Source: an uncultured Bacilli bacterium
GTDB taxonomy: Bacteria > Bacillota_I > Bacilli_A > RF39 > UBA660
Direction: 5' to 3'
DNA length: 35,085 bases
NCBI GenBank assembly: GCA_944363605.1
Contig: CALVUM010000075.1
Location: 1-35,085, forward strand
Shown: positions 1 through 35,085 of the stretch, one piece after another
How the letters are laid out: every line of letters starts with the position of its first letter
How positions within the stretch are numbered: the stretch's first letter is position 1
Program-made: the position numbers and the translations under genes
The notes under the pieces: generated by a model
What the model was told of the DNA's origin: nothing
What the model saw: the letters and a program-made list of their open reading frames with translations, nothing else
Databases searched by the model: none

Positions 1-49
1 CTTTTACCATATTTCTTATTTCCTCTAGTTTTTTTGATTTTTTTGCCAT
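1..49 (-). CDS. 5' end of an unknown leftward gene
   Basis: The reverse strand reads ATG at 49-47 followed by an open frame to the window edge, giving 16 residues (MAKKSKKLEEIRNMVK). A GGTG motif lies about ten bases upstream of the ATG, which is an acceptable ribosome-binding site. The peptide is lysine-rich and gives no family assignment. Only the start is visible, so the function is unknown. Confidence 0.5.
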   Translation of the reverse strand, partial: MAKKSKKLEEIRNMVK

Positions 50-94
50 TCTATTATCACCACTTTTTATTCCTTACATATATATTAACATAAA

Positions 95-118
95 AAACGC
101 ACAATTTCTCATGCGTTT
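95..118 (-). terminator. Hairpin with U-tract on the reverse strand
   Basis: AAACGCA (95-101) pairs perfectly with TGCGTTT (112-118) around a 10-base loop. On the reverse strand the right arm is followed by further T residues (positions 94-91), the look of an intrinsic terminator or attenuator. It sits between the leftward gene start at 49 and the rightward promoter at 136. The stem is only 7 bp, so the call is modest. Confidence 0.35.
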
Positions 119-135
119 ATCCTGATCAAATTATC

Positions 136-164
136 TTGCATATTCAAGCAAATTATGTTATATT
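136..164 (+). promoter_or_regulatory. Sigma-A promoter, extended -10
   Basis: TTGCAT (136-141) and TATATT (159-164) are separated by 17 bases, and TG at 156-157 gives an extended -10 (TGnTATATT). Transcription would start near 171. This drives the short hairpin-rich segment below and possibly rnfC-like gene expression by readthrough. Confidence 0.55.
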
Positions 165-170
165 ATAAGT

Positions 171-247
171 GCAAAGGCAATAGTTGCTTTTGTGTTAATT
201 AACCAAGAAAACTTTTTGTAAAAGAAGTTTTCTTTTTTTTTATTTTT
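171..247 (+). ncRNA. Candidate short terminated RNA or attenuated leader
   Basis: Between the promoter at 136-164 and the rnfC-like gene lies a stretch with two hairpins and no open frame. The first is CAAAGGCAA/TTGCTTTTG around a 3-base loop (about 171-192, one G-U pair). The second is the perfect 10-bp terminator at 205-234. The product would be roughly 75 nt. It could be an independent small RNA or a leader that attenuates the rnfC-D pair. I recognise no known riboswitch or T-box motif in it. Confidence 0.35.
205..247 (+). terminator. Strong intrinsic terminator
   Basis: AAGAAAACTT (205-214) pairs perfectly with AAGTTTTCTT (225-234), loop of 10, followed by a long T-tract to 247 (one A at 241). 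It lies just before the rnfC-like gene and ends the transcript that begins near 171. A TATAAT at 251-256 directly after it could restart transcription. Confidence 0.75.
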
Positions 248-277
248 TTGTATAATAAAAATAGGCAGGGAAAGCAT

Positions 278-1417
278 ATGAAAAAATTACTTACAATTGC
301 GAAAGATGCTTCCATTAAAGTAAGCAGTCAAATTACAAATTATTTGGAACCTACACACATTTATATTCCGATTAATGAGGAGATTCTTCAAAATATCGAA
401 ATAAAAAAAGTGAAAAAAGGTGAGAAACTTTATTTCTATCAGGGAAAAGATTTTTATAGTTCGGTAAGTGGAAGAATTGTCGGTATTTTAAAAAATCAAG
501 AAAAAAAATATTTAGAAATAAAAAACGATTACAAAGAAGAAGATATGTATCAAGGAATGAATGAGTTTACTACAGTGAGTATTAAAACAAACTTTAAACA
601 AAAAATTAAGGAATGTCCGAATTTTGATATAGGAAAATTTCAAAATAAAAAAATTTTGATTTTAAACGGTATTGAAGATGAACCTTATGTTGCCAATCGA
701 CCATTTATTCATAAACTAGAAACTTCATCTATTTTACAAATGTTAGATTGTTTATCTGAGGTTTTTAATATCCCTGAAGTTCGTATTTATTTAAAAGAAA
801 CAGATAGAGAAAGTATTGAAGCATTTGAAGAAATGATCGGAACATATCCTAATATATCTATTTCTATTTTGCCAGATTTTTATCCAATTGGTAACGAAAA
901 AATTCTTAGAGAATATGTGAAATTAGATGAAAATACAAGTATTTTATCTACAGAACAAATAATGGATTTATATCTAAATACAATTCGCGAAAGAAAAAAA
1001 GATGTTACCTTTGTTACAATAACCGGAAATGCTATTAAAAATCCTCAAGTATTTCGCGTGAAAATTGGAACTATAGCTAACGAACTTATTCAAAAATGTA
1101 TAGAATTTAAAAAAACAGATTATAAAATTTTTTTGAACGGTATTATGAATCGTCAAGAAATAGATTTAGAAAGTTTAGTAATTACCGAAGATGTTCGAGC
1201 AATTTATTTCATGAAACCCCTAAAATATCAACCCAAAAAATGTATTCACTGTGGAAAATGTGATGAAGTTTGTCCTAGAAAGAGTCATCCATATTTGGCG
1301 GTTCAGACTAAAGGAACGTACAAAAATGAAGAATGTATCGGATGCGGTCTTTGTACGTTTGTGTGTCCAAGTTATATAGATGTAAGTAAATTTTTAAAGA
1401 AAAGGAGAGAAGAGTAA
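278..1417 (+). CDS. RnfC-like protein with two 4Fe-4S motifs (reduced)
   Basis: This 379-residue protein matches the RnfC/RsxC subunit of ion-pumping ferredoxin:NAD oxidoreductases. An N-terminal barrel-sandwich segment comes first, then NGIEDEPYVAN (RnfC NGAECEPYLT region) and YPIGNEK (YPxGxEK). Two C-terminal clusters follow: Cys322/325/328/332 and Cys353/356/359/363, each CxxCxxCxxxC. The ATG at 278 is chosen over the TTG at 248 because AGGCAGGG lies just upstream of it. The glycine-rich nucleotide/flavin motifs of RnfC are not recognisable: GGAGFPT is replaced by MNEFTTVS and GGPMMG by LNGIMN. The protein is shorter than typical RnfC (430 or more). The next gene starts directly after its stop. 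Family call is good; an NADH-oxidising role is doubtful. Confidence 0.8.
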   Translation: MKKLLTIAKDASIKVSSQITNYLEPTHIYIPINEEILQNIEIKKVKKGEKLYFYQGKDFYSSVSGRIVGILKNQEKKYLEIKNDYKEEDMYQGMNEFTTVSIKTNFKQKIKECPNFDIGKFQNKKILILNGIEDEPYVANRPFIHKLETSSILQMLDCLSEVFNIPEVRIYLKETDRESIEAFEEMIGTYPNISISILPDFYPIGNEKILREYVKLDENTSILSTEQIMDLYLNTIRERKKDVTFVTITGNAIKNPQVFRVKIGTIANELIQKCIEFKKTDYKIFLNGIMNRQEIDLESLVITEDVRAIYFMKPLKYQPKKCIHCGKCDEVCPRKSHPYLAVQTKGTYKNEECIGCGLCTFVCPSYIDVSKFLKKRREE

Positions 1418-2305
1418 ATGGATATTGCAATGCATTTTAAAGAAACAAATCAAAAAACTCTTCAGGGAATTTACATTATATTAATTTTAATGTTATGTTA
1501 TGGATTATATAAAAATGGAATAAGTTACGTTTTTATTGGAAAAGAAAATTTTTGGGACGTTTTAAGATTGCTTCTTTATCCAATTTTAGCAGTATCTTTC
1601 CATATAATAACAAATCTTTTCCAAAAAAAGAATCTTTTTTTAAATCTCTATAAGGGCCTTTTTTTAGGACTACTTGTTCCTCCAACATTTCCAGTTTGGA
1701 TATTTATACTTCTTCTTATAATATATTCGTTTATTCAAATTATTCATTTAAAGCTTCCTATATCTAAAGAATTATTTTTTAAAATTTTGCTTATTTTAGC
1801 AAGTTTAATTTTTTCTATTTCTTATGAAAATCAAATTGAAAGTAGTACCCCATATCTTTATGGAACTATAGATTTGTTTTTAGGAAGAAGTGTTGGCAAT
1901 TTTGGAACAACGTGCATTCTGCTTTTATTGATGCTTTATATAGTTTTAAGTACAGATTTTTACTATAAAAAAGAATTACCCATATATGCTATCTGTGGCT
2001 TTTTTCTTCCTGCCTTTTTTTACGGAATAATAGACCCCAATTATGAATTTTTAAGAGGAATTTTAAATAGTCACTTTTGGGTCACAATCATTGTTTTTTT
2101 ACCTATCAACGAATATTCACCAGTTTTAAAAAAAGGTAAGATTGGTTACGGTTTATTAATGGGATTCGCTTCTTTTTTCTTAATAGAGATTTTAAAGCTA
2201 ATTGATGGACCTTATTTTATTCTTACAATAATGCAATTCCTTTTTGTTTTAAGTAGAAAACTTTGGTTTCAAAAAGAAACTATAGTATATGCAAAAAAAG
2301 TGTAA
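1418..2305 (+). CDS. RnfD/NqrB-like membrane protein (divergent)
   Basis: A 295-residue, very hydrophobic protein with about eight to ten membrane segments. It starts on the base after the rnfC-like stop, so the two are translationally linked. Family marks include LLVPPTFPVWIF, like the TLPPxxPxW loop of RnfD, and DLFLGRSVGNFGTTC, like the RnfD DLFxGxxxGSxGExS motif. The threonine-containing SGAT motif that carries covalent FMN in RnfD is not seen. RnfA, B, E and G are absent here; a terminator follows immediately. It may form a minimal membrane redox module with its neighbour or be a repurposed relic. The assignment rests on short motifs and gene order. Confidence 0.6.
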   Translation: MDIAMHFKETNQKTLQGIYIILILMLCYGLYKNGISYVFIGKENFWDVLRLLLYPILAVSFHIITNLFQKKNLFLNLYKGLFLGLLVPPTFPVWIFILLLIIYSFIQIIHLKLPISKELFFKILLILASLIFSISYENQIESSTPYLYGTIDLFLGRSVGNFGTTCILLLLMLYIVLSTDFYYKKELPIYAICGFFLPAFFYGIIDPNYEFLRGILNSHFWVTIIVFLPINEYSPVLKKGKIGYGLLMGFASFFLIEILKLIDGPYFILTIMQFLFVLSRKLWFQKETIVYAKKV

Positions 2306-2314
2306 AAAATTCGT

Positions 2315-2352
2315 AAAATTGTCAAAAAATGTCGATTTTGGCAATTTTTTTT
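2315..2352 (+). terminator. Intrinsic terminator after rnfC-D
   Basis: AAAATTGTC (2315-2323) pairs with GGCAATTTT (2340-2348) with one G-U pair; inner A and T runs extend the stem, and a T-tract runs to 2352. It separates the RnfC/D-like pair from the dnaG operon. Confidence 0.8.
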
Positions 2353-2412
2353 GCTTAAAAAAAAGGAAATTAACAATTTAAAGGGAATATATATATTTAG
2401 GGAGGAGTATAT

Positions 2413-4167
2413 ATGCCGAAAATTGCAGCTGAAGAAGTAGCAAAAATAAGAGAAGAGGCAGATATTGTTGAGATTATAAGTGATTATATTCCTTTAACTC
2501 AAAGGGGGAAAAATTTTTTTGGCGTTTGTCCTTTCCATCAAGATCATTCGCCAAGCATGAGCGTATCAAGAGAAAAGCAGATGTTTAAATGTTTTTCTTG
2601 TGGAGCAGCAGGTAATGTTTTTAAATTTGTCAGCGACTATGAAAATATTTCATATTTGGAAGCTATAGAAAAGGTGGCTTCCAAAGTCGGCATGTCAATT
2701 AAAATAAGCAATACTTACAAGCCAAAAGAGAAATTTGCTCATGAATATGAAATCATGAATCTCGCAACAAGTTTTTATCAGAATAACTTAAATACAGAAG
2801 CCGGTTTAATAGCCAAGAAATATTTACAAGAACGTGGCCTAACGGAAGACATGATAAAAGAATTCAATGTAGGTCTAGCGTTTTCAAACAATCAATTGAG
2901 AGATTTTTTACACAAAAAAAATATTTCCAATGAAGAATTATTTAAGTTAGGATTAGTAAATCAAAAAGATTTAGAATATCATGATGTGTTTTCTGATCGA
3001 ATCTTGTTTCCCATTCATGATGATAAAGGTAATGTTGTTGCTTTTACAGGTCGTGTTTATGAAAAAGATCGTTCTCCTAAATATTTAAACAGTAAAGAGA
3101 CAATGATTTTTAAAAAAGGAAATATTTTATTCAATTTACATCGTGCAAAGAATGCTATTCGGATAGAAAAAAGTCTCATTATCGTTGAAGGAAATATGGA
3201 TGCAATTAGAATGTATGCTTGTGGTTTTAAAAATACAGTCGCCTTAATGGGAACAAGTTTAACAAAGGAGCAAATCACTTTAATCGGTAAACAACACGTC
3301 AAAGTTCTTCTGATGTTTGATAATGATGATGCAGGCGCTTTAGCGACCATGACTAACGGTCATCTGTTAGAAAATGCTGGAATCAAAGTAGAAGTTATCC
3401 GTCTAAGTGGCCAAAAAGATCCCGATGAATATATTTTACAAAATGGCGTCCAGAAAATGAGTGAAGTAATAAAACACCCAATGTCTTTTATTGAATTTCA
3501 ATATGATAATTTAAAAGGGAACAAAAATCTAAATGACACAGAAAATTTACGAACCTATGTAAAAAGTGTTTTGGATTCTTTGAAAGGTGCAGACAAAATT
3601 ACTATAGATATTACTCTACATAAACTAGCCAAAGAATATAATTTATCTTATGACGTTTTAAAAAGCGAATTAGAAACGGAAGAAAAAGAAATCGAAATAC
3701 CTTCGCTTCCTCAAAAAGAAAAAAGCAAAAATCGCTACGAAAAAAGTGCCGAGCATATTTTATACTACATGATGAATGATCAAAAATATGTAAAAATTTA
3801 TCAAACAAAATTAGGCTTTTTTAAAGAAGAATCTTATCGAAAAATCGCGAATGAAATTCTTTATTATTTAGAAGAAAACAAAAAAATCGAATTTGCTGAT
3901 TTTCTTACATACGCTGAACAAAGTCCTTTAAAAAATGAAATATATTCTTTGATCCAAAGTATAAAAGATATTGAATTAGAGGATACTAGTTTTATGGATT
4001 ATATAAGAAACATCAAGGAAATCATGTGGAAAGAAGAGCTTAAGAAAATAAAAGATGAGCAAAAAAAAATAAAAGATATTAACGAAAAAGAAAAATTAGG
4101 TCAAAAAATTGTAGATTTAATGATAAAAATACAAGAAATAAAGAAAGAAAGAAGTGTGAAAGAATGA
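2413..4167 (+). CDS. dnaG: DNA primase
   Basis: DnaG lays down RNA primers for lagging-strand replication. The 584-residue protein has the N-terminal CHC2 zinc ribbon (Cys39, His42, Cys60, Cys63), the RNA-polymerase core with the TOPRIM motifs EGNMD (Glu259) and FDNDDAG (Asp303, Asp305), and a C-terminal lysine/glutamate-rich helical part where the helicase-binding domain normally sits. The start is set by GGGAGGAG at 2400-2407. Its last bases overlap rpoD by four (ATGA). The dnaG-rpoD pairing is the classic macromolecular-synthesis operon of Firmicutes. Length is normal for the family. Confidence 0.97.
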
Positions 4168-5444
4168 CTAAGTTTGAAATGAAAAAAAATGAATTAATTG
4201 AAAAAGGAAAAGTAGAAGGGTATATATTAATAAGTGAAATTGTCGAAATTGCGAAGGAATGCAAAGTGAAAGAAGAGGAAATCAAAAAATTTCAAGAAGA
4301 AATTACCGAATTAAACATTGAATTAGTAGATCGAATTCCTGCAAAAGTTAAAGAAAAACCAAAAAAAGTAAAAGAAATCAAATCATTTGAAGAAAGAAAA
4401 GCAGAACTTATTAAAAAAGGAAAAGAAAATGGCAAAGTAACCTATGAAGAACTTGCTCTAGCTTTAAAAGGATTAGAAGTAGATAACGACTCTTTAGATG
4501 AACTATATAATGCTTTAATGGAAAATAAAATTGAAATCGTTGGTGAAGATGATGAAAACACTTCATCCGGTGACAGTATTATTTTAAACGATGCCGAAAT
4601 AACTAAGGATATGAATATTAATGATCCAGTAAGAATGTATTTAAAAGAAATCGGCCGTATCTCTTTACTTACTCCAGAAGAAGAAATGGAGTTATCTGTA
4701 CGAGTAGCTAATGGGGATGAGGAAGCAAAAAATCGTTTAGCCGAATCAAATCTTCGTTTAGTAGTATCCATTGCTAAAAGATATGTTGGTCGAGGATTAT
4801 TATTCTTAGATTTAATTCAAGAAGGAAATATTGGTCTTATGAAAGCCGTAGATAAATTTGACTATGATAAAGGTTATAAATTTTCGACGTACGCTACATG
4901 GTGGATTCGTCAAGCAATCACTAGAGCTCTAGCTGACCAAGCAAGAACTATTAGGGTTCCAGTTCATATGGTGGAAACAATTAATAAAATGGCACGTATT
5001 CAAAGACAGCTTACCCTTGAATTAAATAGAGAGCCAAGCGAAGAAGAAATTGCTAAGAAAATGGGAATCAGTGTTGAAAAAGTGCGTGATGTTATTAAAA
5101 TAAGTCAAGATCCAGTTTCACTTGAAACACCAATCGGTGAAGAAGATGATTCCCATTTAGGAGACTTTGTTAAAGATATTAACGCCATGACTCCAGAAGA
5201 ATACGCAACAAATGAAATTTTAAAAGAAGAAATTAAAGCAGTATTAGAAACTTTACAAGAACGTGAACAAGAAGTATTAGAACTTCGGTTTGGCTTAATT
5301 GATGGGACAAGTCATACTTTAGAAGAAGTTGGTAAAAGATTTAATGTTACAAGAGAACGAATTAGACAGATTGAGGCAAAAGCTTTACGCAAACTAAGAC
5401 ATCCATCACGTGCCAAAAGATTAAAGGATTTTTTAACGGATTAA
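4164..5444 (+). CDS. rpoD: Primary sigma factor RpoD/SigA with duplicated region 1.1
   Basis: The housekeeping sigma factor directs RNA polymerase to -35/-10 promoters. Region 1.2 begins near residue 154, region 2 covers about 195-275 (with [13 protein letters not shown] for -10 recognition), region 3 follows, and the region 4.2 helix-turn-helix begins at 385. The N-terminus is odd. Residues 4-57 and 75-128 resemble each other (FExxKxELIxKGKxxG at the start, IExV at the end) and both look like sigma region 1.1, joined by a lysine-rich linker. Bacterial RpoD normally has one. The gene overlaps dnaG by four bases and runs directly into trmK. Confidence 0.97.
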
Positions 5445-6110
5445 ATGGAAAAACGATTAGATGTTATATGCGAATTTTTAAACATTCAAGACCATTTTAT
5501 TGATATTGGAACAGATCACGCCTATGTGCCCATTAAAATGGCCAAACAGGGGAGTACCAAAATACTCGCAACGGATATTCATCCCAAAGCTTTGCTACAA
5601 GCCCAAAAAAACATTGCGAAAGAAAAACTAGAACATCAAATTGCTACTTTCGTGACAGACGGCTTAGAAAATATCGATACAGAAGACTATGATACTCTCG
5701 TTATCGCTGGCATGGGATCATCAACAATAATTCATATTTTAGAAAATCAAGAAAAAACAAAAAATATCAAAAAAATTATTCTTCAATCAAATAATCATTT
5801 AGAAGAGTTGCGAAAATTCATGAATCAAAAAAATTGGTTTTTGCAAAATGAAAAAGTTGTTTATGAAAAAGGACATTTCTATACAATTATGCTTTATGAA
5901 AAAGGAATACAGAAATTAAGCGAAGAAGAGTTCTTTTTAGGGCTTTTTGATGTCCAAAATGAAAAGTACTATCAATTTTTAGAAAAAAAATATCAAGAAA
6001 TTTTGAAAAAAATTCCTGATACCCAAATTGTCGAAAAAAAATCTATTATCAAAAAGCTAGAGTGGATAAAAAAATTTATAAAAAGAAAACAGGATTATTC
6101 GAATAAGTAA
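5445..6110 (+). CDS. trmK: tRNA (adenine(22)-N(1))-methyltransferase TrmK
   Basis: TrmK methylates N1 of A22 in bacterial tRNAs using S-adenosylmethionine. The 221-residue protein has the SAM-binding DIGTDHAYVPI motif (residues 20-30), a second-strand acidic residue in TDIHP (Asp44), and the IAGMGSS motif (88-93), followed by a C-terminal helical extension. It begins on the base after the rpoD stop, so it depends on translational coupling. In Bacillus, trmK also lies next to sigA and near yqfQ. Its partner NIF3-family gene (yqfO) is not here. Its terminator overlaps the stop codon. Confidence 0.9.
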   Translation: MEKRLDVICEFLNIQDHFIDIGTDHAYVPIKMAKQGSTKILATDIHPKALLQAQKNIAKEKLEHQIATFVTDGLENIDTEDYDTLVIAGMGSSTIIHILENQEKTKNIKKIILQSNNHLEELRKFMNQKNWFLQNEKVVYEKGHFYTIMLYEKGIQKLSEEEFFLGLFDVQNEKYYQFLEKKYQEILKKIPDTQIVEKKSIIKKLEWIKKFIKRKQDYSNK

Positions 6111-6360
6111 CAGGGATTTCTTCCTGTTTTTTTGTCCTTTGATTTTCCACTTTCAAAGAACTAGTTGATGATTTTGCTGGCGAAGTTGAGGGTGTAGCGA
6201 GCAAATCTTTAGCAACTGAAAAAGCACTTTGGGCATTTTTAATTATAGGTTTTACTTGAACATATAATGGAATTACTTGATTGGCAATATTAAGGGTCTT
6301 TTGAATACCACCAAGGACTTTAGGGAGAGTTAAACCTGTTCTTACAACTCCTGGAAACAT
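6076..6360 (-). CDS. YqfQ/VrrA-like small protein
   Basis: This 94-residue protein converges on trmK, overlapping its last 35 bases. The core IQKTLNIANQVIPLYVQ followed by KPIIKNAQS matches the YqfQ (VrrA-like) family, which carries a similar NxxQxxxPxxxxxxPxxxN helix pair; the C-terminal third is low-complexity Ser/Thr/Lys. AAAGGTGAT lies just upstream of the ATG at 6360. In Bacillus, yqfQ belongs to the same sigA-yqfN(trmK)-yqfO-yqfP neighbourhood, which supports the call. The family's biochemical role is not established. Confidence 0.7.
   Translation of the reverse strand: MFPGVVRTGLTLPKVLGGIQKTLNIANQVIPLYVQVKPIIKNAQSAFSVAKDLLATPSTSPAKSSTSSLKVENQRTKKQEEIPVTYSNNPVFFL
6109..6133 (+). terminator. 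Terminator of the dnaG-rpoD-trmK operon
   Basis: AACAGGGA (6109-6116) pairs with TTCCTGTT (6121-6128), one G-U pair, loop TTTC, followed by T to 6133. The hairpin starts inside the trmK stop codon and lies inside the 3' end of the opposing yqfQ-like gene. Confidence 0.85.
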
Positions 6361-6478
6361 AAGGCATCACCTTTCTGATAATAGTATATGAAAAAAAGAA
6401 AATATTTTATAATAAATTTTTCATTATTTGGGTAAAATCAGCCAAAGAAGAAATATCTAAAAAATCGATTATCTAGAA

Positions 6479-6507
6479 TTTACATTTTTGTGACTTCATG
6501 CTATACT
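6479..6507 (+). promoter_or_regulatory. Promoter of pilC-pilD
   Basis: TTTACA (6479-6484) and TATACT (6502-6507) are 17 bases apart, with TG at 6499-6500 (extended -10). It lies about 30 bases upstream of the pilC start. Confidence 0.65.
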
Positions 6508-6538
6508 AATTTAGTAGAATAGAAAGTGAGTAAGGGAC

Positions 6539-8146
6539 ATGAATACAAATGCAAATTCTGAAAATCAAATGTTAAAACCTTTAAAATACCCTGGATTAGG
6601 ACTATTCATGTCTTTTAAAATATTTGCAGAAATCCTTATTTACGTTTTACAATGTGCTTTAAGAGGTTTCATCTATGTTTTTAAAGATCTTCCAATTAAT
6701 GCTTGGCAACAAGCAAGTGGTAAAGTAGATAAAGCATATAAAGGCACTAAAAAAGTCTTAGAAAAAAAAGACGAACCAGTAAAGAAAAAAAATCTTTTAA
6801 ATATGGATATTAACGATCTATTAAAAAACACAAGATATATGCAAAAGAGAATTGCAACTTTAGAAAAAGAGAAAATGAATTTGCTTCAAGAACTTCAAGG
6901 ACCGGGAAGGATAAGAAGCAAAGAGTCTCAAGTATATCGATTTACAGCAAAAAACAGCGAAGGAAAACTAGAAACAGGAATAATTAATGGGTTTTCTAAA
7001 CTAGATGTAAATACATTTTTAGTTCAAGATGGTTATGACGTATATAAAATCGAAAATAATAAATATATTGATTTTTTCTATGGTCAATCCAGCATTTTAT
7101 CTCCAAAAATGAAAACAAAAGATTTATTATTTTGGCTTACCCAATTGTCAACGTATCTAAAAAGTGGAATTCCTCTTTCCGAAGCCATTAGAATATTAAA
7201 TCAACAAATGAATAAAAAAGGACAATATAAGCGTTCATTTCAATCAATTATTTATGAATTAACAATGGGAGAATCATTTTCTAAAGCGTTAGAAAAACAA
7301 GGAGGAATGTTTCCACCATTACTTATTAATATGATAAAAGCCGCAGAAGCAACAGGTGAGTTAGAAGAGACTTTAGATGATATGGCAAATTATTATGAAG
7401 AAATTGATAAAACAAAAAAACAAATGGTTTCTGCCTTGACATATCCTTCTGTTATTATGGTTTTCAGTTTAGCAGTTATTACTTTTATTATGATTTATGT
7501 TATCCCAGAGTTTATTGGCATTTATGAAAACGCCAATGCAGAAATCAGTGGATTAACTTTAGCGGTAATAAACATAAGTAATTTTTTACAAAATAATGTG
7601 GTAAATATTTTACTTTTAATTATTATAGCTATTCTTGTTTTCATGTTTTGTTTTCAAAAAATCAAAGCATTCAGAAAAAATATTCAAACAATTGCTATGA
7701 AACTTCCAGTAATCGGAAACATTATTAAATATAATGAAATGACAATTTTTGCCAAAACTTTTTCCTCACTTTTACGTAATAACGTTTTTATTACAGAAAG
7801 TATTGATATTTTAAGCAAAATTACGAATAACGAAGTATATAAAGAAATAATGTATAATACCATTAATAACATTGTTAAAGGAGAAAAGATTAGTGTTGCA
7901 TTTAAAGATCACTGGGCGGTTCCTGATGTAGCGTATTATATGATAGTAACTGGTGAATCAACCGGTAAATTAGCTGAGATGATGTCCAAAGTAAGCACAT
8001 ACTATCAAGAAATGCACAGAAATCTTGTTGGATCTTTAAAATCTTTCATTGAGCCAATTATGATTTCAGGTTTAGCACTAGTTGTTGGAGCCATTATTTT
8101 AGCAGTCATTGTACCAATGTTTAATTTGATGAACACAATTCAGTAA
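6539..8146 (+). CDS. pilC: Type IV pilus / type II secretion platform protein PilC (GspF family)
   Basis: PilC is the inner-membrane platform on which pilins are assembled, driven by the PilB ATPase. Two T2SSF domains start near residues 194 and 400, each followed by membrane segments; the last lies at the C-terminus (about 510-532). The family is usually near 400 residues. Here a 130-residue N-terminal extension adds a membrane-like helix (about 20-48) and a lysine-rich coiled-coil-like stretch (about 90-120), before the small module at about 132-170 that normally begins PilC. AAAGTGAG upstream of the ATG acts as ribosome-binding site. pilD follows after 11 bases. Confidence 0.9.
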   Translation: MNTNANSENQMLKPLKYPGLGLFMSFKIFAEILIYVLQCALRGFIYVFKDLPINAWQQASGKVDKAYKGTKKVLEKKDEPVKKKNLLNMDINDLLKNTRYMQKRIATLEKEKMNLLQELQGPGRIRSKESQVYRFTAKNSEGKLETGIINGFSKLDVNTFLVQDGYDVYKIENNKYIDFFYGQSSILSPKMKTKDLLFWLTQLSTYLKSGIPLSEAIRILNQQMNKKGQYKRSFQSIIYELTMGESFSKALEKQGGMFPPLLINMIKAAEATGELEETLDDMANYYEEIDKTKKQMVSALTYPSVIMVFSLAVITFIMIYVIPEFIGIYENANAEISGLTLAVINISNFLQNNVVNILLLIIIAILVFMFCFQKIKAFRKNIQTIAMKLPVIGNIIKYNEMTIFAKTFSSLLRNNVFITESIDILSKITNNEVYKEIMYNTINNIVKGEKISVAFKDHWAVPDVAYYMIVTGESTGKLAEMMSKVSTYYQEMHRNLVGSLKSFIEPIMISGLALVVGAIILAVIVPMFNLMNTIQ

Positions 8147-8157
8147 AGGGGGATTCT

Positions 8158-8919
8158 ATGGAAGTTTTTTATACAATATTCTTTTGGGTTATTGGAAGCA
8201 CTTTAGCTTCTTTTTACTGTGTTATAGCAACTAGATTACCAGAGGGAAAATCGATTGTAAAACCACGGAGTCATTGTATGCATTGTCATCATGAACTTTC
8301 TTGGTACGAATTAATTCCCGTTTTCTCCTATCTTTTTTTGAGAGGAAAGTGTCGTGTTTGCCAAAAAAAAATTCCTTTTTTTTGTTTTCTAGCCGAAATA
8401 ATTACTGGAACCCTTTTCGCATCATCTTACCTTTATTTTGGTTTTTCTTATGAGTTCTATGTTTCTTTATTTTTAATATCTTTACTTATATTAATTTTTA
8501 TCAGTGATTTTCTTTATATGATCATTCTTGATTCACCTCTAGTAATTACTGGAATAGCTGTCTTCTTTTTAAAATGGCGTTTTTATAATTTAGATACAGC
8601 TCTATCTTCCTTAGTAGACGGAGCCATTCTCTTCTTTTTCATGCTCGTCGTGGCCTTTTTAGGAAAAATTTTATTCAAAAGAGAAGCTTTAGGTGGGGGA
8701 GATATAAAACTTTCATTTATAATTGGAATGACCGTCGGAGCTCCTTATGGTTTTATGGTTCTTGTATTATCAACTTTTCTTGCTCTTCCTTATGCTACAT
8801 TTAGTTTACTTACAAATACTTCTCATGAAGTTCCATATGGCCCTTTTTTAATATCTGCTTTGTGTATAGTCTTTTTGTATTACGATAAATTTTCCTATAT
8901 TTTAAATTTATTTACATAA
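8158..8919 (+). CDS. pilD: Prepilin peptidase PilD/ComC type
   Basis: This membrane aspartic protease cleaves the leader of type IV prepilins and usually N-methylates the new N-terminus. The 253-residue protein has both catalytic aspartates, Asp117 (ISDFLY) and Asp182 (GGGDIK), and the N-terminal cytoplasmic domain with the zinc cysteines Cys40, Cys43, Cys65 and Cys68 typical of the bifunctional enzyme. About seven to eight hydrophobic segments are visible. It follows pilC by 11 bases with AAGGGGG upstream. No prepilin gene is in the window, so its substrates lie elsewhere. Confidence 0.92.
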   Translation: MEVFYTIFFWVIGSTLASFYCVIATRLPEGKSIVKPRSHCMHCHHELSWYELIPVFSYLFLRGKCRVCQKKIPFFCFLAEIITGTLFASSYLYFGFSYEFYVSLFLISLLILIFISDFLYMIILDSPLVITGIAVFFLKWRFYNLDTALSSLVDGAILFFFMLVVAFLGKILFKREALGGGDIKLSFIIGMTVGAPYGFMVLVLSTFLALPYATFSLLTNTSHEVPYGPFLISALCIVFLYYDKFSYILNLFT

Positions 8920-8945
8920 AAAAAACGGGGATTCCGTTTTTTTTT
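8917..8945. terminator. Bidirectional terminator between pilD and pilB
   Basis: AAAAACGG (8921-8928) pairs with CCGTTTTT (8934-8941). An A-run precedes and a T-run follows, so it serves both converging genes, and it overlaps the pilB stop region. Confidence 0.85.
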
Positions 8946-10233
8946 ATAAAGATAAAGTTTCTACATCTTCAGTAGTTTGCTCTTGTTGATATTTATTAGT
9001 TTTTCCAATCAAAGCATTTTTTAACTCTTTTTCCTCTTCTCCAAGGTCATCTTCCACATCGATAACTCGCAATACTTCTTCAAAACTTGTTAATCCATTA
9101 ATAACTTTAATGAGACCGTCATCCAAAATACTTGTAGTATTACCTGATTGATAAATTAAATCACGAATTTTCTCTTTTGGGGCATTATTAACAATGGCAT
9201 CTCGTATATCTTGGTTTAAAAGCATAACTTCATGTAAAGCAATACGACCAGAATATCCTTGATAACAAGAAGGGCAACCTACAGGTTTATAAATGTAAGA
9301 AATATCCATTCCTAAAGCGGCTTTAAAGACTCGTTTTTCATAAGGAGTAGTAGGTCTTGAACTACGGCACTTTGGACAAAGCTTTTTGCAAAGTCGTTGC
9401 GATATAATAGCTTCTAAAGCACTTCCAAGTAAATATCTTTCTACATCCATATCAACTAAACGTTCAATAGTGGTTAATGAGTTATTCGTGTGAACTGTAG
9501 ATAATACTAAATGCCCCGTAATACTAGCTCGAACTGCAATTCTAGCAGTTTCATTATCTCGAATTTCTCCAATCATAATAACATTCGGGTCTTGTCGCAA
9601 AATGGAACGTAAAGCACTTGCAAAAGTTAATCCGATTTCCGACATAACTTGAACTTGATTAATACCCGATATCTTCATCTCGACTGGGTCTTCAACCGTT
9701 ATAATATTTCGAGATATTGTATTTAAATGTTGTAAAATTGCATAAACAGTAGTAGATTTACCTGTACCCGTGGCACCAGTAACTAAAATAATTCCATTAG
9801 GTTTATTAATAGCTTTCATAACTTTTTCTAAATTAATATCCGAAAATCCTAAAGCATCAATTTTAGAAAAAGCTTCAGAATAATCAAGAAGTCGGATAAC
9901 AATTTTCTCGCCATATACAATAGGCAGAGTAGAGACACGTAAATCTAAATCTCGACCATCAACTTGCATTTTAATTGCCCCATCCTGAGGGATTCGAGAT
10001 TCCGTGATATTCATACCTGCTAAAATTTTAATTCGAGTAATGAGATTTCTTTTAACAGATTCCGGAACATTAGCATATAAAATAAGTTCTCCATCAACTC
10101 TTATGCGAACAATTAAATTAGTTGGTGTAGGATCAAAGTGAATATCGCTTGAACGTTTTCTTGCTGCATCAATAATCATTTTATTAACAATATCCACGAT
10201 TGGTTCGTTTGCATAATCATATTCAGTATACAT
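8944..10233 (-). CDS. pilB: Type IV pilus assembly ATPase PilB/GspE/ComGA type
   Basis: This cytoplasmic hexameric ATPase powers pilus or pseudopilus extension. It has Walker A GATGTGKST, the Asp box with EDPVE, Walker B MIGEIRD, the His box and the four-cysteine zinc element (CxxxC, PKC, CPSC). At about 429 residues it lacks the long N-terminal domain of Gram-negative PilB, as in ComGA. A GTG at 10245 would add four residues; ATG at 10233 is preferred because AAAGTGGG then sits at the same distance as AAAGTGAG before pilC. It converges on pilC-pilD rather than sharing their operon. Confidence 0.93.
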   Translation of the reverse strand: MYTEYDYANEPIVDIVNKMIIDAARKRSSDIHFDPTPTNLIVRIRVDGELILYANVPESVKRNLITRIKILAGMNITESRIPQDGAIKMQVDGRDLDLRVSTLPIVYGEKIVIRLLDYSEAFSKIDALGFSDINLEKVMKAINKPNGIILVTGATGTGKSTTVYAILQHLNTISRNIITVEDPVEMKISGINQVQVMSEIGLTFASALRSILRQDPNVIMIGEIRDNETARIAVRASITGHLVLSTVHTNNSLTTIERLVDMDVERYLLGSALEAIISQRLCKKLCPKCRSSRPTTPYEKRVFKAALGMDISYIYKPVGCPSCYQGYSGRIALHEVMLLNQDIRDAIVNNAPKEKIRDLIYQSGNTTSILDDGLIKVINGLTSFEEVLRVIDVEDDLGEEEKELKNALIGKTNKYQQEQTTEDVETLSL

Positions 10234-10259
10234 GTCAAGACCCACTTTCTATTATATAT

Positions 10260-10288
10260 AGTGTAGCATATCAAAAGCTAAAATTCAA
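10260..10288 (-). promoter_or_regulatory. Promoter of pilB
   Basis: On the reverse strand TTGAAT (10288-10283) and TACACT (10265-10260) are 17 bases apart, with TGC just before the -10 (extended -10). The inverted repeat at 10287-10307 abuts its -35. Confidence 0.55.
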
Positions 10289-10307
10289 TGCGTCTTTTTG
10301 ATGCATT
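10287..10307. repeat. Inverted repeat in the divergent pilB promoter region
   Basis: AATGCGTC (10287-10294) and GATGCATT (10300-10307) form an 8-bp arm pair with one G-T mismatch around TTTTT. It lies at the -35 end of the pilB promoter and just upstream of the opposite promoter, a position suited to a regulator-binding site. No regulator is identified. Confidence 0.35.
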
Positions 10308-10331
10308 TATCTTTTCCAATGAAGAAAAATT

Positions 10332-10340
10332 TGCTATAAT
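10332..10340 (+). promoter_or_regulatory. Extended -10 for the gene at 10364
   Basis: TGCTATAAT (10332-10340) is a consensus extended -10; the -35 is weak. GAGGAG at 10351-10356 is the ribosome-binding site. Confidence 0.55.
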
Positions 10341-10363
10341 AAGCGCAAGCGAGGAGAGTAGTC

Positions 10364-10834
10364 ATGAAGAAACCAAAACATAGATTTAAAATAAAAAAAA
10401 CATTTTACTTAGTAAGTATTTTTATTTTTTTACTTTTTGCTTTAGTGACATTTTCTTTAAATAACTACCTCTTTACAATTCAAAGAACAGAGAGACTAAG
10501 TAAATTAGAAAACTACGAAAATTTTACGATGACCGCGAACTTTGAAAGCCGCTGTCAAAATCATGAAATTATGACAATTGATGACAAAAAAATCTATTAT
10601 GAATGTATTGATCAAATCTATATCCATTATGGAACTATAAGTTTATTTTTACAAGAAGCTTTAGAAAAAGAATATATAACAATAGAGAGTATATTAAGTC
10701 ATACAATCAAAATGCCTTCCAAAAAAGAAGAATCTTTTTCTATATATCTTTATCAAAACACTAGAAAAAATCTTTGTTTTGAAATTTTCATTGACGAGAA
10801 TTCCATCGTCTTTAGGCCAGTTGAATCTTCTTAA
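10364..10834 (+). CDS. Small membrane-anchored protein of unknown function
   Basis: A 156-residue protein with a basic N-terminus, one membrane segment (about residues 14-33) and an extracytoplasmic remainder containing three cysteines. I do not recognise the family. It is divergent from pilB and its 3' end overlaps the opposing flippase gene by 23 bases. The segment IYYECIDQIYI followed by a leucine-rich helix resembles VYFYCIDDEFTV in the exported protein at 20421, so the two may be distant relatives; this is by eye only. A pilus-related role is possible from position but not shown. Confidence 0.75.
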   Translation: MKKPKHRFKIKKTFYLVSIFIFLLFALVTFSLNNYLFTIQRTERLSKLENYENFTMTANFESRCQNHEIMTIDDKKIYYECIDQIYIHYGTISLFLQEALEKEYITIESILSHTIKMPSKKEESFSIYLYQNTRKNLCFEIFIDENSIVFRPVESS

Positions 10835-12119
10835 TAGATTGATGAACACTTCTTGCATTTAAATAAACAACAAATAAAATATTTAAAACTTCACTGATCA
10901 CCAGTGCATAAAGTCCAATTTTAAAACAACATAAAATCGCCATGATCAGTAATTTTAAAATACTTCCATACAAGGTAATTTGCATGGCTTTTTTTGATTC
11001 ATCCAAAGCTTGTAAAGCACTAGATAAAGGAGCTTCTAAATAAAAGAAAACAAAGAAAGGAGCCAAAGCAAAAATATATTCACTTCCTCTAGTTGTATTA
11101 TAAATTACAGAAAGCAAAATATTTCGAAAGAAGAATAAAATCATTGACGAACAAAAACCTATGACAAAAGAATAAAATAAAGCTTGAGAAAGTCTTCGCT
11201 TTATCATTGATACATTTTTTTGACCATGATATTTACTAATTTCAGGAATCAAAATTTGGCAAATTGCCGAAATAAAAAAAGAGGGAATCGTTAAAAGTCC
11301 AATTGCATAGGCATTGTAAGATGCATATTCTTCTAAAACATAAGTGTTTGTATATCCAAATAAAAGAAGCATATTAGTAAGAATAATAGGTTCCAGGAAA
11401 AAGGCGACATTTCCAATCAACCTTCCAGATACAGAAGGAACGCTAATTTTTAAGATCCGTTTAATAATATTTTGGCTAGGCCTCATATCCTCTTTTTGAA
11501 CCGTAATATTTTTGGGTAGAAAACACCAAAATGTAAATATACTGACAATTTCCGTGACAATATTAAATAAAATATAAGAAGTAACACCAAGCATTACACT
11601 TCTTTGAACGAGTAAAGGAAGTAAAAACACCAAAAACAAAATACGTACTATCTGCTCGAAAACATTGGATATTGTGTTGGGGGCCACTTTAAGTTTTCCT
11701 AAAAAATATCCTTTTAAAATCGCAGTAATGCTAACAAATGGAAGTGTAAATGCCATCGCATATAAAAGAGGAGTAACACTAGGCTGTTTTAACAAATGGG
11801 TAGCAATTAAAGGAGCAGTTAATAAAACGAAAAAAAGTAAAATAAGATTAAAAAACAAAATAAAAAAAATCGAAGAAAAGATAATTTTTTTACTGCGAAC
11901 AGTATTCTCGCTGACAAGTTTTGAAATACTAATAGGAAGGGCAAAAGAAGCAAGAGTAATAAATAAACTGAATGTTGGAGTAACAATGGTATATAAATTG
12001 ATCCCATCTTCTCCTATGACGCGTGTATATAAAACTCGAATAACAAAACTGAGTATTTTGGTAATGAAACCACCAACTAAGAGAATAATAATTGATGTCT
12101 TAAAAGTGTCTTTTTTCAA
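10812..12119 (-). CDS. SpoVB/MurJ-type lipid-linked oligosaccharide flippase
   Basis: A 435-residue protein with about twelve to fourteen membrane segments, of the MOP/PST exporter superfamily. The N-terminus (GGFITKILSFVIRVLYTRVI, then ALPISISKLVSE) is typical of SpoVB and related flippases that move lipid-linked cell-envelope precursors across the membrane. The only in-frame start is TTG at 12119, preceded by AGGAAAG; the nearby ATG is in another frame and stops at once. In Bacillus, spoVB is adjacent to comN, as here (divergent). With no sporulation gene in the window, a general wall-precursor role is more likely than a spore role. Confidence 0.85.
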   Translation of the reverse strand: MKKDTFKTSIIILLVGGFITKILSFVIRVLYTRVIGEDGINLYTIVTPTFSLFITLASFALPISISKLVSENTVRSKKIIFSSIFFILFFNLILLFFVLLTAPLIATHLLKQPSVTPLLYAMAFTLPFVSITAILKGYFLGKLKVAPNTISNVFEQIVRILFLVFLLPLLVQRSVMLGVTSYILFNIVTEIVSIFTFWCFLPKNITVQKEDMRPSQNIIKRILKISVPSVSGRLIGNVAFFLEPIILTNMLLLFGYTNTYVLEEYASYNAYAIGLLTIPSFFISAICQILIPEISKYHGQKNVSMIKRRLSQALFYSFVIGFCSSMILFFFRNILLSVIYNTTRGSEYIFALAPFFVFFYLEAPLSSALQALDESKKAMQITLYGSILKLLIMAILCCFKIGLYALVISEVLNILFVVYLNARSVHQSIKKIQLA

Positions 12120-12150
12120 TATTCATCTTTCCTATTCTTTTACTATGAGC

Positions 12151-12161
12151 TATAATATAAT
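12151..12161 (+). promoter_or_regulatory. -10 elements before the comN-rel operon
   Basis: Two overlapping TATAAT hexamers (12151-12156, 12156-12161) lie 40-50 bases before the comN-like start. The -35 is not clear. Confidence 0.4.
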
Positions 12162-12200
12162 ATGTATTTAAGAAAAATTATAGAAGTTAGGAGTAGAATT

Positions 12201-12449
12201 ATGGATGCATTCACAAGCTTAGAAGAACTATACAATCGTTTATTACCAGCTTTAAGAAACAAAAAAAGAGAAATGAAAACCGAAAAAATGCTTCAAATTT
12301 CTGAAATGGATATTTGGCTATACTTTTGCAAGAACGTTTGGCCAAATAAAAACAATTTAACTTTAGGTGAAATGGTAGATGATATTTTAAATACCGATAA
12401 TTTTACAATTTATAAGGAAGCGAGGGAAAAGACACATGGAACCAATTAA
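12201..12449 (+). CDS. ComN-like post-transcriptional regulator
   Basis: An 82-residue acidic/basic helical protein. The segment DIWLYFCKNVWPNKNNLTL followed by the EMVDDIL helix matches the small Firmicutes family that includes Bacillus ComN (YrzD), which acts after transcription on the comE late-competence mRNA. Position next to a SpoVB-type gene is the same as in Bacillus. An upstream ATG at 12162 is rejected because AGGAG (12190-12194) sets the start at 12201. It overlaps the next gene by 14 bases and heads the operon through dtd. If it keeps the ComN role, it may connect to the pilus-type genes at 6539-10233. Confidence 0.7.
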   Translation: MDAFTSLEELYNRLLPALRNKKREMKTEKMLQISEMDIWLYFCKNVWPNKNNLTLGEMVDDILNTDNFTIYKEAREKTHGTN

Positions 12450-13062
12450 TGTAAATACTCAAAGTAGTATCTCCATAAGAGGAAGTAAAGTACTCTATTT
12501 TGATCCGTTAGAAGTGGAATCGAAACATGATGCAGATTACATATTTATAACCCATCCTCACTTCGATCATTTTTCATTGCTAGCAATACTAGAAGTGAAA
12601 AAGGAATCAACTATTTTTATTACTCCCAAAGATATTGTAGAAGAACTTTTGTCTATAGGCATTCAAGAAGAATACATCATAATTGTGAAACCAAATCAAC
12701 AATACGCATTCAAAAATATCGAATTTAAAACTATTCCAGCATATAATCTTCATAAAAAAAATCATCGAAAAGAGGATGGTTGGGTGTCTTATATTGTTAC
12801 TTTAGATAAAGTCATCTATTATATTGCTGGCGATACAGATGTGACAAAAGAAGCCAAAGAAGTAAAATGTGATGTTGCATTCGTTCCCGTAGGTGGTACG
12901 TACACTATGGATTGTTTAGAGGCTGCTTCTCTTTGCAACATCATAAAACCTAAGCTTGCGATTCCAATACATTATGGTTACGTGGTTGGCTCAATAAAAG
13001 ATGCTGAAATTTTCAAAAAGAGATTGGATAAATCTATTGCTTGTAAAATATTTATAAAATAG
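12436..13062 (+). CDS. Metallo-beta-lactamase-fold hydrolase
   Basis: A 208-residue single-domain protein of the metal-dependent hydrolase family. The dinuclear metal motif HPHFDH is at 40-45, the bridging Asp at 133 in GDTD, and the last histidine at 179 in PIHYG. This arrangement and size fit the UlaG/YtkL-like (UPF0173-type) branch. The substrate cannot be told from sequence. It overlaps comN by 14 bases and sits 12 bases before rel, so it is transcribed with the stringent-response gene. Confidence 0.85.
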   Translation: MEPINVNTQSSISIRGSKVLYFDPLEVESKHDADYIFITHPHFDHFSLLAILEVKKESTIFITPKDIVEELLSIGIQEEYIIIVKPNQQYAFKNIEFKTIPAYNLHKKNHRKEDGWVSYIVTLDKVIYYIAGDTDVTKEAKEVKCDVAFVPVGGTYTMDCLEAASLCNIIKPKLAIPIHYGYVVGSIKDAEIFKKRLDKSIACKIFIK

Positions 13063-13074
13063 GTGGGAAAATGA

Positions 13075-15210
13075 ATGAAAGAAAAAATGTTTAAAGATTT
13101 AATCGAAAAATGTGAAAAAATATATTCCGGAGAAGAAATCTCGAATATCAAAAAAGCATATGAATTTGCTTCAGAAAAACATAAAGGAAAAATAAGGCTT
13201 GATAAAACAGATTATATGACTCATCCTTTAGGAGTCGCTTTAATCCTTTTGGATTTAGATGCAGATAGTATTACAGTAACCGCATCTTTATTACATGAAA
13301 CAATTAACCATGCCGGTGCGACCAAAGAAGAAATCGAGAATCTTTTTGGGAATGAAGTCGCAGGCATTGTATATGTTATTTCAAAATTAAATCGTTTAGA
13401 ATTAACGGACGACTCTGAACACGCGGCTTTAAATTTACGTAAAATCTTAGTAGGAATGAGTGAAGATGTAAGAGTTTTATTTTTAAAACTAGCTGATCGC
13501 CTGCATAATTTACGAACCGCGGATGCCCTAGACAAAGAAGCCTTAAAGAAAAAAGTTCATGAAACTATGACCGTGTTAATACCAATAGCTCACCGGCTTG
13601 GTATGTATAAAATTAAAGGAGAAATGGAAGATTTATGTTTAAAATACAGTAAGCCAGATGTCTATCAAGATATTCTAGAAAGGTTAAATGCATCCTATGC
13701 TGAACTTCATGACTCACTAGATGAAATGGAACTAGCTATCTCCGAAATGTTAATGGAACAAAATATTTCATTTAAAATAAAAAGCCGTGTCAAAAGCGTT
13801 TACAGTATTTATAACAAATTGAATAATGGAAAAAAATGGGAAAATATTTATGATATCTTAGCTTTACGCGTAATTGTTGAAAAAGTAAATGAGTGCTATT
13901 TAACTATTGGTCTTATTCACGCGAAATATCGTCCGATCCCTGGAAGGTTCAAAGATTATATAGCCATGCCAAAAGCGAACATGTATCAAAGTTTGCATAC
14001 CGGTGTCTTCGGACCAGATGGCCATCGATACGAAATCCAAGTCCGAACAGAAGAAATGGACGAATTTGCCGAAAAGGGTGTTGCTTCTCATTTTGCTTAT
14101 AAAGAAAAACATTATATGCAAAATGTAATGGAACAAAAATTAGAAAGTTTACGAAATTTAATAGAATCCAGTGAATCATTAAGTGACATAGAATTTACGA
14201 ATAATCTTGAACAAGAGTTTATTAATGAAAGCATTTACGTATTCACACCAAAAGGCGATGTTCTAGAACTTCCTAAAGGAGCTACTCCTCTTGATTTTGC
14301 CTATCGGATTCATTCAGATGTTGGTGACAAAACAGTTCAAGCGTTAGTTAATGATACAAGCGTGCCATTAAATTATGAATTACAAAATAACGACATCGTC
14401 AAAATTAGAACCAATCCATCAAGCACTCCAAGTAAAGAATGGTTAAATTTTGTAAAAACTTCTCATGCGAAAAATAAAATCAAGTCGTATTTTAGCAAAC
14501 AAGATAAAGAAGCGTATACAGAAAAAGGAAAAGACATTTTAACAAGTGAGATTAGAAAGCGAAAATTATCGCTCGAACAAGTATTATCTACGGAAAATGT
14601 TAAAAAAATATGTGAAGATTTAAAATTAGAAACATTAGAAGATATCTATTTTTCAATTGGTTCACTTCGTTATACAGCTACTTATATCATTAATTTAACA
14701 ACCGAAGATAAGAAAAATGTCGAAGATATTTTACTTGAAAAAGTGATGCTGTCCAATAACCGAACTAAACCAAAGAGAGCTAAAGGAGAGATCTTAGTAG
14801 ATAACAAAGAAGGAATTTTAGTGAATCTTGCTAAATGTTGTCACCCGGTCTTTGGCGATGAAATTGTAGGATACATTACAAAAGGAGAGGGTGTAACAGT
14901 TCATAAAAAAAATTGTTTAAATGTTCAAAATAAAGAAAATCGTTTTATTAAAGTAGAATGGAACGAAGATATTACTTCAAATTTTGAGACAGACGTTGCT
15001 ATAACGACAGATTCAAGTAAAAATTATTTATTGGATATAATAAGTAAAGCAACGACAAAAAAAGTATATGTTGACGGAGTAAAAACCAAAAATGAAAATT
15101 TGGATACAATTTATACAATTACCGTAAAAGTAATTAACAAAGAACAACTTGAAGATTTTATGAATAGCTTATATGCTTATAAATTTGTAAAAAAGGTGGT
15201 AAGAAAATGA
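13075..15210 (+). CDS. rel: RelA/SpoT homologue (long RSH), hydrolase site altered
   Basis: This is the ribosome-linked (p)ppGpp enzyme of the stringent response. The 711 residues run HD hydrolase domain (1-190), synthetase domain (with KDYIAMPK, YQSLHT and EIQVRT near 320), TGS (about 388-450), zinc-finger region (Cys588, Cys589, His590) and C-terminal ACT. The synthetase motifs look intact. In the hydrolase domain His50, His74, Asp141 and Asn145 are kept, but the usual LHDxxED reads LHETINH: Asp to Glu75, Glu to Asn78, Asp to His79. These residues are needed for hydrolysis in studied enzymes, so it may be mainly a synthetase. It is in an operon with dtd, as in Bacillus. Confidence 0.95.
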   Translation: MKEKMFKDLIEKCEKIYSGEEISNIKKAYEFASEKHKGKIRLDKTDYMTHPLGVALILLDLDADSITVTASLLHETINHAGATKEEIENLFGNEVAGIVYVISKLNRLELTDDSEHAALNLRKILVGMSEDVRVLFLKLADRLHNLRTADALDKEALKKKVHETMTVLIPIAHRLGMYKIKGEMEDLCLKYSKPDVYQDILERLNASYAELHDSLDEMELAISEMLMEQNISFKIKSRVKSVYSIYNKLNNGKKWENIYDILALRVIVEKVNECYLTIGLIHAKYRPIPGRFKDYIAMPKANMYQSLHTGVFGPDGHRYEIQVRTEEMDEFAEKGVASHFAYKEKHYMQNVMEQKLESLRNLIESSESLSDIEFTNNLEQEFINESIYVFTPKGDVLELPKGATPLDFAYRIHSDVGDKTVQALVNDTSVPLNYELQNNDIVKIRTNPSSTPSKEWLNFVKTSHAKNKIKSYFSKQDKEAYTEKGKDILTSEIRKRKLSLEQVLSTENVKKICEDLKLETLEDIYFSIGSLRYTATYIINLTTEDKKNVEDILLEKVMLSNNRTKPKRAKGEILVDNKEGILVNLAKCCHPVFGDEIVGYITKGEGVTVHKKNCLNVQNKENRFIKVEWNEDITSNFETDVAITTDSSKNYLLDIISKATTKKVYVDGVKTKNENLDTIYTITVKVINKEQLEDFMNSLYAYKFVKKVVRK

Positions 15211-15755
15211 ATCAAGAAATAGAAATACGAGTTTTAGAAATTGATGAACAAGAATGGATTAAGAAATTAGAAAGTATGGGCGCGAGCTTAGAAGGTAAAT
15301 GGCTTCAAAAAAGAAAAGTGTATGATTTTCATCCCGTAATTGATAATAAATGGATCCGTCTGCGAACAAATGGGAAGAAAACGACCTTAACAATTAAAGA
15401 AATTAAGGATGAAAATTCGATAGAAGGGACAAACGAATTAGAAATTGAAGTTTCTGATTTTGAAAAAACGGCTTTAATTTTAGAAGAATTAGGTTATCAT
15501 TATCGAAGCTATCAAGAAAATAAACGGATTCGCTACCGCTTTCAAAATATTGAAATTGATATAGATACTTGGCCTTTAATTCCAACATATGTTGAAATAG
15601 AAGGACCAAATAAAGAAGAAGTGGAAACGTTTTTAAAATCATTTACTTTTGACAAAGGAAAAATTACAACACTAGGAGTGGATAGTATCTATCGAAATAT
15701 ATACCATATAGCCCCAGACTTTAAAGTTTTAACATTTGAGGATCAAATAAAATGA
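15207..15755 (+). CDS. CYTH-domain phosphatase/cyclase-like protein
   Basis: A 182-residue CYTH-fold protein, the family of thiamine triphosphatases, inorganic triphosphatases and class IV adenylate cyclases. The signature ExExK appears as EIEIR (Glu4, Glu6, Arg8), so the lysine is replaced by arginine. Later strands show the alternating charged residues that line the tunnel: RLRT, TLTIKE, ELEIEV, IDIDTW and VEIEG. It overlaps rel by four bases and dtd by four, which makes it part of the stringent-response operon; a triphosphate-handling role fits that position but is inference. AGGTGG upstream sets the start. Confidence 0.85.
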   Translation: MNQEIEIRVLEIDEQEWIKKLESMGASLEGKWLQKRKVYDFHPVIDNKWIRLRTNGKKTTLTIKEIKDENSIEGTNELEIEVSDFEKTALILEELGYHYRSYQENKRIRYRFQNIEIDIDTWPLIPTYVEIEGPNKEEVETFLKSFTFDKGKITTLGVDSIYRNIYHIAPDFKVLTFEDQIK

Positions 15756-16186
15756 GAGTAGTCGTTCAAAGATGCGAAAATGCATCCGTAACAATTAACA
15801 ATCAAGTTGTTGGACGAATATCAAATGGCCTTTGTCTTTTAGTTGGATTCACAGCTGGAGATAATAAAAAAAACATCGAAAAAATGATTGGAAAAATTCT
15901 AAAACTTCGAATATTTCCTGATGAAAATGGAATAATGAACAAAAGTGTTTTAGATGAGAATGGAAGTATATTATCCGTTAGTCAATTTACTTTATATGCA
16001 GATACATCTAAAGGAAATCGTCCAAGTTACATAAAAGCTTTAAATGGAGAAGAAGCAAGTAAGCTTTATGAATATTTTAATAATGAATTAAGAAAATTTA
16101 TAAAAGTAGAAACAGGCATTTTTGGAGCGGATATGAATGTCACATTATCAAATATTGGGCCAACTACAATTCTTTTAGAAATGTGA
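15752..16186 (+). CDS. dtd: D-aminoacyl-tRNA deacylase
   Basis: Dtd removes D-amino acids from mischarged tRNA. The 144-residue length is standard. The signature SQFTLYAD (residues 77-84) holds the catalytic-site Ser-Gln-Phe-Thr, and the C-terminal cross-subunit motif appears as NIGPTT (134-139). It overlaps the CYTH gene by four bases and is the last gene of the operon, closed by the terminator at 16214-16255. Confidence 0.95.
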   Translation: MRVVVQRCENASVTINNQVVGRISNGLCLLVGFTAGDNKKNIEKMIGKILKLRIFPDENGIMNKSVLDENGSILSVSQFTLYADTSKGNRPSYIKALNGEEASKLYEYFNNELRKFIKVETGIFGADMNVTLSNIGPTTILLEM

Positions 16187-16213
16187 TAAAAAAAGAAAAA
16201 TTGTTTATTAGAG

Positions 16214-16255
16214 AAAGGAATATGGAACTTTTTACATGCATAATCCTTTTTTTTT
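16214..16255 (+). terminator. Terminator of the comN-dtd operon
   Basis: AAAGGAATATG (16214-16224) pairs with CATAATCCTTT (16239-16249) with one mismatch, then T to 16255. A competing hairpin ACATGC/GCATGT (16234-16239 with 16257-16262) overlaps the right arm. Confidence 0.75.
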
Positions 16256-16272
16256 AGCATGTGAACTAATAA

Positions 16273-16300
16273 TTGACAAACGAATTAGAATGAATATAAT
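16273..16300 (+). promoter_or_regulatory. Consensus sigma-A promoter for the zinc-ribbon gene
   Basis: TTGACA (16273-16278) and TATAAT (16295-16300), both perfect, 16 bases apart. An ACGAATTA motif occurs in the spacer (16280-16287) and again after the -10 (16306-16313). Confidence 0.8.
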
Positions 16301-16323
16301 AAAAAACGAATTAAGGAGGACGT

Positions 16324-17196
16324 ATGATTGTTATAAATCGTCAGGATTTTGAAAAATATGGGTGTGTTCATTGTGGATGTAAATATTGTTATAATGATGG
16401 TATACATGCTAAAACTTCGTATGTAGTGTGCAAAGACTGTAAAACTGCTTTTTATATAATAAATAATCATTCAAATTATTTTGCTTTTGGTTGGCAGACC
16501 TGGATGTATGATGGGATAATTATGAGAAATGGTGAAGCTTTTTATAATGGACGTAATGTATTTAATTTACGTTTGAGTGATGAACAAAATTTTAAACTCT
16601 GGTTAGAGTTTTGCAATAAAATTTTTTTGGAAAAGGGGTACGCAATAGGAACTGACGTTTGTGTATTTCCAATCTTACAAAGGCACCCAAGAAGTTATGA
16701 ATATCCTATGTTAAATGAGAAACTGAAAATTTCTGAAGAAATAAAACAACAATTCTTATCTGATTGGCAAATAATAGAAAAAATGATTACGAGTTTAGCT
16801 CTTGAATATATACAAAATGATTTTAAAAAATTTTGGAATGCTCTTGGTAATATTTTTGTTAATAATCCGGATTTTGAAACTGAATCTGAATTTATTACGA
16901 AAGAAGCAAATAAATATGGAATTAAGTGTACCACAAATGTGTTATTTGGATTAGTATCTCAAGTATCCAAAAATATAAAAGAAGATCAGATTGAAAAGGC
17001 AATTTTAACCGTTATATATGTTGCTAACGAACTTCAATTCCTATTATCTAATCAATTAGAAGTCCCAAAAAATAATAATGATTTTTTTGAAAAAATACAA
17101 GTTGTATATGTAGAACTTTCTCAAATAGTAGCAAAGTATTATGCATTTCAAATAGATCCAGATTCACCTAGAAAATTAACCAGAAAACCTTATTAA
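16324..17196 (+). CDS. Zinc-ribbon protein of unknown function
   Basis: A 290-residue cytoplasmic protein that I cannot place in a family. The N-terminus holds cysteines 14, 17, 19, 22, 36 and 39 in a CxxC...CxxC zinc-ribbon pattern. An aromatic-rich segment follows (about 46-75, with YFAFGWQTWMYDG), then a mostly helical region to the end. There is no signal peptide or membrane segment. It is a single-gene unit with a consensus promoter, AAGGAGGA (16313-16320) as ribosome-binding site and its own terminator. It stands at the border where the accessory region begins. Confidence 0.8.
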   Translation: MIVINRQDFEKYGCVHCGCKYCYNDGIHAKTSYVVCKDCKTAFYIINNHSNYFAFGWQTWMYDGIIMRNGEAFYNGRNVFNLRLSDEQNFKLWLEFCNKIFLEKGYAIGTDVCVFPILQRHPRSYEYPMLNEKLKISEEIKQQFLSDWQIIEKMITSLALEYIQNDFKKFWNALGNIFVNNPDFETESEFITKEANKYGIKCTTNVLFGLVSQVSKNIKEDQIEKAILTVIYVANELQFLLSNQLEVPKNNNDFFEKIQVVYVELSQIVAKYYAFQIDPDSPRKLTRKPY

Positions 17197-17219
17197 ACTA
17201 ATAGTATAAAATATTTAAT

Positions 17220-17265
17220 AAGCAATATTTTGGTGAATATTCGATACAAAAATTATTGCTTTTTT
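17220..17265 (+). terminator. Terminator of the zinc-ribbon gene
   Basis: AAGCAATATTTT (17220-17231) pairs with AAATTATTGCTT (17250-17261) with one mismatch, then T to 17265. Confidence 0.65.
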
Positions 17266-17312
17266 AAAAGATATTCTTTCATTTCTTGCAAAATTGTAAT
17301 TTTTGTTTTCCT

Positions 17313-17340
17313 TGTTATTTATCATACCATATGGTAAAAT
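17313..17340 (+). promoter_or_regulatory. Promoter with a perfect 12-bp palindrome in its spacer
   Basis: TTGTTA (17313-17318) and TAAAAT (17335-17340) are 16 bases apart. TACCATATGGTA (17325-17336) is a perfect palindrome that fills the spacer and touches the -10, the usual place for a repressor operator. The controlled genes are the CmpB-like protein and the glycosyltransferase. Confidence 0.5.
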
Positions 17341-17364
17341 GAGACATAGATATGGAAGTGTGAT

Positions 17365-18057
17365 ATGACAAAAGAGTTGGATAAACCAAATAAAAAGTTT
17401 GCAGAGGGAATGTGTTTTTATAAACTTTTTTGGATTTTTTTGTTTGGCTGTATCTTTGGAGCTTATTACGAACAAATCCTCAATCTAGTAATTCATTATA
17501 ATTATCATCATGAAATTGTCTGGCAATTAAGAAGAGGTGTGATTTACGGTCCGATTTCGCCAATTTATGGAGCCGGAGCTGTATTAATGATTGGATTACT
17601 AGGTCGAAAAAAAAGACCAGATTGGCAAACCATTTTATATGGTGCTTTGATTGGTGGAGGATTTGAATACTTAATTAGTTTCTTGCAAGAAATGTTTTTA
17701 GGAACTGTTTCTTGGGATTATACAAATGAATTTTTAAATATTAATGGAAGAACAACCCTTCCTTTCGCAATTGTTTGGGGCTTACTTTCTTTAGTATTAG
17801 TAAAACTTTTCTATCCGGCAATTTCGAATATTATTGAAGATTTACCCAAAAAATTTGGTACATGGTTAACTAGAATATTAATTATTTTGCTTGCTCTCGA
17901 TTTTATAATTTCTTGGGGAGCTTTAATCAGACAAATTTTTAGACATAACGGATATCCAGCTATTACTATTGTCGGAGAGTTTTTTGATGAATATTATCCT
18001 GATGAAGTATTAAAAGAAAGTTATACGAATATGAAAGTTATTGAGGTGAAAAAATGA
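17365..18057 (+). CDS. CmpB-type putative ABC-transporter permease family membrane protein
   Basis: A 230-residue protein with about six membrane segments. FGCIFGAYYEQIL, RRGVIYGPISPIYGAGA, SWDYT and the later N-x-GRTTLPFAIVWG are the marks of the family annotated as putative ABC transporter permease (CmpB-like), whose transport role has not been demonstrated. It begins after GGAAGTG at 17365 and its TGA overlaps the ATG of the glycosyltransferase (ATGA), so the two proteins are likely made together. There is no ATPase gene nearby. Confidence 0.8.
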   Translation: MTKELDKPNKKFAEGMCFYKLFWIFLFGCIFGAYYEQILNLVIHYNYHHEIVWQLRRGVIYGPISPIYGAGAVLMIGLLGRKKRPDWQTILYGALIGGGFEYLISFLQEMFLGTVSWDYTNEFLNINGRTTLPFAIVWGLLSLVLVKLFYPAISNIIEDLPKKFGTWLTRILIILLALDFIISWGALIRQIFRHNGYPAITIVGEFFDEYYPDEVLKESYTNMKVIEVKK

Positions 18058-19283
18058 TTTTTTTCTATTCAATTGCTTTAATGTCTATAATCGTCGGGTT
18101 ATGTTACTATGTATATTTAATGTGTACATCTAAAAAAAACCAAATAAAAAAAGAAACAACTCTTAAAGAAAATCCCAGGATTGCTATTTTAATACCTGCT
18201 CGAAATGAATCTTTAGTCATTGAAGAATTACTAATATCAATTGAAAATCAATCATATAAAATAAAACCGCAAGATATATATGTAATTGTAGAAAATGAAA
18301 ATGATCCAACAGTAGAGATAGTAAAAAAACATAAAATGAGTTATTTTGTACGTCAAAAACTTCATTTAAAAACAAAAGGCTATGCCTTAGCAGAAATGAT
18401 TGAAGATTTAGAAAAGAAAAAGAACTATTATGATCTCTATTTTATTTTTGATGCGGATAATGTTTTAGATAAAGATTTTTTAAAATATATGTTAGAAGAT
18501 TATCAAGAAGGCTATGCCATATCAACTGGATATAGAACATTTAAAAATACGAATCATTATTTTCCAATATGTGCCGGATTAACTTTTTTTATGATTAATG
18601 AAATAAGAAATCGTGGAGCATTAAAGAAAAACGGGAATTTAATATTGTCAGGGACTGGTTATTATATTCACGGAAAATATATACGAAAGTGGAAAACATT
18701 CCCCTTTCATTCTTTAACAGAAGATTATGAAAGTTCCTTATATTATGCGTTACACGGAATATCAACTCATTATCAAAGTAAAGCAGTTTTTTATGATGAA
18801 CAACCAGAAAATTATAAAAAAAGCATAACCCAAAGAAGTAGATGGATAAAAGGTTATTTACAAAATTGGTTAGAATATCGCCCAAAACTAAAAAAGAAAT
18901 TAAAGAAAAATCCTATTAATCCCAGAAGTTTATTAGAAATGCAAATTGGAATAACCCCAGCATTATATATTGTATTTGGACTAGTATTATTAATTGTTTT
19001 GGTTTTATTATCAACGAGCTTTAGTTCATCATGGCAATTAGCGATTTATTTGCTTTTCTTTGTTGGAATCATTTATCTTTCTTTAGTTTTATTAACAGCA
19101 ATTCTTTTGTATATGGTTTCTAAACAATTAAAACTCACCTTAAAAGTTTATTTTCAATCTTTATTATATCATCCGATATTTATTATTTCTTATCTTCATG
19201 CTTTTCTAATTGCCGTATGCAAAAAGAATCTAGGTTGGGATACAATCACTCATACAGCAAAAAAAGTTACTAAACAGGTGTAA
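18054..19283 (+). CDS. Membrane family 2 glycosyltransferase
   Basis: A 409-residue processive-type GT2 enzyme. An N-terminal membrane anchor (about 3-23) precedes the catalytic domain: PARNES (48-53), the sugar-nucleotide DxD as DAD (133-135), TED (222-224) and the QxxRW motif QRSRW (260-264). Two or three membrane segments follow from about 295. This layout matches synthases of beta-linked polysaccharides or glycolipids; the sugar and acceptor are unknown. It overlaps the CmpB-like gene by four bases. Its stop codon lies in the loop of its terminator. Confidence 0.9.
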   Translation: MIFFYSIALMSIIVGLCYYVYLMCTSKKNQIKKETTLKENPRIAILIPARNESLVIEELLISIENQSYKIKPQDIYVIVENENDPTVEIVKKHKMSYFVRQKLHLKTKGYALAEMIEDLEKKKNYYDLYFIFDADNVLDKDFLKYMLEDYQEGYAISTGYRTFKNTNHYFPICAGLTFFMINEIRNRGALKKNGNLILSGTGYYIHGKYIRKWKTFPFHSLTEDYESSLYYALHGISTHYQSKAVFYDEQPENYKKSITQRSRWIKGYLQNWLEYRPKLKKKLKKNPINPRSLLEMQIGITPALYIVFGLVLLIVLVLLSTSFSSSWQLAIYLLFFVGIIYLSLVLLTAILLYMVSKQLKLTLKVYFQSLLYHPIFIISYLHAFLIAVCKKNLGWDTITHTAKKVTKQV

Positions 19284-19298
19284 AAAAACTGTTTTTTT
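19272..19298 (+). terminator. Terminator of the glycosyltransferase operon
   Basis: AAACAG (19272-19277) pairs with CTGTTT (19289-19294), loop of 11, followed by T to 19298. It overlaps the stop codon. Confidence 0.7.
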
Positions 19299-19337
19299 GA
19301 CTATCAAATCAAATTTTTTAAAGTTTAGAAAAACACA

Positions 19338-19346
19338 TGTTATACT
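19338..19346 (+). promoter_or_regulatory. Extended -10 for the XRE gene
   Basis: TGTTATACT (19338-19346) is an extended -10. It falls inside the longest reading of the XRE frame, which supports the later start at 19367. Confidence 0.5.
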
Positions 19347-19366
19347 TTCATTGTGGTGGGTATTAT

Positions 19367-20416
19367 ATGGATTATAATAAAATAGGATTATTCTTAAAAG
19401 AATTAAGATTAAGTAAAAATATGTCTCAATATAATTTAGCTGAAAAAATGCATATAGATCATTCAAAAATAAATCGAATTGAAAATAATAAACGACGTCC
19501 TAGTTTTGAAGATTTAATTTTCTATAGTGAAATTTTTGATATTTCTTTAGATGAATTAATTGCTTGTGAAAGAAAAACTAAACAAAATAAAAAAGAGATC
19601 CAAAATAAATATTTCAAGTATTTACATAATCAATCTTCAAAATTAAAGAAGCTAAGACTTATAACTATAATAGTTTTAATATTTATAATTGTTAATTTTA
19701 TTGGATTAGTCTTTCTATATTTCTTTCAAAATTACGATACTATGAAAGTTTATAGTTTTTATGGTACTTCTTCAAATTATGAAATAAATAATGGATTATT
19801 TGTTTTATCAAAAGAAAAAATATACTTTCAAACAGGGAATATTCATCCAAAAGTGGAAAGAATACAAATTTTTAGTGAAATAAATGGTGAAAGACAACTT
19901 ATTTATGAAGGAGACTCTCAAGTATTACTTCGAGATAGTTATGGATATAATGCATTTGCTTCATACCATGATTTTATTAAAGGAAATCAAAAGTTTTTTG
20001 TTGCAATTGAAGATGAAGAAATACCTTTAAACTTTATAGAAGAAACAGCAAATGATAACTTTGTATACACACCCAAACCAGAAATAGGGATACCAGGAGA
20101 AATTATAGAAAGCTCTATACCTGAAAAAATTAAAGAGAATTTTGAATGTGATGAAAATTCTTGTATTCTTAATGAAAAAGATAAAACGTTGTTTTATAAT
20201 TTAGGCATATTTACTGTTATGGATGAAAATTCGGTTAGTACTTATGATGTAAAAACAAACTCTTTTATATACGAAAATAAAGAAGAAAATATTCTTTTTG
20301 TTTTATCAAATAATAAGGTTACCTGTGAAATGGGTAACTGCGATATTTATGTTGAAATATATGAAATTTTTGAGAAAAATTATATTGAAAAATATTTGAA
20401 ATTAATATATAATTGA
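19367..20416 (+). CDS. Membrane-anchored XRE-family regulator
   Basis: A 349-residue protein with an XRE/Cro helix-turn-helix at residues 5-65 (LRLSKNMSQYNLAEKM then SKINRIENNKRRPS), a basic linker, one membrane helix (about 98-120) and about 230 extracytoplasmic residues with no family I recognise. The outer part contains three cysteines near 257-330. This is a one-component sensor layout: DNA binding inside, sensing outside. GGTGGG sits just before ATG 19367; an in-frame ATG at 19337 is rejected because the promoter -10 overlaps it. Four bases later comes a small exported protein that it may control or sense. Confidence 0.8.
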   Translation: MDYNKIGLFLKELRLSKNMSQYNLAEKMHIDHSKINRIENNKRRPSFEDLIFYSEIFDISLDELIACERKTKQNKKEIQNKYFKYLHNQSSKLKKLRLITIIVLIFIIVNFIGLVFLYFFQNYDTMKVYSFYGTSSNYEINNGLFVLSKEKIYFQTGNIHPKVERIQIFSEINGERQLIYEGDSQVLLRDSYGYNAFASYHDFIKGNQKFFVAIEDEEIPLNFIEETANDNFVYTPKPEIGIPGEIIESSIPEKIKENFECDENSCILNEKDKTLFYNLGIFTVMDENSVSTYDVKTNSFIYENKEENILFVLSNNKVTCEMGNCDIYVEIYEIFEKNYIEKYLKLIYN

Positions 20417-20420
20417 AATT

Positions 20421-20849
20421 ATGAAAAAATTGCTTTTATGTACAGCGCTTATTTTCTTAATAGTTATAGGAATAAAAATTTGGGTTTATGAAAAACCCGA
20501 AAGTAAAGAATTTTTCTGTGATGAAGAACCAATTATACTAGATTTAGAAAGTCGTAAGGTTTATTTTTATTGTATTGATGATGAATTTACGGTAAATATT
20601 TCGAACCAAGCAATACCTATTAAAGAATTTTTACTATCGAATGAAAATGCTTTATCTATATTAGAAGAAAACTTGCAAAAAGAAGAAGGACCGTCAGACG
20701 GTGGAACACAGATTTATAAAAGTATCAAGACTTCGGATTTTACATCTGAGCTTATCACTTATATTCGGTGTAATCGTCTAGGTGGGAGCACTACTGATAT
20801 TTATATTGGACCGATAGAATTAACCTATCAGAGTGATTTTTGTATCTAA
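20421..20849 (+). CDS. Small exported/anchored protein, unknown
   Basis: A 142-residue protein with an N-terminal hydrophobic signal or anchor (residues 3-23) and an acidic outer domain. Recognisable internal patterns are VYFYCIDDE, the DGGTQIYK turn and DIYIGPIEL near the end, with four cysteines outside. I have no named family for it. It begins four bases after the XRE gene stop without a clear ribosome-binding site, so translation is probably coupled to that gene. Confidence 0.75.
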   Translation: MKKLLLCTALIFLIVIGIKIWVYEKPESKEFFCDEEPIILDLESRKVYFYCIDDEFTVNISNQAIPIKEFLLSNENALSILEENLQKEEGPSDGGTQIYKSIKTSDFTSELITYIRCNRLGGSTTDIYIGPIELTYQSDFCI

Positions 20850-20978
20850 TATATAAATTGTGTTAATCTTATTACAGCAAAATGTTAACGCATAAAATAC
20901 TTAAAAAATAAAGGACCAAATTGGCACTTTGTTTTTTTGTATTTTCATGTTATTTTGTATATGGAAAAGGTGAGTTTT

Positions 20979-21047
20979 ATGAAAAATTATTTTCTAATTC
21001 TACTATATATATTTTTAATTCTCATTTTATGTCCTGTCAAAAAATGA
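20979..21047 (+). pseudogene. Signal-peptide remnant of a small exported protein
   Basis: A 22-codon frame (ending LILILCPVKK, then TGA) follows AAAAGGTGAG. It resembles the N-terminus of the frameshifted gene at 22156 (LIIICLFPIKK), and both have a similar CCAAATTGxCA stretch upstream (20916-20926 and 22084-22094). It therefore looks like the leftover 5' end of a second copy. An intact 22-residue membrane peptide is the alternative. Confidence 0.45.
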
Positions 21048-21206
21048 ATATAAAATATATTATGAAATGAGAGGATAAGCATATATGAAAACACAATTGG
21101 CTAGTAGTCCACTTAATTATATATTTCATAATTAAGTTAACAAAATTAAAAAAATGCCTATGTTAACGGCTTTCATTATGCCAAAATTTAAGAAAAAAAA
21201 GAAGAA

Positions 21207-21229
21207 AAACTAGTAAAAATAACTAGTTT
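21207..21229. repeat. Perfect 8-bp inverted repeat
   Basis: AAACTAGT (21207-21214) and ACTAGTTT (21222-21229) with a 7-base spacer. No T-tract follows on the + strand; on the reverse strand a pyrimidine-rich run follows. Role unclear. Confidence 0.4.
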
Positions 21230-21302
21230 GAAGAAAAAAAGAAAAATTTTATGAAGTTTTGTATAGAAAATACTTGACTTTATTATGAGAGGAGATAAGT
21301 AA

Positions 21303-21974
21303 ATGAATAGAAAAGGCGCTTTTTTAGTTTTAGCTTTAGTGGTTGGTTTAGGATGTATCTTTTTTCTTTATATGTATAGTAAAGAAAAAACTTTTATAAC
21401 CACTGCGAAGGTGACAGAGGTATCTGATTTTTATGACTCATCTGCTTTATTAGAAAACGGAAAGAAAGTTACTATTCACTCTAATTTAATAGAAGAAAAT
21501 GAAATAATTAAAGTAGAGGGATATATGAAAAGCGGAAATTATATTATAACTAAAATTTTTAAAAATTTTGAAACTGAAGATGAAAAGAAAAAGTTTATAA
21601 AAGAAAAACTATATGCAAATATATCTATGAAAAATTATACAAATTATTTACAATTTGAGAATGGAACGATAATAGGAGTTCTTCCATTGCAAATCCAAAA
21701 ACAAGTTTATGAAAACATGATAGAACCTATTGACTATATAAATGTATATAAAACGATGACTGCATTACCAATTTCTAATCAATCCGAAAAATATATATTA
21801 AAGAAAAGACGTGATATGCAAGTATTATCAGTCTATGGTTTTTCTGAAAACCAAAAAGAAAAAATAGATTTTTATGAAACGGATGAGCTAATTGAATATC
21901 CAAATTCTAACCAGTATTATTATAGTGTTGTTATTGCAATCGACGATGATATAGTTGAATTTCTAGTTATTTGA
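21303..21974 (+). CDS. Anchored extracytoplasmic protein, unknown
   Basis: A 223-residue protein with an N-terminal membrane anchor (about residues 6-24) and the rest outside. The first part after the anchor (KVTEV, LLENGKKVTIHS, IIKVEGYMKSGNYIITKI) has the strand pattern of a small beta-barrel of OB type; the remainder is not recognised. GAGAGGAGATAAG precedes the ATG. It is one of a run of similarly built genes between 19367 and 24570. Confidence 0.75.
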   Translation: MNRKGAFLVLALVVGLGCIFFLYMYSKEKTFITTAKVTEVSDFYDSSALLENGKKVTIHSNLIEENEIIKVEGYMKSGNYIITKIFKNFETEDEKKKFIKEKLYANISMKNYTNYLQFENGTIIGVLPLQIQKQVYENMIEPIDYINVYKTMTALPISNQSEKYILKKRRDMQVLSVYGFSENQKEKIDFYETDELIEYPNSNQYYYSVVIAIDDDIVEFLVI

Positions 21975-22026
21975 ATTTTCTTTTATTCCAAATCAACTCA
22001 TTTTTAGTCGAAAAATTATAAGAAAT

Positions 22027-22052
22027 AAGCGGGTAAAAAATCCTCGCTTTTT
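22027..22052 (+). terminator. Terminator after the gene at 21303
   Basis: AAGCGGG (22027-22033) pairs with CCTCGCTT (22042-22049), leaving one bulged T, followed by T to 22052. Confidence 0.6.
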
Positions 22053-22088
22053 GCATTGAAAAATATTTGAAATAAATATTGAGCCAAA

Positions 22089-22119
22089 TTGACATTTCTT
22101 TTTTAGATTAATTTATGAT
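22089..22119 (+). promoter_or_regulatory. Promoter of the frameshifted exported gene
   Basis: A perfect TTGACA (22089-22094) and TATGAT (22114-22119), spacing 19. The surrounding GCCAAATTGACATTT resembles ACCAAATTGGCACTTT at 20915-20930. Confidence 0.4.
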
Positions 22120-22155
22120 ATGGTGTAATTAGTAAAAGAGAGGAAGTAGGTTTAT

Positions 22156-22382
22156 ATGAAAAAAAGAACAAAAATAATGATTTTTATAACAATTTTAATC
22201 ATCATTTGTCTTTTTCCAATTAAAAAAATCTTCAAGACGGCGGGACTGTTGAATATAATGCTATACTATATAAAGTAGTTAATTATAATCAATTGGATAC
22301 GATAAATGAAAATGGGGATTTTATAAAAGGAAGAGATGATATAGAAATGAAAATATTTCCATTTAATATAAATGAAAGTTAA
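22156..22382 (+). pseudogene. Frameshifted small exported protein of the DGGT type
   Basis: The ATG at 22156 follows GAGAGGAAGTAGG and opens a signal-anchor frame that ends prematurely at 22278 (40 codons). From about 22237 another frame continues the protein: QDGGTVEYNAILYKVVNY, then DFIKGRDDIEMKIFPFN, stop at 22380-22382. One missing base in AAGAC after ATCTTC (expected KKIFxDGGT) explains it. The joined product is a common Firmicutes exported hypothetical with a DGGTxEYxAxLYKV core. It is a recent pseudogene, or a sequencing error in a short A-containing stretch. Confidence 0.7.
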
Positions 22383-22396
22383 TGAGGTGAAGGAAA

Positions 22397-22870
22397 ATGT
22401 ATAAAAAAATTGCATTGGTCTTATTAGTAATTATCTTTTGTGTATTATTAAGTATTATTTTTAAAAAAACTCCTGAAGTAATCTATTCCTTAGATAGTCT
22501 GAAAGATTTACTTGGACAGACAGAAACTATGGTTGTATGTCGGAACAATTATAGTAATCCATATCAAATTTGTTCTAATGAAGAAATAATTAAAACAATT
22601 ACAGATAAAAGTAAAATTGAACAAATTGTTTCTTTAATTAAACCCTTAGAGGTAGTAGAGGATACATCAACTATGGAGGGTGCAGCTTTAGTGGTTCACG
22701 CTCTTGATGAAAATGGAAATTTACTTGTTAATTTTTTCTATTCTCCATATATAAAAATTGAGAAGGGAGACTCTTCTTATTCATTAGGTCGTGACAGCCA
22801 AACAATCCAGAGTATAACAGAAATATTTAATATTGATACAGAAAAGCTTTTATTGTTGATGAAACAATAA
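22397..22870 (+). CDS. Anchored extracytoplasmic protein, unknown
   Basis: A 157-residue protein with an N-terminal membrane helix (about 4-22) and a mixed outer domain with two cysteines (CRNNYSNPYQIC), possibly a disulfide. No family recognised. GAGGTGAAGG precedes the ATG. It lies 14 bases after the frameshifted gene and may share its promoter. Its last ten codons form half of a long terminator hairpin. Confidence 0.75.
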   Translation: MYKKIALVLLVIIFCVLLSIIFKKTPEVIYSLDSLKDLLGQTETMVVCRNNYSNPYQICSNEEIIKTITDKSKIEQIVSLIKPLEVVEDTSTMEGAALVVHALDENGNLLVNFFYSPYIKIEKGDSSYSLGRDSQTIQSITEIFNIDTEKLLLLMKQ

Positions 22871-22880
22871 AAGCTTTTTT
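22842..22880 (+). terminator. 16-bp perfect terminator overlapping coding sequence
   Basis: Positions 22842-22857 and 22863-22878 are perfect inverted repeats of 16 bases (AAAAGCTTTTATTGTT and its complement) around GATGA, with T to 22880. The stem includes the last codons and the stop of the gene at 22397. Confidence 0.85.
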
Positions 22881-23088
22881 AATAGACTTCTTGCGAAACT
22901 AAAAGCGCAAATTATAATTGTAGATAGAACATAAGAAAATAGCTAGAGATATAAATTTAGGATTTCTATAACATTCAAATAAGACCCAAAAAATTTTTAG
23001 TATAATTTAAAGTTGTATAGTCTTAAAAAATATGTTAAATTATTCATAGAAAATAGAAAAAAACTAATACTAAGAAAAGGTGAAGAAA

Positions 23089-24570
23089 ATGAGTAAAACA
23101 AAAAGAATAACATTAGGAATAGTAGGAGTATTATTAATCATTTCATTAGTAGTTGGAATAAGCTATGCAGCATGGAGAATTACTTTAACTCAAACAAATG
23201 AAAATACTATTGCAACAAGTTGTTTTAATATTTCCTTTCTTGAAGAAAATAATATTTTATTAGAAAATACATATCCAATATTCGATGAAGATGGAAAAAA
23301 ACTTGTTCCATATACATTTACTATAAAAAATAATTGCGAAGCTTATGCAACCTATCAAGTAAATCTAGAAATAGTAAATACCTCGACTTTAAATTCTCAA
23401 AATATCAAAGTTATGATAAATGAAGAAGAACCAATAATTTTAAATGAACTTACCGAAGGACAAGTAACTTTAGATGATGCCAAAGAAGCGTTTATTTTAG
23501 ATACAGATGCTTTAGATAAAAATGAAGAAAAAACATATACTTTACGAGTATGGATAGATGAAAATGTTACCACAGAAACAGAAGGAGTTCAAAATAGTAC
23601 TTGGATTTCTAAAGTAACTATTACAGCGAGTTATATAGACCATTTACCAACTTTTTGCGAATTAAATCCAAATACAGGAGCATGTGAGATATTAGTTAAA
23701 GGAGAAACAAATGAACTTGCTTATGACGGGACAACCGACAATAATTTAAGATATATCGGAGCGGATCCAAATAACTATGTGTCATTTAATAATGAGTTAT
23801 GGCGAATAATAGGAGTATTTAACAATATTGATAATGGAACAGGAACAAAAGAAACCAGATTAAAAATTATAAGAAATGAATCAATAGGAGAATATAATTG
23901 GGATAATAAGGCTAGTGGAACAGGATCCTCAATAAGTCATTTTGGGAGCAGTGATTGGAGTGACAGCGCTTTACAAATCATATTAAATGAAGGAGCTTAC
24001 TATAATCGAACAACCGGAGAATGTCCATATGGTAGCAACGGGGCAACAAAAACTTGTGATTTTAGTGAGACAGGTCTATCTGAGGAAGCAAAAAACATGA
24101 TAGAAAGTGCATTATGGAATTTAGGAGGAAGTAGTACATGGAATGATGTAACAGCAAGTATGTTTTATGAAAGAGAAAGAGGAACAACCGTATATGGTGG
24201 TCATACAACAGAATGGGTAGGTAAAGTAGCTCTTATGTATCCTTCGGATTATGGATATGCTACTAATGGAGGAAGTACTATAGATAGAGAAACCTGCTTA
24301 AATACAGCATTATATAATTGGGGAAGTATAAGTGATTGCAAAAATAATAGCTGGCTCTATGATAGCTCAAATAATCAATGGACATTAACCTCTTACAGCG
24401 ACCGCAATGTGTTTTTTGTGTATACTGGTGGAACTGTGCTCTACCAAACCGCAGCAAACTATCTGAACACTTCGCGTGGTACCGTTTTGCCAGCTCTATA
24501 CTTAAAAGCTAATGTAAAAATAATTGAAGGAACTGGAACAAGTTCGAATCCGTATCAATTAAGTCTATAG
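23089..24570 (+). CDS. Large secreted surface protein with camelysin/TasA-like N-terminus
   Basis: A 493-residue exported protein. The signal region (residues 5-28, ending SYAAW) and the following beta-rich domain (about 30-185) resemble TasA/camelysin-type surface proteins. After a cysteine-rich link comes a C-terminal domain (about 215-493) with ELWRIIGVF, WDNKASG, KVALMYPSDYGYAT and the closing VKIIEGTGTSSNPY repeat unit, a pattern seen in families of gut Firmicutes surface proteins. AGGTG sets ATG 23089 rather than the GTG at 23080; a TATAAT stands at 23001. Codons 436-471 are much richer in G and C than the rest of the gene. Likely cell-surface and possibly variable; the ligand is unknown. 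Confidence 0.8.
   Translation: MSKTKRITLGIVGVLLIISLVVGISYAAWRITLTQTNENTIATSCFNISFLEENNILLENTYPIFDEDGKKLVPYTFTIKNNCEAYATYQVNLEIVNTSTLNSQNIKVMINEEEPIILNELTEGQVTLDDAKEAFILDTDALDKNEEKTYTLRVWIDENVTTETEGVQNSTWISKVTITASYIDHLPTFCELNPNTGACEILVKGETNELAYDGTTDNNLRYIGADPNNYVSFNNELWRIIGVFNNIDNGTGTKETRLKIIRNESIGEYNWDNKASGTGSSISHFGSSDWSDSALQIILNEGAYYNRTTGECPYGSNGATKTCDFSETGLSEEAKNMIESALWNLGGSSTWNDVTASMFYERERGTTVYGGHTTEWVGKVALMYPSDYGYATNGGSTIDRETCLNTALYNWGSISDCKNNSWLYDSSNNQWTLTSYSDRNVFFVYTGGTVLYQTAANYLNTSRGTVLPALYLKANVKIIEGTGTSSNPYQLSL
24394..24501 (+). other. GC-rich, possibly hypervariable segment of the surface gene
   Basis: By hand count about 51 of these 108 bases are G or C, far above the flanking sequence of the same gene. 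It begins with the NNC codons TAC AGC GAC CGC and contains GTG, CTC, CTG, TCG and CGT, which are rare elsewhere in the window. It lies just before the conserved C-terminal end, where diversity-generating retroelements place their variable repeat. No template repeat or reverse transcriptase is in the window, so this is a hypothesis. Confidence 0.35.
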
Positions 24571-24582
24571 GAAACAAAAAAA

Positions 24583-24615
24583 GGGCCCAGTCACGCATAA
24601 GAGCGACAGGGGTCC
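24583..24615. repeat. GC-rich imperfect inverted repeat after the surface gene
   Basis: GGGCCC (24583-24588) pairs with GGGTCC (24610-24615), with further partial pairing inside. On the reverse strand the right end is followed by seven T (24582-24576), like a terminator, but no reverse-strand gene is present. TTATCCACA at 24622-24630 matches a DnaA box. It may be a mobile-element or repeat relic. Confidence 0.4.
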
Positions 24616-24802
24616 AACTAGTTATCCACATAAGAAAAATGGTAGTATCTTTGATTTTTTAAAGTTGCTATAAGGCAAGTTTTTGTAAGAGAAAGTCTGT
24701 TTTTTATGAAATGTTAGGCTTTGGAGACACGTTAATAAGTTTGCGTTTAATAAAAAACGACAATAAAACTTAATATGCGACAAAACTTGTCAAAAAAAGC
24801 TC

Positions 24803-24831
24803 TTGATAGAAAAGAAAAGAGTCTATAGAAT
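24803..24831 (+). promoter_or_regulatory. Promoter of the Rpn-like gene
   Basis: TTGATA (24803-24808) and TAGAAT (24826-24831), spacing 17. The start codon follows at 24861 with GGAGAG upstream. The rest of 24571-24802 shows no gene. Confidence 0.55.
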
Positions 24832-24860
24832 ATCTTTCCAAGAAACGGAGAGATATTTTT

Positions 24861-25655
24861 ATGATTGAAACCAAAGAAAAATTTTATACGGCAAAGTATG
24901 ACCGAGTTTTTAAAGAAATCTTCTTAAAAGAAGAAAACGAAGATCTATTAAAAGAAGTTTCTATAAAAGAAATTAAAAAAGTTTTAAATATTGAAAAAAA
25001 TTCTGGAAATATTCATGTCCGAAGAAAGTATGTCGATGTTTTATTAGAAACAGATATCGGGTTAGTCGGAATCGAGATTAATAGTTCTGTAAAAGACTAT
25101 CTGCATGTGAGGAACCTAGCCTACCACTGTGACACCTATGCTCATTATACAGAAACTGGCGAATACTACCGCGAAGACATTTATATCATTCAAATTAATT
25201 TGACTTACGGAATTAAAAATGATGAAGAAATAATGAGGGTATATGAAGTACAAGACAAGAAACTGAAAAAGTTTGTGGAGAACTTCCAAATTATTGAATA
25301 CAATATGGACAAAGTGATGGAGTATTGGTATACTAAAGACGAGAAAAAGATAAAGGAATACTTATACTTAATTCTTCTTGATTTAGGAAAAGAAGAATTA
25401 GAAGAAGTAGCAAAGAAAAGTCTGGAGGTAGGGAAATATATGAAAGATTTAGAAAAAGTGAATGAAGATCCAATATTTAGAGAATTTATGACAAAAGAAG
25501 AAGATGAGAGAAAAATCAGAAATACCGAATTATATGCTGCTAGAGAAGAAGAAAAAATTGAAATTGCTAAAAACTTATTAGGTGAGCTTTCAATAGAAAA
25601 AATATCAGAAGTGACTGGTTTAGAAATAGAAGAGATCAAGAAATTAGAATCTTGA
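24861..25655 (+). CDS. Rpn / PD-(D/E)XK nuclease-family putative transposase
   Basis: A 264-residue protein of the widespread Rpn-like family, often labelled recombination-promoting nuclease or putative transposase. The N-terminal YDRVFKEIF motif, then VDVLLETDIGLVGIEIN (the PD-(D/E)XK core, with IEIN where IEIQ is usual) and the C-terminal VTGLEIEEIKKL helix are family marks. These genes are multi-copy in gut bacteria; the only studied members promote recA-independent recombination. No terminal repeats are visible, so it is not a defined insertion sequence. Confidence 0.8.
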   Translation: MIETKEKFYTAKYDRVFKEIFLKEENEDLLKEVSIKEIKKVLNIEKNSGNIHVRRKYVDVLLETDIGLVGIEINSSVKDYLHVRNLAYHCDTYAHYTETGEYYREDIYIIQINLTYGIKNDEEIMRVYEVQDKKLKKFVENFQIIEYNMDKVMEYWYTKDEKKIKEYLYLILLDLGKEELEEVAKKSLEVGKYMKDLEKVNEDPIFREFMTKEEDERKIRNTELYAAREEEKIEIAKNLLGELSIEKISEVTGLEIEEIKKLES

Positions 25656-25661
25656 TTTTTT
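25635..25661 (+). terminator. Terminator of the Rpn-like gene
   Basis: ATCAAG (25635-25640) pairs with CTTGAT (25651-25656), loop of 10, T to 25661; it includes the last codons and the stop. Confidence 0.65.
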
Positions 25662-25686
25662 GGTAAAAAAATATATTTTAAAAGCT

Positions 25687-25715
25687 GTTGACTAATGGTT
25701 CTTTTTATTTTAAAA
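25687..25715 (+). promoter_or_regulatory. Promoter of the asnS T-box transcript
   Basis: TTGACT (25687-25692) and TAAAAT (25710-25715), spacing 17, predicting a start near 25722. Confidence 0.65.
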
Positions 25716-25721
25716 TAAAAG

Positions 25722-25930
25722 TATCTTCTTAAGAAAGAAACGAGTAAAATATATTTTTTGATTAAAGAGAGGGCTAATATGCTGAGAATGCCTATCAATA
25801 TATATTTGAAAAACAATTCTTTAAATACTTAAGAACGGGTTTTATACTCGATAAAATGAATGAGTACCTAGGTAAAATAAGGTGGCACCGTGGGAGTTAA
25901 TCTCACCCTTATGTTATCTGGGTTTTTATT
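25722..25930 (+). promoter_or_regulatory. T-box riboswitch controlling asnS
   Basis: The leader senses uncharged tRNA. The conserved T-box GGTGGCACCGTG is at 25881-25892; UGGC (25883-25886) would pair with a tRNA end GCCA, fitting the G73 of tRNA-Asn. The antiterminator forms from ATAAGG (25877-25882) with CCTTAT (25907-25912) and GTGGGAG with CTCAC (25890-25906). Stem I closes with CGAGTA (25741-25746) and TACTCG (25845-25850); AAC at 25834-25836 on its 3' side is the likely specifier codon for Asn. The hairpin TACTC/GAGTA (25845-25865) would be stem III. The competing terminator is short: ACCC (25905-25908) with GGGT (25920-25923), then a T-rich stretch. Confidence 0.85.
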
Positions 25931-25950
25931 TTTATGAAAGGATGATTTAT

Positions 25951-27318
25951 ATGTTTTTAGATGAAGTTTTTGCAAAAAAAGAAGAATTATTAGGAAAAGA
26001 AATTACTGTTCATGGTTGGATTAGAAATCATCGTCCCCAAAAAGAATTTGGGTTTATTGATTTTTCTGATGGAACTACTTTTAAACATTTACAAATTGTA
26101 TATGACAAAGATTTAAAGGATTTTGATAATATCATTTCTCTTAAAAATGGTTCTTCTATTGAAGTAAGAGGTGTTTTACAAAAAAGCGAGGGAAAAGGTC
26201 AAGATATAGAATTGAAAGCTTCAAAAATTCTTTTACTAGGAGATTGTCCTACGGATTATCCATTGCAACCCAAAAGACATTCTAATGAATTTTTGAGAAG
26301 TATTGCTTATTTAAGACCTCGAGTAAATTTGTTTCAAGCAGTATTTCGAATTCGCAGTTTAGCTGCTTTAGCAATTCATGAATACTTTGGCAGCCATGGA
26401 TTTATCTATTTCCATGCCCCAATTATTACTGCCTCAGATTGTGAAGGAGCCGGCGAAATGTTTCAAGTTACAACACTTCCTCTAGACAAATTAAAAGGAG
26501 AAGTGGATTACAAAAAAGATTTTTTTGGCAAACCTACTTCTTTAACAGTTTCAGGGCAATTACAAGCGGAAACTTTTGCTCAAGCCTTTTCTAAAGTTTA
26601 TACTTTTGGACCAACTTTTCGAGCAGAAAATTCTAATACCAAAGTGCATGCTTCTGAATTTTGGATGATCGAACCTGAAATGGCTTTTGTAGATATCAAT
26701 GAAAACATGGATGTTATGGAAGATATGTTAAAATATATTGTGAAGTATTGTTTAGAAAAAGCTCCAGACGAATTTCGATTTTTAGATCAATTTGTTGAAA
26801 AAGGATTAATTGAAAAATTAGAAAAATTAGTAAACGCGAAATTTACAAGAGTAACACACGAAGAAGTAATTACTATTCTAAAAAACGCGAATGTTAAATG
26901 GGAATTTACTCCGGAATATGGAGAAGATATAGCTAAAGAACACGAAAAATATATTACCGAATATTTTGATGGTCCAGTTTTTATTACCGATTGGCCAAAA
27001 GATATTAAAGCATTTTATATGAAACAAAATGAAGATAACAAAACTGTGGCCGCGGTTGATTTAGAAGTTCCAGGTGCTGGCGAATTAATGGGAGGAAGCC
27101 AAAGAGAAGAGTCTTTAGAAAAATTATTAAATAGAATGAACGAATTACAAATGGACACGAAAGAAATGGAATGGTATTTAAATTTAAGAAAATATGGAAC
27201 CTGTGTTCACTCAGGCTTTGGTATGGGCTTTGAAAGGTTATTAATTTATTTGACGGGTGTGGATAATATTCGTGATGTAATTCCTTTTCCAAGAACTCCA
27301 GGAAACTGTGATTTCTAA
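25951..27318 (+). CDS. asnS: Asparaginyl-tRNA synthetase
   Basis: AsnRS charges tRNA-Asn with asparagine. The 455-residue class IIb enzyme has the N-terminal OB-fold anticodon-binding domain (VHGWIRNHR, GFIDFSDGTTF), class II motif 2 (FGPTFRAENS) and motif 3 (GFGMGFERLL). HASEFWMIEPE supports AsnRS over AspRS. ATG 25951 follows AAAGGATGA; an upstream in-frame GTG at 25882 is rejected because it lies in the T-box. The T-box with an AAC specifier agrees with the enzyme. The stop overlaps the start of a small gene (TAATG). Confidence 0.95.
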   Translation: MFLDEVFAKKEELLGKEITVHGWIRNHRPQKEFGFIDFSDGTTFKHLQIVYDKDLKDFDNIISLKNGSSIEVRGVLQKSEGKGQDIELKASKILLLGDCPTDYPLQPKRHSNEFLRSIAYLRPRVNLFQAVFRIRSLAALAIHEYFGSHGFIYFHAPIITASDCEGAGEMFQVTTLPLDKLKGEVDYKKDFFGKPTSLTVSGQLQAETFAQAFSKVYTFGPTFRAENSNTKVHASEFWMIEPEMAFVDINENMDVMEDMLKYIVKYCLEKAPDEFRFLDQFVEKGLIEKLEKLVNAKFTRVTHEEVITILKNANVKWEFTPEYGEDIAKEHEKYITEYFDGPVFITDWPKDIKAFYMKQNEDNKTVAAVDLEVPGAGELMGGSQREESLEKLLNRMNELQMDTKEMEWYLNLRKYGTCVHSGFGMGFERLLIYLTGVDNIRDVIPFPRTPGNCDF

Positions 27319-27578
27319 TGACCGAAGAGCAAATATTTGGACTAGCGAGATGCTTATGTCATGTTTATAAAATCTATCAATCACAAATCACAAAAGAAGG
27401 AAAAACGCTTTGGCTAAACAATTTAACAGCCTATAGTTTTTCCTTTAAACAAACATGTGATACTTTCTATAATAGTAATAAAACTGCATCTGAATGGCTA
27501 AAAATTCTTAGCAAAAAAGGAAATGCATTAAAAAATAAAAATATGAATTTACAAGAAGAAATTGAAAGTTTAAAATAA
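27318..27578 (+). CDS. Small protein coupled to asnS, unknown
   Basis: An 86-residue soluble, mostly helical protein whose ATG shares a base with the asnS stop (TAATG), so it is translated by coupling under the same T-box. It has two cysteines near the start (LARCLCHVY) and a WLKILSKKGN helix. No family recognised. Two convincing points make it a gene: tight coupling and codon use like its neighbours. Confidence 0.65.
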   Translation: MTEEQIFGLARCLCHVYKIYQSQITKEGKTLWLNNLTAYSFSFKQTCDTFYNSNKTASEWLKILSKKGNALKNKNMNLQEEIESLK

Positions 27579-27653
27579 CAATTTCTTTTTTGTTTGTTAA
27601 ATAAAATTTTATAATAACAGCAAAAAGAAAAAATGTTTTTTTTAGAATGTTTA

Positions 27654-27662
27654 TGTTATAAT
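27654..27662 (+). promoter_or_regulatory. Extended -10 for mutS
   Basis: TGTTATAAT (27654-27662) is a consensus extended -10. The start point would fall near 27669, just before AGGTGG at 27671, so the mRNA leader is very short. Confidence 0.55.
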
Positions 27663-27681
27663 TCTTATACAGGTGGTAAAA

Positions 27682-30222
27682 GTGAAACGTAGTGAAGTAA
27701 ATTATGAAGATTTAAGTCCAATGATGAAACAATATATGGATATAAAAAATGATTATGAAGAGGAACTTCTTTTTTATCGAATTGGAGATTTTTATGAACT
27801 TTTTTTTGAAGATGGGCTAACCGCATCAAGAGAACTAGAGCTAACATTAACAGGAAAGAATGCTGGCTTAGAAGAAAGAGTACCAATGTGTGGTGTTCCA
27901 TTTCATTCGGTAAAGCCTTATATCGAAAAATTAGTTAATAAGGGATATAAAGTTGCAATATGTGAACAATTAGAAGATCCAAAAGATACCAAAGGTATGG
28001 TAAAACGTGGTGTTGTTCAAGTAATCAGTAAAGGAACGGTAGTTGATTTAGAACTTTTAAATGAACATGATAATCACTATATCGCTTCTATACTAGATTT
28101 TACATATATTTATACTATTTGCTATGCCGATATTTCAACAGGCTCCATTTTTGTTTCTATCTTACCACATCAAACAGATAAACTGATAAGTACTATATTA
28201 AATTTAGGAATTTTAGAAGTTGTATTAGAAACGAATGAAAACATCGAATTAATCTCGCTTTTAAAAGGAACTTATGGCATAGAGGTGTCTATAAGTAACA
28301 ATTTTTTAGAAAATGAATATCCATCTGTTTATGCAGCTTTAGAGGATGAACATTATGTTAAAGCCATAAAACATTTATTTTACTATTTAGTAGTTAAAGA
28401 ATTAAAAGATTTAAGTCATTTTAAAGAAGCTGAAATAATTTATCCGGATGACTATTTAGAAATGGATATTCATACAGTAAGAAATTTGGAGTTAGTAGAG
28501 ACATTGCGTTTAAAAGAGCGAACTTTTTCATTATTATGGCTTCTAGATAAAACAAAAACAAGTATGGGTTCGCGAAAATTAAAGAATTGGTTGATGAATC
28601 CTTTAAAAAACGAAGAGCGTATTAAAGAAAGATACGATAAAATAGAAAAATTGAATAATGAATTTATTTTAAAAGAACAACTACGAGAATATTTATATCA
28701 AATTTATGATATGGAACGTCTTTGTGGGAAAATTTCCTGCGGATCCTTAAATGCAAGAGATTTATTGCAATTAAAAACAAGCTTAAAAGTTTTACCTGAA
28801 GTAGTAAAAATTGTGAAAGAACTTGATTTTGAAATAGAACTAAAAACGCATCAAGATATTTATGAATTACTAGAACAAGCAATATATGAAAATCCACCTG
28901 TGACAATAAAGGAAGGCTTTTTAATAAAAGAAGGATATAATAAAGAACTTGATGAATTAAAAAGCATTCGAAGTGGTGGAAAAGATTTTATTGCAAATTT
29001 TGAAAGTAAATTAAAAGAAGAAACTGGCATTAAAAATTTAAAAGTTGGTTATAACAAGGTTTTTGGATATTTCATTGAAATAACAAAAGGACAGCTTGCG
29101 AATGTGAGTGAAGAATTTCATTGGGAAAGAAGACAAACACTTACGAATGCTGAACGGTATATCAGTCCAGAACTAAAAGAAAAAGAAGCTTTGATTTTAA
29201 ATGCTGAAGAAAAAATCGTTGAAATGGAATATACAATGTTTAACGAAATTAAAGAGAAAATTAAAGAACAGATATTAGAGCTAAAAGATACTGCCGATTG
29301 TATTGCGACATTAGATGCTTTAGCTTCTTTAGCTGTATGTGCTGAAGAATATCGTTTAGTAAGACCAACTCTTAATCATGAACACATTATTGAAATCAAA
29401 AACGGAAGACATCCAGTGATAGAAAAAGTAAGTAATATGGAATATGTGTCCAATGATTGCATTATGGATAGAAGTATTCATACCCTTTTAATTACTGGTC
29501 CAAACATGAGTGGAAAATCAACTTATATGCGTCAGTTAGCTATCATCATTATCATGGCACAAATGGGTTCTTTTGTGCCAGCTAGCAAAGCCAATTTGCC
29601 AATTATAGATAAAATTTTCACAAGAATTGGTGCAAGTGATGATTTAGTAAGTGGCGAATCAACTTTTATGGTTGAAATGAAAGAAGCAAAAAATGCTATT
29701 TGTAACGCAACAGAAAACAGTTTAATTTTATTTGATGAGTTAGGAAGAGGAACTGCGACTTACGATGGAATGAGTCTTGCCGAGGCCATATTAAAATATG
29801 TAAGCACCAAAATCCAATGTAAAATCCTTTTTTCCACGCATTACCACGAACTTACAATTTTAGAAAACAGCATTTCCAGTATAAAAAATGTTCATGTAAG
29901 TGCAATCGAAGAAGATGGAAAAATCACTTTTTTACATAAAATTAAAAATGGAGCTGTGGATAAAAGCTACGGAATTCATGTAGCGAAATTAGCCGGTTTA
30001 CCAGACGAGGTAATCAAGGATGCATTAGAAATTTTATCAATATATGAAAAAAAGCCTAAAATGGAAAAATCAGATACTCAATTACAGTTAATTATGGATT
30101 TTCCAGAAGAAAAAAAAGATCCAATAAAAGAAAAATTAGAAAAAATAGATCCTTTAAGAATGACACCAATGGAAGCATTAAATATGTTGTATGAATTAAA
30201 AATGGAAAACAATCATAAATAA
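27682..30222 (+). CDS. mutS: DNA mismatch repair protein MutS
   Basis: MutS recognises mispaired bases and starts mismatch repair. The 846 residues have the mismatch-binding Phe-x-Glu (Phe37, Glu39 in DFYELF), the connector, lever and clamp domains, and the ATPase with Walker A GPNMSGKST (from Gly606) and Walker B ILFDELGRGT, followed by the helix-turn-helix near ADE-type residues AGLPDEVI. GTG at 27682 is taken as start because AGGTGG (27671-27676) stands five bases before it; the GTG at 27673 lies inside that site. No mutL follows in the window. Confidence 0.96.
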   Translation: MKRSEVNYEDLSPMMKQYMDIKNDYEEELLFYRIGDFYELFFEDGLTASRELELTLTGKNAGLEERVPMCGVPFHSVKPYIEKLVNKGYKVAICEQLEDPKDTKGMVKRGVVQVISKGTVVDLELLNEHDNHYIASILDFTYIYTICYADISTGSIFVSILPHQTDKLISTILNLGILEVVLETNENIELISLLKGTYGIEVSISNNFLENEYPSVYAALEDEHYVKAIKHLFYYLVVKELKDLSHFKEAEIIYPDDYLEMDIHTVRNLELVETLRLKERTFSLLWLLDKTKTSMGSRKLKNWLMNPLKNEERIKERYDKIEKLNNEFILKEQLREYLYQIYDMERLCGKISCGSLNARDLLQLKTSLKVLPEVVKIVKELDFEIELKTHQDIYELLEQAIYENPPVTIKEGFLIKEGYNKELDELKSIRSGGKDFIANFESKLKEETGIKNLKVGYNKVFGYFIEITKGQLANVSEEFHWERRQTLTNAERYISPELKEKEALILNAEEKIVEMEYTMFNEIKEKIKEQILELKDTADCIATLDALASLAVCAEEYRLVRPTLNHEHIIEIKNGRHPVIEKVSNMEYVSNDCIMDRSIHTLLITGPNMSGKSTYMRQLAIIIIMAQMGSFVPASKANLPIIDKIFTRIGASDDLVSGESTFMVEMKEAKNAICNATENSLILFDELGRGTATYDGMSLAEAILKYVSTKIQCKILFSTHYHELTILENSISSIKNVHVSAIEEDGKITFLHKIKNGAVDKSYGIHVAKLAGLPDEVIKDALEILSIYEKKPKMEKSDTQLQLIMDFPEEKKDPIKEKLEKIDPLRMTPMEALNMLYELKMENNHK

Positions 30223-30241
30223 TATTAAAAAGTAAGAGAAA

Positions 30242-30484
30242 ATGGAACAGGACAAAAAATACCTTTATCAAAAAAGAATTATTGCGCGGAAATACGGTAG
30301 AGAGATTAAAGAAAACTTTTATCAAAAAAAGGAGTTGTATCAAACGATAAATCAAATTATAAATCATACAGACCTCCCAACTTTAGAAAATTTTTATTCC
30401 TACCTAGATACTGACTCCTGTTATAAATGGGTAATCCAATATTTTAGACTTCAAAAACCTGTCCAACGAGAGAGAAAAGAGTGA
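30242..30484 (+). CDS. Small basic protein after mutS, unknown
   Basis: An 80-residue, highly charged helical protein (KYLYQKRIIARKYGREIKEN near the start, CYKWVIQYF near the end). It starts 19 bases after the mutS stop with a weak AAGAGA ribosome-binding site and is followed directly by a terminator, so it is read from the mutS transcript. No family recognised; an unconserved frame cannot be excluded. Confidence 0.55.
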   Translation: MEQDKKYLYQKRIIARKYGREIKENFYQKKELYQTINQIINHTDLPTLENFYSYLDTDSCYKWVIQYFRLQKPVQRERKE

Positions 30485-30486
30485 TA

Positions 30487-30513
30487 AAAAACTAGCCTTA
30501 CCTAGTTTTTTTT
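30487..30513 (+). terminator. Terminator of the mutS transcript
   Basis: AAAAACTAG (30487-30495) pairs perfectly with CTAGTTTTT (30502-30510), loop of 6, T to 30513. Confidence 0.85.
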
Positions 30514-30538
30514 GATACAATAAAAAAGGTGATATATG

Positions 30539-30934
30539 ATGCAAACGAGAAGCGAATTAAGACAAATTGCCATGACATGTTTATATCAAATTGATATTTT
30601 AAAACAGACACACATTTCTTATGATGCAGAGGAAATTCTAAAAGAAAATTTGAATGTAGATAATGAATTTGTTAAAGATTTAGTTTATGGAGTTATTACA
30701 GGAGAAACAGAGATTGATGAAATTGCCAATAGATATTTAAAAGATTGGAAAATCAATCGTTTAGATAAAACAGGTGCAGCTATTTTACGTATGGCCATTT
30801 ATGAACTTAAATATATGGAAACACCTCCGATAGTCGTAATTAACGAAGCCATTGAATTAGCTAAAAAATATACAGATGAAGATTTAGTGAAAATGATTAA
30901 TGCTGTATTAGATAAAGTTTTAAAGGATATGTAA
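30539..30934 (+). CDS. nusB: Transcription antitermination factor NusB
   Basis: NusB binds boxA RNA with NusE/S10 and helps rRNA operon antitermination. The all-helical 131-residue protein has the signature RLDKTGAAILRMAIYELKYM and then VVINEAIELAKKYT, near the C-terminus MINAVLDKVL where FxNGVLD is usual. Two adjacent ATGs exist; 30539 is preferred because AAGGTGAT (30527-30534) then has normal spacing. It begins the operon with the HipA-like gene, xseA and xseB; nusB next to xseA is common in Firmicutes. Confidence 0.93.
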   Translation: MQTRSELRQIAMTCLYQIDILKQTHISYDAEEILKENLNVDNEFVKDLVYGVITGETEIDEIANRYLKDWKINRLDKTGAAILRMAIYELKYMETPPIVVINEAIELAKKYTDEDLVKMINAVLDKVLKDM

Positions 30935-30935
30935 C

Positions 30936-31874
30936 ATGAATTTGTATAATGGACGAATAAATTTAGAGGAAGAAATAAAAAAAGAGAAGAGAGAAAATTC
31001 AAAAATAATTATTGCACGAGCTAAAGAAAGTTCTAAAGTTGCCTATTGGATTCGTAATTTTAAGGGTAAAAATTATTTATTTAAAAAGACAGCTTACGAA
31101 GAAAAATATCGAAGCTTACTTGTTGGAAAGATCGCACAAGAGGTAGGGATATCTTTTCCAAAAACAAAACTTGCCTTTTATAAAGGAAGTGATGGTGAAC
31201 TTATTGAAGACTATCGTAAAGAAGGGTATGCATACATAAGTGGAACTGAGATTTTAATGGAATATTTTTATTTTTTAGAAGCCAATAATAAAATAGATAT
31301 ATTATTTAAAGATTATAATCCTTACTATTATGATGAAGAGCTAATTTTAAGGAAAATGAATAATCTAGAAACAATTTGGAATGCTGTAGAATTTCACTTT
31401 CGTAAATACCCAAATAAAAATACCATCGTATATCAAATTATAAGTTCTTTGGCCAATCGTTTTGCGCTAGATTTTCTGACCATGCAACAGGATCGTACAG
31501 ATTTTAATTGGGAAATAGAAGAAAATCCATTAAAAGACGAGGGTCATTTAACACCGTTGTTTGATTGTGATAAAAGTTTTCAAAGTTCTTTTTTGATTAA
31601 ATTAGATTCTGGAGAAAACCAAAAAACATCAGACACATACGAAAAATTGGCTTATTATTTAGAAATTTCTCACTCAAATTATACATCATTTTTTTACTCT
31701 CTATTCGAAACTTATACTCCGGATAGAATAAATGCTATGATAAAAGAATTAGAAAAAGAAAATGATTTTATTATGGAAAAAGAAATAAAAACAGAAATAA
31801 TGGAAAGTTATCAAATTCATTATCAAGAAATGCAAAAAATTTTGGATAATTTAAACATGAAGAATAGAAGGTGA
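30936..31874 (+). CDS. HipA-like kinase-fold protein
   Basis: A 312-residue protein that resembles the HipA/phosphatidylinositol-kinase-like fold. Visible are a lysine-bearing strand followed by an Ala/Glu helix (KNYLFKKTAYEEKY, Lys50/51), the catalytic-loop-like MQQDRTDFNW (Asp186, Asn191, like DRHxxNW) and the metal-binding-like PLFDCDKSF (Asp210, in the DFD/DFG place). It starts one base after nusB and ends five before xseA, so it is a true operon member. No HipB-like antitoxin is beside it. Protein kinase activity is inference; an inactive relative is possible. Confidence 0.6.
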   Translation: MNLYNGRINLEEEIKKEKRENSKIIIARAKESSKVAYWIRNFKGKNYLFKKTAYEEKYRSLLVGKIAQEVGISFPKTKLAFYKGSDGELIEDYRKEGYAYISGTEILMEYFYFLEANNKIDILFKDYNPYYYDEELILRKMNNLETIWNAVEFHFRKYPNKNTIVYQIISSLANRFALDFLTMQQDRTDFNWEIEENPLKDEGHLTPLFDCDKSFQSSFLIKLDSGENQKTSDTYEKLAYYLEISHSNYTSFFYSLFETYTPDRINAMIKELEKENDFIMEKEIKTEIMESYQIHYQEMQKILDNLNMKNRR

Positions 31875-31879
31875 AATAT

Positions 31880-33205
31880 ATGGAGTATCTAACAATCTCT
31901 CAAATAAATAATTTTATTAAAATGATTTTTGATGGAAATTCATATTTGCAAAAAGTGTATTTAAAAGGGGAAATTAGCAATTTTAAAAGACATTCTTCTG
32001 GTCACTTATATTTAACCTTAAAAGATGAGGAATCAAGAATAAGTGCAATTATGTTTCGAAGTATGGCTTCCAAATTAACGTTTATTCCAGAAGATGGGAT
32101 GAATGTTTTAGTAGAAGGTAGAATAAGTGTATATCCGGCAGGTGGAAATTATCAAATTTATATTGATAAGATGGAACAAGACGGTTTAGGAAATCTTTAT
32201 GTAGAATTTGAAAAACTCAAAAAGAAATTAGCGAGTGAAGGATTGTTTGATCTAAGCCATAAAAAACCGATTCCAAAATTTCCTAGAAAAATAGGTATTG
32301 TCACAGCACCAACGGGCGCGGCTATTAAAGATATTTTAAGTACAATAGCAAGACGATTCCCTCTATGTGAAACCATTCTTTTTCCTTCTCTTGTGCAAGG
32401 AGTGCAAGCAAAAGATGATATTGTAAGAAATATTAAAAAAGCTCAGGAATACGATTTAGATGTTTTGCTGGTCGGACGTGGTGGAGGTTCAATCGAAGAC
32501 TTATGGGCATTTAACGAAGAAATAGTTGCGCGTGCTATTTATGAATCTAAAATACCCATCATTAGTGCAGTCGGTCATGAAGTGGATGTGACCATTGCTG
32601 ATTTTGTTGCAGATAAACGTGCTCCAACACCAACAGGTGCCGCTGAAATGGCTGTTCCAACATTAGAAGAAGTAAAAAATTTATTTCAAACCAAACAAAT
32701 TGAAATATCAAATGCCTTTTTAACTAGATTAAATGAGAAAAAACATCATTTAAAGAAATTGGCGGATAGTTTTATCTTAAAAAATCCTATGGTTTTATAC
32801 GATGTAAAAATCCAAAAATTAGATGATTTAACTGACAAATTAAAAAATGCTATGGGTATATTTTTAGAAAATAAAACAAAAGAAATAAATCATATAAAAG
32901 AACACTATATCATAAAAAATCCACTCTTTATGTATCAAAATAAGATTGAAGAAATAAAGAAAAACCAAGAAATTTTACAAAAAAATATAGAAGCAATTTT
33001 AAATAAGAAAAATCACGATTTTGCATTTTTAATTCAAACATTAAAATTAGTTAATCCTCTAAATATTCTAGATAAAGGATATTCATTAATAAAAAAGGAT
33101 GGACATATACTTAAAGAAAGTAGTAAGATAAAAGAAAAAGATATATTAAATGTTCGCCTGTCAAAAGGAGAACTTAGTGTAGAAGTAAAGGAGATTATAT
33201 CATGA
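31880..33205 (+). CDS. xseA: Exodeoxyribonuclease VII large subunit
   Basis: XseA is the catalytic subunit of ExoVII, which degrades single-stranded DNA to oligonucleotides. The 441 residues contain the N-terminal OB-fold (VYLKGEISNFKRHSSGHLY), the catalytic domain (GIVTAPTGAAIKDIL, LLVGRGGGSIEDLWAFN, SAVGHEVDVTIADFVAD, RAPTPTGAAE) and a long coiled-coil-like C-terminus that binds XseB. ATG 31880 follows AGAAGGTG; the GTG at 31871 is part of that site. It overlaps xseB by four bases. Confidence 0.95.
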   Translation: MEYLTISQINNFIKMIFDGNSYLQKVYLKGEISNFKRHSSGHLYLTLKDEESRISAIMFRSMASKLTFIPEDGMNVLVEGRISVYPAGGNYQIYIDKMEQDGLGNLYVEFEKLKKKLASEGLFDLSHKKPIPKFPRKIGIVTAPTGAAIKDILSTIARRFPLCETILFPSLVQGVQAKDDIVRNIKKAQEYDLDVLLVGRGGGSIEDLWAFNEEIVARAIYESKIPIISAVGHEVDVTIADFVADKRAPTPTGAAEMAVPTLEEVKNLFQTKQIEISNAFLTRLNEKKHHLKKLADSFILKNPMVLYDVKIQKLDDLTDKLKNAMGIFLENKTKEINHIKEHYIIKNPLFMYQNKIEEIKKNQEILQKNIEAILNKKNHDFAFLIQTLKLVNPLNILDKGYSLIKKDGHILKESSKIKEKDILNVRLSKGELSVEVKEIIS

Positions 33206-33447
33206 ATGAAATTACATTTGAAAAAGCATTACAAGATTTAGAAAGCATTATTAAAGATTTAGAAAGTGGGAGTATTCCATTAGAAGAAGCTATTAACAAA
33301 TATACAGATGCGATGAATTTAGTGAAAATTTGTCAGGAAAAATTAGATAAAGCAACTAAGCAAGTCAATAAAGTTTTAAGCGAAAACGATGAATTAAAAG
33401 ATTTTGAATTAGAAAGCAAGGAAAATGGCAATGAGCAAATTAGTTAA
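33202..33447 (+). CDS. xseB: Exodeoxyribonuclease VII small subunit
   Basis: XseB coats the coiled coils of XseA. The 81-residue helical protein has the family motif FEKALQDLESIIKDLESG followed by PLEEAINKY and a CQEKLDKA helix. AAAGGAG stands before the ATG, which overlaps the xseA stop. Its end overlaps the proS reading frame. Confidence 0.95.
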   Translation: MNEITFEKALQDLESIIKDLESGSIPLEEAINKYTDAMNLVKICQEKLDKATKQVNKVLSENDELKDFELESKENGNEQIS

Positions 33448-34852
33448 TAAAATTACAGATCGCGATATAGATTTTGCAAAATGGTATACCGATGTTGTAA
33501 AAGAAGCAGATTTAGTAGCGTATTCATCCGTTAAAGGAAGCATGATTATTAGACCTTATGGTTATGCTATTTGGGAGAATATCCAAAAAATATTAGATAA
33601 AGAATTCAAAAAAACAGGACACGAAAATGTTCAAATGCCTATGTTTATCCCAGAATCTTTATTAAATGTCGAAAAAGAACATGTTGAAGGCTTTGCACCT
33701 GAAGTGGCATGGGTTACACATGGTGGTAACGATCAATTAGAAGAAAGAATGTGTGTAAGACCAACAAGTGAAGTGTTATTTTGCGAGCATTATAAAAACA
33801 TTATTAAATCTTACCGTGATTTGCCAAAATTATATAATCAATGGTGTACGATCGTTCGTTGGGAAAAAACAACACGGCCATTTTTAAGAAGTCGTGAAAT
33901 TCTTTGGCAAGAAGGACACACAATGCATAAAACAAGCGAAGATGCTCGTGAAGAAACTTTAAGGATGCTAAAAGTATATGAAGATTTTCAAAGAAATGTT
34001 TTAGCTTTACCAGTTCTAGTTGGCAGAAAAACAGAAAAAGAAAAATTTGCAGGAGCTGAAGAAACATATACCTTAGAAGCAATGATGTATGATGGAGTTG
34101 CTTTGCAAAACGGAACAAGCCATTACTTTGGGAATCATTTTGCAAAAGCTTTTGGAATTCAATTTTTAGATGAAAATAATACATTACAAGCACCTTATCA
34201 AACAAGCTGGGGATCATCAACACGTATGATTGGTGGGATAATTATGACTCATGGAGATAATCATGGTCTAGTTCTCCCTCCCAAAATCGCACCGATCAAA
34301 ATTGTTTTTATTCCAATCACTCAAGAAGAAAGTATTCTAAGTGTTATTGATGAAATTACTAAAAAGCTTCCAGAAGAATATACCTATAAAATCGATACTT
34401 CAGACAAGTCTCCAGGATACAAATTTGCCGAAGCAGAAGTAAAAGGAATTCCTATTCGTGTGGAAATTGGTAAAAAAGATTTAGAAAATAATGAAGCAAC
34501 GGTCGTGCGAAGAGATACCTTAGAAAAAAACAAAATTAGTTTAAATGAAATTGTAGACTATTTACCAAAACTTTTAGAGAACATCCAAAGCGATATGTAT
34601 GAAAGAGCATTGAAAAGAAGAAATGAAAAGATTTTTGATGTAAAGTCCTACGAAGAAATGAAAAATCTAATTAAAGAAAAAACAGGGTTTGTAAAAGTTA
34701 ATTGGTGTGGTAAAACAGAATGCGAAGAACAAATTAAAAATGATACTGGATATAAAAGTCGTTGTATTATCGAAAATGAGAATCCAACTGGAAAATGCAT
34801 TATTTGTGGTAATGAAGCAACTTGTAGAATCTATGTGGGCAAACAATATTAA
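33425..34852 (+). CDS. proS: Prolyl-tRNA synthetase, archaeal/eukaryotic type
   Basis: ProRS charges tRNA-Pro. At about 475 residues, with no editing insertion and with a C-terminal zinc-binding domain (Cys-rich CGKTECEE and CIICGNEATC), this is the ProS type 3 (archaeal/eukaryotic-like) form found in some Bacillota. Class II motif 2 (RWEKTTRPFLRSREILWQEG) and motif 3 (SWGSSTRMIGGIIMTHGD) are intact. Two in-frame ATGs, 33425 and 33431, are possible; AAGGA at 33417-33421 favours 33431. It overlaps xseB by about 20 bases. Confidence 0.95.
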   Translation: MAMSKLVNKITDRDIDFAKWYTDVVKEADLVAYSSVKGSMIIRPYGYAIWENIQKILDKEFKKTGHENVQMPMFIPESLLNVEKEHVEGFAPEVAWVTHGGNDQLEERMCVRPTSEVLFCEHYKNIIKSYRDLPKLYNQWCTIVRWEKTTRPFLRSREILWQEGHTMHKTSEDAREETLRMLKVYEDFQRNVLALPVLVGRKTEKEKFAGAEETYTLEAMMYDGVALQNGTSHYFGNHFAKAFGIQFLDENNTLQAPYQTSWGSSTRMIGGIIMTHGDNHGLVLPPKIAPIKIVFIPITQEESILSVIDEITKKLPEEYTYKIDTSDKSPGYKFAEAEVKGIPIRVEIGKKDLENNEATVVRRDTLEKNKISLNEIVDYLPKLLENIQSDMYERALKRRNEKIFDVKSYEEMKNLIKEKTGFVKVNWCGKTECEEQIKNDTGYKSRCIIENENPTGKCIICGNEATCRIYVGKQY

Positions 34853-34880
34853 AAAGCAAAAATTTATTTTTATTAAATCG

Positions 34881-34911
34881 AAAATGAGTCTTTAAAAAAG
34901 ATTCATTTTTT
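34881..34911 (+). terminator. Terminator after proS
   Basis: AAAATGAGTCTT (34881-34892) pairs with AAGATTCATTTT (34898-34909) with one G-U pair, then T to 34911. A TATACT follows at 34914-34919 and can serve as -10 for the last gene. Confidence 0.85.
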
Positions 34912-34946
34912 GGTATACTTTAGATACTAAAGGAGAAATGAAAATA

Positions 34947-35085
34947 ATGAAAAAAAATCGTATTATTTTAGGAATTCTCCTCACCAGCCTAATTGTTCTG
35001 GGGGGGGGGTTATTTGAATAAAACACCAATACCAGAACAAAGAAAAACAAATGAAAATATCGAATTAGCTATTTATTTAGAAGAT
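34947..35085 (+). CDS. Exported protein with poly-G frameshift (3' end beyond window)
   Basis: After AAAGGAG, in-frame ATGs at 34938 and 34947 open a signal or anchor sequence (KKNRIILGILLTSLIVLGGG). The frame then meets a run of ten G (35000-35009) and stops at 35019-35021 after 24 codons. If one G is removed the frame continues without a stop to the window end (YLNKTPIPEQRKTNENIEL and on), with composition like a normal exported protein. So the gene as given is off. This may be a phase-variable gene or an assembly error. The product is unknown; only about 45 residues can be seen. Confidence 0.6.
35000..35009 (+). repeat. Homopolymer of ten G
   Basis: Ten consecutive G in very AT-rich sequence, inside the signal-peptide coding part of the last gene. 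No other G or C run of similar length is seen in the window. Nine G would restore the frame. Confidence 0.9.

Follow-up and report, generated by a model that had tools for sequence, protein, structure and literature searches.

A tract of ten G residues in the 5′ region of a gene for a predicted surface protein of an uncultured Bacilli bacterium very probably makes this gene a phase-variable locus of the simple-sequence contingency type, judging from its sequence. The tract lies close to the 3′ end of the window, i.e., the whole stretch of 35,085 nucleotides that was analyzed, which is the entire contig C75 of a genome of 1,521,064 bases in 88 contigs (completeness estimate, 69.5%). The earlier note on this DNA had proposed a likely phase-variable locus, and this reading is supported by about 21 tracts in the genome, by paralogues with G9, G10 and G11, by one pair of loci that differ in the tract only, and by intact downstream ORFs. 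Beyond what that note had claimed, the results point to a family-wide system, a second architecture in which the tract is a promoter spacer, and an expanded set of genes for LamG-containing and other surface proteins.

The G10 tract and the gene that carries it

In the 35-kb window, G occurs 3901 times as a single residue, and in 755 runs of two, 111 of three, 13 of four and 4 of five; the only longer run is the one of ten, and runs of C reach a maximum length of 4. The G8 pattern matched at 3 overlapping positions, as compared with 0.06 in dinucleotide shuffles, and from the decay of run lengths we could estimate that ∼0.0006 runs of at least ten G are expected in a sequence of this size. The tract occupies codons 18-21 of an ORF for a predicted exported protein, and hence a homopolymer of at least 8 residues is placed at the 5′ end of the ORF, as in contingency loci. 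When translated from the ATG at 34947 (a second ATG is present in frame at 34938), the G10 version reads MKKNRIILGILLTSLIVLGGGLFE and then stops. The G9 version is open up to base 35085, and the G11 version stops after 23 codons. These results uphold the earlier note, which had described the run as highly unusual for this sequence, as located within the first 25 codons, as out of frame in the assembly and as open to the end of the window with nine G. The contig ends 76 bases 3′ of the tract, and 25 codons of the gene are visible after the G10. The features of the region, together with those discussed below for other contigs, are collected in Table 1.

Table 1. Positions of the features in the window and at related loci
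Feature	Position	Strand	Remark
proS, proline--tRNA ligase by sequence	33425..34852	+	upstream neighbour, outside the switch
Probable intrinsic terminator of proS, AATGAGTCTTT-AAAA-AAGATTCATTTTTT	34883..34911	+	read from sequence
Probable -10 box TATACT	34914..34919	+	inferred from sequence
Probable Shine-Dalgarno sequence AAGGAG	34930..34935	+	inferred from sequence
5′ end of surface-protein gene, LamG family; signal/anchor peptide MKKNRIILGILLTSLIVLGGG	34947..35085	+	runs past the contig end
G10 tract, proposed slipped-strand switch	35000..35009	+	G9 or G12 open, G10 or G11 closed
TAA closing the frame at G10	35019..35021	+	
Hairpin sites	L013:3853-3880, L030:4028-4055, L105:1035-1062, L134:1027-1054, others		
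Transposon	C5:1-3176 (L012)		ends at C5, C6, C8, C53, C83, C87, C21, C26, C40, C48, C59

According to the proposed mechanism, slipped-strand mispairing during replication would add or remove single Gs in the tract. With G9, the predicted signal/anchor peptide would be in frame with a large exported LamG-containing protein, and the gene would be on; with G12 it would also be on, with one extra glycine in the product. With G10 or G11, translation would end after 23-24 residues and the gene would be off. We infer that tract lengths change within the population, that expression follows tract length, and that the benefit is a variable surface, as a defence against immunity of the host, phage or competitors.

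The segment with the probable proS terminator also precedes other members of the LamG-containing family, and a segment similar to the -10/Shine-Dalgarno region is present at the paralogues of contigs C29, C66, C80 and C81. The proS gene itself is found in nearly all of 37 genomes of the genus, mostly at full length and with 69-90% identity. In the relatives with readable DNA downstream of proS, no tract of at least seven G was found within 700 bp after this gene. Since no tract gene lies behind proS in these relatives, the position of the surface gene is lineage-specific. A comparison of orthologous tracts behind proS was given up, the gene being absent there in relatives with readable downstream DNA.

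Paralogues with different tract lengths and intact reading frames

Six tracts, that of the window included, lie in one family of LamG-containing proteins. Its members share a common 5′ end, ATGAAAAAAAATCGTATTATTTTAGGAATTCTCCTCACCAG..TAATTGTTCT-Gn-TTATTTGAATAAAACACC, which was found with minor differences at C29, C53, C66, C80 and C81 besides C75. The tract is G9 at C29 and C81, G10 at C75 and C66, and G11 at C53 and C80; at C53 a transposon end stands in place of the start codon. The copies at C29 and C80 are equal in 53 of 53 bases upstream and 76 of 76 bases downstream of the tract (129/129), yet the tract is G9 (on) in the former and G11 (off) in the latter. Because these flanks are identical while the tract differs, we conclude that the tract changes faster than its surroundings. 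A further 14 pairs had at most 7 mismatches in 70 flanking bases and unequal tract lengths, a variation that, as with C29 and C80, is between loci and not between cells.

The assembly might have added a base to the homopolymer in the window, such that the real tract is G9 and the gene is on; the tract would then be genuine and the off state would not. We consider this a minor but appreciable possibility, because one-base consensus errors can occur in homopolymers and G9 copies do exist at C29 and C81. Such an error, however, leaves unexplained the presence of G9, G10 and G11 among the paralogues, as well as the predominance of out-of-frame G10 among the coding tracts that could be read in several genomes. 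Moreover, it would affect the state of the gene only, and not its interpretation as a switch.

The copy at C29 is complete and in frame (745-748 codons) and contains a Laminin_G_3 domain (PF13385, E 2.2e-18). A profile built from ten members matched the PDB entry of an S-layer domain protein (4qvs, E 3e-8) over the LamG domain. Long stretches are conserved among the members, with most of the divergence in the LamG region and in the last ∼100 residues. An AlphaFold model of the full protein, made with the ten-sequence alignment, had a mean pLDDT of 45.7 and was confident in the LamG part only. The proteins of the LamG family are predicted to be exported or anchored.

Removal of one G opened ORFs of 548, 683, 419, 550, 471 and 471 codons behind the G10 tracts of paralogues and homologues, lengths being given only where the gene is fully visible. 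Taking the coding tracts of this and other genomes of the genus together, ten break a frame that is open one base away, and three tracts in surface genes are in frame. Since open ORFs of 419-683 codons follow the tract, the out-of-frame genes look intact rather than decayed; an intact ORF in the alternative frame, as expected of a contingency locus, is thus seen in the paralogues and homologues, and in the window over the 25 codons visible. It is therefore very improbable that the gene is a decaying pseudogene whose frameshift fell in the homopolymer by chance. That it is out of frame as assembled, on a contig that stops before its remainder, would fit such decay, but the 76 visible bases are open in the G9 frame. 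The earlier note had weighed the case of homologues without a G tract and a dead gene in the window only; the observations do not show this, with paralogues carrying G9, G10 or G11 and intact ORFs.

In other members of the genus, coding tracts were found at unrelated N-termini (MKKRKVL-GGG, MEKKISKKVLW-GG, MKENERLSRGG and MKKFKKVL-GGG). Because the N-terminal sequences around these tracts are unrelated, we conclude that the placement of the tract arose repeatedly.

Tracts in promoters, and mobile elements in the same genome

The 1.52-Mb genome has ∼21 tracts of at least eight G, of which 15 are of at least ten, where ∼1-2 would be expected as estimated from run-length decay. Most of them lie at the start, or in the promoter, of genes for predicted surface proteins, so that both the excess of tracts and the concentration at surface genes seen in contingency loci are present. 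A search for further long G tracts at the 5′ ends of exported genes, which the earlier note had proposed as a check, was thus positive. The ∼20 genomic tracts would switch surface proteins independently of one another and in two modes: an N-terminal frameshift, as in the window gene, and a change of the distance between the -35 and -10 boxes, with the tract abutting the -35 box.

About ten tracts of this genome are intergenic. TTGAC stands directly before the tract, and a box resembling TATAAT, TAAAAT or TACAAT follows it. The pattern TTGACNNG8 had 10 matches in this genome and was found in 23 of the 37 genomes of the genus, with up to 48 copies in one of them; the reversed pattern had no match in any genome. 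A TATAAT-like hexamer is located 3-11 bp behind the tract, with a -10 score of 5.02 against a maximum of 5.01 among 2000 shuffles, a small margin over the best shuffle that was obtained with paralogues, i.e., non-independent loci, among the sequences scored. The calculated spacers between the -35 and -10 boxes are mostly of 18-22, above the canonical 17. Apparently, the intergenic tracts vary promoter spacing. In these sister loci the -35 and -10 boxes flank the tract, as in promoter-spacer homopolymers of the opc/porA type; the window gene belongs to the coding, not to the spacer, type. The spacer-type tracts precede genes for three types of predicted surface protein; exceptions are, among others, L108, with an ABC ATPase, and L111, with a DNA cytosine methyltransferase-like gene. 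At the latter locus (G013:C33:13822-13881), G17 and G10 tracts lie in a tandem duplication of ∼50 bp that includes TTGACAAT, upstream of the methyltransferase-like gene. It is possible that this methyltransferase is phase-variable.

A static role of the poly-G runs, as glycine codons of an anchor helix or as an element of promoter DNA shape, with no contingency function, appears very improbable to us. The coding tract does encode Gly-Gly-Gly where the hydrophobic stretch ends, and the promoter tracts always adjoin the -35 box, as a structural element might. Glycine, however, could be encoded by GGA or GGT in a genome of 29% GC, in which pure runs of 9-13 G are retained; in addition, tract lengths that shift the frame break the ORFs, and different lengths occur within identical flanks. 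Contig breaks beside tracts were dropped as evidence of polymorphism, because repeats and transposon copies explain the breaks at least partly.

At many spacer-type loci, in three genomes, the -10 box is immediately followed by a hairpin of 9 bp that has a GNRA-type loop and is accompanied by a U run. Its energy is -8.6 to -9.1 kcal/mol (z about -5). Among 8 distinct sequences, 4 of the 9 pairs were changed on both sides and 98.6% of the cells were paired, whereas the slid controls all failed. Transcription is expected to begin within the 5′ arm of this structure. At L107 and L137 the 3′ arm resembles a Shine-Dalgarno sequence. The hairpin would stop read-through from upstream, or would hide the ribosome site at L107 and L137, and RNA begun at the switch promoter, being without the 5′ arm, would escape it.

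The same genome carries a transposon with genes for a DUF6431 protein, an rve/Mu_C transposase near IS481 and an AAA ATPase. Pairing of ends gave at least nine copies, and two complete end pairs have 6-bp target duplications (CAAATA and TCTTTA). Five insertions lie 28-35 bp 5′ of a G tract, by the right end at C5, C6, C53 and C83 and by the left end at C40, a proximity that by a rough estimate is far above chance. A gene with an internal G12 (L012:3190-4182 with L041, at the C26 end) is also split by the transposon, the duplication CAAATA joining C26 and C5. Solo sequences resembling transposon ends were observed ∼80 bp upstream of poly-G promoters at L033 (C5:37747) and L038 (C84:11423), in the orientation opposite to that of intact insertions. 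The core machinery of Tn7 inserts beside triplex DNA and does so in a fixed orientation (PMC2886061); by analogy, this suggests a possible mechanism for the insertions near G tracts, which we regard as a lead. We rejected the idea that homing to poly-G is conserved in the transposon, since no G tract was found at its readable ends in eight relatives of the family, nor at its readable right ends in genus relatives.

These insertions also bear on whether the switch could operate by DNA inversion or recombination between common 5′ segments, and not by the tract. A common segment of ∼90 bp is joined to several different tracts in both orientations, as an invertible element would be. That segment is the end of the transposon (TATAGATCTGCA...), located beside the three genes named above. 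It does not correspond to an invertible promoter of the Bacteroides type, and no pair of inverted copies was observed on the two sides of the window gene. Inversion was therefore rejected as the switch, and we regard this explanation as very improbable.

A joint reading would combine a two-layer poly-G phasome across the family (signal-peptide frameshifts and -35 spacer tracts) with hairpins that silence read-through and with tracts preferred by the AAA ATPase transposon. Taken as a whole it is tentative, and we think it unlikely to hold in full.

A diversity-generating retroelement is present at C86 (L058/L060, C86:9419-13084), with a reverse transcriptase carrying an LPIGNMTSQ motif and with template and variable repeats. 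Its Avd matched NF033474 with an E of 6.6e-7, under the curated cut-off of the model. Over 80 bp, the cis target at C86 shows 21 adenine-only mismatches and no others; a trans target with another variable region was found at C83:1237 (L100). None of the tract-bearing paralogues gave a match to the template; the tract family of the window gene thus does not belong among the targets of the retroelement, and the proposal that the hypervariable C-termini of the LamG family are such targets was rejected. The retroelement is unlinked to the window gene.

Distribution among relatives and comparison with known systems

Both the coding and the -35/poly-G layouts were found again at surface genes of four sampled members of the genus. 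Tracts of at least nine G are present in 33 of 35 genus relatives and in few genomes outside the family; those of at least ten G are present in 96 of 243 genomes and 68 of 148 genera of the family. At the level of the class, 11 of 296 genomes had TTGACNNG8, and the family accounts for 8 of these 11 (our own genome counted); outside the family it was found in 3 of about 258 genomes. Genomes with many copies are G284 (36) and G140 (10). When a longer promoter pattern was compared with named genomes, it matched four MAGs only; three are labelled as uncultured Bacilli, of which one is from chicken, and the fourth as an uncultured Tenericutes.

In open-access full-text literature we found no description of poly-G contingency loci in these gut Bacilli. 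The slipped-strand contingency principle is already known; the lineage and the scale are new as far as we found in open-access papers. If our interpretation is correct, a family of animal-gut bacteria with small genomes, known only from MAGs, varies its surface by the hypermutation principle of Neisseria, Campylobacter and Helicobacter, and a genome of 1-1.5 Mb may carry as many as dozens of switches. The strain-level heterogeneity of the surface could then be read straight from existing metagenome reads, and annotation pipelines would label many such genes as pseudogenes.

Poly-G contingency loci are textbook examples in Neisseria, Campylobacter and Helicobacter. In Neisseria, they include coding loci such as the gonococcal lgt genes (as cited in PMC5084427), and simple-sequence contingency loci are described in C. 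jejuni (PMC8437040). As in those genera, the window gene, which is surface-related, has a G homopolymer in its 5′ region, the frame follows the length of the homopolymer, and there are many loci per small genome, a likeness that we draw from sequence. The genes switched in Neisseria and Campylobacter code for glycosyltransferases or outer-membrane proteins, whereas here they code for exported proteins of the LamG type; the hosts here are uncultured Bacilli MAGs, one labelled chicken, and the tract, unlike theirs, lies inside the signal/anchor peptide.

Promoter-spacer homopolymers are represented by porA (van der Ende 1995) and opc (Sarkari 1994) of N. meningitidis, both as cited in PMC5084427. 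In the sister loci, as in porA and opc, the tract lies between the -35 and -10 boxes and every slip would alter the spacing. The sister loci differ in that the tract abuts the -35 box, in that up to 48 promoters occur in one genome, and in that many have a conserved terminator-like hairpin over the expected transcription start.

Known tract systems of mycoplasmas are based on poly-A or triplet repeats, in contrast to the poly-G found here. Among the surface lipoproteins of Mycoplasma, the Vlp of M. hyorhinis and the Vpma of M. agalactiae are referenced in PMC11868660, and in that paper Vpma switching is attributed to site-specific recombination. The mycoplasmas resemble the present case in having an expanded set of paralogous surface proteins, switched independently (as is proposed here), in a small AT-rich genome.
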